Of a stretch of DNA of 64,000 nucleotides, positions 1 through 64,000 are shown one piece after another. The first letter of the stretch is position 1. Each line of letters opens with the position of its first letter. The notes below the pieces were generated by a model. That model did no database searches. It was not told the DNA's origin and worked only from the letters and a program-made list of their open reading frames with translations. Both the position numbers and the translations under genes were made by a program. The DNA comes from Pseudoalteromonas sp. G4 (GTDB taxonomy: Bacteria > Pseudomonadota > Gammaproteobacteria > Enterobacterales > Alteromonadaceae): the NCBI RefSeq assembly GCF_028875915.1, contig NZ_JAPEHW010000005.1:1-64000 (forward strand). The letters run 5' to 3'.

Positions 1-1490
1 ACACCTGCATTTTCTGTCAACTGATAGAAACCACTAACACCTGGTAACCAAATGGTCGTTGATTTACGTTGCCAGTCATCTTTATCAACCGTGTCGGTAT
101 AAAACATATCCATGTCTTCGCCACGCACACCCGCAGATACGGTTAAATCACCAAACTTAACGGTGTCTTCAAGGTAAATAGAAAGCGCTTCTGTATTCTC
201 GATATTTTGCGTTGTAAACTTTTTCGCTTCTTCAGTTCTCAGCGCAAAACCATCCGTCATTGCATATTTCTCTTCGAAATGTTTTCGCTCGATTTCGTCT
301 TCGTGGTAACGCACACCAAATGATAATTGATGATCGATATTAAAGAGTGAGAAGTTGTAATCGGCATCAACTTGTAACCCCTGCGAATAATACTCGCGAT
401 CGTTAGTACCCATTACCAAGAACATAGTATTAAAGCCAGCTTCAACAGAATTTTGTTGACCTGAAATCACATTATATTCGCGTTCGTAATAGAGTGGATC
501 GGTCATAATATCTGACAAACTCGCATTTGAGCCTGTTAATTTGCCGAGTTTACGCCAAGCTCGCTCATAATCGTTACGATACAAACGTGTAGTCATCGAA
601 AACACATCGCTTGATAAATTATGCGTAAACATAAATTGCGTGTGCTCAGTGTCCATATTCGCAGGCTGTGATGCGGCATAGCGGCGATATGGATTTTCTT
701 TAAAGTCCGCCTCAGTTAAACCTAAATAGGTTTCATCTGAGTTTTCATCCGCGTAAGAAAGCTTAAGTTCAAAGCTTTGATCAAACTGTTCACCATCAAG
801 CAAATATTTAGTTTTAAATAAGAAATCATTTTTCTTAAAACCTGAATCACCACCGTTATCGATTTCTTTAAAGCCATCCGCTTGAAGGCGTACCGCTTCA
901 ACTAACACACCCACGTTTTTGGCGACTTCAGTACCAAAAAAGCCGTGAGCTTTATGATAACCATCGCTACCAGTCGCTAAATCTAGACCTGCGGTCAGTT
1001 CAAATGGCACTTGACGCGTAACCATATTGAGCGCACCAGCCACTGTTTGTGGACCGTGTTTAATCGCTGCTGGGCCTTTAAACACTTCAACGGCGGTCAT
1101 ACGAGTTGTTACCGGGAAGTAATAAGCGGCAGCTGCTGAATAAGGCGCAGGACCAATCAGTACACCATCTTCAAGAATCGTTACTTTTTTACTACGCTCT
1201 GGTGTTACACCACGAAATCCAATGTTAGGGCGCAGACCATAACCATCTTCTTCACGAATATTCACACCCGGTACTTTGGCTAGTATGCGGTGGATATCAT
1301 CGTATTCGTATTTTTCAAGTTCCACTTCTGAAAGCAGTGTTGCAGACCCTGATTCTGTTCGTAATTTATTGCCATGACTAATAATCGTTATATGCTCAAT
1401 GTCATCATCATTGGTTTTCTTATCGTCGGCAAAAATTGGGGTTACATAACTTGCAATTGCTAATGCTAATAGTGTTTTTTTCATATTCAT
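1..1490 (-). CDS. TonB-dependent outer-membrane receptor, FecA-like, partial
   Basis: This gene is cut by the window start; the N-terminal ~496 residues are present and the end of the barrel is missing. It encodes an outer-membrane gated transporter energised by TonB, probably for a ferric chelate. A signal peptide (starting MNMKKTLLALAIAS) is followed by a plug domain with the motifs GLRPNIGFRG, ERSKKVTILEDG and FKGPAAIKHGP, which are typical of the FecA-like branch, and then by the beta-barrel. The ATG at 1490 has a weak AGAG upstream; an ATG six bases further in is an alternative. It lies six bases downstream of the imelysin gene on the same strand, and both follow the DUF4856 gene behind a Fur box, so an iron substrate is inferred. 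The exact ligand cannot be read from sequence. Confidence 0.9.
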   Translation of the reverse strand, partial: MNMKKTLLALAIASYVTPIFADDKKTNDDDIEHITIISHGNKLRTESGSATLLSEVELEKYEYDDIHRILAKVPGVNIREEDGYGLRPNIGFRGVTPERSKKVTILEDGVLIGPAPYSAAAAYYFPVTTRMTAVEVFKGPAAIKHGPQTVAGALNMVTRQVPFELTAGLDLATGSDGYHKAHGFFGTEVAKNVGVLVEAVRLQADGFKEIDNGGDSGFKKNDFLFKTKYLLDGEQFDQSFELKLSYADENSDETYLGLTEADFKENPYRRYAASQPANMDTEHTQFMFTHNLSSDVFSMTTRLYRNDYERAWRKLGKLTGSNASLSDIMTDPLYYEREYNVISGQQNSVEAGFNTMFLVMGTNDREYYSQGLQVDADYNFSLFNIDHQLSFGVRYHEDEIERKHFEEKYAMTDGFALRTEEAKKFTTQNIENTEALSIYLEDTVKFGDLTVSAGVRGEDMDMFYTDTVDKDDWQRKSTTIWLPGVSGFYQLTENAG

Positions 1491-1496
1491 AAAGCT

Positions 1497-2780
1497 CTAA
1501 TCATTATCACCAGCTGAAGATTTAGGTAGCTCAAGGGCAAGCTTATTTATAAAGTCATGTTTAAGTTGATCGGTCACATCCTTTACTTTAGCATGTGTCT
1601 GTTCAACTTTTTCTTTTTCATCAATTAGGGCTTGTTGTAACGTGCCATTAATTGATTCAAGTGTTTCATTAGAATCAGTTAACCCTTTAAGCATCGCATC
1701 TTTGGTGTCGCTTCCCTCTTCTTCAATCAGAAAGTCATCAAAGCCAGTCGTGTTGTCTTGTGCAATACCATTGCCTGTAAATAATTTTTCAAAAGCAGCA
1801 AGATTTGCTTGGATATTAGCTAATGATTGCGCTGCAATTGGCGATTCAACGTCTTGCGGGCAGGCTTCTAAACCACACGAATTACTTTCATAGCCCAGTG
1901 GCAGTGCTAACTTTTTATCTTTTACTTGCTCGGTAAGGTAAAACAGCGCATCTGAAATCACATTCACCGCAGCATGTGCTGAATCAAAACTCGAACCAAC
2001 CTCGCCTGCATTTTTAAGTGCCATAGCATAGCCTGCATCGCCATTCCATTTATCAAGTAATACTTGGCTGTTATCGACAAGGTCACTTGCAACTTCAATT
2101 GCAAACTCACAACGGGCAATGCGACGCTCACTGTCACTGCGGTTATTCCAATCTGCAAGTGCGTCATTGGCAATTGAGCAGCTGTGATTTAATTGTTCTG
2201 AAAATAGTAAGTGCTCTAGGCTGACAAGACCACGGCGAGTAGCTGTACGCTCTTTAATATCATAAGGTCTGGTTGAATCTAGGTTGATCATGCCATCTTC
2301 GAAATACGCGGTATCTTGGTCAACACCACATAAGCTTTTTGCTGGCCACGAATAAATTAAGTTGCGCAATTCACCTTCGTTTTCCAAAAGTGGCCCCATT
2401 TGCATTAATTCAGCATGTTGCCAAAGTGCAGTGGTATCTCGCCAGCTTGTTTGTGCCTCTAAAAGTGCTGCTAAGCGCTCATCTTCTGAAGCTTCACCCT
2501 CAGCCGCCGATTTTTCAACGGCGCAATATTGGCTTAACGTTGCAAAATTCGCAGCGGCTTGTTGATTAAATGAGGTAAACGTTGGTGTGATAACATTATC
2601 AACTAAGTTGGCAACAAGCGCCTTTTCGTCAAAACTTGTACCACCGCCATTACCTGGTTCGGTCGTGCCACCACCAAAGTTCTGTCCTTGAGTACTTGAA
2701 GTATCTTCTGAACACGCCGCTAACGTCAGTACTAGCGATGTTACAAGTGCTATCGGTTTAAGTTTTGCGGATATCAACAT
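1497..2780 (-). CDS. imelysin-family lipoprotein
   Basis: This is a 427-residue imelysin-family (EfeO/IrpA-related) protein. Such proteins are periplasmic or surface lipoproteins tied to iron uptake, although the precise activity is not settled. A lipoprotein signal with lipobox LAAC sits at about residues 20-23, followed by a Gly-rich linker (about 33-49). The imelysin fold includes SWRDTTALWQHAELMQMGPL and RRGLVSLEHLLFSE, the latter carrying the family's conserved Glu-His. Acidic and polar helices form the C-terminus. It lies between the DUF4856 gene (91 bases upstream, with a hairpin between) and the TonB receptor (six bases downstream). Co-transcription and iron control are inferred from this order and from the Fur box upstream of the first gene. 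Confidence 0.9.
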   Translation of the reverse strand: MLISAKLKPIALVTSLVLTLAACSEDTSSTQGQNFGGGTTEPGNGGGTSFDEKALVANLVDNVITPTFTSFNQQAAANFATLSQYCAVEKSAAEGEASEDERLAALLEAQTSWRDTTALWQHAELMQMGPLLENEGELRNLIYSWPAKSLCGVDQDTAYFEDGMINLDSTRPYDIKERTATRRGLVSLEHLLFSEQLNHSCSIANDALADWNNRSDSERRIARCEFAIEVASDLVDNSQVLLDKWNGDAGYAMALKNAGEVGSSFDSAHAAVNVISDALFYLTEQVKDKKLALPLGYESNSCGLEACPQDVESPIAAQSLANIQANLAAFEKLFTGNGIAQDNTTGFDDFLIEEEGSDTKDAMLKGLTDSNETLESINGTLQQALIDEKEKVEQTHAKVKDVTDQLKHDFINKLALELPKSSAGDND

Positions 2781-2815
2781 AAAATTATCCTAAAATCTCG
2801 AATAATAAATACAGC

Positions 2816-2847
2816 AAAAGGTTAGCGACCTAAATCACTAACCTTTT
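2816..2847 (-). terminator. intergenic hairpin between the DUF4856 and imelysin genes
   Basis: A perfect 10-bp stem (aaaaggttag / ctaacctttt) with a 12-base loop ends in a short T run on the minus strand. It lies inside the inferred operon, so it may be a partial terminator or an mRNA-stabilising hairpin that sets the ratio of the first gene to the next two. Confidence 0.55.
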
Positions 2848-2871
2848 AATTAATTTAACGTTTATTTTAAA

Positions 2872-4662
2872 TTACCAGTTCTCTGAGTTTGCATCAGCAA
2901 AGTCATACGCGTTATCTAAAATATCACGTGCAGCGATTAATTTCGCTTTGTAGTTTGCAAATTCATCCGCCCCAGCAAGTACTGGCATATCGCCGAATAA
3001 GTCATGCATATCGACAAATTGAGCTGGACCAACAGTATCTTTCTTAGGATTCAATGCATGGTCAGCAAATGGTGAGAATGGGCTGAATTGGAAATTAAGA
3101 GCAAAGCCTTTCATTTCACCCCAATGTTTGGCGTAATCTGCAAATTCTGCTGATGTATATTCGCCATCTTCAATGTTCTCAATATCAGCAATCACGTCAT
3201 TGATATAATGAACAACTGTTGCTGCGATTGCTTTTTCCCATGCTAATGCAGCTTGGAATACATGATTATCGAATTTCGTTTTATCTTCTGCCGAAAATTC
3301 ATCAACATTTTTACCAACGTTATCAGAAATCATTTTACGACCAGCGATAAAGTGTGTCATTGCCTCAGCCGTCAAATCTGTAGCAACTTCAGCACCTAAG
3401 TCACGCTTTGCTGCGTTAGACGAATTACCCCAAACAAATTCAGAAGTTAAATCAATTGCACCATCGCCATTAATATCGTTCTTACCTTGGAAATTCTCAC
3501 GGCCGTCTTTTTTAGCAATTTCACTGTCTGAATATTCTAGGTAGTTGCGCGATGCACCAAAGTAACCAAAACCTTCATCAAATTGATGCTCAAGTGCTGT
3601 ATACGTTTTAGTACCTTTGTCAGACACCTTGTTATCAGAAGCTAAACCTTCGCCAAGATAATCATCTGTACCCTGCGAGAACATTAATGCGCCAAGTGTA
3701 TGCTTTTGAACTAGCTGAACTAAATCTAAACCTTCAGGAGTAATAAATGCTTTTGAAATAGCAACACCGTTTGCATCAACTAATGCTTCACCTGCGTTTA
3801 CTTTTTCAATTTGAGCAACGAATAAATCAAAATAATGTTCAACTAAACCTTCTGGAGTTGCTGCGCGCGTACCAAAATCATTCCAGCCTTTGAAGTTGCC
3901 CGCAACATGCCACTCTTTATACATTTTTAACTTGTCACGGCCTGCAATTTTACCATTTTCACCACCTAGATTTTTATCCGAAGATGAAATATCGAAAAAT
4001 GTTTTTTGCTTATAAGATGAAAGGTCATCGCCTAAGTGTGAAATTGGAGAATCAACTACCGCAGCATAGTCACCCCAAAGTGCATTTAGCTTAGCTCTTA
4101 CATCGGCTGCCATAATGCCATTTGTTTCGATGTATTCAACCGTCATTAAGCCCATGTAGTGCTTAATTTCTGCTGACAGTGCATGACGCGCAGTTTGACC
4201 TGAGTAAGATACTGATGAACCACTGAAACCTGCAAGTTTAGTGTCAAACTCATAAACATTAACACCGTTTTCAGCATCGATGTCGTCTACTGTTAATGTA
4301 AGTGCTTTTGTGAAAGTTAAGCCACCAGCATCTGTTACTGTTACATTAACGGTAACTTCTTGTTCTTCTTCAAAGTTAACTGCAAGTGCATCTTTAAGCT
4401 TTAAATCTGTGCCTACAATTTCAAAACGTTCATCTTCAATAGAGAAAGTAAGACCGCTTGTCGTATCGTCAGTTGCTGTTAGCGCACCAACAACAACACC
4501 TAGTGTATCTTCAGAAATAGTTGAAGTTGAAATTTGGATATCTGTTGGTGCTTGATTTACAGGTGTTACTGGGTCTTTACTATCACTACCGCCACAACCA
4601 GTTAAACCAATAGCCGCAGCAAGCACAGCAGATGCTAATGCAGATTTACGAAGATTAATCAT
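2872..4662 (-). CDS. DUF4856 lipoprotein with N-terminal cadherin-like domain
   Basis: This is a 596-residue lipoprotein with lipobox LTGC at about residues 20-23. Residues ~35-130 look like one cadherin-like repeat (NQAPTDIQIS, SEDTLGVVVGALTATDD and a Glu-rich strand). The remainder resembles DUF4856, beginning near VYEFDTKLAGFSGSSVSYSG. The DUF4856 function is unknown; homologues often sit beside imelysin and TonB receptor genes, as here. A surface or periplasmic metal-binding or delivery role is inferred from the neighbours only. It is the first gene of the set, with a predicted promoter overlapped by a Fur box about 70 bases upstream. The adhesive-type N-terminal domain would suit a surface-exposed protein. 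Confidence 0.85.
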   Translation of the reverse strand: MINLRKSALASAVLAAAIGLTGCGGSDSKDPVTPVNQAPTDIQISTSTISEDTLGVVVGALTATDDTTSGLTFSIEDERFEIVGTDLKLKDALAVNFEEEQEVTVNVTVTDAGGLTFTKALTLTVDDIDAENGVNVYEFDTKLAGFSGSSVSYSGQTARHALSAEIKHYMGLMTVEYIETNGIMAADVRAKLNALWGDYAAVVDSPISHLGDDLSSYKQKTFFDISSSDKNLGGENGKIAGRDKLKMYKEWHVAGNFKGWNDFGTRAATPEGLVEHYFDLFVAQIEKVNAGEALVDANGVAISKAFITPEGLDLVQLVQKHTLGALMFSQGTDDYLGEGLASDNKVSDKGTKTYTALEHQFDEGFGYFGASRNYLEYSDSEIAKKDGRENFQGKNDINGDGAIDLTSEFVWGNSSNAAKRDLGAEVATDLTAEAMTHFIAGRKMISDNVGKNVDEFSAEDKTKFDNHVFQAALAWEKAIAATVVHYINDVIADIENIEDGEYTSAEFADYAKHWGEMKGFALNFQFSPFSPFADHALNPKKDTVGPAQFVDMHDLFGDMPVLAGADEFANYKAKLIAARDILDNAYDFADANSENW

Positions 4663-4713
4663 TGTTCGACCTATTAAATAATTTTTATTAATGAAGATTT
4701 ATAAACTAACGCT

Positions 4714-4743
4714 ATTATAAACCTCAAATCCAATGAGAATCAA
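4714..4743 (-). promoter_or_regulatory. predicted sigma-70 promoter of the DUF4856 operon
   Basis: The minus strand shows TATAAT at 4719-4714 and TTGATT at 4743-4738, with an 18-base spacer. The -10 is a perfect match, and the -35 lies inside the Fur box. Confidence 0.6.
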
Positions 4744-4750
4744 TCTCATT
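4732..4750. promoter_or_regulatory. Fur box
   Basis: The 19-base sequence AATGAGAATCAATCTCATT is a near-palindrome. It matches the classical Fur-type pattern AATGATAATCATTATCATT at 16 of 19 positions. It covers the predicted -35 of the DUF4856-imelysin-TonB receptor operon, so Fur-Fe(II) would be expected to block RNA polymerase there. Confidence 0.8.
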
Positions 4751-4845
4751 TAGTTTATTTTAATGTTTTATTTACGCAAATAAGTGTATCAATGCTTATG
4801 CTGCAATATCTGACGTAAGATCAAAGAATGATTAATTTGATTAAA

Positions 4846-6087
4846 TTAGGACTGTGATTGTAGTTCAATGACAAAACAAGCACCGCCTAAAGGGCTTTTC
4901 TCTAAATAGCATTTGCCATTGTGCCAATTAATAATTTTTTGCACGATAGCTAAACCAAGGCCAAACCCTTTAATTTTTTTGTTACGGCTTTTATCAAGGC
5001 GGGTAAAGGGTTTAAATACATGCTCCCATTCTGATTGCTCAATACCCACCCCATCATCAGCAACTTTTATAAATACCCTATTTGCTTGCTGATAAATGGA
5101 TATTCGAATTTCTTGCTCAGCATATTTTAAAGCATTGCCAACAAAATTCTGAATCGCGCGACCTATAAAATGTGGATCTGCAGTAATAATGAGCGGTGAG
5201 CTTGTCTCGATATTTATTATAATCTTGCTGTTAAAACCAAGTTTTTCTGCAAGTACCGTTGCCTGTTCTACAACATCATATTGCTCTATATTTAGGGTTG
5301 GCTTTTCACGTTCAAGCTTTGCAAATTCCAACATTTCACTGACTAAAGCATCTAGTTCTTGAATATCGGCTTGCATGCTTGCTAAATATGGTGCTGTTTT
5401 CTCATTGTTTTGTGTATCTTCTAGCATCGCAATAGCAAATTTTAGCCGAGCTAAAGGCGTTCTAAATTCATGAGAGACCGATGACGTAAGCTCTCGCTGG
5501 CTATCGAGCAAATGTTTAATTCGCTCTTTCATTGCCATCAAGGTTTGTTTTATTGGCAGAAGTGCCGATTTATCATCACTACTGAGTTGCAGATCTTCAG
5601 GGGCATTAATATCATGACAAGCACGCTCTAACTGATTGAAATCGCGCCATAACCAATAACTCCATGCCGCAACAGGCAAGCCTATTACCATCAGCATAAT
5701 TATAAATGGCCAAATAGAATCGTAACTATTACTGTCAAAGCGGTAGGGGCCGATTTTTAGAAGCTGTGAGTTATCAAGTTGCAGATACCAAATGACTTGT
5801 TTTGGGCCATCAAAAACAGGAATAGCCTGCCCTTGTTGTAAACGGGATGATTGCTCTGGTAAAAAGGCAATTTGGTCGGCAGGAATAATTTGATGCTGAT
5901 AAATATGCTTCAGCTTATCTATGCCGTGAGGCGTTACAGCTAAAGCTGAAATCGATTCACTAACTTGCGGTGCGAGTGGCAACGCTTCAATGCCATTAGG
6001 CTCAGGCCATAACCTTTCGAGCGCGCCACTTAAAATAAAGATTGAAACGATGATATAGGCATAGAGGCTAAGGAATAACTTGCCCAT
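4846..6087 (-). CDS. sensor histidine kinase, RstB-like
   Basis: This 413-residue inner-membrane histidine kinase pairs with the response regulator encoded just upstream. It has a first membrane segment at ~6-22, a periplasmic sensor region of about 100 residues, a second membrane segment at ~125-147, and a cytoplasmic linker. The H-box SSVSHEFRTPLARLKFA carries the phosphorylated His. The ATPase domain has the N-box (NFVGNALKYA), G1 (ADDGVGI) and G2 (KGFGLGLAI). Length and layout resemble E. coli RstB, but the input signal is unknown. The start is 22 bases after the regulator's stop, so the two are probably co-transcribed. Its placement behind MipA/OmpV and DUF3019 genes suggests an envelope signal. 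Confidence 0.88.
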   Translation of the reverse strand: MGKLFLSLYAYIIVSIFILSGALERLWPEPNGIEALPLAPQVSESISALAVTPHGIDKLKHIYQHQIIPADQIAFLPEQSSRLQQGQAIPVFDGPKQVIWYLQLDNSQLLKIGPYRFDSNSYDSIWPFIIMLMVIGLPVAAWSYWLWRDFNQLERACHDINAPEDLQLSSDDKSALLPIKQTLMAMKERIKHLLDSQRELTSSVSHEFRTPLARLKFAIAMLEDTQNNEKTAPYLASMQADIQELDALVSEMLEFAKLEREKPTLNIEQYDVVEQATVLAEKLGFNSKIIINIETSSPLIITADPHFIGRAIQNFVGNALKYAEQEIRISIYQQANRVFIKVADDGVGIEQSEWEHVFKPFTRLDKSRNKKIKGFGLGLAIVQKIINWHNGKCYLEKSPLGGACFVIELQSQS

Positions 6088-6109
6088 CTAATCTCCTAAA
6101 GAGTTATTA

Positions 6110-6796
6110 CTAACCCCAAGCATCTGACACAAACAAATAACCTTGACCCCACACTGTTTTAATACGGTAAGGTTTGTCACTATTATCGCCTAACTTCTTA
6201 CGTAAACGCGAAACTCGCACATCAACCGTTCTGTCGAGTCCATCATACTCACGGCCAATCATTTTTTCGTGCACAAAATCACGACTCAATACTTCACCCG
6301 CACTGTTAGATAATAACCACAGTAATTCAAACTCGTGCGATGTTAAACTTACTTCATTGCCCATCAACTTAACAATGCGACTGTTTTTATCAATGGTCAG
6401 CGAACCAAAGCGTAATTCTTCTGAACTTTTTTCAACAGCACCACGGCGTAATAATGCGGAAATACGTGCTAATAACACACGTGGTTCAGCAGGCTTAATG
6501 ACATAATCATCGGCACCTAATTCAAGACCTATTACCTGATCAAAATCTTCACCTTTTGCAGTAAGCATTAGAATCGGTAATTGGTAACGGTCTCGTACTT
6601 CACGACACACACTAAAGCCGTCTTTGCCTGGTAACATCACATCCAAAATCATTAAATCAGGCATATTTGCCTCAAGTGCGGCCATCACTTCAGCACCATT
6701 ACTTAATACATCAACCGTCATACCATTGTGCTCAAGGTAATCTTTGGTTAATTGTTGCAATGCTAAATCGTCTTCCACTAATAAAATGTGTGCCAT
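6110..6796 (-). CDS. response regulator, OmpR/RstA family
   Basis: This is a 228-residue transcription factor. The receiver domain (1-~120) has the acidic pair ED at 8-9, phospho-acceptor Asp52 in LMILDVMLPG, and Thr/Lys in LMLTAKGED. The C-terminal winged helix of the OmpR class includes SLTSHEFELLWLLSN and RTVDVRVSRLRKKLG. It resembles RstA of enterobacteria. It probably receives phosphate from the adjacent kinase and may autoregulate the operon through the tandem TGTAA repeats at 8055-8069. It starts nine bases after the DUF3019 gene ends. Confidence 0.9.
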   Translation of the reverse strand: MAHILLVEDDLALQQLTKDYLEHNGMTVDVLSNGAEVMAALEANMPDLMILDVMLPGKDGFSVCREVRDRYQLPILMLTAKGEDFDQVIGLELGADDYVIKPAEPRVLLARISALLRRGAVEKSSEELRFGSLTIDKNSRIVKLMGNEVSLTSHEFELLWLLSNSAGEVLSRDFVHEKMIGREYDGLDRTVDVRVSRLRKKLGDNSDKPYRIKTVWGQGYLFVSDAWG

Positions 6797-6805
6797 GTGT
6801 ATCTC

Positions 6806-7192
6806 CTAGAAAAAGCTCCACGGTGTGCGTAACCTTCTACGCTGGGACTTTGTATTGCTACTTTGCACTTTGATTTTAGCAGTAGCAATTTGTTCACCGC
6901 TTTTACGATTAACTAAGGAGTATACAGTGCCAAACTGAACGTCCGCTTTATAACTAAAATTACCATTAGTTGCACTTTGCCAACATTTTAATGGTGTTTG
7001 ATCACGTAAAATACATACGTCTTGTGTTGTTTCTGTTTGCCACACAAAATTGACTTCAATTTGGCACACATCATCACTGTTTTGCACCATACAAACTGCA
7101 GGTGTCAGTTGAAACTCAGTGCTTTTATTTGCAGTAGCATTAAAACTGGTTAAAGCACATATAACTAAAAGCAAACAATATCTAAAAAACAT
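6806..7192 (-). CDS. DUF3019 domain protein, secreted
   Basis: This 128-residue protein has a signal peptide (residues 1-~21, cleavage near ATA-NK) and matches the DUF3019 type. The mature part has four Cys (CMVQNSDDVC and DVCILRDQTPLKC), which probably form two periplasmic disulfides. Its function is unknown. It overlaps the end of the MipA/OmpV gene by 11 bases and lies just before the RstA-like regulator. The same order occurs in Shewanella-type genomes, so a role in sensing or handling the same envelope stress is plausible. The Arg-rich tail near the C-terminus (QRRRLRTPW) is unusual for a secreted protein. Confidence 0.8.
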   Translation of the reverse strand: MFFRYCLLLVICALTSFNATANKSTEFQLTPAVCMVQNSDDVCQIEVNFVWQTETTQDVCILRDQTPLKCWQSATNGNFSYKADVQFGTVYSLVNRKSGEQIATAKIKVQSSNTKSQRRRLRTPWSFF

Positions 7193-7991
7193 GGGTCACC
7201 CCTGTAAATATTGTCACGCTTTCATCACTCGAAAATAAAGGACTATCACTTAAAGAACCAAGGTTGTGGTATTTAATTTTAGCTAGCAAACCAAAACGCT
7301 CGTTGATAGGCATTTGCCAACTTACTTCAACGTGCGGTAATACAGCAGCATCCTGCTCAAAGGTTTGCCCGACGTTATCGTCGGCCTGAATACCATAATA
7401 ATAATCTGCGAGTTTGTGAGATAAATAATCGAGCCCCAAACGCACACTGAGTACCCCAGATCTAAATTGCCAACCCTTGGCGAAGCTCAGTGCTACTCGA
7501 TGACCAAAATGAACTCCACTAATATCATGCAAAACATCGGCGGAGAAACGCCAAGAATCTGCGATATATTGATAATTCAATCCACCATCCAGTGCCCAAT
7601 TTGGGCGATTTATCTCAGAAATGGATATCCTGTCGCGTGTTGCTGGTTCCGTGTAAGCGTTTCTAACAATAAATACGTTGGCAGGGTGCCAAGTAACGAA
7701 AAAGCGATTTTCTGGGTTTAATTCGGAGATAAGACTAATCACATGGTGTTTTTCATCCACCAAAGTGAGGCCTAACTGGCCATTGTCAAAATAAAAGCGC
7801 TCGCCATAATATGCAATATCTGGAATCGCAATTAATGGAAAGTTATCCCCCTCATTTAGCGGATTTGAAATTGTTCCAAGACCTAACGCTAAACCAAGGC
7901 GCAGTTCGCCTTGCTCTATCGCTTCATCTATTTGCTTAGCACTTGTAGCTGAGCAAAAGAACAATATAAATATGCAAAAGAGATGCTTCAA
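7182..7991 (-). CDS. MipA/OmpV family outer-membrane protein
   Basis: This is a 269-residue outer-membrane barrel with a signal peptide (1-18, cleavage near TSA-KQ). Alternating amphipathic strands and the opening GELRLGLALGLG and FPLIAIPDIAYYGERFYFDNG are typical of the MipA/OmpV family. E. coli MipA is a scaffold for peptidoglycan enzymes and OmpV-type proteins act as porins or adhesins; which applies here is unknown. The C-terminal Phe fits barrel-assembly recognition. It is the first gene of the operon and would be the main target of the RstAB-like system. Confidence 0.88.
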   Translation of the reverse strand: MKHLFCIFILFFCSATSAKQIDEAIEQGELRLGLALGLGTISNPLNEGDNFPLIAIPDIAYYGERFYFDNGQLGLTLVDEKHHVISLISELNPENRFFVTWHPANVFIVRNAYTEPATRDRISISEINRPNWALDGGLNYQYIADSWRFSADVLHDISGVHFGHRVALSFAKGWQFRSGVLSVRLGLDYLSHKLADYYYGIQADDNVGQTFEQDAAVLPHVEVSWQMPINERFGLLAKIKYHNLGSLSDSPLFSSDESVTIFTGVTHVF

Positions 7992-8054
7992 TATTTAAAA
8001 TTCTCCGAGAAAACACGCGCACTTTACCAATCAAAACAAATCCTGCAACAAAAA

Positions 8055-8069
8055 TTACAATTACTTACA
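8055..8069 (-). promoter_or_regulatory. tandem TGTAA repeats, candidate response-regulator site
   Basis: The minus strand reads TGTAAGTAATTGTAA: two TGTAA half-sites exactly 10 bases apart, 64-78 bases upstream of the mipA-like start. OmpR-class regulators bind direct half-sites with this spacing (for example GTAAA-N5-GTAAA for CpxR). A weak promoter TTGCAG-N16-TAAAGT follows. The link to the operon's own regulator is inferred. Confidence 0.45.
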
Positions 8070-8112
8070 CGTCGGAATAAAAATCAGCCAATTTGTAGTT
8101 CTTTTTTCCTAG

Positions 8113-9003
8113 TTATTTAAGCAATTGCCATATAGCATTCATGATTGGCTGCTGTAAATGTGCTTTTTTTGTAACTAGGCCAACATCAAATGCTGGCACA
8201 GGATCTGGCATGGCTAAAATCTGCACTTTATCTTTAATAGGACTATTATCGACAACAACTTTTGGAATAAGTGCCACACCAAAACCTAAACTAACCATTG
8301 AAACAGCAGCTTCGTTACCTGCTACTTTGGAGTATATAAGTGGATTAATGCCATTTTTATGCCACCAATCAGCTAATCGCTTTCGACTTAACCCCTGATC
8401 AGGCACGATAAACGGTAATTTTTGCCATGGAATATCCGAACGATTATTTATTGCCTCATTGATCATCGCACCCAGCGGCCCATCATCATTTGGCGCAATA
8501 AACACAAGCGGTGATGAGCCAAGTGAATAAAATGCCAAGCTTTCATGCAATTTATCCGGCCTTGCTGCAATTGCCATATCTTCAAAACCTTTCATCACAC
8601 GCTCAATTGCAAGCGCAGGATCGCCTGTATTTAGTTTCACTTCGATGTGAGGGTGCGCCAACCTCACCTTTTTTAATAAGTCATATAAGAAACTGTAAGT
8701 TGCAGTAACAGAACTAAACAGCTGCACTTCACCTGAAAGTGCCTCACCAGCTTCATTTAACGATGAGCGAAACATTTGCCATTCACTAATTGTTGTACGG
8801 GCATAACGTAAAAAAGCCTCGCCTTGTTTAGTGAGCGAAACACTGCGTTTATTACGATTAAAGAGTATCGCCCCAACTTCATCTTCTAATTGTTTTATAT
8901 TGCGGCTGAGTGTTGGTGCACTGACATTTGCCAGTTCGCTTGCTTTAGTAAAATGAAGCTGCTCCGCTAATACTAAAAACAATTGTAAGCGTTTAATATC
9001 CAC
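8113..9003 (-). CDS. ilvY: LysR-type activator IlvY
   Basis: This is a 296-residue LysR-type regulator divergent from ilvC, as in enterobacteria. The N-terminal winged helix-turn-helix (1-~60, with TKASELANVSAPTLSRNIKQ) is followed by a LysR substrate domain. Similarity to E. coli IlvY runs through several stretches, including GEVQLFSSVTATYS, LNTGDPALAIE and AVSMVSLGFGVALIP. In E. coli IlvY activates ilvC in response to acetolactate or acetohydroxybutyrate. The 128-base divergent region would hold its operators. Identification rests on position and on recalled E. coli similarity. Confidence 0.9.
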   Translation of the reverse strand: MDIKRLQLFLVLAEQLHFTKASELANVSAPTLSRNIKQLEDEVGAILFNRNKRSVSLTKQGEAFLRYARTTISEWQMFRSSLNEAGEALSGEVQLFSSVTATYSFLYDLLKKVRLAHPHIEVKLNTGDPALAIERVMKGFEDMAIAARPDKLHESLAFYSLGSSPLVFIAPNDDGPLGAMINEAINNRSDIPWQKLPFIVPDQGLSRKRLADWWHKNGINPLIYSKVAGNEAAVSMVSLGFGVALIPKVVVDNSPIKDKVQILAMPDPVPAFDVGLVTKKAHLQQPIMNAIWQLLK

Positions 9004-9024
9004 GACAAGCCTTTATTTCATTTT

Positions 9025-9035
9025 TTGTAATACAA
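9025..9035. promoter_or_regulatory. short palindrome, candidate IlvY site
   Basis: TTGTAATACAA is an 11-base perfect palindrome, 22 bases upstream of ilvY in the divergent region. Short dyads of this kind are typical of LysR-type operators, and it is well placed for autoregulation. The region between it and ilvC also has a small hairpin (gctgc/gcagc arms at 9091-9105) in the likely ilvC leader. Confidence 0.35.
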
Positions 9036-9131
9036 TAATTCAAATATATCATTTTACGCAATTAATAATTTCTTTTAAGGTTAAATCAATGCTGCAAGAC
9101 GCAGCGCATTATTTATTATTAGGAATTAGAC

Positions 9132-10607
9132 ATGGCAACGAATTATTTTAACAGCTTACCGTTACGCGAGCAGCTTGCGCAGCTTGCTCAATGTGAATTT
9201 ATGGACCCATCAGAATTCAGCGATGGTGTTGATGCGTTAGTTGGTAAGAAACTGGTTGTAGTTGGCTGTGGTGCGCAAGGCCTAAACCAAGGCTTAAACT
9301 TACGTGATTCGGGTCTTGATGTATCTTACGCATTACGTGAGTCAGCAATTGCTGAAAAACGCCAATCTTATATCAATGCAACAGACAACGGCTTTGTTGT
9401 TGGCACTTACGAAGATCTAATCCCAGATGCGGATTTAGTACTTAACTTAACACCAGATAAGCAACACACCAGTGTAGTAAAAGCAGTTATGCCTTTGATG
9501 AAGCAAGGTGCAACACTTGCGTATTCACATGGTTTTAATATTGTTGAAGAAGGCATGCAAGTACGTGACGATATCACGGTAATCATGGTTGCACCAAAGT
9601 GCCCAGGTACAGAAGTTCGTGAAGAATATAAGCGTGGTTTTGGTGTGCCAACTCTTATCGCAGTTCACCCAGAAAATGACCCTGAAGGTAAAGGCCTTGC
9701 TCAAGCGAAAGCGTATGCAGCAGGTACCGGTGGTCACCGTGCGGGCGTTTTACTTTCATCATTTGTAGCTGAAGTAAAATCTGACCTTATGGGTGAGCAA
9801 ACAATTCTATGCGGCATGCTGCAAACGGGTTCGCTACTTTGTTTTGACAAAATGGTTGAACAAGGTATCGACGCTGCTTATGCATCAAAACTACTTCAGT
9901 ATGGCTGGGAAGTTATCACAGAAGCACTTAAGTATGGTGGTGTAACCAACATGCTTGACCGTTTATCAAACCCAGCAAAAATTAAAGCATTTGATTTATC
10001 TGAAGAATTAAAAGTGATTATGCGCCCGCTTTACAACAAGCATATGGACGACATCATGAGCGGTGAATTCTCATCAGGTATGATGGCAGATTGGGCTGAA
10101 GATGATGCGAAGCTACTAGGTTGGCGTAAAGAAACTGGCGAAACTGCATTTGAGCAACAAGCAAATACAAGCGACGAAATCACTGAACAAGAGTTCTTTG
10201 ATAAAGGTATCTTAATGGTGGCTATGGTTAAAGCGGGTGTAGAGCTTGCTTTTGAAACCATGACAGCAGCAGGTATTAAAGAAGAATCTGCATACTATGA
10301 GTCACTGCATGAAACACCACTAATCGCTAATACGATTGCACGTAAAAAGCTATATGAAATGAACGCAACAATTTCAGATACCGCTGAATACGGTTGTTAC
10401 TTATATAACCATGCATGTTTACCACTATTAAAAGACTTTATGGGCACAGTAAATACTGATGTTATCGGAAAAGGACTATCAACAGCTGATAATCGTGTTG
10501 ATAACGCGCGTTTGATTGAAGTAAATAAAGCACTTCGTTCACACCCAGTTGAGGTGATTGGTGAAACGCTGCGTGGTTACATGTCTGCAATGAAACCAAT
10601 AATTTAA
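9132..10607 (+). CDS. ilvC: ketol-acid reductoisomerase, class II
   Basis: This is the NADPH-dependent enzyme of branched-chain amino-acid synthesis. It converts acetolactate to dihydroxyisovalerate and acetohydroxybutyrate to dihydroxymethylvalerate in the cytoplasm. At 491 residues it has the class II length of E. coli IlvC, with two C-terminal knotted domains. The Rossmann motif [16 protein letters not shown] lies near residue 40, followed by metal- and substrate-binding helices (for example [14 protein letters not shown]). The start ATG follows AGGAAT. It is divergent from ilvY, presumed to activate it, and a strong terminator follows. Confidence 0.98.
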
Positions 10608-10626
10608 GATAAACCCTGAGTAAACT

Positions 10627-10651
10627 GCCCGCCTTAAGCGGGCTTTTTTTT
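10627..10651 (+). terminator. rho-independent terminator of ilvC
   Basis: A GC stem (gcccgc / gcgggc) with a five-base loop is followed by eight T residues, 20 bases after the ilvC stop. Confidence 0.92.
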
Positions 10652-10700
10652 GCCTTGGTTCTGGGTTAATGTAGCCAAAACAATTTATGGGGTATTAGAT

Positions 10701-11603
10701 ATGGAACATGCGCAGTCTGGCATTTTTAATGAAAATAATCGCCACAGCTATTTTTTAGAATATGTCATTACCAATCGCGATCCACAAACACTTTCACAGC
10801 TTACCCAAGCACTCAAAAATATCACTCAAACGATTAAATGCAGTAATGTTATCGCATTTGGTAAGCGCCTTTGGCAGCACATCGACACCGAGCAAAACCC
10901 ATTAGAGTTTAACGATTTTGCTACTCTATCAGGCCCTTTTGGTCACACAGCCCCTGCTACACAGCATGATTTACTGATTTGGCTTTATGATGATGAATTA
11001 GACAATGTGTTTGATGCAATGCAAATATGCCAAAATCAGCTTGCAGAACTGGCAATTTTAGCACTTGAATGCCCGGGGTTTCGCTACAAAGATAACCGCG
11101 ACCTTACCGGGTTTGTGGATGGCAGTGCTAATCCCAAAGATTTAGCAGCAAAAGCAGAAGCGGCACTTTTACCAAATACACATTCACATGCTGGCGGCAG
11201 TTTTGTTTTAACGCAAAAATGGGTTCATGATTTAAGTGAGTTCGCAAAAATGCCTATGCAAATGCAAGAGAAAGTAATTGGCCGTACCAAACCTGATTCC
11301 ATTGAGTTAGAAGGTGATGATATGCCTGAAAATTCCCATGTAAGCCGTACTGATGTCAAAGTAGATAACGTTGCGATGAAACTTTATCGCCGCAGTGTGC
11401 CTTTTGGTAACGCCAACGAGAAAGGGCTTTATTTTCTGGGTTTTGCCTGCGACCAAAAGCGTTTTCAAATTCAATTAGAACGCATGTTTGGTTTAACCAA
11501 TGACGGTATTTACGACAAGTTAATTGATTTTTCCAAAGCAGTGAATAGCGCCTATTGGTTTGCACCATCACAGCAGCAACTAAATGCTTTATTTGGGAAA
11601 TAA
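10701..11603 (+). CDS. DyP-type haem peroxidase, YfeX-like
   Basis: This is a 300-residue dye-decolourising peroxidase similar in length to E. coli YfeX. The family motif GFVDGSANP carries the catalytic Asp, the proximal haem His lies in ENSHVSRTD, and the distal Arg lies in LYRRSVPFG. Family members oxidise phenolic compounds or porphyrinogens with H2O2; the physiological substrate here is unknown. The ATG at 10701 follows GGGGT and gives a YfeX-like N-terminus (MEHAQSGIF). An upstream TTG frame at 10650 lies within the ilvC terminator and is not a credible start. No encapsulin gene or secretion signal is seen nearby, so a free cytoplasmic enzyme is likely. Confidence 0.92.
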   Translation: MEHAQSGIFNENNRHSYFLEYVITNRDPQTLSQLTQALKNITQTIKCSNVIAFGKRLWQHIDTEQNPLEFNDFATLSGPFGHTAPATQHDLLIWLYDDELDNVFDAMQICQNQLAELAILALECPGFRYKDNRDLTGFVDGSANPKDLAAKAEAALLPNTHSHAGGSFVLTQKWVHDLSEFAKMPMQMQEKVIGRTKPDSIELEGDDMPENSHVSRTDVKVDNVAMKLYRRSVPFGNANEKGLYFLGFACDQKRFQIQLERMFGLTNDGIYDKLIDFSKAVNSAYWFAPSQQQLNALFGK

Positions 11604-11681
11604 ACTGTAACAATTTAACCAAGCAAAGGGGCCTAAACTTTACTATCTTTAATCAAGTAGTTAGAAGTTTCTGGAGGTGTT

Positions 11682-12842
11682 ATGCGTCTTTCTTTTTGCT
11701 TGGTTTTACTGTTGCTAATGGGTTGTAATTCAACTCAAAATACACATAAGCCACCTCCACTCCTACTAAATGATGATCAATTTTCTCTTGTAACAATAGA
11801 ATCTAAACAGGATGTATTTGAATTATCCGAAAGCACAATTGCAATTATGGAAGCGGAAATATCACGCTCATTAGATAAACGCTTAACAACACGTTCTTTA
11901 CTCAAATATATATTTTCACCTGAAAACCAAAGTTTAAATTACCTCACTGGCGCAACACTGACCGCCGAAGAAACTTTCAACAGTAAAGATGCAAACTGTT
12001 TATCGCTTTCAATTATGGCTCATAGTATGGCAAAACACTTTGGTATCGAATCGCGTTTTCAGCAGGTATTTATTCCTGAGTATTGGGCAAGTGAAAATGG
12101 CTATAGCTTGCTAACTGGGCACGTAAATTTACGTTTAAAAAGACCTAGTTCTAGTGATATTGCCCTCACTTCAACCGTATATGATGCAGTTGGCGATCTT
12201 ATCGTTGACTTTAATCCAAGCAGTTTCAGACAAAAATTCCGTACCAAAATAATTAGCGAAGACCTTATTCTCGCAATGTTCTATAACAACAAAGGGGCAG
12301 CTGCAATGATCAATGGCGAGCATGATCTTGCCTACTCATACTTTAGTGCTGCCATTGAAAGTGCGCCTGAGTACAGCTCAAGTTTTGGTAATCTCGGTGT
12401 GCTTTATCGAATTAGTAATCATTTTAAGCAGGCTGAAATTGCTTACAACCATGCATTATTACTGGATAGTGGTAATAATACTGCAAAAGGCAATTTAGCG
12501 CGCTTATACGACTTAACAAATCGCAGCTATGAAGCTGAAAGAATCCGCGAAGCCCTCGAACACGAGCGTAGTAAAAATCCGTATTATGCAATAGCCAAAG
12601 GAAATGAAGCCCTGTATCAACAAGATTTTGAACAAGCGATTCGCTTCTTCAAAAAATCAATTAAGCTTGATCGTAAAATACATGAAAGTCATTTTGGTTT
12701 AGCTAAAGCCTATTTTTATATCGGTGAACTTGATAAAGCCCTGAGTGAGTTAGAAAAAGCCGAGAAACACGCCTACTTTGACGGTGAAAAACGGCGTTAT
12801 CGTGGCAAGATAATGTCGCTAACGGCCCATTTAATACAATGA
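11682..12842 (+). CDS. TPR-repeat lipoprotein with transglutaminase-like N-terminal region
   Basis: This is a 386-residue lipoprotein with lipobox LLMGC ending at residue 15. Residues ~85-180 contain a segment around NCLSLSIMAHSMAKHFGI, which resembles the Cys-containing helix of transglutaminase-like folds; whether it is catalytic is uncertain. The C-terminal half (from ~residue 200) carries tetratricopeptide repeats, for example NNKGAAAMINGEHDLAYSYF and GNLGVLYRISNHFKQAEIAY. A protein-protein interaction role at the envelope is inferred. A good ribosome site (GGAGGT) precedes the ATG. It overlaps the M28 peptidase start by four bases (ATGA), so the two are translationally coupled. Confidence 0.8.
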   Translation: MRLSFCLVLLLLMGCNSTQNTHKPPPLLLNDDQFSLVTIESKQDVFELSESTIAIMEAEISRSLDKRLTTRSLLKYIFSPENQSLNYLTGATLTAEETFNSKDANCLSLSIMAHSMAKHFGIESRFQQVFIPEYWASENGYSLLTGHVNLRLKRPSSSDIALTSTVYDAVGDLIVDFNPSSFRQKFRTKIISEDLILAMFYNNKGAAAMINGEHDLAYSYFSAAIESAPEYSSSFGNLGVLYRISNHFKQAEIAYNHALLLDSGNNTAKGNLARLYDLTNRSYEAERIREALEHERSKNPYYAIAKGNEALYQQDFEQAIRFFKKSIKLDRKIHESHFGLAKAYFYIGELDKALSELEKAEKHAYFDGEKRRYRGKIMSLTAHLIQ

Positions 12843-13759
12843 TCAATACCGTTTTAATTGTACTTTCGCTTTCCATAACCTCTGAAGCGCAATTAGCATC
12901 ACACACGCACCTGCAATTTTTTAGTCATGATCAACTTGCAGGTCGAAAAACAGCTACTAAGCACGCTAATTTAGCCGCCAGTTATATTGCAAAGCAATTT
13001 AAGCGGTATGGTTTGGCTCCAGTTAGCAATCAATTTATTGTGCCATTTAATTATAAAAGCGGTTTTTTTAGTGAAGGCAATGCACATAATGTAATGGCTG
13101 TGACAAAAACAATTGCCAACAAACCAACGGTTGTTATTACCGCACATTTTGATCATTTAGGCAGTAGCGGCAAGGGAGTCTACAACGGTGCAGATGATAA
13201 TGCTTCGGGCGTGGCGGCTTTATTAACCTTGGCAAAATTGATTTCTGAAAACCCAAGCCGGCAACTTAATTATTTATTTTTAGCAACCGATGCAGAAGAA
13301 GCAGGACTGTTTGGCGCGCGCGAATTTATTGATAACCCACCTATCCCACTATCTAATGTATTAATAAACATCAATTTAGATATGTTAGGGGTAAGCAAAC
13401 GAAAACGCTTGCTGGCGCTTTACAATACACCATCAAAGCGACTGGTTGAGGCACTAAAAGACACCAATTGGCATACCAATAGCAAATTAAAATTCACTAA
13501 AGGCAATGGTTTTTATAACAGTTCAGTGAAAAACCAACGACGTCGTATTATAGATGCAGGTGATCACCGTGCATTTTACAAAAAAAACATTCCAGTATTA
13601 TATTTTGGTGTAGGTGAACATGATAACTACCACACCGTAGACGACACCTATGAAAATATTCACCACGGTTTTTTTGATGCCAATTTACATAACATCGCTA
13701 AAGTGATTTCTGAACTGGATGCAAATGCGCATCTGCTAAACAGCGCTTTACCCAATTAA
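12839..13759 (+). CDS. secreted M28 family aminopeptidase
   Basis: This is a 306-residue zinc peptidase of the M28 family with an N-terminal signal (1-~20). The expected metal ligands are visible in order: His in [10 protein letters not shown], Asp in [10 protein letters not shown], Glu pair in [10 protein letters not shown], Asp in NINLDMLG, and His in [12 protein letters not shown]. It should remove N-terminal residues from peptides in the periplasm or outside the cell. It overlaps the TPR lipoprotein gene by four bases, which suggests joint function. Its 3' end overlaps the convergent GIY-YIG gene by 62 bases. Confidence 0.9.
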
Positions 13760-14024
13760 CCTTTTGCAGCTTACTTAACTTTTTGACTTGGTATTCTAAT
13801 TTACTTGCTTCGCTTCGCGTACCAACAGGCATATTAAAAATAAGTGATAAGGGCCCTTTGCCAACTAAGGCTTTGGCACCTTTGCCCGAGTTATGCTGTG
13901 AAAAACGCCTTGCTACATCAGTTGTAATTCCCGTATACCAATGGTGATACCGAGTTTCGACAATATATAAATGCCAAATAGGTTTAACCGATTGATTATT
14001 AGTGCAGATAACTTCATTAGACAT
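13698..14024 (-). CDS. GIY-YIG nuclease-superfamily protein
   Basis: This 108-residue small protein of the GIY-YIG superfamily (UPF0213/YhbQ-like) has a degenerate motif [16 protein letters not shown], followed by the conserved Arg in [17 protein letters not shown] and a Glu in [15 protein letters not shown]. The family may act on DNA ends or structures, but its cellular role is unclear. The last 62 bases overlap the end of the convergent M28 peptidase gene. The match to the family over the whole length, including this overlapped part, supports both genes being real. Confidence 0.85.
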
Positions 14025-14135
14025 AAAAACAGCGATTTGGGAACTTCAATCATCAATTTAAGTCAAATTTACACTTTTATAACCTGATAGCAAGAGGTAT
14101 CATGATGCGATTAGTAGTAAGGATTAAAGAATTCA

Positions 14136-14483
14136 ATGAATTGGTTTAAGTATATTTTTCTCTGTGCCGTATTGGTTATCAGCTCAGGTTGTTCTTCTTG
14201 GCTTTATAGAATGCCAATCCCACAAGGGAACTTTTTAGAGCAAACTGACATTGATAAACTTCGTGTAGAAATGACGCGTGAACAAGTGTTATACGTGTTA
14301 GGTCAACCAATTGCAAAAGACGCCTTTGATGAAAGCACATGGTATTACTTGTACCAATTTAATGCTGGTAGAAAAAATGAAGTGCGAAAAGAACTGATTG
14401 TTGAGTTTGACGGCGATAAATTAAAAGCACTGCGCGGCGACTATAAAACGCCAGAAGCATTTAACACGCCGCTTGAGCAATAA
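14136..14483 (+). CDS. bamE: outer-membrane assembly lipoprotein BamE
   Basis: This is a 115-residue lipoprotein subunit of the BAM complex, which folds beta-barrel proteins into the outer membrane. Lipobox SSGC ends near residue 19. The SmpA/OmlA domain is recognisable from QTDIDKLRVEMTREQVLYVLG and ESTWYYLYQF. It lies in the classical order with rnfH, ratA and smpB, convergent with rnfH and sharing a bidirectional terminator. Confidence 0.95.
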   Translation: MNWFKYIFLCAVLVISSGCSSWLYRMPIPQGNFLEQTDIDKLRVEMTREQVLYVLGQPIAKDAFDESTWYYLYQFNAGRKNEVRKELIVEFDGDKLKALRGDYKTPEAFNTPLEQ

Positions 14484-14500
14484 CCAAAATATTTAAGTAA

Positions 14501-14524
14501 AAAGTCATGCAAATGCATGACTTT
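14501..14524. terminator. bidirectional terminator, bamE/rnfH
   Basis: A perfect 11-bp stem (aaagtcatgca / tgcatgacttt) with a two-base loop has T-rich tails on both strands, between the convergent bamE and rnfH. Confidence 0.9.
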
Positions 14525-14525
14525 T

Positions 14526-14855
14526 TTATGACTGCCTGCGCCCTGCACGACCACCTGTTATTTTGTTAGCACGGCCTTCATCTTTCGCTTTTTCAGCACG
14601 ACGTCTGCGCGCTTCTTTTGGATCGGCAATCAATGGGCGATAAATCTCGATGCGATCGCCATCTTTCACTTGTTGATTTAATTTACAAGTACGATTCCAA
14701 ATACCAACTGCTAATGAGGTTAAATCAATTTCAGGACATTTTTCTAAAATACCGCACTGTGTTATCACTTCTTCAACGGTGAGGTCATCGTCAGTTTTGA
14801 AAGTCACAGTGGTTGCTGTATCTGGCAATGCATACACAATATCGATTGATTTCAT
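14526..14855 (-). CDS. rnfH: RnfH family ubiquitin-like protein
   Basis: This is a 109-residue member of the RnfH (UPF0125) family with a ubiquitin-like beta-grasp fold and unknown role. It begins [14 protein letters not shown] and contains DGDRIEIYRPLIADPKEARRRR, the conserved end of the domain. The basic tail (KITGGRAGRRQS) is common in the family. Its ATG overlaps the ratA stop by one base, so the two are co-transcribed, in the same order as in E. coli and many other gammaproteobacteria. Confidence 0.93.
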   Translation of the reverse strand: MKSIDIVYALPDTATTVTFKTDDDLTVEEVITQCGILEKCPEIDLTSLAVGIWNRTCKLNQQVKDGDRIEIYRPLIADPKEARRRRAEKAKDEGRANKITGGRAGRRQS

Positions 14856-15286
14856 TATTTGTACACCTGCTTTGCTCGTTGGGTAAATGCTTTTACCATA
14901 TTATTTGCCACTTCGTTAAAAACCTTACCAAATGCCAACTCCACCAGCTTATTAGTGAACTCAAAATCAAGCTCAAGACTGACTTTACAGGCTGTTTCAT
15001 CTAAAGGCGTAAATTTCCAACCACCCGCAAGCGTTTTAAATGGGCCGTCTAGCAATTTCATATTTATCGCTTGGCCTTCTATTAATGTATTTTCCGTCGA
15101 AAACCATTTACGCATACCTGCTTTCGATATTTCGACTGAAGCAGACATACACTGTGCAGTTTGATTATGTATTTTGGCCCCAGAACAATTTGGTAAAAAT
15201 TCTGGGTACTTTGAAACATCATTAACTAAATCATACATTTGCTGCGCACTAAACATTACCAGCGCAGATCGACTAATTTGCGGCAT
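14855..15286 (-). CDS. ratA: RatA family START-domain protein
   Basis: This is a 143-residue polyketide-cyclase/START-like protein. The opening [20 protein letters not shown] and [15 protein letters not shown] is typical of the RatA/COQ10 group. E. coli RatA has been described as blocking 70S ribosome association, while the related COQ10 binds ubiquinone, so the function here is uncertain. It is divergent from smpB and forms an operon with rnfH. Confidence 0.92.
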
Positions 15287-15390
15287 ATACTCTCCAGATT
15301 CAACACCGCGAATTCTATCAAGGTTTAGCTAAGATACAAAAAAAGAAGCGTGAGAATGTCAAAAAAGAGTGTAAAACCATAACGGATAAG

Positions 15391-15396
15391 TATAAT
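15391..15396 (+). promoter_or_regulatory. candidate -10 element of smpB
   Basis: TATAAT lies only ten bases before the smpB ATG, and no clear Shine-Dalgarno sequence is seen. If used, the transcript would be nearly leaderless. No good -35 is visible at normal spacing, so the element may be chance. Confidence 0.35.
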
Positions 15397-15405
15397 GACG
15401 CCATT

Positions 15406-15888
15406 ATGGCAAAACACAAAAAACCAAAAGCACAAAGTAATACCATCGCGTTAAATAAAAAAGCGCGTCATGAGTATTTACTGCAAGATAAATTTGAAGC
15501 CGGTATGGAATTACAAGGCTGGGAAGTGAAAAGTATTCGCGCCGGCAAAGTAAATATTACCGAAACGTTTATCCAAGTTAAAAATGGCGAAGCGTATTTA
15601 CACGCAAGTCAAATTACTCCTTTACTTCAAGCATCTTCACACGTTGTTTGCGACCCTATGCGTCCGCGTAAACTGTTATTAAAAAAACGTGAGATTGACC
15701 GTTTAATCGGTGCTGTAGAACGCGAAGGCTACTCTTTAATTGCAACCGCAATGTATTGGAAAAAATGTTGGGTTAAATTAGAGTTTTGTCTAGCGAAAGG
15801 TAAGAAATTGCACGACAAACGTGCCGCCAGTAAAGATCAAGATTGGGCGCGTGAAAAAGAGCGCACAATGAAGCATTCAGCTCGATAG
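15406..15888 (+). CDS. smpB: SsrA-binding protein SmpB
   Basis: This 160-residue tmRNA-binding protein is needed for rescue of stalled ribosomes (trans-translation). Hallmarks are [39 protein letters not shown] and the basic C-terminal tail [19 protein letters not shown]. The start is fixed by homology ([11 protein letters not shown]). It is divergent from ratA and followed by a strong terminator. The tmRNA gene ssrA, often nearby, does not fit in the 260-base gap downstream and was not recognised in the window. Confidence 0.97.
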
Positions 15889-15900
15889 ATTGTAAAAAAA

Positions 15901-15927
15901 AACCACGCAAATGCGTGGTTTTTTTTG
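15901..15927 (+). terminator. rho-independent terminator of smpB
   Basis: A nine-bp stem (aaccacgca / tgcgtggtt) with a two-base loop is flanked by an A run and a T run, just after the smpB stop. Confidence 0.9.
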
Positions 15928-16085
15928 CTTTGAATTTGCTTGCCAAACTTACTCTATTGCCAATTCTCATAGCACTTTCACTTTTTCTGTTTTCGTAATT
16001 CCCTTTATCAGAAGCTCCTAATACATAATTCATTACAAATTAAAAAATGCACAAAAGTTACTGGATTGTTAATGTTGTTTTTACA

Positions 16086-16099
16086 TGTTATTAATAACA
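16086..16099. promoter_or_regulatory. AT-rich palindrome upstream of TonB receptor
   Basis: TGTTATTAATAACA is a perfect 14-base palindrome 50 bases before the receptor start. It is nested within outer arms tgttgtt (16073-16079) and aacaaca (16096-16102). A regulator site is possible; the AT-rich content makes chance plausible. Confidence 0.3.
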
Positions 16100-16148
16100 A
16101 CAATTAGGTAACTAATTAATTTGATAATAATTAAACAAGGAATTTACT

Positions 16149-18740
16149 ATGAACAGCGCTACAAAGTTCAAGTTAAGTACTCTCGCTTCAGTTATTTCTT
16201 CATCGCTACTTTTCTCTACTTTTATTGCAAAAGCAGATGAAGAAAAGCAAGTTGAACGCATCGAAATCACAGGCTCTCACATTAAACGTACCGACCTCGA
16301 AGGCCCTTCACCTGTTGCTACCTTAACAGCAGAAGATATTCAAAAATCGGGGGTGACTGATTTAATCAGTTTATTCACAAAGTTACCAATTTCAGGTCAA
16401 GGTACTTTCTCAACGCAAGCAAACAGCAGTGATGATACCGCAAATGGTGGTTCGTCAGTATCATTACGTGGTTTAGGTGCCGATTCAACACTAATTTTAA
16501 TCAATGGTCGCCGTGTTTCGGTATCACCATTTGCTAAGGGCATTGATACCTCTTTCGTAGACATTAACAATATTCCGTTATCTGCAATTAAACGTGTCGA
16601 TATATTAAAAGATGGTGCGTCTGCAACCTATGGTTCAGATGCGGTTGCAGGTGTAATTAACATCATTCTGCGTGATGATGTTGAAGGCGCAGAGGTTTCA
16701 GCTAAATTTGGTACCACAGCAGATGGCGGTGGTGATGAACAAAGCGTTAACTTAGTTTTTGGTAATCAAACGGATAATTCAAGCCATACCTTTATTTTAG
16801 AGTACTTTAACCGTGAAGAAGTGCTGTATGCCGACAGAGACTATTCAAAAACCTCTAACCAAGCATTAAGAACAGGCGATCCAGACGCAACTGATTTTAG
16901 AAGTTCTTCAGGTATTCCAGGTACTATTGCTCTTGCAAGTGACCCATCAAATCGTTTAATTGATTTATATGGAAATGATACTTGTCCAGAAGCAGATCGC
17001 GACTTTGCCAATAACTTGTGCCGCTACGACTATGCGCCTCACATGACGATGATCCCAGCAGCTGAGCGCTTCAGTTGGAATTATCTCGGTAAATATGAAA
17101 TCAATGATAACCTTCGCGCGTTTGCGGAATTAAATGGTCAAAATTCAAAGTCGACCGTTCGCGGTGCAGGTAGCCCAAGTTTCAATGAGTTAACGATGGC
17201 AGGCGATAATATTAACCACCCATTTGCCAATATGCCAGATCATGAATTCCATGGCCAAGACTTAACAATGCGCCGTCGTACAGTAGATATCGGCAACCGT
17301 GAAAAACGTGTTGATTCGAATTATCACCGTGCAATTCTTGGTCTTCAAGGTGAATTTAAAGATTGGAATTGGGAAGCGGCGTATAGTTATATTAAAAGTA
17401 GTTCAACTGAGCGCGGTGTAGATGGTTTCCCGAATAAAAGACGCATGCAAGAAGCAATTGATTCAGGTGCGTATGACCCATTCGAACCGTCATCAAATGG
17501 GCAACAAGTATTAGACTATGTTGAAACAACCACGACACGTATTGGTAAATCAACGATGAAATCGCTTGATTTCAAAGCCTCTGGATCAATTTTCGAAATG
17601 GAACACGGCGATTTAATGCTGGCATTTGGTGGTGAATACCGTGAAGAGTCAATTAGTGATAACCCTGATGATCAGTTCTTACGTGGCGAAGTATTTGGTA
17701 CCGAAGCAACACAGGCAAATGGCTCGCGCGATAACATGTCTGTTTTCGGTGAAATGTCAATTCCAGTTCTAGATTCACTGGAAGTGCAACTTGCTGCACG
17801 TTACGAAGATTATAGCGATTTTGGTGATACTACTAACCCTAAAGTGTCTTTCTTCTGGTCTCCAATGGATGACCTGAGTCTACGTGGTTCTTGGGGCACG
17901 GCATTTAGAGCGCCTTCATTGCACCAACTCGGTTTAGGCCGTACTGATGAATCGCCAAACCTTGTCGATACTCTACGCTGTAGTGCAATTGGCAATCAAG
18001 ACCGAGCGTGTGAACCACAAGAGTATACTGCAATCTTTGAAGGTAACCCTGAGCTAGGTCCTGAAGAGTCTGAAAGTTATAACCTAGGTTTAATCTACAA
18101 TATTACAGAAAACCTGAATTTCTCTATCGATTACTATGATTATGATATTACCGATATCATTGGTGCTGATACGCAATTTGTAATGGATACCTACGGTTTA
18201 GATCCTAATATCGTTGAACGTCGCCCTACAGCAATAGCAAATGACCCAGGTGAAGTCATTCAAGTGAATGACTCATATCAAAATATTGGTGACTTACAAA
18301 CTTCAGGTATCGACTTAGACGTTCGTTATAATTTAGATACTGAAGTTGGTCAGTTTAAATTTGGCTATGTGCTTAACTATGTTCTTAATTTTGAAGATTA
18401 TAAAGGCACCAAAGAAGGTGGTTTTGAGCAACCTCAAATGCGTTGGACTACATCTGTTGATTGGGTTAAAGATGACTTTAGCGCAACAGCTGCACTAAAC
18501 TATATCGACTCGTTCGAGCAAGAAGCTTCTTTAAATCTTAATAAAGATGTTGATGCAATGACCACACTCGATGCGTCAGTTAACTATTTTGGTATAGAAG
18601 ATTTAGTGCTTACAGTAGGTGCTACCAACTTAACAAACGAAGAACCACCATTTGCCTATCATGACTTTATGGGCTTCGTTGTTAACGTTCACAGCGGGCA
18701 AGGCAGATTTGCTTATGTTCAAGCAAGTTATAAGTTTTAA
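16149..18740 (+). CDS. TonB-dependent outer-membrane receptor
   Basis: This is an 863-residue TonB-dependent transporter with a signal peptide (1-~29, cleavage near AKA-DE) and the TonB-box-like segment QVERIEITGSHI. The plug domain contains SVSLRGLGADSTLILINGRR and LKDGASATYGSDAVAGVINI, and the barrel ends in Phe. This plug type is abundant in Alteromonadales and Caulobacter-like bacteria and is often tied to glycans or peptides rather than siderophores. No substrate-specific neighbour is present, so the ligand is unknown. The gene appears to be transcribed alone, with a terminator directly after it. Confidence 0.93.
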   Translation: MNSATKFKLSTLASVISSSLLFSTFIAKADEEKQVERIEITGSHIKRTDLEGPSPVATLTAEDIQKSGVTDLISLFTKLPISGQGTFSTQANSSDDTANGGSSVSLRGLGADSTLILINGRRVSVSPFAKGIDTSFVDINNIPLSAIKRVDILKDGASATYGSDAVAGVINIILRDDVEGAEVSAKFGTTADGGGDEQSVNLVFGNQTDNSSHTFILEYFNREEVLYADRDYSKTSNQALRTGDPDATDFRSSSGIPGTIALASDPSNRLIDLYGNDTCPEADRDFANNLCRYDYAPHMTMIPAAERFSWNYLGKYEINDNLRAFAELNGQNSKSTVRGAGSPSFNELTMAGDNINHPFANMPDHEFHGQDLTMRRRTVDIGNREKRVDSNYHRAILGLQGEFKDWNWEAAYSYIKSSSTERGVDGFPNKRRMQEAIDSGAYDPFEPSSNGQQVLDYVETTTTRIGKSTMKSLDFKASGSIFEMEHGDLMLAFGGEYREESISDNPDDQFLRGEVFGTEATQANGSRDNMSVFGEMSIPVLDSLEVQLAARYEDYSDFGDTTNPKVSFFWSPMDDLSLRGSWGTAFRAPSLHQLGLGRTDESPNLVDTLRCSAIGNQDRACEPQEYTAIFEGNPELGPEESESYNLGLIYNITENLNFSIDYYDYDITDIIGADTQFVMDTYGLDPNIVERRPTAIANDPGEVIQVNDSYQNIGDLQTSGIDLDVRYNLDTEVGQFKFGYVLNYVLNFEDYKGTKEGGFEQPQMRWTTSVDWVKDDFSATAALNYIDSFEQEASLNLNKDVDAMTTLDASVNYFGIEDLVLTVGATNLTNEEPPFAYHDFMGFVVNVHSGQGRFAYVQASYKF

Positions 18741-18756
18741 TTAAACTAAAAACAAT

Positions 18757-18780
18757 AAGCCCCAGTTTGGGGCTTTTCTT
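18757..18780 (+). terminator. rho-independent terminator of TonB receptor
   Basis: An eight-bp stem (aagcccca / tggggctt) with a three-base loop is followed by T-rich sequence, 17 bases after the stop codon. Confidence 0.88.
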
Positions 18781-18792
18781 TACAATGATTAT

Positions 18793-19326
18793 TTAAATAT
18801 GGTCGCGCTGTTTTTTACATTCAAGCATTTCTTTCCAATGCACTATTTCTTCATGAAGTACTGGCGCTTCGCCATCAAAATCGGCTGCTTCTAGTAACTC
18901 TTCAACAGTCACAATGCCACCTTTTTTCTTAAATACACCACGCACATACGCAACTGCATGTAAACCACGTTCAGATTTAAAGGTTTGCTTAATATAAAAA
19001 TATTTATGATCCCATCCAACAAGCTGAGTTGCAACTGTAAACTCTTGTAGTGGCTTAATATCTCGAATGTAAGTAATGGCAGTCGCATTGACAATTGGAA
19101 ACCAGCGGTTTTTCATTACGACTTTAAATAGCCCTAAACGCTCAGTCATCCAAGTACGTGCTAAGTCCATAAAGGCAAGGTAACGTGAGTTAGTTAAATG
19201 CAAGTTAATATCACAATCAGACGGTAATGCTCGGTAGTTAATTTCAACTTCATCTAACAAAGGCTGATAAAGTTTATTTCGTTTTATCCGATAAAAGAGT
19301 AATAGTAATCTAAAATATAAATTCAT
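18793..19326 (-). CDS. hotdog-fold acyl-CoA thioesterase-like protein
   Basis: This 177-residue protein has a 4HBT/THEM6-like hotdog fold. The segment DCDINLHLTNSRYLAFMDLAR corresponds to the thioesterase active-site region (an Asp followed by the His/Asn helix). The N-terminus is hydrophobic and basic (LYFRLLLLFYRIKRNKL), which suggests membrane association. It probably hydrolyses an acyl-CoA; the chain length is unknown. It is convergent with the TonB receptor and divergent from the small secreted-protein gene. Confidence 0.82.
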   Translation of the reverse strand: MNLYFRLLLLFYRIKRNKLYQPLLDEVEINYRALPSDCDINLHLTNSRYLAFMDLARTWMTERLGLFKVVMKNRWFPIVNATAITYIRDIKPLQEFTVATQLVGWDHKYFYIKQTFKSERGLHAVAYVRGVFKKKGGIVTVEELLEAADFDGEAPVLHEEIVHWKEMLECKKQRDHI

Positions 19327-19411
19327 TTGTCTTGAGTGGTCATACCAGAAAACATCATTTTCTCAGGTTTAATAATAAACTCAAGCACAAAACGATACTT
19401 TTAAGGTGTTT

Positions 19412-19858
19412 ATGAAGTCATTCTTACTCATTTTGTTATTAAGCTGCATCAGCTTCATTTGTCAGGCGAGCTTTGAATTGCCAGGAAGTGGTACCGTTAC
19501 CTACCCATCTGGTATAAAGAAAGAGTTCAACTTTGGTTTTAAGTGGGACAAAAAGAACAAGCAATTTACCATTGGCTCACAGCAGTACCCGATGGAACAA
19601 CTACCAGATTCTTACGCCTTAGCATTAACGCTGGCAGGTGATGATCAAGCCGTTTTTGTACAAGAGTTTGCTAATGGTTTCATCTCAGAGTTTGAATGGC
19701 AAATTGGCTCACATTTGATTCGTCTTGAAAAAAATCGTTCAGAGTACCCTGTTCGCGGGGATTATGTGCTATGGATTGATCAATACAATTATTATTTAGC
19801 CAATGGAAACCCAAGTATTAAGCTGGTATTTGATAAGTCAGGTTTTTTTAAACTTTGA
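19412..19858 (+). CDS. small secreted protein of unknown function
   Basis: The product is 148 residues, with a signal peptide at 1-~20 (MKSFLLILLLSCISFICQA). The mature part begins FELPGSGTVTYPSG and looks like a beta-rich domain with many aromatic residues. I do not recognise the family. The ATG at 19412 follows AAGG; an in-frame GTG six bases earlier overlaps the ribosome site and is unlikely to be used. Its last 11 bases overlap the end of tyrR on the other strand. Confidence 0.7.
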   Translation: MKSFLLILLLSCISFICQASFELPGSGTVTYPSGIKKEFNFGFKWDKKNKQFTIGSQQYPMEQLPDSYALALTLAGDDQAVFVQEFANGFISEFEWQIGSHLIRLEKNRSEYPVRGDYVLWIDQYNYYLANGNPSIKLVFDKSGFFKL

Positions 19859-21395
19859 TGGTTTTGCGATTTATACCGTACTCGCGTAACTTGTTTGCGA
19901 TTGCGGTATGGCTTAATCCTAATCGTTTAGCCAATTGACGTGAACTTGGATAAGCCGGATAAAGCTTTCTTAATAACGTTGACTCAAAACGTTTAACCGC
20001 TTGATCAAGCGTACCTTCAAAATCTGATTCCAAATAACCTAAATCATTGGTAAAGCTTGGCAACTGTAAATGTTCAATACTTAATTGTTCATCATCTAGT
20101 AACGAAATCGCACGATAGAGCGAGTTTTCAAGTTGGCGTACATTACCAGGCCATGGGTATTGCTGTAAAAACGTCGCGGTTGTTTCATCAAGCACTGGGG
20201 ATTTGCGCCCTAACTGATGCGAGTAACGGCTAATAAAGTGTTCCGTCAGTGGAACAATATCAGCCTTACGGTCGCGAAGCGGCGCAAGCTCTAAACTTAA
20301 AACATTAATACGGTAATAAAGGTCTTCACGAAAACGCCCTTCTTGTACCATGCCTGGAATATCTTTTTGAGTTGCAGCTAAAATACGCACATTAACCTTG
20401 ATTTCATTCTCACTACCAACACGTCTAAAAGTGCCATCCTGCAAGAAACGTAATAATTTTGTTTGTAACTGAGGTGACATTTCACCAACTTCATCAAGGA
20501 AAACAGTACCACCATCAGCCTGCTCAAGTACTCCTCGGCTCTCTGCGTTAGGTAATGCACAACCAAATAATTCCGGCTCTGCGGCATCGTCTGGTAAGGA
20601 TGCACACGACAAGGTAACAAAAGGCTTGTTTGCTCTATTTGAAGCATAGTGACACGCTTTTGCTAGTAACTCTTTTCCTGTGCCTGTTTCACCAGTTATT
20701 AGAATTGGAGCCTCTAATTGCGCCATTTTACGTGCTTCTCGAACAACTTTGCGCATTGCACTGCTGTTGGTATGAATTGTCGCAAAGCTCTCATTACCTT
20801 GACGTCTAAATGCGCTTACTTGCTCACCTAAACGGCTTTGAGATTTGATATTTACCACCGCACCAACAAAGGTAAAACTGTGTTCAGAGTCAGGAACTGA
20901 AATAGGCAAAATGTCAGCGATAAAATCTTCGCCATTAACTTCTACACGAGTGGTTTGCGCTAACACTTCATCACTTTCAAGCCAACGGGTGAAGTTAAAG
21001 CCTTTGAGCTGTGTGTTAATGTGATGGCCAATTACTTCATTACTTTGTGCATTTAAATCACGACACGCTGAATCATTACACTGCCTAATAATGCCTTTAA
21101 CATCAATTGAAATAACGCCATCAGGTAATGCGCTTAATAATGTAGTTAATTCATTATGCTCTCTTTCAGATGGTAAAAAAGCCGTCGTTCTTACATCTTC
21201 AACCCCTTGGATCAAACGGATCTCAGGCATTATTTTTTGAAACTGCTCAAATTCAATCGGTGGAAAAGAAACATACATCCGACAATTGACAGCATCAACT
21301 TCAATACCTTTTAAATCAACTTGATAACTCACTAAAATATTGAGTATTTCCTGCGCAATACCTATTCGGTCTGCACAGTGGATCTCTAAGCGCAT
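19848..21395 (-). CDS. tyrR: aromatic amino-acid regulator TyrR
   Basis: This 515-residue regulator of aromatic amino-acid transport and metabolism is close in length and sequence to E. coli TyrR. Domains in order are an ACT domain (MRLEIHCADRIGIAQEIL), a PAS domain (about 80-190), an AAA+ domain with Walker A GETGTGKE and Walker B VFLDEVGEM, and a C-terminal Fis-type helix-turn-helix (SRQLAKRLGLSHTAIANKLR). The sigma-54 contact loop GAFTGA is absent (ELFGCALPN in its place), consistent with TyrR acting at sigma-70 promoters. TyrR-like boxes lie upstream of its own gene and of hppD. It sits between unrelated genes, next to bcsG. Confidence 0.96.
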   Translation of the reverse strand: MRLEIHCADRIGIAQEILNILVSYQVDLKGIEVDAVNCRMYVSFPPIEFEQFQKIMPEIRLIQGVEDVRTTAFLPSEREHNELTTLLSALPDGVISIDVKGIIRQCNDSACRDLNAQSNEVIGHHINTQLKGFNFTRWLESDEVLAQTTRVEVNGEDFIADILPISVPDSEHSFTFVGAVVNIKSQSRLGEQVSAFRRQGNESFATIHTNSSAMRKVVREARKMAQLEAPILITGETGTGKELLAKACHYASNRANKPFVTLSCASLPDDAAEPELFGCALPNAESRGVLEQADGGTVFLDEVGEMSPQLQTKLLRFLQDGTFRRVGSENEIKVNVRILAATQKDIPGMVQEGRFREDLYYRINVLSLELAPLRDRKADIVPLTEHFISRYSHQLGRKSPVLDETTATFLQQYPWPGNVRQLENSLYRAISLLDDEQLSIEHLQLPSFTNDLGYLESDFEGTLDQAVKRFESTLLRKLYPAYPSSRQLAKRLGLSHTAIANKLREYGINRKTIKV

Positions 21396-21466
21396 AATTT
21401 CCCCATTACCAGCTTAAGCACATTGATGTTGATAATACTGAAAAAACAACAGATTGAAAGCAAATT

Positions 21467-21484
21467 TGTAAACATAAATGAACA
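21467..21484. promoter_or_regulatory. candidate TyrR box upstream of tyrR
   Basis: TGTAAA-CATAAA-TGAACA matches the TyrR pattern TGTAAA-N6-TTTACA at 10 of 12 defined positions. It lies 72-89 bases upstream of the tyrR start. Autoregulation is known for E. coli TyrR; here it is inferred. Confidence 0.5.
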
Positions 21485-21520
21485 AAAAAGCTATAACCAA
21501 TAACCATTCTGCAAATAAAA

Positions 21521-21541
21521 AAGGGAGCAAATGCCCCCTTT
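21521..21541 (-). terminator. terminator of bcsG
   Basis: On the minus strand an AAGGGGGC / GCTCCCTT stem (one G-T pair) with a short loop is followed by T residues, just past the bcsG stop. Confidence 0.75.
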
Positions 21542-21544
21542 CTT

Positions 21545-23158
21545 TTAGTAACCTGGATATACCATCCATTCACCATCATCGAGTTGAATATAAGGTTTGC
21601 CATTGAACATCTGCATTCGAGTACCTGAGTTTTCACCAACCATTGGGGTTTTAGGTAAGTCAGCAGCCAATGCAGCTAGATCAAGGCTGCCTTCGAATTG
21701 GTTTTGGCGTGTTGCTCGTGCAATTAGTTCAGAAATAGCTAAATAGCTTGATGGCGCTGAAATAACCTTTTGTCCACTATCTGATTTAACCTTCGGACCA
21801 ATAAATTTTACACCTACAGGAATATCTAAAATAGCTGGGCTTGGAATATCTCGCATACCGGCTATCTGCATTTTATCACCTGCAAGTGAAGCACCGTGCT
21901 CTGGAACCATTACTACCATATAGTTACGGCCGCTTTGCTCTAAACGCTTAAAGAACTGGTCGAATTGCTTAAATAATATTTCTGTTCTTGTACCATAGCT
22001 TTTTAAACTACTGCCAAATTTACTTCGTCCTTCAATCACATTTCCGTCGTGTAAACTAATAGTGTTGTAATAAAGTGCAGCGCGAGGTTTACTCGATGTC
22101 AAACGGGATTTAAGCCATTTGTTAAGAACTTGCCCATCATCAAAAATTGGTGTGCCATCAAATGAACGCTGCGCAATTTTAACACCCGAAAGCGACTGCA
22201 ATTTTGCATCTACTCGACCTTGGCTTTCAACCATACCTAAGAAATTATCAAAATTACCGTTATGGTTCATCGCAAAGTCATTATCAAACCCTAAATTCGC
22301 CAAATTTTCAAAAAGATAACATTGCTTGTTTGCATCAGTGTAAAGACCCTGATGAGAGGTTTGGCCACAACTTGCTTTTAATAAACGGATACCAGCTGGA
22401 CCACTATACGATGTCGCCGAACTAAAATTATCAAACAATAGGTCGAACTGATTAAACAGTGCGTGCTTCGCTAAATTAACACGCTCTAAATCGTCCCAAC
22501 CGAGCGAACATACGTTAAGTAAAACAATATCAAAATCACCACCTAAATTAGATGAAGGAAATTCTGTTCGTAAACGCGACTGCTGCTGATAAAATGTTTC
22601 AATTGATTGTTCTGGGTTTAATGCACTTTGTGCTTGGCTTTGATTAGAGTTAGGCTGGCCATTATTTTTAACTAAAATAGGTTCTGTAGATGCGATATTT
22701 TGCGTTGCAAAAAATTGCAAAAATCCAATATATAACACACCCGCAATACTTACAGTTGTAAAGCGAACCCAATTAACTAGGTAAATGTAAATAATCACAA
22801 GTACCAATGCCATTGCAACAAATTGCCATGATAAGAAACGTGAGAGTAATTCAATTAAATACGGTAAACTAAAATCACTTAATAGGTCACCACTTTCTAA
22901 TAGACGTTGTAAAGGTGGTAAATATGAATCGTAATGCAATAAAAATAGCGCTACGACTATGGCAACTGCGTGCTTAACTTTTATTAAAATTGAATGTTTA
23001 AACGGCAGCAATAGAAACGCTATAAACGCAATATTTTCTAGTACATGAAGATCAATCACTTCAGAAAAATACAAACCTAGTTTAACTAAAAAGTATAAAT
23101 TCCAAAGCCCTAAAGCATCATAACGTAATGGGTCTTTGTCTAAGTGCGTAATACTCAT
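21545..23158 (-). CDS. bcsG: cellulose phosphoethanolamine transferase BcsG
   Basis: This 537-residue inner-membrane enzyme transfers phosphoethanolamine from phosphatidylethanolamine to nascent cellulose. About five membrane segments occupy residues ~17-150, followed by a periplasmic catalytic domain of the alkaline-phosphatase type. The probable nucleophile is Ser252 after Tyr251 (SATSYSGPAG), Cys217 lies in NVCSLGWDD, and the metal-site pair Glu420-His421 lies in MVVMVPEHGA. Spacing of the Cys and Ser (35 residues) equals that in E. coli BcsG. It is the last gene of the bcsE-bcsF-bcsG operon, three bases after bcsF, and a terminator follows. Confidence 0.95.
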   Translation of the reverse strand: MSITHLDKDPLRYDALGLWNLYFLVKLGLYFSEVIDLHVLENIAFIAFLLLPFKHSILIKVKHAVAIVVALFLLHYDSYLPPLQRLLESGDLLSDFSLPYLIELLSRFLSWQFVAMALVLVIIYIYLVNWVRFTTVSIAGVLYIGFLQFFATQNIASTEPILVKNNGQPNSNQSQAQSALNPEQSIETFYQQQSRLRTEFPSSNLGGDFDIVLLNVCSLGWDDLERVNLAKHALFNQFDLLFDNFSSATSYSGPAGIRLLKASCGQTSHQGLYTDANKQCYLFENLANLGFDNDFAMNHNGNFDNFLGMVESQGRVDAKLQSLSGVKIAQRSFDGTPIFDDGQVLNKWLKSRLTSSKPRAALYYNTISLHDGNVIEGRSKFGSSLKSYGTRTEILFKQFDQFFKRLEQSGRNYMVVMVPEHGASLAGDKMQIAGMRDIPSPAILDIPVGVKFIGPKVKSDSGQKVISAPSSYLAISELIARATRQNQFEGSLDLAALAADLPKTPMVGENSGTRMQMFNGKPYIQLDDGEWMVYPGY

Positions 23159-23161
23159 AAA

Positions 23162-23326
23162 TTAGTCTTTTTCCTGAGGCTTATAAGGGTGAATGGCTTT
23201 GTGTTTAAACGTCCATGTTTTGTAAAATTTAGTAATACCGCGCATTAATTCTTTTGCAAATTGTGCAATGAAAATACCTACCACAAGGCCAAAAATAAAC
23301 GCCAAGATTATATAAGTTAAATACAT
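23162..23326 (-). CDS. bcsF: small membrane protein BcsF
   Basis: This 54-residue protein has one N-terminal membrane helix (YIILAFIFGLVVGIFIAQF), followed by a basic tail rich in Lys. Size, topology and position between bcsE and bcsG match BcsF, which in E. coli recruits BcsE to the synthase and works with BcsG. The ATG is directly adjacent to the bcsE stop codon, and the stop lies three bases before bcsG, so the three genes are tightly coupled. Sequence identity with E. coli BcsF is low, so the name rests mostly on context. Confidence 0.85.
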   Translation of the reverse strand: MYLTYIILAFIFGLVVGIFIAQFAKELMRGITKFYKTWTFKHKAIHPYKPQEKD

Positions 23327-24916
23327 TTACTCTGAATCCATTAATTCTAAAGTGAAGGGTTTACACTCTTTCCGACTAGGAAAACGATTGATATCACTAA
23401 CAACAGATGTACGTCCTGATGTACTCATTGCAAGCGGTTGTTCTTCTAAAGCAGATTCTAACAACTGAATTGAGTAATCTTCTAACTCTTTATTCTCATC
23501 AGCGAGTTTTAGGTCACGGCAGATTTCTTCAATATATAAGTCTTGTGAGTAAATTGCGTGCGCCACAAAAAATTCGCTGATGGCTAATCGGAACAATCTC
23601 TCAAGTGCATTTGTAACATCATTTTCACGACAACCATGGAGGTATAACAAAACTTGTGAACGATTTGCAGTAAAAAAGTCACCATTTCGTTTAACAGAAA
23701 AGAGCCTAAGTGCGTCGATTGCATCAATCCCTTTGATTAAATCAAGGGCAACTAAAACACCGCTAATTCCTGTAGATAAACTGGCTTCTCTTTGTATTTT
23801 CACAGCATCAACAAAGTGCTGTGGTGTTAAATAGCCTTTTACCTCAACTCCATTTGCATGTGCTAAAACTGCCTTATAATCTTTTGGTAATACACGTGCA
23901 AACTTAACACCTTGAAGCGCTTGGACCTGTGACATTAATCGAGAAATGTCAGTGGTAGTATGTAAAATCAGGTTAACACCTAAAGTTAAAAATACGCATT
24001 CGTCGTGATGGCGTAACACACCATCTTTATTTTTAATAACTATTTTAAGCCATGGCCCACAATGCTCCCGTAATTCATAGCATTGCGCTGCAAGTACTGC
24101 TTTTTCGACATCTCGTGACGCATAAAGCACAACTGTTGCTGCTTTATTGGATTTAGCACTTTCTAATACACTGTTGTTATCTTCACAAACATGATAATTC
24201 GGCGGTAATTTTGTATCACTTGGAAGTAACTCTTTCGCAATAAACACTTGATCTAGGTTTTGTTGATAAAGGATATTATCATCTTCATGATGCTCTTCAA
24301 TTTGTGCATATGGTGACTCATCAAAGTACAGAAGATAACTTACTTTCGTTGAAATACCCTCACTATGACGCCAAAAATCAAATACTAAACGGTGGTTCAT
24401 CAAGTGGCTGTTTAAATGTGCTAAACCAGCGAGCAGATCATTATGCAAAATGAATTCTTTCGTTTTCTCAAGCGCACTTTTACCAGTCATTAAAAATAGT
24501 AAACTTACATTATATTTTTCAGCTAACTGTTCGCTTTTTTGCAAGAATCTAGCAATAAATTTTTCATCGAAACGACTGGTCAATGCTTCTGAAAAATGAA
24601 TAATTAGATGACCGTTGCTAAAACCAGCATAGAAACTTAACTCTTCAAATGTTTGTTCAATAAACGAAGAACGGTTTTCAATAAAAAACCCTTTATCTAA
24701 CGAAAAGGTTTGGCAACTAGCCTTTGACCAATGTTTTGCTTTTGCCAAAAAGCGATCTGGGTCTTGAGATATAATAAAGTTTTTATTTTGCTCGTCCAAC
24801 GAGCTCATTGCTAACTCAATCCCAAAATCTTCGCTGTTAGCAAACAACAAATACGTTGCGCTTTTGGCGATTTTTGCTTGCTCAAGTTGAATACCTGAAA
24901 AGTTCAATTTATGCAC
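23327..24916 (-). CDS. bcsE: c-di-GMP-binding cellulose regulator BcsE
   Basis: This is a 529-residue cytoplasmic protein of the BcsE family. BcsE has an inactive N-terminal ATPase-like part, a receiver-like part and a C-terminal GIL domain that binds c-di-GMP. The I-site motif RxGD is visible as Arg410-Asn-Gly-Asp413 (KRNGDFF), close to its position in E. coli BcsE (415-418). It promotes maximal cellulose synthesis through BcsF and BcsQ. It is the first gene of the minus-strand operon, divergent from bcsR. Confidence 0.92.
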   Translation of the reverse strand: MHKLNFSGIQLEQAKIAKSATYLLFANSEDFGIELAMSSLDEQNKNFIISQDPDRFLAKAKHWSKASCQTFSLDKGFFIENRSSFIEQTFEELSFYAGFSNGHLIIHFSEALTSRFDEKFIARFLQKSEQLAEKYNVSLLFLMTGKSALEKTKEFILHNDLLAGLAHLNSHLMNHRLVFDFWRHSEGISTKVSYLLYFDESPYAQIEEHHEDDNILYQQNLDQVFIAKELLPSDTKLPPNYHVCEDNNSVLESAKSNKAATVVLYASRDVEKAVLAAQCYELREHCGPWLKIVIKNKDGVLRHHDECVFLTLGVNLILHTTTDISRLMSQVQALQGVKFARVLPKDYKAVLAHANGVEVKGYLTPQHFVDAVKIQREASLSTGISGVLVALDLIKGIDAIDALRLFSVKRNGDFFTANRSQVLLYLHGCRENDVTNALERLFRLAISEFFVAHAIYSQDLYIEEICRDLKLADENKELEDYSIQLLESALEEQPLAMSTSGRTSVVSDINRFPSRKECKPFTLELMDSE

Positions 24917-25236
24917 ATTTAGCCCGCTTTTTCATTAGAAACGCATTATTAATACATAACGCATCGATCTATAAAAGTAATACTTTCTATTTAGGTCAAA
25001 ATATGATTTTATATACAATCATTTAGCTAAGTCCAGCGTCAAAACTGAGAAAACTGCTAAATCCAGATTTGTTTGAGTTTATTACAGTTACATCAGGTTG
25101 ATAAAACCTACTGAATTAAAGACATTCAGAGGAAAAACAACTCATTTTGTTTAATTTGCCGCGTAATAGAGTGTAATAGTTTAGCCCAATCTAACCGTCT
25201 AATAATATTGTAGGTTTAACTTAAGAGGTTAATATT
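24917..25236. other. divergent bcs regulatory region
   Basis: This 320-base gap holds the promoters of bcsEFG (minus) and bcsRQABZC (plus). It is AT-rich. A short dyad AGGTT-gataa-AACCT near 25095-25110 and two further AGGTT copies close to bcsR are visible. A convincing plus-strand sigma-70 promoter was not found, which may point to an activator-dependent or alternative-sigma start. Confidence 0.5.
24971..24999 (-). promoter_or_regulatory. predicted promoter of bcsEFG
   Basis: The minus strand has TTGACC at 24999-24994, a 17-base spacer, then TTTTAT at 24976-24971. This lies 55 bases upstream of the bcsE start. Confidence 0.5.
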
Positions 25237-25413
25237 GTGACTAATAGTCAGAACGCAGAATTAATTGAAAATGCATATCATGCGCACGATATTTCTAAAC
25301 TAGAATCAAAAAGCAACATTGCAGTAGCTGATTACGTTGAGATTACAGAAAAACAAAAAGAGATCAAAATTATTGCTAAGTACGATCTTTTCAGCGAAAT
25401 TGAAGAAGTTTAA
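25237..25413 (+). CDS. bcsR: small cellulose regulator BcsR
   Basis: This 58-residue protein starts at GTG, with AGAGG eight bases upstream. The C-terminal half (VADYVEITEKQKEIKIIAKY followed by DLFSEIEEV) resembles the conserved part of E. coli BcsR (pattern DYADIS...WPLLAEF). BcsR binds BcsQ and the complex supports assembly of the synthase at the cell pole or membrane. It lies 29 bases before bcsQ, the usual order. Confidence 0.85.
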   Translation: MTNSQNAELIENAYHAHDISKLESKSNIAVADYVEITEKQKEIKIIAKYDLFSEIEEV

Positions 25414-25442
25414 CATTTACATTTGAGCAAAGTACATTTTGT

Positions 25443-26156
25443 ATGAATCGAGTTTTTTTTAAAGGCATCAAAGGTGGAACAGGGACAACATCTATTATTG
25501 CCAATATTGCAACACTACTAGCTCAAAGTAAACACAGTGTGTTGTGTATCGATCTCGACCCAAAAAATGAACTTTGTCTTCATTTAGGGCATCAATGGCA
25601 TAATCAGATAGGTTGGTCGAATAAAGCCATAGATGCTGATGCAAATTGGAGTGATTCTGCTTTTATCAACGAAGATAATGTAAAGTATGTGCCATTTGGC
25701 TCGGAATCAACCAATACTTTTGCTCTTTGTACATTATTAAATCAATCGAAACGCCTAAACCTTGAAGCTAATAGCTGGTTACTATTTGATGTGCCGAGCC
25801 ATATTTCTCTTGAAGAATTACCTCTCGATGAAAACGACTTAATAATCAATATTGTTACCTGTGATGCTGGCTGTTATAGCCAAATTAAAAAAGGTCATTC
25901 AGGTAGTAACGGCTTCTATTTAATTAATCGCTTTAATGCAAGCAACCCATTAGAACTCGATGTTTATCAGATTTGGCGTGCAAATTTAAATCAACTAGCA
26001 CCTTTTTTTATTCACTTTGACAGTTCAGTTCCTGAAGCGCTTGCGGCAAAAAATGTGTTAATCAACTGCTCTCCTTTGAGTGTCGTAAAGGAAGACTTTC
26101 AAGCTTTGGCAAGTTGGTTAAATAACAAACGCAAAAGTTTGTCGAATTCATTATGA
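25443..26156 (+). CDS. bcsQ: MinD/ParA-like ATPase BcsQ
   Basis: This is a 237-residue SIMIBI ATPase of the cellulose locus. The P-loop is KGGTGTTS near residue 10: the first signature Lys is kept, while the usual second Lys is Thr, as in E. coli BcsQ (GGVGTTT). An Asp switch lies in VLCIDLDPKNEL and DVPSH. With BcsR it helps localise and stabilise the Bcs secretion complex at the inner membrane. Its stop overlaps the bcsA start by four bases. Confidence 0.92.
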   Translation: MNRVFFKGIKGGTGTTSIIANIATLLAQSKHSVLCIDLDPKNELCLHLGHQWHNQIGWSNKAIDADANWSDSAFINEDNVKYVPFGSESTNTFALCTLLNQSKRLNLEANSWLLFDVPSHISLEELPLDENDLIINIVTCDAGCYSQIKKGHSGSNGFYLINRFNASNPLELDVYQIWRANLNQLAPFFIHFDSSVPEALAAKNVLINCSPLSVVKEDFQALASWLNNKRKSLSNSL

Positions 26157-28780
26157 GCGATAGAGTTTTGACCAGCCCGCAATTCGGCATTAGCTTAATT
26201 AAATCACGCTACAACTATTTCTTTGAAGAGAATAGCTATAGTGTTTTTATGTCAATTCTACTGACAATTAGCTATTTTCTTCTACATGCTTTTATTAAAT
26301 TAGAACGCATTGATTTCAATAATGCATTTTATCGTTATTTCCCACAGTTAAAACCAAACCGTTTCCGTCTTGGCGATCCGCTTCGTTTTATGATTCAGCT
26401 GCTATTTTTAACATTGGTGAAATTTAAGCGAGATAGTAAAGAAGTCCGTGAAAAAGAAACTAAATACTCAATTTTTAAAATCTTACCTTTGTTTATTGAT
26501 TGGGCTATTCGCTTTGATAAATGGTTTACTTTAAGGGTGAGGCAATCGCTCAATAAAGAAATAAACGAAAGTACCCAGACTGGTTTCCAAAAGCTTACTG
26601 CAGCAGATTTTTGGGAAAACCCTCATATCACAAAGATACTGCTTGCAGCAGTACTTTTCTTGCTTGCAATTTTCATTACAGTACCTTTTTCACTTGAAGC
26701 ACAAGCTATTTTTGTGAGCTTAATTTTATTTATCGCATATTCACTTCGTGGTATCGAGGGACCACTGCCAACTATTGTAATGATAACACTATCAGTGACT
26801 ACTTCTACACGTTATATTTGGTGGCGTTTTAATGAAACCCTTAACTGGGGTGATCCTATCGCCCTCTTTTTAGGCTTTGGTCTACTCGCCGCAGAAGCAT
26901 ACGCATGGTTTATTCTAATTTTAGGTTTCTTCCAAACAATTCGTCCTCTTAAACGTAAACCAGTCAAGCTACCGAAAGACACCAGCAGTTGGCCAACGGT
27001 TGATGTTTATATTCCAACTTATAACGAGCCATTAAGTGTTGTAAAACCAACAACCATTTCTGCATTGGCACTCGATTGGCCAGAAGATAAACTGAACGTT
27101 TATATTCTTGACGATGGCAAGCGTGACGAGTTCAAACAATTTGCTGCCGAAATAGGTGTTGGCTATATAGTTCGCCCTACAAATTTCCATGCAAAAGCAG
27201 GTAACTTAAACCATGCTATGCGTTACACTGATGGCGATTTAATTGCCATTTTCGACTGCGACCACGTTCCTGTTCGTTCATTCTTACAGATGACAATTGG
27301 TCAGTTTGTCGAAGATCCTAAAATGTGTCTGGTGCAAACACCTCACCATTTTTTCTCTGCCGATCCATTTGAAAAGAATCTCGGTAATTTCGCTCAAATT
27401 CCTAACGAAAACATGTTGTTCTATGGCCTTATTCAAGATGGCAATGACCTGTGGGATGCCACATTCTTCTGTGGTTCTTGTGCCGTAATTCGTCGTAGTG
27501 CCATCGAGGAGATTGGTGGGTTTGCTTTTGAAACAGTAACTGAAGATGCCCACACAGCCCTGAAAATGCAGCGTAAAGGCTATCGCACAGCGTATATCAA
27601 TATTCCACAAGCAGCAGGTCTTGCAACAGACAGTTTATCAACCCATGTAGGACAACGTATTCGTTGGGCAAGAGGCATGGCGCAGATCTTTAGAGTAGAT
27701 AACCCTCTGCTTGGACGAGGGCTTTCACTAAGCCAGCGCTTTTGTTATCTCAATGCGGCCATGCACTTTTTTTCTGGTATTCCACGTATAGTGTTTTTGA
27801 CCGCCCCGCTGGCATTGATTTATTTTGATGCATACATCATTTATGCGCCCTTTTTAGCAATTTTATTGTATGTTGTACCCACCTTAATGCAGGTAAAAAT
27901 CACCAACTCCCGAATTCAAGGTAAATGGCGTTACTCGTTTTGGGGTGAAGTATACGAAGCAGTACTTGCATGGTATATATTAAAACCAACAACAGTTGCG
28001 CTTTTCGCTCCTAATAAAGGTAAATTTAACGTAACAGAAAAAGGCGGTTTAACCGATAAAGATTTCTATGACTGGGAAATCTCTAAACCGTATTTATTCT
28101 TAGCTACCATCAATTTAATTGGATTAATCATTGGTGTTTTTCGCATATTCTTTGGTGACCCTGTGCAAATTGGTGTGTTGTTAATTAGTATGGCCTGGGC
28201 GTTATACAACTTTATGATTTTGGGAGCTGCAATCGCAGTTGCTGCAGAAGCAAAGCAAGTACGTCGTTCTCATCGAATTTCAGCCGATTTCCCTGCTGCT
28301 ATTCGTGATACTCATGGTAGAACTTTTAAAGTACGTGTTACCGATTTTAGTGATGTTGGTGTGGGTGTTAGTTTACCCGCAGACGATTTAATTAAGATTG
28401 AAAGTGATATTGAACTTATTATGTCACGTGGTCGTCGTCAGTTTTCATTCCCTTGCAAAGTGATTAATGCGCGAAAAAATCGTGCAGGGCTTATTTTAAG
28501 TGATCTCTCTTTAGAACAAGAAAAAAATTACATCGAATCTACATTCAGCCGTGCCGATGCTTGGCTCACATGGCAAGATAATTTCACGCATGATCTTCCC
28601 TCTGAAAGTTTTAAGCACGTGCGCCAAACCAGTGTTCGTGGTTTTAAGAGCTTAATTCTACATGCGCCTGAAAATGCAAAGAAATACATAACAAAAATTG
28701 GTAATATTTTAATTTTGGTTGGCTCGTTTATGCCGCAAAAACCAAAACTGGGAAATTTAAATTATGAAAGTGCTAACTAA
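26153..28780 (+). CDS. bcsA: cellulose synthase catalytic subunit BcsA
   Basis: This is an 875-residue inner-membrane processive glycosyltransferase (GT2) that polymerises UDP-glucose to cellulose and passes it through its own channel. After an N-terminal extension with membrane helices come the catalytic motifs: DDGK, Asp368-Cys-Asp370 (DxD), FFCGS, Thr463-Glu-Asp465 (catalytic base) and Gln501-xx-Arg-Trp505. The C-terminal PilZ domain has RxxxR (704-708) and the TDFSDVGVG element, so activation by c-di-GMP is expected. Length equals that of E. coli BcsA. It overlaps bcsQ by four bases and bcsB by 17 bases. Confidence 0.98.
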   Translation: MSDRVLTSPQFGISLIKSRYNYFFEENSYSVFMSILLTISYFLLHAFIKLERIDFNNAFYRYFPQLKPNRFRLGDPLRFMIQLLFLTLVKFKRDSKEVREKETKYSIFKILPLFIDWAIRFDKWFTLRVRQSLNKEINESTQTGFQKLTAADFWENPHITKILLAAVLFLLAIFITVPFSLEAQAIFVSLILFIAYSLRGIEGPLPTIVMITLSVTTSTRYIWWRFNETLNWGDPIALFLGFGLLAAEAYAWFILILGFFQTIRPLKRKPVKLPKDTSSWPTVDVYIPTYNEPLSVVKPTTISALALDWPEDKLNVYILDDGKRDEFKQFAAEIGVGYIVRPTNFHAKAGNLNHAMRYTDGDLIAIFDCDHVPVRSFLQMTIGQFVEDPKMCLVQTPHHFFSADPFEKNLGNFAQIPNENMLFYGLIQDGNDLWDATFFCGSCAVIRRSAIEEIGGFAFETVTEDAHTALKMQRKGYRTAYINIPQAAGLATDSLSTHVGQRIRWARGMAQIFRVDNPLLGRGLSLSQRFCYLNAAMHFFSGIPRIVFLTAPLALIYFDAYIIYAPFLAILLYVVPTLMQVKITNSRIQGKWRYSFWGEVYEAVLAWYILKPTTVALFAPNKGKFNVTEKGGLTDKDFYDWEISKPYLFLATINLIGLIIGVFRIFFGDPVQIGVLLISMAWALYNFMILGAAIAVAAEAKQVRRSHRISADFPAAIRDTHGRTFKVRVTDFSDVGVGVSLPADDLIKIESDIELIMSRGRRQFSFPCKVINARKNRAGLILSDLSLEQEKNYIESTFSRADAWLTWQDNFTHDLPSESFKHVRQTSVRGFKSLILHAPENAKKYITKIGNILILVGSFMPQKPKLGNLNYESAN

Positions 28781-31076
28781 AGTAGCAGGAAGCATATTAG
28801 CGCTCTGCACGCTATACAGCGTGAATGGCTCTGCAACCACGAGTGATAATCTTGCATCTAGTAACTTTGCCGGCAACACTATCAAAATTGCTGAAAACAA
28901 AGATATCTACAAAGACGGTTACCCTGAAGCTGGGCCTCGCAGTACCTTATCTTACACCTTTGAGCAGTTAAATCGTCCTGACATGCGTCTTCGAGGTGTA
29001 CAGGCCAGCCGAACGGTGGATTTCACCAACCGTGTAGACCATATCATTACTGATTTAAGCCTTGATTTTGCGTTTACTAGCTCACCATCTCTTATTCGTG
29101 AACTTTCGCATTTAAAGGTGTATTTAAATGAAGAAGTGATGGCTACTATTCCAGTTACTGATGCTAGCCCTGAAAAAGTAAATGAAGGTATGCAGCGTCA
29201 TACCATCAAACTTGAACCTAAATTTGTAGAAGATTTCAATACCTTACGGTTTGAATTAATTGGCCACTATACTCGTGAATGTGAAGATCCATTCCATTCG
29301 AGTATTTGGGCTGATATTAGTCGCACAAGCCGTATAACTTATACCGAACAGCAATTGCCATTTGAAAGTTTACTTGCGCAATTCCCTGAACCTTTTTTTG
29401 ACGAACGTGATTACTCTCAACTAAATTTACCATTTGTATTTAATGAAACGCCTGACAATACTACCCTGCATGCTGCGAGTATTTTAAGCTCTTGGTTTGG
29501 TGCTAAAGCAAACTGGCGTGGTGCAAAATTCCCTGTAAATTACAATGAGCTACCTAGTTCACACAGTGTGGTATTTGCCACAAACGATAACCGCCCAGAT
29601 TTTCTTGCTGATTACCCTGACGTAGATGGCCCTATTGTTGAAGTAATTGCGAATCCAGAACATAGATACCAAAAGCTATTGCTTATCTTAGGGCGTAATA
29701 GTGACGATTTAAAAGTAGCTGCCGAAGGCCTCGCCTTAGGTCTACCTATGATGACAGGGCGTACTGCGAAAATTAATAAAGTCGAGTACATTGAACCTCG
29801 CAAGGCTTACGATGCACCGCGTTGGATCCGCTCTGATCGCCCTGTTCGTTTTGGCGAATTAGTCGAGTACAAGAACCAGTTACAAGCTATCGGTTACAGT
29901 GCACCACCAGTGAAACTGGATGTGCGTGTTGCCCCTGATCTCTTTACTTGGTACACCGATGGTTTACCGATCGAATTAAAATACCGTTATACCCCTCCTA
30001 CAGATAAAGGGGTATCTCGTCTTAATATGTCAATCAACCAAGAGTATGTCCAAGGTTATAAACTTGACCCAGATGAATTCTCAACGCTGGTAGATGAAGA
30101 TATCCGCATTCCTTTGCTATCAACGGACGATACCGATAAAGAACGCTACTTCACTGTTCCTGGTTTTAAAGTTGATATTAAAAATGACGTTGCTTTTGAG
30201 TTTTTATTTTCAACTGAAAAAGAAGGCTTTTGTCAAACCACTGCTCCTGAGGGCACAATTGGTTCCATTGACGAAAACTCAACTATCGATGTATCCGGAT
30301 ATCACCACTATATTGCGATGCCTAATTTGCACGCTTACGCGCAAGGCGGATTTCCATTCACTAAATTTGCTGATTTAAGTGAAACGCTTATTGTGCTGCC
30401 TGAGTCACCTAACCGCGACGAGGTAGAGACACTTCTCACAGCGACAGGTCATTTAGGTCAAACAACAGGTTACCCTTCTTTAAAAGCAACGATCTTAACC
30501 GACAATGGTGCTGAAATTGATTTTGATAACAAAGATATTTTACTAATTGGTTCACAAACTGGTGCAGAGAGCTTTGCGCAAGTTGAGCATATATCAGTAC
30601 TAATTGATCACTCTCTAAGAGAAATTAAGCAGGCAATTTACGAAACTCAGCCATACAAATATGCAAAAACCAACGAGGATGCATCAACCCATGTATCGCT
30701 TGAGAGCTATGGTTCACTTGCTGCAATTGCCGGCTTCCAGTCACCATTTAACGATGAGAGAAGTGTCGTGTCTATCATGGCTGCATCAAGTAATGACTTA
30801 CATTTGATCAACAACACTTTAATTGATGGTGCTAAATTGATCGAAGTACAAGGTACAGCAACCATCATTAACCCTTATAAAGTTCACCAGTCTCACCTTG
30901 GTGAGCGCTATTACGTTGGCTCATTACCACTTCATACATTAATTTGGTTCCATTTATCTGATCATCCATTGCTATTAGCATTTATGACCATTATTACATT
31001 ACTTATTTTATCTGTTATTTTATGGCGTGTACTAAACACATTAGCACGCAAACGTGTTGGCGATAAGGAAGACTAA
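28764..31076 (+). CDS. bcsB: cellulose synthase periplasmic subunit BcsB
   Basis: This 770-residue membrane-anchored periplasmic partner of BcsA has a signal peptide at 1-~25 and alternating carbohydrate-binding and flavodoxin-like domains. It ends in one membrane helix (TLIWFHLSDHPLLLAFMTII and following residues) that docks to BcsA. It guides the glucan across the periplasm. It starts within the end of bcsA and ends two bases before bcsZ. Confidence 0.97.
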   Translation: MKVLTKVAGSILALCTLYSVNGSATTSDNLASSNFAGNTIKIAENKDIYKDGYPEAGPRSTLSYTFEQLNRPDMRLRGVQASRTVDFTNRVDHIITDLSLDFAFTSSPSLIRELSHLKVYLNEEVMATIPVTDASPEKVNEGMQRHTIKLEPKFVEDFNTLRFELIGHYTRECEDPFHSSIWADISRTSRITYTEQQLPFESLLAQFPEPFFDERDYSQLNLPFVFNETPDNTTLHAASILSSWFGAKANWRGAKFPVNYNELPSSHSVVFATNDNRPDFLADYPDVDGPIVEVIANPEHRYQKLLLILGRNSDDLKVAAEGLALGLPMMTGRTAKINKVEYIEPRKAYDAPRWIRSDRPVRFGELVEYKNQLQAIGYSAPPVKLDVRVAPDLFTWYTDGLPIELKYRYTPPTDKGVSRLNMSINQEYVQGYKLDPDEFSTLVDEDIRIPLLSTDDTDKERYFTVPGFKVDIKNDVAFEFLFSTEKEGFCQTTAPEGTIGSIDENSTIDVSGYHHYIAMPNLHAYAQGGFPFTKFADLSETLIVLPESPNRDEVETLLTATGHLGQTTGYPSLKATILTDNGAEIDFDNKDILLIGSQTGAESFAQVEHISVLIDHSLREIKQAIYETQPYKYAKTNEDASTHVSLESYGSLAAIAGFQSPFNDERSVVSIMAASSNDLHLINNTLIDGAKLIEVQGTATIINPYKVHQSHLGERYYVGSLPLHTLIWFHLSDHPLLLAFMTIITLLILSVILWRVLNTLARKRVGDKED

Positions 31077-31078
31077 TT

Positions 31079-32197
31079 ATGAAAAAGTTACTCATTGTAT
31101 TATTGCTTCTAATGCCAACATTCTTGAAAGCTGAAAGTTGTATGGTTTGGCCTGAGTGGCAAACATTTAAAAGCAATTTTATTTCAAAAGAAGGCCGAGT
31201 CATTGATTTAGGCTCTGAGAAAAATATAACCACTAGTGAGGGACAATCTTACGGTTTATTCTTTGCATTAGTCGCAAACGATCAAGAAACCTTTGATAAG
31301 TTACTTAACTGGACCGAGCGTCACCTTGCGGAAGGTGATTTAAGCGCTCGTTTACCTGCATGGCTTTGGGGCCGTAAAACGCCATCAAGCTACGGTATTT
31401 TAGATTCTAACCCTGCATCTGACTCTGATTTATGGATTGCCTATGCATTAGCAGAAGCGAGTCATTTATGGAACGAGCGCCGCTATGCAGTGCTTGCTGC
31501 GGTAATGGCAAAGCGCATTTTAAAAGAAGAGACTGAATTTTTACCGGGTCTCGGTTTAACATTATTACCTGCACCTTATGGTTTTAAAGTTGACGACAAT
31601 ACATGGCGCTTAAACCCAAGCTATCTACCACCATTTATCTTCCAACGTTTTATTGAGCTCTATCCAAGTCAACCATGGCAAGAAGTACTAAATTCATCTT
31701 TGGTAGTGCTTTCAGAAAGTGCACCAAAAGGCTTTAGCCCTGATTGGGTGCTATACAATCCCAAAAAAGGCTTCCATTTCACTAAAAAGCATAATGATGA
31801 GGGTAACTTCAATGCTATTCGCAGTTATCTATGGGTAGGATTGTTAGCTGATGATGTTAGTTATAAAGAGCAGTTGCTATTCAAATTTGACCCAATGGCA
31901 CGCAAAGTAAGTAGTAATCGTGCAGTACCACTCAACACTTATGCTAAAACAGGCCGCACTAACAAAACTGGACCACTTGGATTCCAAGCTGCGATATTAC
32001 CTTTTATGAAATCATTTGGCGATCGTGTAACTGCCAGCATGATAAATCAAAAAATCAATGCAAATATTGATTATGAACTTAGAAATAACTATTACAGCAG
32101 TGTATTAACTTTATTTGGTACTGCTGCAACAAATGCGCGTTTTGAGCTTCAAAATGATGGCTCGTTAGTGCCAGCATGGAGTACCGAATGCAACTAA
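31079..32197 (+). CDS. bcsZ: GH8 endo-1,4-beta-glucanase BcsZ, catalytic base replaced
   Basis: This 372-residue periplasmic glucanase of the cellulose locus has a signal peptide at 1-~18. The proton donor Glu54 lies in TTSEGQSYG and the substrate Asp115 in NPASDSDLW, equivalent to E. coli Glu55 and Asp116. The catalytic base, Asp243 in E. coli (SYDAIR), is Asn245 here (NFNAIR, codon AAT at 31811-31813). The two proteins align over this stretch without gaps. Activity may therefore be low, or a nearby acid such as Asp240 or Glu241 may replace it. The next gene overlaps its end. Confidence 0.95.
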   Translation: MKKLLIVLLLLMPTFLKAESCMVWPEWQTFKSNFISKEGRVIDLGSEKNITTSEGQSYGLFFALVANDQETFDKLLNWTERHLAEGDLSARLPAWLWGRKTPSSYGILDSNPASDSDLWIAYALAEASHLWNERRYAVLAAVMAKRILKEETEFLPGLGLTLLPAPYGFKVDDNTWRLNPSYLPPFIFQRFIELYPSQPWQEVLNSSLVVLSESAPKGFSPDWVLYNPKKGFHFTKKHNDEGNFNAIRSYLWVGLLADDVSYKEQLLFKFDPMARKVSSNRAVPLNTYAKTGRTNKTGPLGFQAAILPFMKSFGDRVTASMINQKINANIDYELRNNYYSSVLTLFGTAATNARFELQNDGSLVPAWSTECN

Positions 32198-35100
32198 GAG
32201 CGACGGCACTTTTAGTTAGCTGTTTACTTGGGACACACCTTCATGCCAATGAAGGCCTTGATGCACAGCCTATTAGTTGGCTTTTAGAGCAAGTAGAGCT
32301 TGGCGAGGCACAACAAAAACCTCAACTGGTGATAGATAGCCTTGCGCGTCTTGAACAAGTTGAACCAGGCAGTCTTGATATAAGAGCGGCATGGATCCGC
32401 TACTATTTTGAACAAGGCGAAGTTGAAAAGGCCAAAGAAGAGTTAAAAGCGTTTAAAAAGGACGAACCCTTCTACCCTTATATTCAACGACTAGACAGCA
32501 TTGCATACATTCATTCGCCTGAAGGTAAGCAAAGGTTAAATTTAGTCAGGGCAAAAGCCGTCGGTGGTCAATCTAAATTAGCTGCGAAAGAGTTCAAAGC
32601 ACTTTTTCGTGGAGACATTCCCACAGCCCGTTTAAAATTTGAATACGCTAATATTTTGTCTGCAGATCCAGACAGCTGGCAGCAAGCTAAAACACTCTTT
32701 ACCAAGTTAACTCAGCGCTATCCAAACACCGCAGAGTTTGAAGTTGCCTATGCCCGCCATATTTTGAAACGCAAACCAACTGACAAAAAATCGCTGGCAA
32801 TTTTACGAAAATATGCAACTCATTCACAAATGCGCATTGAGGTTGAGCGAGTATGGCTAAATGCCCTCGAAGACATGCCGATCAGTACGTTTACCCGTTC
32901 ACAATATAGCTATTTCTTTAGTCTTTACCCAAATAGCGACTTAGGTAAATTACAGTACGAAGTATTCAGTGAAAAGTTAGTTGCACAATTAAAACTTGAA
33001 GCAGATCCAAATTATCAAGCATGGCAGCGTGCTCGCCGCCATATGGCAAAAGAAAATTATGCCCTTGCGGAAAAGCTATTACGTAAAGCTGCTGCAGGAA
33101 GACCTAAAGATGCAGATATCGTTGGCGATCTTGGCCGAGCGTTAATGGCGCAAGGAAAACACGACGATGCCCAACAATATTTCTCTAAAGCAGCATCATT
33201 GGCACAAACCAGCGATAAGTCAATTTGGCTTGGTTTGCTTAATACCGCTAAGTTTTGGGGGCTCATTGCCAAAGCACGTGTAGCTATCGATGCACTGGAA
33301 CTTACAGAGGCAGAATCCCTTCTGGCAAGCGCATTAAAACTTAAAGAAGACACTAACACAGTACTCATTTATTCCTCGCAAGTTGCCAAAGCAAAAGGTG
33401 ATACGAAACAAGCCACTAAATATTTACAAACCGTTTTACGTAGCGACCCAAACAACGCTTATGCACTGTCTTTATTACTGGGTATTGTGGAAGAGCAGCA
33501 AGATATCGCTGTTTTGGAACGATTTGAATCAAGCTTAACTCAAAAACAACGTGAAGCGGTCGCGGCGGAAATAAAAGCAGCAAAAACCGCTATCTATCGC
33601 GATAAAGCTGAAGAGTTATCGAGTCATGGCGAGCCTCAAGCTGCGATTGCATTACTTGAAAAAGCAATAAAAACGTCACCAACTAATGGCTGGCTTTATT
33701 ATGATTTGGCATTTGAGTGGCGTAAATTAGGCGATATAGACGCAAGTAGAAAAGTATATAACCAAGCACTTTGGCGTTTTCCAATGAACCCTGAAATTCG
33801 CTATACCCATGCGTTATATATGCGCTCTCTAGGTGATTTCCGCGCTGGATTACAAAGTCTGTCTTATATAAGAGTAAAAGATTACACACCGCAAATAAAA
33901 GAACTGAAAGAAACACTTGCTCTTGGCGAGCAGTTTGAACAAGTTGATATATTAATCGACACAGAGCAAAAAGCATCAGCTCTTGCCCTTTTACAAGAAA
34001 TCGAAAACCAGAATGATTTAAGCAACCTGCAAAACGCGCAAATTGCAGCGCAGTGGTACAAGCTTGGTATGCATAATCGCGCTTCGGATCAACTTAGAAA
34101 AGCGCTTGATAGCACACCAAAACTCGATTTTTACTGGTATCAGTTATATAGCGAGTGGTTACTTAATGCAGATGACACTGAAGTACTTGATGCTTGGTTC
34201 ACCAATTTACATATAGCACCTGCTGCAACACAAAGTGAAAAACGTGAAATTGAAAACTTAAAGGTTCGCTATCAAGTAAAAAAACAGCCTGATCGTGAAG
34301 AAATTATTTTAACGTCTTATTTAAGTAATAACCCATCAAGTATTCCTGCCAATACTCGATTGTTAGAGTTTGCCCTCAATAAAGGTGAATTTGAGCAAGT
34401 AGATTTACTTTACGAAAATGCCCATAAATATGGCGAACTTGAATTTGAAACAGAGTACCAACTGGCACAAAAAGCACTATTAAATAACAAGTATGCGTTA
34501 GGTGAGAAAGTAGTCAGCCACCTTGTATACCGTGTGCCTGCTGATGAAAACTATAATCAACGTCGTTTAATGGCGCTTTTATTGGATTTTAAAGATCAAC
34601 AAAGCGCACTTAGGTTGCAAAAAGATTTATTAGCACTTTCTCCAGCAGATGGCGAATTGCTAAATCTTTCGGGTCAAGTTGCCGACAAATTTGGTGAAAG
34701 TGAATTAGCAATCCAATATTACCGTCAAGTTTTAACGAAGCAAGACCTCGATATTGCAGATAAGAAAGTATTACACGAACTTGCGCAAGATAAAGAAACA
34801 GATACTTGGTATATGCGTTCTGCTCGCTCTGGCATAGCAAAAATTAAAAACCGTACCGATGGTCATATTGCATTAGCCGGTGATTTTAGCGGTCAAACTA
34901 GCACGCAAAATGATCACGAATTAGGCTTAGGGGCAGCCCTTTTTGAAGGCTATTTCCCTTTTATGGATGGGCAACTGTTTGCAAAAGCCGATGCAGTCAG
35001 TATTTCGGCTCAACAAACGAACTTTTCAGAGCGTTTTGCGGCAAGCCGATACGGTACAGGTGCGCTTTGTTATGATACTTGTTCATTATTCAGTATCACA

Positions 35101-36000
35101 CCACGTGATCAAGGAATTGCACTAGGCTTTGGTTGGCAAAACGACAACTGGCGAGTTGATATTGGTACTACGCCACAAGGCTTTTTAATTTCAAATATTG
35201 TTGGTGGGCTACTTTATCAAAATAGCCTAGGTGACTTCAGCTATGACATTGAAATCGAGCGACGAGCACTCACTAACAGTGTACTATCCTACGCAGGCCT
35301 TGAAGATGTTAATCAAAATGAAATATGGGGTGGCGTTACCAGTAATGGTATTACATTAGGCCTTTATCATGATCTAGGACTAGATTGGGGCTTTTGGGCA
35401 ACACTCGATTATCAATATTATCAGGGTCAAAATGTACTTGATAATGACCGTAAACGGGCGATGACCGGTGCTTATTACCGCTTTATCCAACAGCCAGACT
35501 TTGAACTCTCAGTTGGAACTAACTTGTTGTATTGGGGTTATAAACATAATCTGTCAGAAGAAACGTATGGTCATGGTGGCTACTACAGCCCGCAAAAATA
35601 CTTCGGACTTTCAGTACCTATCACGGTAGATGGTCGTTTTGAAAATGATTTAGTATATCGTCTCAAAGTTAACGGCGGTTATTCAAGTTCGAGCACAGAT
35701 GCTATCAATTTTTACCCTAATAACCCCGAGCTACAAGCTGTTGCAGAGCTTAAGGCCCTTGAAACAGGCATCGACCCGGTGTTTTCAGCTGATAAAAGCA
35801 GTGGTTTTTCATGGGGTATTGAAGGTTTGGTCGAATATCGCTTACAACCGCAATGGTTAATTGGCGCAAGCTTTAATATTGACCGTGCTGATTTTTATGA
35901 GCCAAATTACGGACAGATCTACGTGAAATATCTATTTAACCCTATGTACGGTGAATTACCATTGGTACCAAGGTTAATTGTGCCTTACGCCAACTATTAA
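32188..36000 (+). CDS. bcsC: cellulose export protein BcsC
   Basis: This 1270-residue export protein comprises a signal peptide (MQLRATALLVSCLLGTHLHA), a long periplasmic solenoid of tetratricopeptide repeats (to about residue 900) and a C-terminal 16-strand-type outer-membrane barrel (from about 940, with repeats of Gly and aromatic residues). It carries the glucan across the periplasm and outer membrane. I chose ATG 32188 over 32176 because GGAG lies six bases upstream of it and the signal peptide then begins properly. It overlaps the end of bcsZ by ten bases. It is the last gene of the operon, followed by a bidirectional terminator. Confidence 0.95.
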   Translation: MQLRATALLVSCLLGTHLHANEGLDAQPISWLLEQVELGEAQQKPQLVIDSLARLEQVEPGSLDIRAAWIRYYFEQGEVEKAKEELKAFKKDEPFYPYIQRLDSIAYIHSPEGKQRLNLVRAKAVGGQSKLAAKEFKALFRGDIPTARLKFEYANILSADPDSWQQAKTLFTKLTQRYPNTAEFEVAYARHILKRKPTDKKSLAILRKYATHSQMRIEVERVWLNALEDMPISTFTRSQYSYFFSLYPNSDLGKLQYEVFSEKLVAQLKLEADPNYQAWQRARRHMAKENYALAEKLLRKAAAGRPKDADIVGDLGRALMAQGKHDDAQQYFSKAASLAQTSDKSIWLGLLNTAKFWGLIAKARVAIDALELTEAESLLASALKLKEDTNTVLIYSSQVAKAKGDTKQATKYLQTVLRSDPNNAYALSLLLGIVEEQQDIAVLERFESSLTQKQREAVAAEIKAAKTAIYRDKAEELSSHGEPQAAIALLEKAIKTSPTNGWLYYDLAFEWRKLGDIDASRKVYNQALWRFPMNPEIRYTHALYMRSLGDFRAGLQSLSYIRVKDYTPQIKELKETLALGEQFEQVDILIDTEQKASALALLQEIENQNDLSNLQNAQIAAQWYKLGMHNRASDQLRKALDSTPKLDFYWYQLYSEWLLNADDTEVLDAWFTNLHIAPAATQSEKREIENLKVRYQVKKQPDREEIILTSYLSNNPSSIPANTRLLEFALNKGEFEQVDLLYENAHKYGELEFETEYQLAQKALLNNKYALGEKVVSHLVYRVPADENYNQRRLMALLLDFKDQQSALRLQKDLLALSPADGELLNLSGQVADKFGESELAIQYYRQVLTKQDLDIADKKVLHELAQDKETDTWYMRSARSGIAKIKNRTDGHIALAGDFSGQTSTQNDHELGLGAALFEGYFPFMDGQLFAKADAVSISAQQTNFSERFAASRYGTGALCYDTCSLFSITPRDQGIALGFGWQNDNWRVDIGTTPQGFLISNIVGGLLYQNSLGDFSYDIEIERRALTNSVLSYAGLEDVNQNEIWGGVTSNGITLGLYHDLGLDWGFWATLDYQYYQGQNVLDNDRKRAMTGAYYRFIQQPDFELSVGTNLLYWGYKHNLSEETYGHGGYYSPQKYFGLSVPITVDGRFENDLVYRLKVNGGYSSSSTDAINFYPNNPELQAVAELKALETGIDPVFSADKSSGFSWGIEGLVEYRLQPQWLIGASFNIDRADFYEPNYGQIYVKYLFNPMYGELPLVPRLIVPYANY

Positions 36001-36011
36001 TCAAAAATTAG

Positions 36012-36034
36012 AAAAGGGAGCCATGCTCCCTTTT
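36012..36034. terminator. bidirectional terminator, bcsC / ABC exporter
   Basis: A ten-bp stem (aaaagggagc / gctccctttt) with a three-base loop lies between the convergent bcsC and ABC exporter genes. Confidence 0.88.
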
Positions 36035-36037
36035 TTA

Positions 36038-37810
36038 TTACTGACTTTGACTGCGCCAAAGTGCTGCATAATGGCCATTTTTTTCCAGTAACTGCTGGTG
36101 TGTGCCCTCTTCCACCAGCTGACCTTGTTCCAAGTAGAAAATATGATCGGCATCGGTGACGGTTGATAAGCGATGGGCAATCATAATGGCGGTATGATGA
36201 CGTGCTACTTGCTTAATGGTACGCATTATCGCTTCTTCGTTGTGACTATCAAGCGCTGAAGTTGCTTCATCAAATACCATAATGGGTGAGTCTTTCAATA
36301 GCGCTCTTGCTATGGCAACGCGCTGTTTTTCACCACCTGAGAGTTTTAATCCTCGTTCACCAACATGGGTATCAAAACCCTCTTTAAGTGACTCAACAAA
36401 GGTTTTGAGATTGGCAGCTTCGCTTGCGGCAATAACCTGCTCTTTACTTGCTGCTAAATTACCATAATGAATGTTATCAAAAATACTGGCGTTAAATAAC
36501 ACCGTATCCTGTGGTACCACAGCAATCACTTTGCGCAATGAGTCAAGTTCAAGCTGAGAGATGGGTTGCTCATCAATTTTTATCTCGCCATTTGTCACAT
36601 CATAAAAACGACAAAGTAGCTTAGTTAGTGTACTTTTACCGGAACCACTTGGCCCTACAATAGCCACTTTGCTACCGGCTTTAATGTTGAGAGATAACTT
36701 GTTTAGAATTGTACGCTCTTCGGCATATCCAAAAGTAACATTTTCAAATGCTATCGCACCTTTGCTTACATCAAGCTTTTTGCCATCAGCATTACGTGAA
36801 ACTGATGTCTCTACTTTCAGCAAATCAAACATATTTTCAATATTGGTAAGCGAGCCTTTGATTTCACGATAAACAAACCCCAAAAAGTTGAGTGGCATAA
36901 ATATTTGCATCATAAAGGCATTAACCAATACAAAATCACCGAGCGTCATCGCCCCTGCTTCAACATCAAGTGCTGCAAATAACAGCATTGATGTCATGGC
37001 TGTTGCAATAACCAGTGCTTGTCCACCATTTAACGCAAATAATGATAAACGATTTTTGCGACGTGCTTTTTCCCATGCGGCAAGCTCTACATCGTATTCT
37101 TTTATTTCGTGATCTTCGTTATTGAAATATTTAACCGTTTCAAAATTTAACAGGCTATCAACGGCACGGGTGTTAGACCGGTTATCAGCCATATTGGCTT
37201 CACGAATAAACTTTAATCGCCAATTAGTCACATAAACAGTGAAAGTGATATAAACCACCACAGACACAGCAATCACTAACCCATATTTGGCGCCATACTT
37301 GGTAGTTAAAATACCAATTACCAACATCAGCTCAATCAACGTTGGGCCAATATTGAAAACAAAGAAGCGCATCACAAAACTAATGCCCGATACACCCCGT
37401 TCAATGTCGCGGGCAAGTCCGCCGGTTTTGCGATCTAAATGAAATTTTAAGTCGAGGTGTTGTAAATGGCTAAAGACTTTCATGCTAATGCGACGCATGG
37501 CGCGTTCAGTAACACGACCAAACAACATGTCGCGTAACTCTGACAACACCACATTGGCAAGTCGCAGCACACCATAGGCGGCAATTAAACCAATCGTACC
37601 AAGTAGCACCACACTCTGTTGTTGATCTAACGTGTCAACGGTGTATTTAAGAACAAAAGGCAGGTAAACACTGGCAAGCTTAGCAAGTACCAAGCAACAA
37701 AAGGCAATAACAATACGCGTGCGAAATTCTAATAAATAAGGTACAACTTGTTTAAAGACGCGAAGATTAAAACTATCATTTTCATTTGGCACAGAAAAAC
37801 CGCGGCGCAT
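36038..37810 (-). CDS. ABC exporter of the Atm1/ABCB7 (HMT) type
   Basis: This 590-residue half-transporter has six membrane helices (~30-310) followed by an ATPase domain with Walker A GPSGSGKST, signature LSGGEKQRVAIARALL and Walker B PIMVFDEATSALD. The membrane domain motifs HLDLKFHLDRKTGGLARDIE and NFETVKYFNNE are characteristic of the Atm1/HMT1 family. Family members export glutathione persulfides or metal-glutathione conjugates. It is a single gene, convergent with bcsC. Confidence 0.9.
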   Translation of the reverse strand: MRRGFSVPNENDSFNLRVFKQVVPYLLEFRTRIVIAFCCLVLAKLASVYLPFVLKYTVDTLDQQQSVVLLGTIGLIAAYGVLRLANVVLSELRDMLFGRVTERAMRRISMKVFSHLQHLDLKFHLDRKTGGLARDIERGVSGISFVMRFFVFNIGPTLIELMLVIGILTTKYGAKYGLVIAVSVVVYITFTVYVTNWRLKFIREANMADNRSNTRAVDSLLNFETVKYFNNEDHEIKEYDVELAAWEKARRKNRLSLFALNGGQALVIATAMTSMLLFAALDVEAGAMTLGDFVLVNAFMMQIFMPLNFLGFVYREIKGSLTNIENMFDLLKVETSVSRNADGKKLDVSKGAIAFENVTFGYAEERTILNKLSLNIKAGSKVAIVGPSGSGKSTLTKLLCRFYDVTNGEIKIDEQPISQLELDSLRKVIAVVPQDTVLFNASIFDNIHYGNLAASKEQVIAASEAANLKTFVESLKEGFDTHVGERGLKLSGGEKQRVAIARALLKDSPIMVFDEATSALDSHNEEAIMRTIKQVARHHTAIMIAHRLSTVTDADHIFYLEQGQLVEEGTHQQLLEKNGHYAALWRSQSQ

Positions 37811-37850
37811 AACTCACTCGTGCTCATTAAGATCAAATATAGGATGTATT

Positions 37851-38627
37851 ATGTATTGGCAAGCAGTTGAACAGCAAATAGAAATCGCATTAAAAAATAA
37901 AACGCTCCAGCCACTCACTACACAAAGCCAATCCTTTTTGGATAATGATATTAACTTCACGGTACATTTGCGTGTTCCTAAAAAAATCAAAAAACCTCAT
38001 CAAGCTACGCAAAAAAGTAACCCATTTTTACCCCATGAAGATGCCATGTTTGTAAAATCATGCCCGCCATCACATAAACTGCTCTTAAATAAGTTTCCCG
38101 TATTAAAACCCCATGCCCTTTTATGTAGTAATGATTTTGTTTCGCAGCAAAGTCCACTAACAGAGTCTGATTTTTCGACTTGGCTTGAACATTTAAATTC
38201 GCCTTATGATGTCGGCTTTTATAATGCAGGCCCCATTGCTGGTGCCAGCCAAGGACATCGTCATATGCAATTAATTCGCTTAGCACACAGCGAAACTGTA
38301 TCAGCCATAGCAAAAAAATTGGAAGAAATTAGTTTTGTGCGCTTTGGCCCACTTAATTTAAGGCTGTGTAACGAGTACTACCAACAAGCACTGTCACAAT
38401 TCGAATTGGATACAAATGAGACTGAAACTGGCGCATATAATTTAATACTGCATAAAGAATTGTTCTGGTTAGTGCCACGTAAAACAGCACATATTGAATC
38501 TATTTTCGCAAACGGTTTAAATTTCTGCGGGCATTTTTTAGTGAAAGACGAAGCGCACCTGCATTGGCTAAAGCATTATGGCTTCATTCATTTTTTAAAA
38601 GGCTTATGCCTTGATGTGAATAATTAA
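37851..38627 (+). CDS. ATP adenylyltransferase / Ap4A phosphorylase-like protein
   Basis: This 258-residue HIT-superfamily enzyme of the APA1/APA2 type is expected to split Ap4A by phosphorolysis to ATP and ADP. Family signatures are NPFLPHEDAMFV, HKLLLNKFPVL, GFYNAGPIAGASQGHRHMQ and the HxHxQ active site in the last of these. It is divergent from the ABC exporter, with 40 bases between. The AT-rich upstream region leaves little room for a promoter, so the two may share a divergent control region. Confidence 0.88.
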   Translation: MYWQAVEQQIEIALKNKTLQPLTTQSQSFLDNDINFTVHLRVPKKIKKPHQATQKSNPFLPHEDAMFVKSCPPSHKLLLNKFPVLKPHALLCSNDFVSQQSPLTESDFSTWLEHLNSPYDVGFYNAGPIAGASQGHRHMQLIRLAHSETVSAIAKKLEEISFVRFGPLNLRLCNEYYQQALSQFELDTNETETGAYNLILHKELFWLVPRKTAHIESIFANGLNFCGHFLVKDEAHLHWLKHYGFIHFLKGLCLDVNN

Positions 38628-38775
38628 TCGACGAAATTGCATACAAACAGGTCAAATCTGTTAGATAAGGGCTTTTGTTTAAAAAACTCTCTAGGTATAC
38701 TGGCTGGATGCAGTTTGTATTAATAACCTTATTTTACCCCTCGTTCAGTATGTTTATTAACACAAATCTGTTTAC

Positions 38776-38792
38776 TGGGTAACCGTTACCCA
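38776..38792. promoter_or_regulatory. perfect 8+1+8 palindrome upstream of POT transporter
   Basis: TGGGTAAC-C-GTTACCCA lies 92 bases before the transporter start. It is a strong candidate operator for an unidentified dimeric repressor. A possible -10 (TATACT at 38696-38701) lies upstream, in which case the site would be in the leader. Confidence 0.5.
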
Positions 38793-38883
38793 AACACACA
38801 TATTGGCCGCCCGTTCAAACCGAAAGGTAGTAACAACAATAATAATATTGGCCATAACAACAATTTGAATTAGGAAGCATACG

Positions 38884-40332
38884 ATGAATTCAGTCCCTAA
38901 AGCAGGTGAAATGTTAGGCCACCCGAAAGGTCTATTCCTGCTATTCACTACAGAACTATGGGAGCGCTTTAGCTACTATGCAATGCGCGCTATCTTAGTA
39001 CTTTATCTAGTAGACCAAGTATATTCTGAAGGCGGTAACGGTATGGGTTGGACCCAAGCCGATGCACTTTCAATGTACGGTACATTTACCGGTCTTGTTT
39101 ACCTTACGCCATTAATTGGTGGTTGGTTAGCAGACCAATACTTAGGCCAACGTAAAGCAATTTATATCGGTGGCTTCTTAATGGCCGCTGGTCAATTTAT
39201 GCTAGGTACACCACACGCATGGGTGCCGGGCATGGAAACAGAAGCCTTCTATGTGGGCTTAGGTCTATTAATTGCTGGTAACGGTCTATTCAAGCCCAAC
39301 ATTTCGACCATGGTTGGTGACCTTTATGAAGAAGGTGATAACCGTCGTGACGGCGCATTCACTATTTTCTACATGGGTATTAACGTAGGTGCAGCACTTT
39401 CAGGTATCGTTGTAGGCTCAGTAGTAGCGCATTATGATGGTAACTACCAAGCTGGCTTCATCTGTGCAGGTATCGGTATGGTACTTTCACTTATCATTCA
39501 ATTCTTATTTGCACAAAAACTACTTGGCAACATTGGTACTGTACCAGCAGCTAAACTTGAAAAAGAAAAGCAAACTGAAGTTCGCAAAGAGCCATTAACT
39601 GCTGTTGAGCGCGACCGTATCAAGGTAATCATGGTGCTTGGTCTATTCACTGTTGTTTTCTGGGCAGGCTTTGAACAAGCTGGCGGCCTGATGAACATTT
39701 TCACTAACGAATACACAGACCGTAACATTGGTAGTTTTGAAGTACCAACAACTTGGTTCCAATCATTAAATGCGATTTTCATCGTTGTATTTGCGCCTGT
39801 AATTGCCTCTATCTGGATCCGTCTTGGTAATAAAGAGCCTAATTCACCAGTTAAATTTGCACTTGGCCTTATCTTATTAGGTATTGGTTTTGTATTTATG
39901 ATGGGTGCGGTTATGGAAATGGATGGTGACCCTACAAACAAATCAAGCATGTGGTGGTTAGTTGGTGCATACTTCTTCCACACAATGGGTGAATTATGTT
40001 TATCACCAATTGGTTTATCAATGGTAACTAAACTTGCTCCACTGCGTATTGCATCATTAATGATGGGTGCTTGGTTCCTATTTATTGCAATTGCTAACAA
40101 AGTTGGTGGTATCGTTGGTTCATTTATTGGTCACGGCGAAACAACTAAAGAAGAGCAACTTGCAAATGCTATGTCTATCTTCGGCGGTATCTTTATTACT
40201 GCAATTGCTTCAGGTGTTCTACTGTACTTTATGGCAGATAAACTTGTTGATTGGATGCACGGTGCAGAAGACCGTAACCATTCAGAAGAAGAAGTATTAG
40301 AGGAAGAGCTGGAAGTGACGGCTTCTCGCTAA
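38884..40332 (+). CDS. proton-dependent oligopeptide transporter (POT family)
   Basis: This is a 482-residue inner-membrane MFS transporter of the POT/PTR2 family that imports di- and tripeptides with protons. The hallmark ExxERFxYY is present (TELWERFSYYAMRAIL), and twelve to fourteen hydrophobic helices are apparent, with a charged C-terminal tail rich in Glu. AGGAAG lies seven bases before the ATG. The gene stands alone, with a long upstream region holding a palindrome and a terminator directly after. Confidence 0.93.
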   Translation: MNSVPKAGEMLGHPKGLFLLFTTELWERFSYYAMRAILVLYLVDQVYSEGGNGMGWTQADALSMYGTFTGLVYLTPLIGGWLADQYLGQRKAIYIGGFLMAAGQFMLGTPHAWVPGMETEAFYVGLGLLIAGNGLFKPNISTMVGDLYEEGDNRRDGAFTIFYMGINVGAALSGIVVGSVVAHYDGNYQAGFICAGIGMVLSLIIQFLFAQKLLGNIGTVPAAKLEKEKQTEVRKEPLTAVERDRIKVIMVLGLFTVVFWAGFEQAGGLMNIFTNEYTDRNIGSFEVPTTWFQSLNAIFIVVFAPVIASIWIRLGNKEPNSPVKFALGLILLGIGFVFMMGAVMEMDGDPTNKSSMWWLVGAYFFHTMGELCLSPIGLSMVTKLAPLRIASLMMGAWFLFIAIANKVGGIVGSFIGHGETTKEEQLANAMSIFGGIFITAIASGVLLYFMADKLVDWMHGAEDRNHSEEEVLEEELEVTASR

Positions 40333-40351
40333 TACACTTATTTAAAAAAAA

Positions 40352-40384
40352 GGGCTCATAGCTTGCTATGAGCCCGGTTTTTTT
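40352..40384 (+). terminator. rho-independent terminator of POT gene
   Basis: An 11-bp stem (gggctcatagc / gctatgagccc) with a two-base loop is followed by GG and about nine T residues. Confidence 0.92.
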
Positions 40385-40463
40385 TTATGTCATGAAGTGT
40401 AATTGAAGCTTAGCTATCAGATATGGTATTTTTCACTCTCAATATAATTCTTTTGGGTGATCT

Positions 40464-43178
40464 GTGAAAATTTCCAAGTTACTGAGTTTATTCTTGATAT
40501 GTTTGACCCTCATCGCATGTGGCGGTGGCGAGACTGAAAAAGTATATGTCCCCGACCTTGAGCAAGGCGGTGTTATTAGCCCAACGATGAGTTTAAATGC
40601 AAATTTTGATAATGGCTTGATGAACTTACGCATTCCGGTTGGCGCATCCGACAGTGACTTTACATTGAAAGTAAGCTCTTCGCCAAGCACTTCAATCAGT
40701 GATGATTATCAAATCATCTCAAATACATACACCCTATCACCAACCGATAAAACCCTTATCAACCCCATTCAAATGGAGATTTTTGTTGATTTAACCAATT
40801 ACCAACAAGGTAAAGTGTATATCGCTCGGTTAGAAAACAATGTATGGAACCCCATAACAAGTAGTTTAGGGACAGCAAGCGTTAAAGCCGACCTGTTACT
40901 TTTAGGTCAATACGCTGTAATTTTTGAGCCAAAGCGTGAATTAGTGATTAGTAAAACGATAGGACCAGTCTGTGATAGCAACACAGCTTCACAATCATTA
41001 CGCTTTATTCATGTTGCTGACTTGCATTCTCGCTTTGGCTACAAGGAGCAACTATTTAGCCGTATTAAAGGCTATTATCAAAATGCCAAAGCTGAACAAC
41101 CCTATACGATATTCACTAATGGCGGTGATGATTATGAAAAAGGCACTGTTGCAGAGCAAATTTCTCAAGGGCTAGCAACCGTAGATGCCATTAAAGCCAT
41201 GGAATTTGATGTACGTGTTGTTGGCAATCATGACTATGCATGGGGTCCTGAACAACTGCTAAATTATGCCAATGACGATCATGCTATTGTTTTGGCGAGT
41301 AATACGCGATATATCGGTAATGACGAAAATGGTTTTTCCGCTGTTGATTTTGCCGCGGTTCAGGTTGGCTGCCTTAAAGTAGGCTTTTTTGGTATGACAT
41401 CAGTACCTTGGAATGAATTGGATGAACCACTAGAAACATCACCTATTCCTGATTTTATTCCGGACTTTAGGATGAACTGGGATTGGACATCCATAGCACA
41501 AGGCATAGTCAACACTTATCGTGAGGATGTCGATTTTATGGTGATGCTAAGTCATATGGGAATAGGTGGTGACACACGTATTGCTGAGAATATTACCGGT
41601 GTTGATCTGGTATTAGGTGGGCACACTCATGGTGGTGAAAGTATTCAAGCGCTTGAAAATGGTGCATTAGTAATTCAACCAAACTTTTTTGCTCAAGGCT
41701 TAACCGATCTCACTCTCACAATCGATACCATCAACAAAACACTTACTAACTATGACTATAAAACTCAATTAACCAGCACAATAGATGTTATTGACTCGCA
41801 AATGGCGAATAGTATCGAACAGATTATGGGGCGCTATGCACCTGATGCAAACACTGCCATTGCATTTTCTGAAAACTACCCAAATGAAAATCAAACTGCT
41901 GAAATTTTAGCAAATGCTACATTTTTTACTCATGGTGTTGATGCGGCCTTGTTCGATCCAATCCAAGTGCAAAATCGTTGGACACCAGGCAAATTGACCC
42001 AAGAAAAATTCCATGAAACCTATTATGTAGAAAGGCAACCATCAGACACACCTGGATTCAATGCACTTTACGAAGTATCCGTTACTGGAAGCGAACTAAA
42101 CCAAATGCGCTTAGCAAAGCCTGATTGGATCTTTAAATTAGCATCTGATAAATCAATTAATAATGACAAGACATACCGCGTAGCATTACAAAAGGGACCT
42201 GCCTTTAATGGCAGTCTATTCTTTTCATCTGTGACCCTGCCTGAGTCTACGGCATTATCGGAGTCATGGTGGGCACTTGACCAATATGCCCGTCACCGTA
42301 CCAGTCAATGTGTGCATATCGATACCAATCAGCCACTTAACAGCTGCCTTCGTGATGACAATATTACTATTTGGAATTTTAACAACTTAGACGCGCCATT
42401 TGATGCAGATTTTGGCCCAGGTGAACTTAAATACTTTGATCCACTTGGAAAAAACTGGGGCCCTGAACGTAGCCCTTTTGTCACTACTGCATCAGCAAAT
42501 ATTACAAGTTTACCCGACGGTGACTCAGGTGTACTGGCATTTGGCCGCCATAGCCCATCTCAAGGTTTAGAACTTGAACATAACGCACCAGCTAACGGTG
42601 ACTTTTACTTTAGCAATAAGGTCTCAGACTACACCTTAGTCATGGATATCATGTGGCCAGAAACAAGCGTTAATGAATTTAGAGGGCTGTTACAAACAGA
42701 TCCGCTAAACAACGATGATGCCGATTTATTTGTTGATAGAGATACCAATGGTGTTGGCATTACCACCCGAGACAGCGGTTTTTTTGGCAACTTACAAGCC
42801 AATACCTGGTATCGCATTGCCATTGTATTTTATGCCGCACCAGAAAACGGCGTACTAAAGGTATTTATTAATGGTGAATTGGCAGGTGAAAAGGATGAAG
42901 GTGAAATTGGTGAGCGTTGGGCGTTAAACGATACCTTATTGCTACTGACCGATGATACCTACGAAACAGAACCAGGTTTTTTAAACGCATTACTATTTGC
43001 AGGCCGTAGTTTCGATGCAGATGAAATTGCCTCACTTGGTGGACCTAGTAAAACACTGCGTTTTAATCAGCAAACTCGCGAATTAAATCAGAAAGTAGAA
43101 CGTCACAGTGAGAGCGTAAAGACCATGGCAGTTAATCCATGGCTATTGCAACGCCAAAAATTCTTTAAAGCAAAGTAA
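40464..43178 (+). CDS. lipoprotein metallophosphatase / 5'-nucleotidase with C-terminal LamG-like domain
   Basis: This is a 904-residue lipoprotein starting at GTG, with lipobox LIAC at 16-19. An N-terminal beta-rich region (about 30-165) precedes the metallophosphatase domain, which shows FIHVADLHSRFG, FTNGGDDYE, VVGNHDYAWG, VMLSHMG and LGGHTHGG, the full set of metal ligands. A 5'-nucleotidase C-terminal domain follows (about 450-620). The last ~250 residues look like a concanavalin/LamG-type fold (NGVLKVFINGELAGEKDE). It probably releases phosphate from nucleotides or related esters at the cell surface. The extra N- and C-terminal domains are not standard for UshA-type enzymes. Confidence 0.85.
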   Translation: MKISKLLSLFLICLTLIACGGGETEKVYVPDLEQGGVISPTMSLNANFDNGLMNLRIPVGASDSDFTLKVSSSPSTSISDDYQIISNTYTLSPTDKTLINPIQMEIFVDLTNYQQGKVYIARLENNVWNPITSSLGTASVKADLLLLGQYAVIFEPKRELVISKTIGPVCDSNTASQSLRFIHVADLHSRFGYKEQLFSRIKGYYQNAKAEQPYTIFTNGGDDYEKGTVAEQISQGLATVDAIKAMEFDVRVVGNHDYAWGPEQLLNYANDDHAIVLASNTRYIGNDENGFSAVDFAAVQVGCLKVGFFGMTSVPWNELDEPLETSPIPDFIPDFRMNWDWTSIAQGIVNTYREDVDFMVMLSHMGIGGDTRIAENITGVDLVLGGHTHGGESIQALENGALVIQPNFFAQGLTDLTLTIDTINKTLTNYDYKTQLTSTIDVIDSQMANSIEQIMGRYAPDANTAIAFSENYPNENQTAEILANATFFTHGVDAALFDPIQVQNRWTPGKLTQEKFHETYYVERQPSDTPGFNALYEVSVTGSELNQMRLAKPDWIFKLASDKSINNDKTYRVALQKGPAFNGSLFFSSVTLPESTALSESWWALDQYARHRTSQCVHIDTNQPLNSCLRDDNITIWNFNNLDAPFDADFGPGELKYFDPLGKNWGPERSPFVTTASANITSLPDGDSGVLAFGRHSPSQGLELEHNAPANGDFYFSNKVSDYTLVMDIMWPETSVNEFRGLLQTDPLNNDDADLFVDRDTNGVGITTRDSGFFGNLQANTWYRIAIVFYAAPENGVLKVFINGELAGEKDEGEIGERWALNDTLLLLTDDTYETEPGFLNALLFAGRSFDADEIASLGGPSKTLRFNQQTRELNQKVERHSESVKTMAVNPWLLQRQKFFKAK

Positions 43179-43191
43179 TAAGCATTCATTC

Positions 43192-43213
43192 TAAGGGGCA
43201 TTTATGCCCCTTA
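43192..43213 (+). terminator. hairpin after metallophosphatase gene
   Basis: A nine-bp stem (taaggggca / tgcccctta) with a four-base loop lies 14 bases after the stop. There is no strong T run, so termination may be weak. Confidence 0.55.
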
Positions 43214-43576
43214 AATCATCAACTCTGCGTGTTAATACCTTTTTGTAAATTAACCTGTACAAATTAGTGTATTTTTTGTACTCACATAAAGTTGTGTTAT
43301 TAGTCTAAATTTTTGCCATTTGGTTATTTAAACCGCACAAATCAAAATTTTGCTATTAAATTTTTACTGCTTTCTGCCATAAAAATTTACCTTTACCTAA
43401 AAATACACTCAAATACTGCATTTTTGTATTTAAAACTTTACGAAGTAGCCTACTTAACAAAAACAAGCGCCCTCTTTCCCTCAGCTCAATTTTGAATAAT
43501 TATCTAGCCAAATCGTGTTTAAAGAGTTGGCCACTCCAACTAACTAAGCCATCTCTCACTCTTTAGGGGACTAAAA
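43214..43576 (+). promoter_or_regulatory. long hppD upstream region
   Basis: This AT-rich 363-base region contains a TyrR-like box (43244-43261) and a possible promoter TTGTAC-N16-TATTAG (43276-43303). The inferred leader of about 265 bases contains no ORF I can support. Confidence 0.45.
43244..43261. promoter_or_regulatory. candidate TyrR box upstream of hppD
   Basis: TGTAAA-TTAACC-TGTACA matches TGTAAA-N6-TTTACA at 11 of 12 positions. It lies just upstream of a possible promoter for hppD, the first enzyme of the homogentisate route. TyrR control of this pathway is known in some gammaproteobacteria. Confidence 0.6.
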
Positions 43577-44623
43577 ATGACTACTGCAAATAACCCACTA
43601 GGTTTATTAGGTATTGAATTCACAGAGTACGCAACGCCAGATGCAGACTATATGGACAAAATCTTTGCTGATTTCGGCTTCTCAAAACTGAAAAAATTTA
43701 AAGGTAAAGACATCACTTATTACAACCAGCATGATATTCATTTTTTACTAAACAATGAGCGTGGTGGTTTTTCAGCTGAATTCGCTAAATCTCATGGTCC
43801 AGCTATTTGTTCAATGGGTTGGCGAGTTGAAGATGCGCAAAAAGCATTTGATGTAGCAGTTGAGCGCGGTGCAAAACCTGCAACTGATTCAACGCACAAA
43901 GACTTACCATACCCAGCAATTTACGGCATCGGTGATAGCTTAATCTACTTCATCGACGTGTTTGGTAACAAAGGCTCTATTTACCAAAATGATTTCGAAG
44001 ACCTAGCTGAGCAAAATATTGTTGAAGACAAAGGTTTCCTTCGTATTGACCACCTAACTAACAATGTTTACAAAGGCACAATGGAAACTTGGGCTAACTT
44101 CTATAAAGACGTATTTGGCTTTGAGGAAGTTCGTTACTTTGACATTAAAGGTCAAAAAACTGCACTGCTTTCATATGCACTTAAATCACCGTGTGGCACA
44201 TTCTCTATTCCTATCAATGAAGGTAAAGACGATAACAATAACCAAATTGATGAATACTTAGATGAATACAATGGTCCAGGTGTTCAGCACTTAGCGTTTT
44301 TAACAAATGACCTTGTTGGCTCGTTAGACAAACTAGACCAGACAAATATCGCAACGCTTGATATTGTTGATCATTATTACGATACAATTTTTGACCGTGT
44401 TCCTTGGGTTAAAGAAGACAAAGAAAAAATCAAAGAACATCAAATCTTAGTTGATAGCCAAAGTGAAGACTGCTACTTACTGCAAATTTTCACTAAAAAC
44501 TTATTTGGTCCAATCTTTATTGAGATGATCCAACGTGTTGATGACGGTGGTTTCGGTGAAGGTAACTTCCAAGCGCTGTTTGAATCAATTGAGCGCGACC
44601 AAGAGCGTCGTGGTGTTATTTAA
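43577..44623 (+). CDS. hppD: 4-hydroxyphenylpyruvate dioxygenase
   Basis: This 348-residue Fe(II) enzyme converts 4-hydroxyphenylpyruvate to homogentisate, the second step of tyrosine degradation. It has two vicinal-oxygen-chelate domains. The iron ligands are visible as His in RIDHLTNNV, His in GVQHLAFLTND and Glu in FIEMIQR. A clear ribosome site (AGGGGA) precedes the ATG. fahA follows after 129 bases with a terminator between. Homogentisate also polymerises to brown pyomelanin when the next enzyme is missing. Confidence 0.97.
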   Translation: MTTANNPLGLLGIEFTEYATPDADYMDKIFADFGFSKLKKFKGKDITYYNQHDIHFLLNNERGGFSAEFAKSHGPAICSMGWRVEDAQKAFDVAVERGAKPATDSTHKDLPYPAIYGIGDSLIYFIDVFGNKGSIYQNDFEDLAEQNIVEDKGFLRIDHLTNNVYKGTMETWANFYKDVFGFEEVRYFDIKGQKTALLSYALKSPCGTFSIPINEGKDDNNNQIDEYLDEYNGPGVQHLAFLTNDLVGSLDKLDQTNIATLDIVDHYYDTIFDRVPWVKEDKEKIKEHQILVDSQSEDCYLLQIFTKNLFGPIFIEMIQRVDDGGFGEGNFQALFESIERDQERRGVI

Positions 44624-44650
44624 TTAATACCTAATACAAATAAGCCCAAT

Positions 44651-44682
44651 AAGCAGCATGTAATTTTATATGCTGCTTTTTC
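44651..44682 (+). terminator. terminator between hppD and fahA
   Basis: A nine-bp stem (aagcagcat / atgctgctt) with a ten-base AT loop is followed by T residues. It suggests at least partial uncoupling of the two genes. Confidence 0.75.
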
Positions 44683-44752
44683 CACTTTAAGTCTTTAAAA
44701 ATAACTGTTGTGTAGCAATATAAGTAAACAGTTAAAAATAAAAGGGTGCATT

Positions 44753-46066
44753 ATGAGCGCAATTAATAAAACACATGACGTAAACCTAAAGAGCTGGGTT
44801 GCGTCTGCAAATGTGAGCGGTACCGATTTTCCTATTCAAAATTTACCTTTTGCTGTTTTCCGTAGAGCAAATAGCAATGAAGAATTCCGTGGCGGTGTTG
44901 CCATTGGTGATTACGTTCTTGATTTAGACGCTGTCGTTGCATCAGGCGTGTTAACAGGCTTAGCACTTGAAGCAGCAACTGCGGCCAATGCTCCTGCTCT
45001 AAACGAGTTTATGGGTATGGGTAAAGCACATTGGTCAGCACTTCGTTTAGCATTAAGCGAAGCCTTAACTGAAGGTTCAGCTCACCAATCTGCTCTTGAA
45101 TCAGCGCTTGTAGCACAAACTGATGTTGAATACTCACTACCATGTCATATTGGTGATTACACTGATTTTTACACATCTATTTATCATGCAACGGCAGTAG
45201 GCAGTTTATTCCGTCCAGATAATCCATTATTACCAAACTACAAGTGGGTTCCGATTGGTTATCATGGTCGTGCATCATCAATTGGTGTGTCAGGCCAAAC
45301 ATTCCCACGTCCAAAAGGTCAAACAAAAGCACCTGATGCAGATGTACCCTCATTTGGCCCAGCAAAACGCATGGACTACGAATTAGAGCTTGGTATTTAC
45401 TTAGGCAAAGGCAATGAGCTAGGAGATGCTATTAGCATTACTGATGCAGAAGATCATGTATTTGGTTTTTGTCTCTTCAATGACTGGTCAGCACGTGATT
45501 TACAAGCATGGGAATACCAACCACTGGGTCCATTCCTTGCGAAAAACTTTGCATCAACAGTGTCACCTTGGATTGTAACGACTGAAGCACTTGCGCCATA
45601 CCGCACTCAGTGGCATCGCGATGCTAACGACCCGCAACCACTTGAGTATTTAGAATCAGCGCACAACCGTGAAGCAGGTGCATTTGATATTCAGATGGAT
45701 GTGTTACTTGAATCTGAAAAAATGCGTGTTGACGGCGTAGCTGCTAGCAAATTATCTGAGTCTAGCTTCAAACACAGCTACTGGACAGTTGCACAAATGG
45801 TTACGCACCACACAGTAAATGGTTGTAACTTTGTACCTGGCGATATGTTAGGTTCGGGCACCCAATCTGGCCCAGAGCATGAAGAAGCGGGTTCAATGCT
45901 TGAGCTATCACGGGGTGGCAAGGAAACCATCAAATTAAGTAACGGCGAAGAGCGTACTTTCTTAGAAGATGGCGACAAAGTGATTATGCGTGGTTGGTGT
46001 GAAGCTGACGGCTTTAACCGCATTGGTTTTGGTCGCGTAGAAGGCACTGTGCTACCTGCGAAATAA
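44753..46066 (+). CDS. fahA: fumarylacetoacetase
   Basis: This 437-residue enzyme performs the last step of tyrosine degradation, splitting fumarylacetoacetate to fumarate and acetoacetate. Signatures include DYTDFYTSIYHATAVGSLF, VPIGYHGRASSIGVSG, MDYELELGIYLGKGNEL and LFNDWSARDLQAWEY. The ATG at 44753 (ribosome site AAGGG) matches the family's N-terminus; the longer reading frame adds 15 unlikely residues. The intervening enzymes HmgA and MaiA are not in the window. Confidence 0.95.
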   Translation: MSAINKTHDVNLKSWVASANVSGTDFPIQNLPFAVFRRANSNEEFRGGVAIGDYVLDLDAVVASGVLTGLALEAATAANAPALNEFMGMGKAHWSALRLALSEALTEGSAHQSALESALVAQTDVEYSLPCHIGDYTDFYTSIYHATAVGSLFRPDNPLLPNYKWVPIGYHGRASSIGVSGQTFPRPKGQTKAPDADVPSFGPAKRMDYELELGIYLGKGNELGDAISITDAEDHVFGFCLFNDWSARDLQAWEYQPLGPFLAKNFASTVSPWIVTTEALAPYRTQWHRDANDPQPLEYLESAHNREAGAFDIQMDVLLESEKMRVDGVAASKLSESSFKHSYWTVAQMVTHHTVNGCNFVPGDMLGSGTQSGPEHEEAGSMLELSRGGKETIKLSNGEERTFLEDGDKVIMRGWCEADGFNRIGFGRVEGTVLPAK

Positions 46067-46239
46067 ACTCAAATGCATTTCATGGTGGCAAGCTAATTGC
46101 CACCATACTCCCACCCTTTAGTATGAATTACTAAATTTTTCTGGATTTTTCGATACATCTTGGTATCGTGTACCGGTTAACTTGCCTGCTCAAAAAATAA
46201 TAAATCAAGGCAGTATATTTAACTACATCGGTTGTCATA

Positions 46240-47490
46240 ATGTTAAAAGCACTTTTTCCAAATAAACAGTTATTGATCCGCCAAAATGGTGATGTGAAGT
46301 ACATTACATTACCTAGTTGGTTACAAATAAGCTTATTTGCTGTTGGTTTAACCGTATGTATTGTTGCTGGTGCTGCAAGCTACCAATATGTTGAACTTCA
46401 CAAAGTCATCACAGCACAAGATAAGATCATCGAGCAAAAGCAAACTGAGCTTGATGCCCTTCACCTTTCTTATCGAGAAAAACACAGCGAATTGTCCAAT
46501 CGAATTTCTCAGATTGATGAAAAGTCTCAAATAATGACTAATATGCTTGAGTCATTACCAGAAGCGCAACAAACAGAATTCCAGACAAAGCAAGAAGCCA
46601 CTAAACAAGAATCATCTAAAGATGACAAAGCTAAGTCTGCAGCGGACACTTCACCAAAACAAGAAAAAATAGCGCAAACTGAAACATCAGGGGCTGAGCC
46701 AGTTATCAGCCTGTCGGATGACGCCTCTGTTGAGAAAGAAACAGCAAACGGTGACCAGCAAAAACCGCAAACGACAAAGCCTAATACTGAAAACAAAAAG
46801 GCTGAAGAAGAAAGTATCGAAAGCGATATTGAAAAAGAGAATCAACAGTTAGATGCTCACTTTGCAATGCTTTCAGAGATTGTTAATACACGTACAACAA
46901 GCTTACTTAAAGCGCTTGATAAAGCGGGTGTAGATAAAGACTTTATAATGCAACTTGAGTTAAATACCAGCGCTCAAGGTGGTCCATTTAACGCCATTGA
47001 TACCTCGGTACTTACTGAAGAGCAGCAAGAATTATTAGATAAAATTGTCACTTTAAACCAACTAAGCAGCAATTTAGCATTGTTACCAACCTCACTGCCT
47101 GCAAAAGATTTTTATATATCAAGTGCGTATGGGCTGCGTACTGACCCTATCTCTAAACGCCGTGCAATGCACCGAGGTATTGATATGGCGGGTTGGCATA
47201 AAACTAAAATCTTCGCACCTGCAAATGGTGTAGTTAAGCGTGCTGGTCGCAATGGCGGCTTTGGCAACTTTATTGAAATAGAACATAAGAATGGATTCGT
47301 TACGCGTTACGGCCATTTAGCAAAGGTAAATGTGAAACGCGGGCAGCAGGTACAAAAAGACCAAGTTATCGGGCTAATGGGTAGCTCAGGACGCAGTACA
47401 AGCACCCATTTACATTACGAAATTTTACATAACAAAAAGTATATTAACCCGTTAAAACTAACTAAGGCATTTGAGAATGTTCTCCAATAA
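46240..47490 (+). CDS. membrane-anchored M23 peptidase with coiled coil and acidic linker
   Basis: This 416-residue protein has one membrane segment (about 27-48), a coiled-coil stretch (about 55-105), a low-complexity linker rich in Glu, Lys and Thr (about 110-210), another helical part, and a C-terminal M23 domain. Catalytic and zinc residues are intact: HRGIDMA, RYGHLAKV and THLHYEI. It should cut peptidoglycan cross-links in the periplasm. It overlaps the bactofilin gene by 14 bases. M23 peptidases next to bactofilins set cell shape in other bacteria, for example Helicobacter, so the two are likely partners. Confidence 0.92.
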   Translation: MLKALFPNKQLLIRQNGDVKYITLPSWLQISLFAVGLTVCIVAGAASYQYVELHKVITAQDKIIEQKQTELDALHLSYREKHSELSNRISQIDEKSQIMTNMLESLPEAQQTEFQTKQEATKQESSKDDKAKSAADTSPKQEKIAQTETSGAEPVISLSDDASVEKETANGDQQKPQTTKPNTENKKAEEESIESDIEKENQQLDAHFAMLSEIVNTRTTSLLKALDKAGVDKDFIMQLELNTSAQGGPFNAIDTSVLTEEQQELLDKIVTLNQLSSNLALLPTSLPAKDFYISSAYGLRTDPISKRRAMHRGIDMAGWHKTKIFAPANGVVKRAGRNGGFGNFIEIEHKNGFVTRYGHLAKVNVKRGQQVQKDQVIGLMGSSGRSTSTHLHYEILHNKKYINPLKLTKAFENVLQ

Positions 47491-47863
47491 GAAAAAAAGC
47501 CCTTTCCCTTCTATTATCTCCTCAGACGTTGAAATCACCGGGCAAATTAATAACGCAGGCACCATTCAACTTGAAGGTTGTATCAATGGTGAAGTAAATG
47601 TTCAAAGTTTAACTATCGGCAGTGATGGTCGTGTTGAAGGCGATATAAACGCCCAAGAAGTGATAGTAAAAGGCACAGTTAAAGGCACAATTAAAGCCAA
47701 AAAGGTCGTATTAGAGCAATCTGCAACGGTTGTTGGCGATATCTTCCATGACACTATCAGCATTCAAGAAGGTGCTTCAATTCAAGGCTCGATGACACAA
47801 ACAGCGAAGCCGGCGGCACCTGTATCAGAAAAAGAAAATAAAAAAGAAAAGAAACCTGCTTAA
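47477..47863 (+). CDS. bactofilin
   Basis: This 128-residue polymer-forming cytoskeletal protein has the central beta-helix repeats (EITGQINNAGTIQLEG, VEGDINAQEVIVKGTVKG) flanked by short disordered ends, the C-terminus being Lys-rich. Bactofilins form filaments at the membrane and position cell-wall enzymes. The ATG at 47477 is chosen over an in-frame TTG six bases earlier. It overlaps the M23 gene and abuts the cyclophilin gene. Confidence 0.92.
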   Translation: MFSNKKKSPFPSIISSDVEITGQINNAGTIQLEGCINGEVNVQSLTIGSDGRVEGDINAQEVIVKGTVKGTIKAKKVVLEQSATVVGDIFHDTISIQEGASIQGSMTQTAKPAAPVSEKENKKEKKPA

Positions 47864-48511
47864 ATGAAAATGTTACGTAATACACTGTTATCCGTTACAA
47901 CCGCTCTATTTTTATCGGCGTGTTGGTTTCAAGACCCAGCGATTAAACAAGTTGAAAAGTTTATCACTGAGCAAAAAGTCGATAAACATGATGAAAAATG
48001 GCGCACTAAACTGACCATTCCACCAAAGTTAACATTCGCAGAAGATGCAACATATTACTGGGTGTTACAAACAACCCTTGGTGAAATGAAATTTGAACTG
48101 TTTCATAAGACAGCTCCAATGCATGCGTCGAGCACAATTTACTTAACCACGCTTGGTTTTTACGATTCACTTACCTTTCACCGTGTAATCAATGACTTTA
48201 TGGCACAAGGTGGCGACCCTCTTGGCAATGGTCAGGGTTTTCCTGGTTATCGTTACGCAGGTGAATTTGAGCCTCTCGTACCACATGACCAAAAAGGCCT
48301 GTTAAGTATGGCCAATGCAGGCCCTAATACTGACGGCAGCCAATTTTTTATTACTTTTCGCCCAACACCTCACTTAAATGGCAGACATACTGTGTTTGGT
48401 AAACTTGTAAGTGATGAAAAGGTGCTTGATTTATTTAATGAAAACGGTAGCCGTGGTGGCAAACCAAAGCAACAATTGGTGATTCAATCTGCCAAAATTA
48501 TTGTTGAGTAG
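47864..48511 (+). CDS. lipoprotein peptidyl-prolyl isomerase, cyclophilin type
   Basis: This 215-residue lipoprotein has lipobox LSAC at about 17-20 and a cyclophilin domain: LTFHRVINDFMAQGGDP, MANAGPNTDGSQFFITF and HLNGRHTVFGK. It should assist folding of envelope proteins. Most bacterial cyclophilins are soluble, so lipidation is a variant. It starts directly after the bactofilin stop (TAAATG), so the three genes form an operon. Confidence 0.9.
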   Translation: MKMLRNTLLSVTTALFLSACWFQDPAIKQVEKFITEQKVDKHDEKWRTKLTIPPKLTFAEDATYYWVLQTTLGEMKFELFHKTAPMHASSTIYLTTLGFYDSLTFHRVINDFMAQGGDPLGNGQGFPGYRYAGEFEPLVPHDQKGLLSMANAGPNTDGSQFFITFRPTPHLNGRHTVFGKLVSDEKVLDLFNENGSRGGKPKQQLVIQSAKIIVE

Positions 48512-48522
48512 AAGCCTTTATG

Positions 48523-48551
48523 CCAAGCCTTAGCTATCGCGCTAGGCTTGG
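48523..48551 (+). terminator. hairpin after cyclophilin gene
   Basis: The arms ccaagccttagc and gctaggcttgg pair with one bulge. There is no T run, so it is a weak or Rho-assisted terminator at best. Confidence 0.45.
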
Positions 48552-48604
48552 ATCTTCCCAGCATAACGTATACAATTCCTGCCCCTGAAAATTGTGTTGT
48601 GATT

Positions 48605-49762
48605 ATGCTAAAACTCGCCCTTGTACTGCTTGTAATCTTTTGCCCTTTAGCAATCGATCTTTATTTACCTGCCATGCCGCAGATGGCATCCGAGCTAAAT
48701 AGCTCAATTACCCATATTCAAACAAGCATCACTGTTTTTATGTTGTGTGTTGGTTTAGCCCAATTAATTTTAGGGCCACTAAGTGATCGCTTTGGCCGCA
48801 GAAAAATCGCTATTTTTGGCGTTTTAACGTATTTATTAGGCGCTCTGTGCGCTGCCTTTGCTGAAACAGTGACAGTACTTATATTCGCGCGGATAATTCA
48901 AGGCATTGGCGCAGCTGCAACATTTGTAAGTACCTTTGCTCTGGTTCGTGATAACTATAATGCCAATAAAAGCGCGCAAGTAATCTCTTATTTAAATGGT
49001 ATTGTGTGCTTTATCCCCGCTTTAGCGCCGATTTTAGGTGCATGGTTAACCTTGCAATTTGGCTGGCAAAGTAATTTTTACTTTTTAGCTGGTTTTGCCC
49101 TTATAGGCCTTGCCGTGCTGGTATTTGCAATTCCAAAACGCGCACCTGAGAGCCACACAGATAAAGCTGAAAAAAGCGTGTCTTACTGGCAAATTTTTAC
49201 GCACCCAACTTTTCTTTTTAATGCCACTATTTGTATGTTGGCTATGGGTGCAATTTTGGCGTTTGTAGCACAAGCGCCAAACTATTTAATTAATCAACAC
49301 GGGCTCAGTGAACAGCGTTTTACCTTTTGGTTCAGCATCAATGCCACTGTCAGTATTATTGCCAGTTTTCTTGCTCCACAATTAATTAAACGTGCAACAT
49401 CACTTGCGCTAATGTGTGGTTTAATATTGATGGTCATGGCTGCAAGTTTAGTGGTGGTGTTTCAGCTAACATTTGCTAATGTAGCTAGCTTTATGTGTGC
49501 GATATTTATTGGTTCCGTGGGGTTTTCATTTACCATGGGTGCAGCAGCTGGCAACGCGCTCGCGCCATTTAAACAGCATGCGGGTAAAGCATCAGCATTA
49601 CTCGGTATGATGCAAATGAGTGGTGCGGGGCTAATAGTTAGTCTAACTCAATATCTGCCACTTGCTATCCCGTATATTATTGCATTACACCTGTTAAGTG
49701 TTTTACCGTTTTTAATTAACTTAAAACAGTTTGAAAACACTCCAATTCCTTCATATAACTAA
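48605..49762 (+). CDS. Bcr/CflA-type multidrug efflux MFS transporter
   Basis: This 385-residue inner-membrane drug/proton antiporter has twelve hydrophobic segments. It resembles Bcr/CflA from the start (PLAIDLYLPAMPQMASEL), with motif A GPLSDRFGRRKIAIFG and motif C-like glycines in PALAPILGAWL. The upstream TTG start at 48548 lies in a hairpin and is unlikely; ATG 48605 gives the family's usual N-terminus. Nine bases separate it from the LysE-family gene. Confidence 0.9.
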   Translation: MLKLALVLLVIFCPLAIDLYLPAMPQMASELNSSITHIQTSITVFMLCVGLAQLILGPLSDRFGRRKIAIFGVLTYLLGALCAAFAETVTVLIFARIIQGIGAAATFVSTFALVRDNYNANKSAQVISYLNGIVCFIPALAPILGAWLTLQFGWQSNFYFLAGFALIGLAVLVFAIPKRAPESHTDKAEKSVSYWQIFTHPTFLFNATICMLAMGAILAFVAQAPNYLINQHGLSEQRFTFWFSINATVSIIASFLAPQLIKRATSLALMCGLILMVMAASLVVVFQLTFANVASFMCAIFIGSVGFSFTMGAAAGNALAPFKQHAGKASALLGMMQMSGAGLIVSLTQYLPLAIPYIIALHLLSVLPFLINLKQFENTPIPSYN

Positions 49763-49770
49763 TAAAAATC

Positions 49771-50406
49771 ATGATTAACTTTGAATCTCTTTTATCATTT
49801 ATTACCCTCAGTTTTTTGTTGGCAGTTTCACCGGGGCCATCTAACGCGTTTTTAATGGCGCAAACGTTTGCAAAAGGCAAAGTCGCAGGAATGCAAACGG
49901 CATTTGGTTTTGCCGCGGCGGGGGTTGTTCACACAATACTGGCTGTTGCAGGGCTGAGCGTAATATTAAAAACATCTGAGCTTGCATACCAAGCAGTACT
50001 TTGGCTAGGTGCTTTGTATCTTATTTACCTTGGCGTAACCAGTATTATTGATAGTCTACGTCAACCAGAGGTTATTCACTGTGAACTATCAGGTAAAAAA
50101 GAAAAGAACATTTTTGTTCAAGCAATGCTTACTGAGATTTTTAATCCGAAAGTTGCCTTATTTTTTCTCGCGTTTATTCCCCAATTTGCTGATAGCACAT
50201 TAGCTACACCAGTGTGGTTACAGTTACTGATATTTGGATTGCTCTACCCTATTTTGGCATTTCCTATTGATGTATTTTATGTAAAAAGTGGAAACAAGAT
50301 TGCAGGCTATTTCAAACATCACCCAAGTGCACAACAATGGATTGACCGTATTGCCGGTGGTATTTTTATTTTATTAGGGTTACGCTTGGTGCTCGAAGTA
50401 TTTTAA
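49771..50406 (+). CDS. LysE/RhtB family amino-acid exporter
   Basis: This 211-residue inner-membrane exporter of the RhtB/LysE type has about six hydrophobic segments. The signature SPGPSNAFLMAQTFAKGK near residue 20 and ILTEIFNPKVALFFLAF-type motif (here MLTEIFNPKVALFFLAFI) are clear. The substrate is unknown; relatives export homoserine, threonine or leucine. It is closely spaced with the preceding MFS gene and with mgsA (11 bases). Confidence 0.9.
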   Translation: MINFESLLSFITLSFLLAVSPGPSNAFLMAQTFAKGKVAGMQTAFGFAAAGVVHTILAVAGLSVILKTSELAYQAVLWLGALYLIYLGVTSIIDSLRQPEVIHCELSGKKEKNIFVQAMLTEIFNPKVALFFLAFIPQFADSTLATPVWLQLLIFGLLYPILAFPIDVFYVKSGNKIAGYFKHHPSAQQWIDRIAGGIFILLGLRLVLEVF

Positions 50407-50417
50407 GGTGTTAACAA

Positions 50418-50876
50418 ATGGACCAAATTATCACTGCAATTCCTGCTAAAAAAAGCATCGCATTAGTCGCTCATGATGGTAAAAAAGCAGCCTTAGGCGC
50501 TTGGTGTGAAAAGCATAAAAACATTCTTGCAGAGCATAATTTATATGGTACCGGCACTACAGGCCACCTCATTGAGAAAACTACCGGGCTGCAAGTAGAA
50601 AAATTATTGAGCGGCCCTATGGGTGGTGATCAACAACTTGGGGCAAAAATCGCCGAACATGAAGTAAATCTGCTGATATTCTTTTGGGATCCTTTAGCCT
50701 CTCAGCCTCACGACCCTGACGTGAAAGCACTTTTAAGACTAGCTGCCGTTTGGAACATTCCGGTCGCTTGTAACGAAGCAACAGCTGATATGCTGATAGC
50801 CAGTCAGATGATGTCTGAGAAAATAAATCGCACAATTCCAGATTATCATAACTACCTTGCTAATCGATTGGACTAA
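50418..50876 (+). CDS. mgsA: methylglyoxal synthase
   Basis: This 152-residue cytoplasmic enzyme converts dihydroxyacetone phosphate to methylglyoxal and phosphate, a bypass of lower glycolysis under phosphate stress. Motifs include [38 protein letters not shown] (catalytic Asp) and [21 protein letters not shown] Shine-Dalgarno-like AAGGTG precedes the ATG. It is the last gene of the MFS-LysE-mgsA run and ends three bases before the convergent ligE. Confidence 0.96.
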
Positions 50877-50879
50877 GTT

Positions 50880-51701
50880 TTACTCTTCTTTTCTTTGGCG
50901 TAAAAATCTCGCAAATCGTGGTTTACCATATTTGGTAAACCCGTTGTAGCGATAAGTGACCTTGCTGCCAATAGCAGGAGGTGTACTTCTCAGTTGATCA
51001 GAAAGACCACTTCCGAGTTTTAGTTTATCACCATTTTCAAGCTCAATAATTAAAGCACCAACGAGCCCTTTATACTTTCCTTTACCCGCGCTATAGCCAA
51101 CAACTACACCTTCGGCATCCTGATGTGGCTTATATTTCAGTAAATTAGCGCTTCGTCCAACGCTAAACAGGGCATTTTTTGCGTGCAGCATTACCCCCTC
51201 TGCGCCTTCATCTAAACGTGTTTGATAAAATTGCGCTAATTGGTCATCTGTTGAAAATTGAAATTGCTCGATGGCAACAAGGTATGCTGATTTGCTCTCG
51301 CTGATGATTGAACGGTAGTTTTGATATCGTTTTATAAAAGGATTTGAAGTGTCTGGCATATCAAATACAAAGAATTTTATATTCTGCCATGCCTCTTGAT
51401 TTGCCTTGTGATCTAACACTGTACTGGCTATAAATTCAAAATCGTTATGTTTGCTCCAAAGCTCGCCATCAAGCCAAGTATCTGGCCAATGCTCAGTAAA
51501 CCAACTCGGAGCGTTAATTTGCTTACCATTACGTGTTACAAGCTGTTTGTTACGCCAAATTGCTCTTACCCCATCTAGTTTTTCACTGACCAAGTAATTA
51601 GCGACACTTTGCTGCTGGTAACTGTTTGCCAGTTGTACTTCCATTGCAAAGACAATGCGATAACAACATAAAGAAAAGAATATTAGGGATTTGAGAGCCA
51701 T
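50880..51701 (-). CDS. ligE: secreted ATP-dependent DNA ligase (Lig E type)
   Basis: This 273-residue minimal ATP-dependent DNA ligase has an N-terminal signal peptide, so it should act in the periplasm. The adenylation motif is EKLDGVRA (catalytic Lys), followed by LDGELW, FFVFDMP, AEGVMLH and LKYKP, covering motifs I, III, IV and V. A C-terminal OB domain follows. The ATG at 51701 is chosen over 51704 because AAGGAGG lies five bases upstream of it. Lig E proteins are suspected to act on DNA outside the cytoplasm, for example during uptake or in biofilm. Confidence 0.92.
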   Translation of the reverse strand: MALKSLIFFSLCCYRIVFAMEVQLANSYQQQSVANYLVSEKLDGVRAIWRNKQLVTRNGKQINAPSWFTEHWPDTWLDGELWSKHNDFEFIASTVLDHKANQEAWQNIKFFVFDMPDTSNPFIKRYQNYRSIISESKSAYLVAIEQFQFSTDDQLAQFYQTRLDEGAEGVMLHAKNALFSVGRSANLLKYKPHQDAEGVVVGYSAGKGKYKGLVGALIIELENGDKLKLGSGLSDQLRSTPPAIGSKVTYRYNGFTKYGKPRFARFLRQRKEE

Positions 51702-51749
51702 CATTTCCTCCTTGAAATTTTACTGGCTCTTATAAGTGTATCGGATTAT

Positions 51750-52406
51750 TTAAAGTTTGCTGGCAATAAGCGTCTTAACTGCCATTAAATCGTTGCAGCA
51801 TTCGTCTACATGAGAAAAATCCGCAGAGATACTGTATTTGTTAGGAACCACCACAGTAAATAACCCAGCAGCTTTAGCGCTCGTTGAGCCTGTAACTGTA
51901 TCTTCAATAGCAAGGCCTGTTTCAGCTGTTAAAGCAAAGTGAGTAATGGCTGATAAATAAGGCTCAGGATGTGGTTTTGGCAATTCAACATCATCACGGG
52001 TATAAATCACATCAAAAAACGGTGTTAAGTTATGCCCTGATAAAATTGCAGACGCTTCGGCTTTTGCACTACCTGTTACTAATGCCAGTTTTAAGCCTTG
52101 CTTTTTACACCATGTGAGTAAGTCTTTTGCACCTGCCAATAAGTCTGGTAACTGTGATTTCGAAATATCAGAAAAAACCACATGCTTAAGATTGGCAAGT
52201 GCACTTGGGGCAATGTCTAAGCCATGTTCGCGAACAATTACTTTGGCAGCTTCTAGTGTTGGTTTGCCTGCAAATTGCTGGCAAAATTCATCTTCACAAA
52301 ACATTAAGCCAAACTCACTAAGCACTTTGTTCCAGCTAACTGCATGTAAGTGCTCTGAATCAACCAAAGTGCCGTCTAAGTCAAAATAAATTGCTCGCAA
52401 AGACAT
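51750..52406 (-). CDS. HAD-family phosphatase, beta-phosphoglucomutase-like
   Basis: This 218-residue HAD hydrolase has motif I FDLDGTLVDSE, motif II LVTGS, Lys in ELPKPHPEPY and motif III EDTVTG. The small helical cap typical of beta-phosphoglucomutase relatives is present. The substrate is probably a sugar phosphate. It directly follows the 99-residue gene (its start is next to that stop). Confidence 0.88.
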   Translation of the reverse strand: MSLRAIYFDLDGTLVDSEHLHAVSWNKVLSEFGLMFCEDEFCQQFAGKPTLEAAKVIVREHGLDIAPSALANLKHVVFSDISKSQLPDLLAGAKDLLTWCKKQGLKLALVTGSAKAEASAILSGHNLTPFFDVIYTRDDVELPKPHPEPYLSAITHFALTAETGLAIEDTVTGSTSAKAAGLFTVVVPNKYSISADFSHVDECCNDLMAVKTLIASKL

Positions 52407-52706
52407 TTAGTTTTGCTCTTGTAATGATTCTGGAACAGGCGATGATGCTAAATCACCACTTTCTACTTCCACTAATTCATAACCACGGGCTAACCTTTTT
52501 ACTGTCAGCACTGGTTTTTCTAACGCTTGTTTTTGGCGTTCAATATCTTGCGCTAAGCCTTCAAGGGTTGTACCGAATGACCCCTCAGCAGTTTCAGACC
52601 AATTTACTGCTTTACCATTAATGTTATATTCAACAACATGTACTTGAAATAATGTACCTTCATCACTTGGACATTCAATTACACGATAATTCCAAAACGC
52701 AGACAT
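52407..52706 (-). CDS. conserved small protein of unknown function
   Basis: This 99-residue protein is probably cytoplasmic. It opens MSAFWNYRVIECPSDEGTLF and has QVHVVEYNINGKAVNWSE, then a helix with EGLAQDIERQKQALEKPVL. Similar short proteins with WNYRVI and a C-terminal helix occur widely, but none that I know has a defined function. Its stop abuts the HAD phosphatase start, so the two are co-transcribed. Spacing to the divergent frameshifted gene is 144 bases. Confidence 0.75.
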   Translation of the reverse strand: MSAFWNYRVIECPSDEGTLFQVHVVEYNINGKAVNWSETAEGSFGTTLEGLAQDIERQKQALEKPVLTVKRLARGYELVEVESGDLASSPVPESLQEQN

Positions 52707-52850
52707 AGCTTTCTCCTCTTTATAAGCGCGCAGACTTTAGCATATTTTAAATAAATATAAAGTAGTCGAAAACTGGCTATCGACAAAACTTGCATAATTA
52801 TTCTTAAGCTGGTAGTATAGTGCATAACTAAGCAGTTTTGTGTGTAGAAT

Positions 52851-53697
52851 ATGTGGTTGCAAAGATTTTTAGTATTGCTTTTTTCAGTTGTAAGCTTCGT
52901 GGTAAAAAGCGAAGTCAATGTTCCAAACCTTATCAATGTCCCGGTTTTAATTGCAGAAGATGTTAAACTTCACCTCGAGCGTTTAAGCAAACAAACCAAT
53001 ATTCTCACTCTTAACGATTTTTCAAATTTACCGCAAGGGCGTGACTTAGTTGATGTTATCTTACTTAATCAGGCGCGTCTTAGAGTATTTCGACAATTCT
53101 GTTTATGGTCGTAATATCGATCTTCTCAATAGTGGTAAATTTGCTATGAGCGCTGATACCTTATGGTTGTCTGACATAAATGCCCATCCAGAGTCATTGC
53201 TTGCCAGCAAAGCAGTTATCAATAAAGGTGACTACGATGTTGGTTTATACACCTCTAAAAACAATGACAAAGCACTTAAAGCACAAACCACCGATGATAT
53301 TTCAAGGCTTACCGCAATTTCAAATCGTTTTTGGACAGCAGACTGGCACACAATCAATCAGTTAAAACCAAACAAATTGGCACATATAGAATCGTTTCCA
53401 AATATGAAAAGATTAGTGAAAAGTGAGATTGCCGATTACACCTTGCTTCACTTTAGGGTAAGCGAAAGTGATTTAAGCTATGAAGAGATGTTGCCTATTC
53501 CAAATATAAAGGCTGTGTTATGGGATAGTCGCCACTATGCAATTTCGACCCACTTTCCAAACCATCAACGTATCGCCAAAGCGATTAACGCTGGGTTAAA
53601 ACAGTTACACCAACAAAATAAAATTGAAACAGCCTATCAATCTGTTGGCATAAATCATCCGCTTACAGCTGATTGGAAAGTACTTAATGCAAATTGA
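52851..53697 (+). pseudogene. periplasmic solute-binding-like protein, frameshifted
   Basis: Two overlapping frames encode one protein. The first (from 52851) gives a signal peptide and reads through GRDLVDVILLNQARL; the second continues with EYFDNSVYGRNIDLL to 53697. Skipping one base near 53082 (CTT-a-GAG) joins them into about 281 residues. The product resembles periplasmic substrate-binding proteins but has no clear ligand signature. It is either a true inactivating insertion, a sequencing error or, less likely, programmed frameshifting; no slippery heptamer is evident. A possible promoter TTGCAT-N17-TAGTAT lies upstream. Confidence 0.8.
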
Positions 53698-53723
53698 GCT
53701 AAAAGTCTATTTAGCTTAAAAAC

Positions 53724-53749
53724 AAAAGCCCATCAAATGATGGGCTTTT
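53724..53749. terminator. bidirectional terminator
   Basis: A 12-bp stem (aaaagcccatca / tgatgggctttt) with a two-base loop lies between the frameshifted gene and the convergent TonB receptor. Confidence 0.9.
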
Positions 53750-53769
53750 TGTTTTGTTGTAAAGTATTC

Positions 53770-56025
53770 TTAGAAGAATTTTGCTTTAAGCTCGATGCCT
53801 ACAAAGCGTCCTTCATTCACAATACCTGTGTTGTTATTGAAATCAACACCGCCAATCACAACGCGCTCGTCAGTTAAGTTACGTGCAAACGCTGCAATTT
53901 CATATTCGTTGTCGCCAGACGCCCAGTTATAACCTGTACGTAAGCCGCCTTCGAATAATGCTTCACCTGTAAACTCAACCGAGTGGTAAAGGAAGAAATT
54001 GATTTCACTGCGGTATGACCAATCAGTGTATGCGAAGAATTCACCATCGCCGATTTCTTTGCTGTAACGTAATGTGAAGTTAGCAATCCACTCTGGTGCA
54101 TGTGGTAAGCTGTTACCATCGATGCTGTAGCCTTTGCCTTCAACCATAGGATCTGTGATTGTACAGCCGAAACAACCTGGTAGATATAATGTCTCGTCAT
54201 CAAGCTCAGTGTTGTTGTAACTTAAGTTAAATGTTGCAAAGAAGTTATCTGCAAGCACCCACTCAGAGTCCATTTCAAAGCCGTAGCCAGTTGTTTTATC
54301 AGCATTTAATAAACGGTTGAAGTTAGAGTCACCACCTACCGCTGTTAATTGCTGATCGTCCATCTGATAGTAGAATACCGTCATGTTTAAACGACCACGG
54401 CCATCTAATACATCTGACTTAATACCCGCTTCAATAGAGTTAATTGTTTCAGATTCAGCAACAGTTACTTCATTACCAAATAAGATACGCCCCTGAATAC
54501 TTGGTGCACGGAAGCTGTTTGCAGCACGAGCAAATAAGTTAACATCATCTGTTAATTTATAAGTTGCAGATAGGTCCCATGAAACGTGTTCGTCACTTGG
54601 GTTTGCTGTGCCCATTGCAGTACCTGAACCGAATGGACCTTGAATACGCTCAGCAACAAAGTCTTTATCATCATCTGAATAACGAAGACCAGCTGTTACT
54701 TTTAAATCGTCGCTAACAGTGTAATCAACAGAGCCGAATAATGCCCATGCTTTCGTTTGCTGGTTTTGCACCGCATAACCGTTTTGAACACCATTTGCTA
54801 ACGTATCGTAGCTGAAGCTCTCGATTGTTAAATCTTCATCAAAGTAGAACACACCTACTTGGTAGTTTACATCGCCGCTAAAGTTACTTGATAGGCGAAG
54901 TTCTTGCGTGATTTGGTCATGATCAGGAATAGCATCCGCACTTTCTGCTGAAAACGGAATAAAACCATGGCCAGTTTCCATGCCACAGAAGCCACAACCG
55001 TAACCACCATCTACGTCAGCACGAGAATAAATTTCTGCGCTGTCCCAAGCTGAAATACTTGTAATTGTGTGCTCATTTAAGTCCCACTCAAGCTTTAAGC
55101 TAACACCTTGTGTTTCAACTTGTTGTGTTGCATTTTTCGCTGCATCGTGATGAACAACATCATCTTTCCAACCCGCGCGAATTTTGTTTGAGCCCACATC
55201 CATTAAGTTACCGTAGAAAACAATTGGCTCACCATCAAGGTCGCGGTAGCGTAGGTTTAAAAGACCAGTGAAGTCGTTACCTTCATAAAGGAACTGAACA
55301 CGTGCTGCTTTTTCGCTGTAACCACCTAAAACATCTTTTTGTTCAGCACCCGGTGCTACTGTATCGATGTAGTTATCTTTTTCTTGCCAAAGCGTCGAAA
55401 CACGCATTGAGATGTTATCAGTAAGGCCTGTACCTACAGCACCTTCAAAATCCATTGCGCCACGCGTACCGTAAGAAAGTGATGTATATGCATCAAATTC
55501 TTGAGAAGGTTTTACTGAGTCAAACTTTACAAGACCTGCAGGCGTGTTACGTCCAAACAGCGTACCTTGTGGACCACGAAGTACTTCGATACGTTCGATA
55601 TCAAAAACAGGGAAACCTTTTAAAATTGGGTTCTCTTGAACAACATCGTCAACTACTAACGATACAGGCTGAGATGCGTTTAGATCGAAGTCAGTGTTAC
55701 CTAAACCACGCACATAAAAACGTGGGAAAGTACGACCAAATGAAGACTCAACTGATAAACTTGGAATTTTCGCATTCATAAAACGAATATCCATACCAGC
55801 AGAGCTGTAAGCATCTAGGTTATCACCTTGAAGAGCTGATACAGCTACAGGAATTTCCTGAGCATTTTCAACACGCTTACGTGCAGTTACTTGTATTACT
55901 TCCAGTTGAGATGACGCAGCACCTGCTTCTTCATCTTGTGCAAATGCTGCACCTGATACAACTAAAGAAGAAAATAGTGAGCCTTGAATTAATTTAGCTA
56001 GCTTGGACTTTTGTAGATATTTCAT
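53770..56025 (-). CDS. TonB-dependent outer-membrane receptor
   Basis: This is a 751-residue TonB-dependent transporter with a signal peptide (1-~29, cleavage at AFA-QD), TonB-box-like LEVIQVTARKR, and a plug with FYVRGLGNTDFD, VSLVVDDVVQEN, RIEVLRGPQGTLFGRNTPAG. The barrel ends KAKFF. This is the widespread type linked to varied substrates. No substrate-specific gene lies next to it; the following genes face the same way but 420 bases upstream. The long leader may be regulatory. Confidence 0.92.
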   Translation of the reverse strand: MKYLQKSKLAKLIQGSLFSSLVVSGAAFAQDEEAGAASSQLEVIQVTARKRVENAQEIPVAVSALQGDNLDAYSSAGMDIRFMNAKIPSLSVESSFGRTFPRFYVRGLGNTDFDLNASQPVSLVVDDVVQENPILKGFPVFDIERIEVLRGPQGTLFGRNTPAGLVKFDSVKPSQEFDAYTSLSYGTRGAMDFEGAVGTGLTDNISMRVSTLWQEKDNYIDTVAPGAEQKDVLGGYSEKAARVQFLYEGNDFTGLLNLRYRDLDGEPIVFYGNLMDVGSNKIRAGWKDDVVHHDAAKNATQQVETQGVSLKLEWDLNEHTITSISAWDSAEIYSRADVDGGYGCGFCGMETGHGFIPFSAESADAIPDHDQITQELRLSSNFSGDVNYQVGVFYFDEDLTIESFSYDTLANGVQNGYAVQNQQTKAWALFGSVDYTVSDDLKVTAGLRYSDDDKDFVAERIQGPFGSGTAMGTANPSDEHVSWDLSATYKLTDDVNLFARAANSFRAPSIQGRILFGNEVTVAESETINSIEAGIKSDVLDGRGRLNMTVFYYQMDDQQLTAVGGDSNFNRLLNADKTTGYGFEMDSEWVLADNFFATFNLSYNNTELDDETLYLPGCFGCTITDPMVEGKGYSIDGNSLPHAPEWIANFTLRYSKEIGDGEFFAYTDWSYRSEINFFLYHSVEFTGEALFEGGLRTGYNWASGDNEYEIAAFARNLTDERVVIGGVDFNNNTGIVNEGRFVGIELKAKFF

Positions 56026-56446
56026 GGTGGTTTAAAACCTTGTGCACTCAAAATAAAACGTTTGATTTGACCTACTTTGTTGTCATCAGTAGTGTCAAAA
56101 TCATGCTTGTATCCTTTTAAAGTGAATGGCGAAGTTCAACTTTTCACGTTAAAACGCGGACCCTTCAATACGAGTACTTAATACTGCGGGTTGAGCAGCG
56201 CCGCAACAGCCAACCCAGCGGTTAACATATTGTTTACACCCTTATCCATTTGCGGCAAAAATAATACAAATCGCCACCTTTTCAGAAGGACATATGCCCT
56301 TGAAAAGTTTCAGTAGATCGAATATGAAATATAGCCTAAGTGATCTTTTTTTCATCTTTTAGCAGCAAAATAGCAAAAAAAGTCTAAAAAACTATATTTA
56401 AAGAAAGGACAAATGGCCGCAACCAGGTTACAAACAGTTTACATTA
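56026..56446 (-). promoter_or_regulatory. long region upstream of TonB receptor
   Basis: This 421-base region lies between the MscS gene and the TonB receptor, both on the minus strand. A tiny ORF (56178-56228) and a GGGTTG/CAACCC inverted repeat within it are visible. No known riboswitch pattern was recognised. Confidence 0.4.
56178..56228 (-). other. possible leader-peptide ORF
   Basis: A 16-codon ORF (MLTAGLAVAALLNPQY) is preceded by AAGGGTG about ten bases upstream. The arms GGGTTG and CAACCC within it could form a hairpin. It may be an attenuation leader for the TonB receptor, or chance. Confidence 0.25.
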
Positions 56447-58054
56447 TTACGCTTGTAACAATTCAGGAGCAGCCAATTTTAGCTTATGTTGATGTAATAA
56501 ATTCATGATTTCGAAGTGAAGTGCATCACTTACTTCCAGATAGGTTTCAAAATCTGTGGTTGTAATATAAGACAATACATACAACTCAACAGCAAATGGG
56601 CTAAAACCTTTAAAATAAACACGGCAAGGGCTTTCATCAATTAATTCATGCTGTTCGAGTAGCGCTTTAAGAGCGGTATTAAACTCTGTTAATTGTTCAT
56701 TCGATTCGGGCATTTCAAGCAATAAATTCGGTCTAAATGCCATTTTTTCACGCTCGGAAAAATTCTCAATCTCCATATCGATAAACTTAGCATTAGCAAT
56801 ATACACCACTGTACGCTCAATGGTACGAACACGTGTTGCACGAAGACCAATTTCTTCTACCGTGCCCACAAATTTACCGATACGACATAAGTTACCTACT
56901 TTTACCGGCGTGGACGAATATAAGGTAATCGCACCGATTAGATTTTCGACAGACTTTTGTGCAGCTAAAGCAACAGCCAAGCCACCAATACCGAGGCCAG
57001 CCATGATAGTCGTTGCACTAAAACCTAAGTTTTCCAACCAAATTAATATAGCCGCTATTACCAGCAATGTTTTAAATACATTTGACGCAGGGCGTAATAA
57101 ATAGGTAGCGTGTTCTTTACCTTGAGCAATCAGCTTTTCAGATAACTTACTTTTAGTTAATTCAACAACTCGCCATAAAAACCACAGCCAAGCTAAAATC
57201 AAAATGGTGGAAGCTTCAGCAACCGCTTTCACTGCAAAGGTGACATTAGATGAGTCAGAAAAGTTACGGGTTAAAATCGTAGCCGTTAAAAAGCTAAGAG
57301 GGCCGTATAAAAAATTGAGGTAATAAGCTAATTTTAAATTTGCTAACTGCGCTATTTTGCTTAGTACCCAATAAGCCAGGCACACTGCAACGATATAAAT
57401 AGCAAACATTACGGCAAAATAAAGCCACTGCCAAAGCATCACGCCCATAAAGCGATAATTAGGCAGATGCATTGATAACCACTCACCTATTTCACTGTAA
57501 CCATAATACTTATCTAACAGGGGTACTTTCGCTACTGTTGCATTTGATATTTTCCAAATGCGTTTATTATTGCTACTTGGAATACGCTGCAATAAAACGG
57601 GCACTGTGCCTTCAGGTGTATCAATCGTGCCCACTAAATCTCGATAATCAGGTACATTTTCAGGTAATTTCCCAAGTAAATCACCTGAAAGACCATCAAT
57701 ATCAATCCACAGAGCTCGGTCCAAACTGACATGGAGTTGGCGGGCTATTTCGGCTTTTTGATCGTCAGCCACAGTAAACGGCAAATTTCTGAAATCAAGG
57801 TAATCAGATGCGCTTTGGTAGTCCAACTGACGAGCTGCTGTTAAGAATCCTTGCATACTGGTGCGTGGCGTTTCGCGCCCAAGAGTGTCCCAACCAACAA
57901 ATGCATTTAACTCTTTTGTTGGTTGTACTTGTAGCTCTGCTTCTTCTTGCTCAAGTAAATCCTTAACGGTTACTTCGTTTTTTGGTTCTGCAATAGCAGA
58001 GCCAAAAAACACCATTAAACAAATAAGCACACAACGCCACATCACACTTTTCAT
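56447..58054 (-). CDS. MscS-family mechanosensitive channel with periplasmic N-terminal domain
   Basis: This 535-residue protein has a signal peptide (1-~24), a large periplasmic domain (about 30-195), several membrane helices, and the MscS pore helix with GLGIGGLAVALAAQ, then the beta domain (KVGNLCRIGKFVGTVEEIGL) and C-terminal alpha-beta domain. It should open on hypo-osmotic shock to release solutes. The ATG at 58054 overlaps the putP stop by four bases; an upstream TTG is ignored. The long N-terminal domain is not found in the basic MscS. Confidence 0.9.
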   Translation of the reverse strand: MKSVMWRCVLICLMVFFGSAIAEPKNEVTVKDLLEQEEAELQVQPTKELNAFVGWDTLGRETPRTSMQGFLTAARQLDYQSASDYLDFRNLPFTVADDQKAEIARQLHVSLDRALWIDIDGLSGDLLGKLPENVPDYRDLVGTIDTPEGTVPVLLQRIPSSNNKRIWKISNATVAKVPLLDKYYGYSEIGEWLSMHLPNYRFMGVMLWQWLYFAVMFAIYIVAVCLAYWVLSKIAQLANLKLAYYLNFLYGPLSFLTATILTRNFSDSSNVTFAVKAVAEASTILILAWLWFLWRVVELTKSKLSEKLIAQGKEHATYLLRPASNVFKTLLVIAAILIWLENLGFSATTIMAGLGIGGLAVALAAQKSVENLIGAITLYSSTPVKVGNLCRIGKFVGTVEEIGLRATRVRTIERTVVYIANAKFIDMEIENFSEREKMAFRPNLLLEMPESNEQLTEFNTALKALLEQHELIDESPCRVYFKGFSPFAVELYVLSYITTTDFETYLEVSDALHFEIMNLLHQHKLKLAAPELLQA

Positions 58055-59571
58055 GCCCAATAATCCTTCAAACTTGTTGCTGTTTTATACTGGCTATTAC
58101 GTACCTGATTAAACAGTGCTATTTGTTCTTCGCTTGGTTCATTTGATAGTTTACTGACAACTACTATTGCAATGCTAGCAATAACAAAACCAGGAACAAT
58201 TTCATACATTAAGCTGCTTAAGCTCTCACCGTTTACAGTGATTGGTAAGTAGATCCAAAGTAACACAGTCGCTGCTCCTGAGATAATCCCTGCAAGGGCG
58301 CCTTGTTTGGTCATGCGTGACCAATAAAGGCTAAGAATCACAACAGGTCCAAATGCCGCACCAAAACCAGCCCAAGCGTTACTCACTAAGCTCAAAATAG
58401 AACTGTCTCGGTCATATGCAAGGAAAATAGCAAGTAAAGCAACCACTAATACCGAAATACGTCCAACCATTACTAAAGTCGTTTGAGAGGCTTGCTGGTT
58501 AAAAAATGCTTTATAAATATCTTCAGTCAATGAGCTTGATGTCACTAATAACTGCGATGAAATGGTACTCATAATTGCCGCTAAAATTGCAGCCAGTAAA
58601 AAGCCAGCAATCAGAGGGTGGAACAATACTTGTGAAAGTAAAATAAAAATTGTTTCAGCGTCTTTTAATTCTGTGCCCGTTTGATTCACATACACGACAC
58701 CAACAAAGCCAGTAGCTAACGCACCTATTAATGAGACAATCATCCAGCTCATACCGATACGTCTGGCGATTGGTAAGTCTTTAACTGAGCGAATCGCCAT
58801 AAAGCGTACAATAATATGTGGTTGACCAAAATAACCTAAGCCCCATGCCATTGCAGAAATCACACCTAGTACAGACACACCAGAAACAAAGCTCAATAAT
58901 GAAGGATTTAGTTGCTCAACTGTTGTCACAGCATTTGATAATCCACCAACTTCAGTAAGCACCACTATCGGCACCAAAACAAGTGCCAAAAACATAATAC
59001 AGCCTTGAACAAAATCGGTTAGACTCACCGCTAGAAAGCCACCAAACAATGTATACACCACAACAACACCTGCTGTGACATACAAACCTAACTCGTAACT
59101 CATGCCAAAGCTTGATTCAAATAGCTTGCCGCCAGCTACAACACCTGACGAAGTATACAGTGTAAAGAAAATAATAATTACCAAAGATGAAATCACGCGT
59201 AAAATGCGTTTATCATCATTAAAACGATTTTCAAAAAAGTCCGGTAAGGTAATTGAATCATTGGCAAGCTCGGTATAGCTGCGAAGACGCGGCGCCACAA
59301 TTAAATAGTTTAGGTAAGCACCAATAATTAAGCCAATGCCAATCCAGGCGCTGCTTAAGCCCGATAAATACATTGCACCTGGAAGGCCCATTAGCATCCA
59401 GCCACTCATATCAGACGCACCTGCAGATAAAGCAGTAACACTCGGGCTTAGATTGCGCCCCCCTAGCATATAGCCTGATACATCGCTGGTCGATTTTTTA
59501 TAGGCATAAAGGCCTATGCCCAACATGACTACAAAATATAGCCCTAACGAAAAAATGGTGCCAAACTCCAA
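58051..59571 (-). CDS. putP: sodium/proline symporter PutP
   Basis: This 506-residue inner-membrane symporter of the SSS family imports proline with Na+. Family features include SGASDMSGWMLMGLPGAMYL, the segment AYLNYLIVAPRLRSYTE, GYFGQPHIIVRFMAIRS and AIMSTISSQLLVTSSSLTED. Length equals the E. coli type (502). Proline is both a nutrient and an osmoprotectant. It overlaps the MscS gene by four bases. putA is not in the window. A TTGACG element at 59710-59705 could be part of its promoter. Confidence 0.95.
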   Translation of the reverse strand: MEFGTIFSLGLYFVVMLGIGLYAYKKSTSDVSGYMLGGRNLSPSVTALSAGASDMSGWMLMGLPGAMYLSGLSSAWIGIGLIIGAYLNYLIVAPRLRSYTELANDSITLPDFFENRFNDDKRILRVISSLVIIIFFTLYTSSGVVAGGKLFESSFGMSYELGLYVTAGVVVVYTLFGGFLAVSLTDFVQGCIMFLALVLVPIVVLTEVGGLSNAVTTVEQLNPSLLSFVSGVSVLGVISAMAWGLGYFGQPHIIVRFMAIRSVKDLPIARRIGMSWMIVSLIGALATGFVGVVYVNQTGTELKDAETIFILLSQVLFHPLIAGFLLAAILAAIMSTISSQLLVTSSSLTEDIYKAFFNQQASQTTLVMVGRISVLVVALLAIFLAYDRDSSILSLVSNAWAGFGAAFGPVVILSLYWSRMTKQGALAGIISGAATVLLWIYLPITVNGESLSSLMYEIVPGFVIASIAIVVVSKLSNEPSEEQIALFNQVRNSQYKTATSLKDYWA

Positions 59572-59715
59572 AGTAACTCTCCCACATACCCAACTTGGTA
59601 CTTTATTCGCATTTTCTCAATGAATGCGAGATGTCATAATATTTCACTATATCAAAACATTACTTTGATTTGTTTATTTCTTGCGATAAAAGCAATTGGT
59701 AGTGCGTCAAATTAA

Positions 59716-59749
59716 TTCACCTACGAAAAAATAACCAAAAGTAGGTGAA
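59716..59749. promoter_or_regulatory. 9-bp inverted repeat between putP and EAL-HDOD gene
   Basis: TTCACCTAC and GTAGGTGAA are perfect inverted arms, 16 bases apart, 69 bases upstream of the EAL-HDOD start. The right arm overlaps the position expected for a -35 before TATATT (59768-59773). The arm spacing (25 bases centre to centre) fits two half-sites of a dimer or tetramer, or a hairpin. Confidence 0.45.
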
Positions 59750-59818
59750 ATACACACTCAATTATCCTATATTCAGATCATAAAAAAACACAAGACAACA
59801 CACAGGACCTCTGCTTTT

Positions 59819-61042
59819 ATGTATTTTTATGCAGCGAGACAGCCTATCTTAAACCGTAATAAAGAATTAATTGGCTATGAGCTACTCTTTAGAGACAGTT
59901 TAGAAAATGTTTTTCCTAATATTAATGAAGACGAAGCAACTTCGCGCCTTATAGAAGGAAGCCAGCTAAGCCTAGGGCTAGAAGATATGACGGGAGATAA
60001 ACCCGCATTTATCAACTTTACGCTTGAAACATTAGTTAAGGGTTATGCAAAAACCTTAGGCACCAAAGAAGTTGTTGTCGAAATTTTAGAGACCGTGCAA
60101 CCTGGTAAACGTTTACTAGCTGCAGTAAAAGAATTAAAAGAAATGGGCTATACCATTGCCCTTGATGACTATAAACATGCACCTGTGTGGCGTCACTTTT
60201 ATCCTTTTGTCGACATCATTAAAATTGACTGGCTCGATACTTCAATTGAGCAGATCAAAGAAATCATTGAACAAACCAAAGATTTTCCAAGTATTCAATT
60301 TCTTGCAGAAAAAGTAGAAACACCAGAGCAATTTGAACAAGCGATGGAACTTGGTTTTCACTACTTCCAAGGCTTCTTCTTTGCTAAGCCAGAAGTTGTG
60401 CAAAGCCGTGCTTTAGCGCCTAACGAGATGACGCTTGCAGAGCTACTTTATCAAACATCAAGCCCAGAAATGGACTTAAAGAAAGTGACAGAAGTTTTTG
60501 AGCGTGATGTAAACTTATCATACAAGCTTCTGCGTTATTCAAACTCTGCTGCATTTAAGCGCCGCGCTGAAATAAGCACTATCAAGCAAGCGCTAGTTGT
60601 TTTGGGTGTTGAAGAATTAAAACGCTTTTTATCAGTGCTATTCACAGCACAAGTTGCCTCAGACAAGCCACCTGAGTTAATGCGTTTATGTTTAACCAGA
60701 GCAAAGTTTGCTGAACTACTTTCAGAGCAAGCAGGCCAATATCAAGAATCTTCAAAGGCATTCTTAACAGGCATGCTATCGTTAATTGATGGTATTTTAG
60801 ATCAGTCAATGGAATCTATTTTAGAGAAGCTTCCGCTGTCAGAAGAGATTAAGCTTGCTATCTTAAAACGTGAAGGACGTCTTGCAGAGTACTTAGGCTT
60901 AGTAGAAGCTTATGAGAAAGCGATGTGGAACGAAGCAAACGAAATTCAAGCGCAGCTTAAGCTTAACTCTGATGAAATTCCAACTGCTTACCACGATGCT
61001 CTGCAGTGGGCTAATATCCAAATGGATACGATGAGTAAATAA
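59819..61042 (+). CDS. EAL-HDOD signalling protein, YuxH-like
   Basis: This is a 407-residue cytoplasmic protein with an N-terminal EAL domain (1-~200) and a C-terminal HDOD domain (~205-390, TIKQALVVLGVEELKRFLSV). The EAL domain has GYELLFRD (ExLxR), LDDY in place of DDFG, KIDW, AEKVET (Lys replacing Gly) and QGFFFAKP. The mixture of retained and altered motifs suggests weak or no c-di-GMP hydrolysis; many such proteins act as adaptors or sensors. Any link to the c-di-GMP-activated cellulose synthase in the window is speculative. Confidence 0.9.
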   Translation: MYFYAARQPILNRNKELIGYELLFRDSLENVFPNINEDEATSRLIEGSQLSLGLEDMTGDKPAFINFTLETLVKGYAKTLGTKEVVVEILETVQPGKRLLAAVKELKEMGYTIALDDYKHAPVWRHFYPFVDIIKIDWLDTSIEQIKEIIEQTKDFPSIQFLAEKVETPEQFEQAMELGFHYFQGFFFAKPEVVQSRALAPNEMTLAELLYQTSSPEMDLKKVTEVFERDVNLSYKLLRYSNSAAFKRRAEISTIKQALVVLGVEELKRFLSVLFTAQVASDKPPELMRLCLTRAKFAELLSEQAGQYQESSKAFLTGMLSLIDGILDQSMESILEKLPLSEEIKLAILKREGRLAEYLGLVEAYEKAMWNEANEIQAQLKLNSDEIPTAYHDALQWANIQMDTMSK

Positions 61043-61060
61043 TTACATTACTTATCAATA

Positions 61061-61088
61061 AAAAAACCGACGTTGACGTCGGTTTTTT
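61061..61088. terminator. bidirectional terminator, EAL-HDOD / mlaA
   Basis: A 13-bp stem (aaaaaaccgacgt / acgtcggtttttt) with a two-base loop lies between the convergent genes. Confidence 0.93.
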
Positions 61089-61104
61089 TATATCAAAAGT
61101 TAAG

Positions 61105-61869
61105 CTATAGACTTTCAAAAAAGTCATCATTCGCTGTTTCTTCTTGCGTCTTTTCTTTTTCAGGTAACGGTGGGTTACCATCATATAGCTCGTAAAGTTG
61201 ACGCTGCAAATAAATGTCTTTCATAAACAAATAAGGGTCGAGTGATTCGTTTAATAAGGCCTCTTGCGGGATCAGTGATGCACGCGCTTCTAACACCTTA
61301 ATTACCCACTTACCAATCGTCACAGGCGTACCGAGCGTTAAACTCGGTAACACAAAGGCATCCACCATATCACCTGACATATTTCGCACAGTGCTTGGAC
61401 CATAAGCCGGGAACATCAAGTATGCACCATTGCCTGCCCCCCAAACACCTAAGGTTTGGCCAAAGTCTTCTGTTTCTTCAACCAAACCAATTTCTGAGGC
61501 AACATCAAAAATTCCAAACAGACCTACTGTTGAGTTCACCAAAAAACGCGCAACATTCACACCTGAATTTGACACCTTTCCTTGTAATAAGGAGTTTGTC
61601 GCATCAATTGGGGCATCAAGATTGTTAGTCGCATTAACTAAACCATTACGAACAGGTTGCGGCGTAATTTTGCTATAACCGACTGCAACAGGCCTTAACA
61701 TGTATGCATCAAGCACATCCATATTAAAATCATAAATTGGTCTGTTGATTGACTGCAATGGGTCGCGTGCGTCTTCCTTTTCAGGCGGCACCTGTGCACA
61801 CCCTGTTAGCAGTAGGCAACCCCATACCACTATCAAGGTGATGATCATTTGGCATTTTTGATTAAGCAC
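61105..61869 (-). CDS. mlaA: outer-membrane lipoprotein MlaA (VacJ)
   Basis: This 254-residue lipoprotein removes phospholipids from the outer leaflet of the outer membrane, with the MlaC-MlaFEDB system elsewhere. Lipobox LTGC lies near residue 24. Family segments are DPLQSINRPIYDFNMDVLD, NNLDAPIDATNSLLQGK, FLVNSTVGLFGIFDVA and FGQTLGVWG. The other mla genes are not here. It lies 19 bases after ccmI on the same strand and may be cotranscribed with the ccm genes. Confidence 0.95.
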   Translation of the reverse strand: MLNQKCQMIITLIVVWGCLLLTGCAQVPPEKEDARDPLQSINRPIYDFNMDVLDAYMLRPVAVGYSKITPQPVRNGLVNATNNLDAPIDATNSLLQGKVSNSGVNVARFLVNSTVGLFGIFDVASEIGLVEETEDFGQTLGVWGAGNGAYLMFPAYGPSTVRNMSGDMVDAFVLPSLTLGTPVTIGKWVIKVLEARASLIPQEALLNESLDPYLFMKDIYLQRQLYELYDGNPPLPEKEKTQEETANDDFFESL

Positions 61870-61888
61870 TCAGAATCCCTATTATAAC

Positions 61889-63148
61889 TTAGAGTAATGT
61901 ATCAATTGTTAATTCTACTTGATTGACTTGTTCGATATCGAAACCGTTAGTCTGCCCTTCAAGTTCGCCTGCTTGCGTATCAACCTTATCGTCATTACTA
62001 ATTCGTGCGACAACTTTAACACGCTTAAACTCAGCAAACGTCATGCCTGCTACCATTGCATCACTTTCAGATAAAGTGACTTGCAAAGGCAACTGCCAAT
62101 TTGCCTGCTTTACAACAGCCAATGGCATCGGCGGGCCAACTTCTGCTTTTGCAAAAACAAATAACACACCATTACGTGGCAATTTATCTTTCAGTTCATC
62201 AGCAAGTGTAATATTTACCGTGACAGCAAGGCCTTGTCCAAGTGAATTTTGTTTAGAAGTGTTAGTTTCTTGAGCTACTTTAGCCTTTAGCTCTTCAACA
62301 CGGGCACTCAACATCGCATAACTTGGGTTAGTCTCTGACATACGCCCTAGAATAAGCTCAAAAGCTGCTAGCGACTGTTGCCAATCACCACGCTCATAGG
62401 CAATTAATGCCAACATCGAAAGTGCATCTGAGTTACTAGGTTCAATTTTAAGTACATTAGATACTACTTTTGCAGCCTTACTAATAGAAAGCTCAGATCC
62501 TTCTAGCATTAGTACCTGCGCTTTACTCACCAATGCATTCACATTTTTAGGATTCATCGCGATGGCTTTCTCAAATGACATATTTGCTGATTCAAAATCA
62601 TTTAACATCAGCATAATACGGCCTAATAAAAGCCATGCCATTTCATCATCACCTTGCTCAGCAAGTTTGGTGCGAAGCCCTAAAGCAAGCTCTTGCATTT
62701 CGTTATTAGACAGTGGTTCACCCTGCTGTAAAACAGCACGTTTACCTAGCTCTGGTAAGTTATCTTTTGCTTCTTGCCATTGTGTAAGTAAATTAAAGCT
62801 ACCTGTCATCAAGTAAAAGACGACACAAAAAGTCACGGTGAACAAGCTAGCAGTTAATGCTATTACCGAGCGATTTCCGCGCTGATTAAGCTGTTGCTCA
62901 GGCGCTAGTTCCTGTAACAGTGCTTGTTTTTGCTCAATTACTGCAATGTTATAAGCTTCTTCGCTAAGTTTGCCTGTATCGACTTCTTGCGATAGCTCTT
63001 CGAGTCGCGATTCATAATCAGAAATGCGTAAAGCATTAGCATTTGGGTTGGTTTTAATTGCTTTTTCTTTACGTGTGAATGGAAAAACCACGAAAAACAA
63101 ACCAACTACTACAAGGGTTGCAGCATAAAAATAAAACGACGTAATCAT
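61889..63148 (-). CDS. ccmI: cytochrome c biogenesis protein CcmI
   Basis: This 419-residue membrane protein has an N-terminal helix (~3-21), a cytoplasmic leucine-rich-like loop, a second helix (~97-117) and a periplasmic TPR domain (about 150-290), with a C-terminal beta domain. CcmI binds apocytochrome c and hands it to CcmF/CcmH for haem attachment. It overlaps ccmH by four bases. Confidence 0.93.
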   Translation of the reverse strand: MITSFYFYAATLVVVGLFFVVFPFTRKEKAIKTNPNANALRISDYESRLEELSQEVDTGKLSEEAYNIAVIEQKQALLQELAPEQQLNQRGNRSVIALTASLFTVTFCVVFYLMTGSFNLLTQWQEAKDNLPELGKRAVLQQGEPLSNNEMQELALGLRTKLAEQGDDEMAWLLLGRIMLMLNDFESANMSFEKAIAMNPKNVNALVSKAQVLMLEGSELSISKAAKVVSNVLKIEPSNSDALSMLALIAYERGDWQQSLAAFELILGRMSETNPSYAMLSARVEELKAKVAQETNTSKQNSLGQGLAVTVNITLADELKDKLPRNGVLFVFAKAEVGPPMPLAVVKQANWQLPLQVTLSESDAMVAGMTFAEFKRVKVVARISNDDKVDTQAGELEGQTNGFDIEQVNQVELTIDTLL

Positions 63149-63603
63149 GCTGGTTCCTTATACTTGGCAATAAGTTTTGCCAGTTTTTGCTCGTCACTAT
63201 CGCTCCACTGTGCACTGTTTTTCGCCTGTTTCTTTTGCTTAAACAAAATAAAAACAAAACCGAGAAAAACGAAACCCAATGGTAATACCCAAAGTAATAA
63301 CGTGAGCGGTGTTACAGGTGGTTTGTAGTGAACAAAATAACCATAGCGGTCAATCATATAGTCAACCACTTGGTCTTTATCATTCCCTTCTTGCACCAAC
63401 TGCAGTACTTTTTCACGTAAATCTTTAGCCACAACCGCATCCGAATCGGCAATATTCTGGTTTTGGCATTTAGGGCAGCGCAGCTCAGCCGTTAGCTCAC
63501 GAAACAGTTGCTCTTCTTGAGCACTGTTAAACTGATATTGATTTTCTGCAGCAAATAAATGTGCCGAGAAAATCGTTAATAACACAATTAAAAACTTCTT
63601 CAT
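63145..63603 (-). CDS. ccmH: cytochrome c biogenesis thioreductase CcmH
   Basis: This 152-residue membrane-anchored periplasmic protein has a signal peptide (1-~18), the redox motif LRCPKCQNQ, and a C-terminal membrane helix (PLTLLLWVLPLGFVFLGFVF). It keeps the apocytochrome CXXCH motif reduced for haem ligation. It overlaps ccmI by four bases and ccmG by one base. Confidence 0.96.
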   Translation of the reverse strand: MKKFLIVLLTIFSAHLFAAENQYQFNSAQEEQLFRELTAELRCPKCQNQNIADSDAVVAKDLREKVLQLVQEGNDKDQVVDYMIDRYGYFVHYKPPVTPLTLLLWVLPLGFVFLGFVFILFKQKKQAKNSAQWSDSDEQKLAKLIAKYKEPA

Positions 63604-64000
63604 TACTGGAGCTCTAATAGCTTAGGTGCAAATTTAGCACGCCATACTCGTTCATTAATATCACCGGTGTGATGCAGGATAATCTTACCGTCTTTATCCA
63701 CCAGGAAATGCTCTGGTGCACCTGAAACGCCTAGGTCTAACGCGAGGGTACGATTAAGATCTAAAATGTTAAACTGGTACGGATCACCGGTGCGTGACAA
63801 CATGCCCTTAACCTCACGTTGTAATGCAGGCAAGTCAAACACGTCGCCAAAATCGGGATCGTAGTTTTGCTCATAGTATAAGCCGATTATTTTAACACCT
63901 TGGCCGCGAAGCTTGGTTAAATAAGGTAGTTCAATTAAACAGGTCGGGCACCAAGTGCCCCACACATTCAATAAATACACTTCACCAAGTAGGTCTTTGT
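63603..64000 (-). CDS. ccmG: thiol:disulfide interchange protein CcmG/DsbE, partial
   Basis: The gene runs off the window end; the C-terminal ~131 residues are present. The thioredoxin-like active site WGTWCPTC is visible near the edge, preceded by KDLLGEVYLLNV. SGAPEHFLVDKDGKII is the conserved cis-Pro region. CcmG reduces the apocytochrome disulfide with CcmH. The reading frame stays open to base 64000, so the start lies beyond it. Confidence 0.95.
   Translation of the reverse strand, partial: KDLLGEVYLLNVWGTWCPTCLIELPYLTKLRGQGVKIIGLYYEQNYDPDFGDVFDLPALQREVKGMLSRTGDPYQFNILDLNRTLALDLGVSGAPEHFLVDKDGKIILHHTGDINERVWRAKFAPKLLELQ

Follow-up and report, generated by a model that had tools for sequence, protein, structure and literature searches.

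An asparagine at the catalytic-base position of Pseudoalteromonas sp. G4 BcsZ and the two-state Asn/Asp position of cellulose-synthesis-linked GH8 enzymes

The BcsZ encoded within a 64,000-nucleotide stretch of DNA from Pseudoalteromonas sp. G4 (contig NZ_JAPEHW010000005.1, positions 1 to 64,000; the window) carries an asparagine, Asn245, where the E. coli enzyme has its catalytic base, in an otherwise intact GH8 domain that retains Glu54 and Asp115. An initial annotation of the sequence had drawn attention to this substitution, and both a reading of the codon (AAT) and a phmmer alignment agree with it. Judged from the sequences compared here, asparagine at the base is more general than that annotation supposed: in 157 distinct BcsZ orthologs the base column holds Asn in 98, Asp in 59 and no other residue. 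G4 BcsZ is a genuine BcsZ of the Asn type, kept by selection, and most likely still works as an inverting endo-beta-1,4-glucanase on nascent periplasmic cellulose, which it would trim. That it does so with Glu241 as a relocated base we consider close to an even chance, if just short of one.

The gene order is bcsQ-bcsA-bcsB-bcsZ-bcsC, with bcsE and bcsG divergent (Table 1); we take the product of bcsG to be the phosphoethanolamine transferase of cellulose. Small ORFs of 54 residues (23162-23326, minus strand) and 58 residues (25237-25413, plus strand) are sited where bcsF and bcsR are expected, and a comparison with the Pfam families of those two genes gave no match. The bcsZ product, visibly hydrophobic at its N-terminus, scores 479.4 bits against NCBIfam NF008305, for which the curated equivalog cut-off is 299, and 241.9 bits against the GH8 family PF01270; it is the single GH8 match in a search of its own genome. 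An AlphaFold2 model (56 sequences, mean pLDDT 96.9) has the (alpha/alpha)6 barrel of GH8 structures. Its PDB matches range over Z values of 31.9-53.8, with BcsZ structures at 52-54, headed by 4q2b (53.8) and 5cd2 (52.6), and other GH8 structures at 32-36.

Table 1. Genes of the cellulose synthesis cluster and active-site codons of bcsZ (positions in the window).
Feature	Position	Strand	Basis or remark
bcsG	21545..23158	-	PF11658, 638.4 bits
bcsE	23327..24916	-	PF10995, 457.8 bits
bcsQ	25443..26156	+	TIGR03371, 200.8 bits
bcsA, cellulose synthase with PilZ domain	26153..28780	+	NF008558, 1233.8 bits; PF07238
bcsB	28764..31076	+	PF03170, 683.3 bits
bcsZ, predicted periplasmic GH8 endo-glucanase of the cellulose synthase complex, Asn-type, 372 residues	31079..32197	+	NF008305, PF01270
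bcsC	32176..36000	+	PF05420, 351.8 bits; overlaps the end of bcsZ
Glu54, general acid	31238..31240	+	E in 157/157 BcsZ orthologs
Asp115, -1 subsite	31421..31423	+	D in 157/157 BcsZ orthologs
Tyr182, AfmE1 Tyr160 by spacing	31622..31624	+	Y in 157/157 BcsZ orthologs
Asp222, possible relay partner	31742..31744	+	acid in 138/139 Asn-type rows
Asp240 (GAT), second base candidate of the initial annotation, not conserved	31796..31798	+	
Glu241 (GAG), at -4 relative to Asn245, most favoured candidate for a relocated base	31799..31801	+	column of BpEG Glu271 by numbering
Asn245 (AAT), at the GH8a catalytic-base position	31811..31813	+	codon 245 of ORF 31079-32197
Arg248, counterpart of EbBcsZ Arg245	31820..31822	+	R in 157/157 BcsZ orthologs
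Tyr338, taken by position as EbBcsZ Tyr330 (equivalence inferred)	32090..32092	+	Y in 153/153 rows reaching the column

In the phmmer alignment Asn245 lies opposite the aspartate of the E. coli BcsZ chains 3qxf, 3qxq and 9b87, the segment SSYDAIRVYMW of E. coli corresponding to GNFNAIRSYLW of G4 BcsZ; the E. coli base is presumably residue 243. It also aligns with an asparagine in 5cd2, the BcsZ of Vibrio fischeri ES114 (GSYNAIRVYLW). The aspartate that marks GH8a at the base position (Asp278 of CelA) is absent, its place being taken by Asn245, and the general-acid glutamate and -1 subsite aspartate common to GH8 are present as Glu54 and Asp115. The family has been divided according to where its base lies (PMC6173055, PMC5407803; papers are cited by accession). 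The tyrosine of AfmE1 matched by Tyr182 is said to position the nucleophilic water (PMC5407803), and the arginine of EbBcsZ matched by Arg248 forms a salt bridge with the catalytic acid (PMC8805304). Glu54, Asp115, Tyr182 and Arg248 are unchanged throughout the 157 orthologs.

An ortholog was taken to be a row scoring above 180 bits to G4 BcsZ in searches centred on that protein, so that the share of Asn given above is not the share among all BcsZ. The set consists of 154 sequences (97 Asn, 57 Asp) and three added later (one Asn, two Asp), from genomes G952 and G1025 and the second copy of G1387, which are absent from the counts over 139 Asn-type and 75 Asp-type rows and from the 144-row tree discussed below. 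G919 is the same record as locus L164 and hence gives no new ortholog.

Within the genus, BcsZ was found in 45 of 108 genomes, 44 with Asn and one, G014, with Asp; the base codons are AAT in 33, AAC in 11 and GAT in one. The synonymous variation among the 44 indicates that asparagine itself is kept by selection. Had all relatives carried Asp, a one-off mutation or an error would have been suggested, and the initial annotation had proposed an alignment of related BcsZ on that account. This is not the situation: Asn is conserved in the genus and occurs in several other families, and the idea of a sequencing error or isolated mutation at codon 245 is refuted, its probability being negligible. The sole Asp-type BcsZ of the genus (L073) has a long branch and comes from a genome, G014, that gave no match to BcsG; it may represent either an operon replacement or a reversion.

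Outside the genus, asparagine is found in 34 of 35 full-length matches of family f21, which we take as Vibrionaceae since L134 is 98% identical to 5cd2; the one Asp is that of G952. Families f3, f11, f12, f34, f68 and f198 also have Asn, and f212 has four Asn rows and one Asp row together with an Asp-type second copy in G1387, a genome whose two BcsZ copies (L169 and L332) are thus one of each type. Named carriers of Asn are Pseudoalteromonas donghaensis, Catenovulum adriaticum, Photobacterium sp. GJ3, three Caballeronia, Burkholderia ambifaria and Acidithiobacillus caldus. Those of Asp are Escherichia coli, Klebsiella aerogenes, Enterobacter hormaechei, Aeromonas caviae, Aquabacterium olei, Cupriavidus pinatubonensis, Caballeronia sp. 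M1242 and Pseudomonas putida (4q2b). No description of an Asn/Asp dimorphism in BcsZ or CelC was found in the open-licence PMC literature searched.

Some individual records deserve mention. Fifteen of 21 plasmid BcsZ records were examined, the remaining six being from E. coli and Klebsiella. In P. donghaensis (L160, NZ_CP032092.1) a bcsRQABZC operon with an Asn-type BcsZ lies on a 244-kb plasmid typed as mobilizable, and cellulose synthesis may therefore move between strains. The bcsZ of Photobacterium sp. GJ3 (L164, L331) is split by a frame change near residue 252 (G4 numbering), either an error or a pseudogene. Seven GH8 paralogs of family f11, genus g28 (L149-L152, L154-L156), have Asn in place of Asp115; at the base six of them have Asn and one has Ser, and an acid immediately precedes that column in all seven (GENANR, GDNASK, GESANR). 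They form a doubly altered GH8 subgroup, perhaps acting as binding proteins or by another mechanism.

Comparison of G4 bcsZ with two relatives at 95-96% identity gave dN/dS values of 0.030 and 0.024, which are rough because dS (0.87 and 1.31) is near or above 1; the same comparisons gave 0.023 and 0.020 for bcsA and 0.016 and 0.022 for bcsB. Pseudoalteromonas sp. P1-9 is a relative at 96%. The gene is intact, under strong purifying selection and no pseudogene.

The smaller of two trees, built from 87 rows after thinning at 88%, requires a minimum of six Asn/Asp changes, three of them forced by well supported branches, and one large clade contains Pseudoalteromonas, Vibrionaceae and others. On a wider tree of 144 rows (a quick tree with midpoint root, thinned at 85% and without L164, L179, one Ser row and columns 238-246) the minimum is 12. 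As read from these trees, asparagine at the base is an old and repeated natural variant with several switches. The suggestion that G4 BcsZ belongs to a distinct Bcs-associated subclass holds in so far as Asn marks a Bcs-associated class, but that class is not a single clade.

Two accompanying features were considered and set aside. Position 116, beside Asp115, is Ser in 83 of 84 Asn rows and 18 of 44 Asp rows (128 orthologs); Ser116 was rejected as a compensating change since Asn-type Burkholderia, Caballeronia and Acidithiobacillus have Ala and there are too few independent pairs. Among 80 genomes searched, BcsG was found in 41 of the 43 with an Asn-type BcsZ and 28 of the 37 with an Asp-type one, a difference that follows ancestry; both types have BcsG and no cause is claimed.

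That an Asn-type GH8 enzyme might be active is suggested by two lines of work. Firstly, CelC2 of Rhizobium leguminosarum, studied as a purified protein, is reported to be a cellulase with specificity for amorphous cellulose, CMC for example, and its knockout or overproduction alters cellulose fibrils (PMC3520766, PMC6761101). In Rhizobium (genus g478, identified by coordinates shared with named plasmid records) a GH8 match is present in 114 of 120 genomes, and the primary CelC-type copies have Asn at the base in 113 of 113 (69 AAC, 44 AAT), Asp at the column of Asp115 in 113 of 113 and an acid four residues before the base (position -4) in 112. Plasmid-borne named copies of the bcs-linked GH8 of rhizobia and their relatives have Asn in 10 of 10 examined, out of 115 matching records. 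Secondly, recombinant purified BpEG of Burkholderia pyrrocinia acts on CMC, swollen cellulose and cello-oligosaccharides, and its authors take Glu83 for the donor and Glu271 for the acceptor, and describe Arg278 as conserved (PMC6987409). The BcsZ of B. ambifaria has Glu272, Asn276 at the base column and Arg279, one off from the BpEG numbering, so that Glu271 is the -4 residue of BpEG and its residue 275 is, very probably, an asparagine.

From these relatives we infer that BpEG and the CelC2 of strain ANU843 carry Asn at the base, and with both enzymes reported active Asn is probably compatible with catalysis. As BpEG was produced in E. coli BL21, the preparation could contain some of the host's own BcsZ, which is Asp-type. 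The claim of its authors that Glu271 is strictly conserved in GH8 is contradicted by our alignments, in which E. coli has Ile.

Some further Rhizobium loci may be noted. Six second GH8 copies (L321-L326), of about 43% identity, have Asp at the base, and in five of the six genomes the Asp-type copy coexists with an Asn-type primary copy, a natural within-genome comparison. The celC-like gene of R. leguminosarum plasmid pSK06 (L198, NZ_CP022570.1) is in three pieces in different frames, and is broken or misread.

An alternative, which we regard as unlikely, is that G4 BcsZ is very slow or inactive and mainly serves the secretion complex in cellulose binding or in assembly. When the base of an Asp-type GH8 enzyme is mutated, nearly all activity is lost but sugar is still bound (PMC8805304, PMC6173055). 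The D242A mutant of EbBcsZ no longer acted on bacterial cellulose (PMC8805304) and TtGH8 D281N retained about 0.1% activity according to the text of the report (PMC6173055), although both are engineered changes in Asp-type enzymes; the tabulated values for D281N, 1.8e4 against 1.6e8, correspond to about 0.01%. No Asn-type enzyme of Pseudoalteromonas or Vibrionaceae was found to have been assayed in the literature searched, and Glu54 persists in the seven f11 paralogs that have lost Asp115, so that conservation of the acid is no proof of catalysis. Against this, Asn is invariant among the primary copies of Rhizobium, the genus of CelC2, and is found in Burkholderia relatives of BpEG, both enzymes being reported active; a binding protein, moreover, would be expected to tolerate residues beyond Asn and Asp at the base column, and none occurs in the 157 orthologs. 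In Salmonella, overexpression of BcsZ lowered the cellulose-dependent morphotype and that of the catalytic mutant E56A did not (PMC5070118), which indicates that BcsZ activity matters for function there. The binding or scaffolding protein envisaged by the initial annotation is thus disfavoured.

The same annotation had alternatively offered Asp240 or Glu241 as the base, and these two candidates fared differently. Position -4, that of Glu241, holds an acid in 52 (48 Glu, 4 Asp) of the 139 Asn rows as against three of the 75 Asp rows, counts that contain many related rows. The set of 215 rows from which they come includes 20 of 119 Rhizobium loci (every sixth), nine named loci and all six of the second copies, of which one is shared; L088, L114, L198 and every row that did not exceed 60 bits were omitted. 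Asp240 was rejected: it is Gly in L004, a relative 96% identical to G4 BcsZ, and its column is acidic in 34 of the 139 Asn rows and 13 of the 75 Asp rows. A base at Asp240, like a dead scaffold, is less likely.

The -4 acid is found in G4 BcsZ and three near relatives, in three of 32 f21 rows and L330, in Burkholderia, three Caballeronia, families f34 and f198, part of f221, the f11 paralogs and nearly all the Rhizobium primary copies. Among Asn-type rows it is missing from 40 of the 44 in the genus and from 29 of the 32 in f21, and Glu241 therefore cannot be the general answer. On the 144-row tree the acid is gained seven times on Asn and three times on Asp branches and lost twice on Asn branches, a difference in gains that is not significant with total branch lengths about equal (25 and 28 changes per site, respectively). 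Four of the gains on Asn branches head groups of several rows and those on Asp branches are single rows; by lineage, the enrichment of the acid on Asn branches is only suggestive. Across rows the -4 position is mostly hydrophobic or Thr, so that a side chain at this place may point away from the cleft. For G4 BcsZ, Glu241 nevertheless stands as a serious candidate for the base, and the leading one.

If Glu241 has this role, Glu54 would protonate the leaving group as usual, Asn245 and Tyr182 would hold the attacking water and Glu241, in the loop leading into the base helix, would take over as the proton acceptor. This would be akin to the loop-supplied base thought to operate in GH8b, and activity may be below that of the Asp-type BcsZ. 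GH8b, from work by Adachi in 2004, is said to take its base from a loop, with an insert before the base helix. The spacing from Trp223 to the base is 22 residues in G4 BcsZ, within the Asp-type range of 20-29, and the loop insert of GH8b is thus not seen.

Asparagine might itself be the base, Asn245 acting as an imidic acid with a proton relay, for example by way of Asp222 or the Arg248-Glu54 pair; we hold this to be doubtful. It would account for Asn-type enzymes that have no -4 acid, and for the 37 of 139 Asn rows without any acid from -9 to -1, and a column restricted to Asn and Asp is what would be expected if the side chain does chemistry. The column of Asp222 is an acid (Asp or Glu) in all but one of the 139 Asn-type rows and Asn in six of 75 Asp-type rows. 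An asparagine base has been proposed in GH45 subfamily C, GH95 and GH139 (PMC12282258, PMC5829257), although one of these reports argues that Asn is not universal even in GH45 subfamily C (PMC5829257). Counting against the idea, asparagine engineered into an Asp-type GH8 enzyme leaves 0.01-0.1% activity (PMC6173055), and no residue was found among the 215 rows that changes consistently with Asn across lineages. Nor was an acid column specific to all Asn-type enzymes found over 128 orthologs or over the 215 rows. It is a decidedly doubtful proposition that BcsZ has switched its base repeatedly and reversibly and that the Asn enzymes lacking a loop acid (many from Vibrionaceae and Pseudoalteromonas) function as inverting cellulases by letting Asn take the proton. 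Where the -4 acid is missing, the candidates for Asn-type rows are an imidic Asn working through a relay, slow catalysis and a binding role.

A further proposal, deamidation of Asn245 to Asp after synthesis, would restore the usual base. It is chemically possible, Asn is an isostere of Asp and the BcsZ column switches between these two only. Deamidation is usually slow at an Asn before Ala or at the start of a helix; here the next residue is Ala and residue 245 begins a helix in the AlphaFold2 model. Deamidation also gives no reason for the retention of Asn codons, and we judge it very improbable.

The base of the CelA/BcsZ group of GH8 has been described as a fixed aspartate, and our survey finds instead a two-state Asn/Asp position in cellulose-synthesis-linked GH8. 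Both the marine Pseudoalteromonas and Vibrio and the genera Burkholderia and Rhizobium are spanned by it, including families with enzymes reported to be active. This raises the question of how an inverting cellulase works, and relocates its base, without the canonical aspartate. Care is needed in annotating such proteins as ordinary endoglucanases and in the use of D-to-N mutants as dead controls. Asn-base chemistry, if true in BcsZ, has so far been proposed for only a few other families.

The known enzymes closest in setting are the GH8a proteins E. coli BcsZ (3qxf, 3qxq, 9b87) and EbBcsZ (7f81, 7f82), 45-46% identical over the model. They share with G4 BcsZ the operon role, the fold, the acid, the -1 subsite Asp and the network of Arg and Tyr, but have an Asp base where G4 BcsZ has Asn and, compared with E. 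coli, Glu at -4. V. fischeri ES114 BcsZ (5cd2), which appears as a comparison structure in a figure legend (PMC8805304), is 46% identical and has Asn at the base position but no -4 acid (SVGSYN). The BcsZ of B. ambifaria (46% identical) and of three Caballeronia resemble G4 BcsZ in both Asn and the -4 Glu; Caballeronia sp. M1242 differs in having Asp. Rhizobium CelC2-type GH8 also has Asn and the -4 acid, but belongs to a distant bcs-linked branch (HSEGQG type).

With the GH8b chitosanase type (Bacillus sp. K17) the likeness is through presumed relatives, which share the asparagine and preceding acids but differ from G4 BcsZ in substrate: the GH8 proteins of Haliovirga and Aureimonas with the chitosanase motif, two proteins compared by eye, have Asn three residues before the conserved Arg and acids just upstream. 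Glu309 of the K17 enzyme could not be placed on the G4 BcsZ alignment. PcCel45A of GH45 subfamily C, although of another family, is likewise an inverting cellulase for which Asn has been proposed as the base (PMC5829257).
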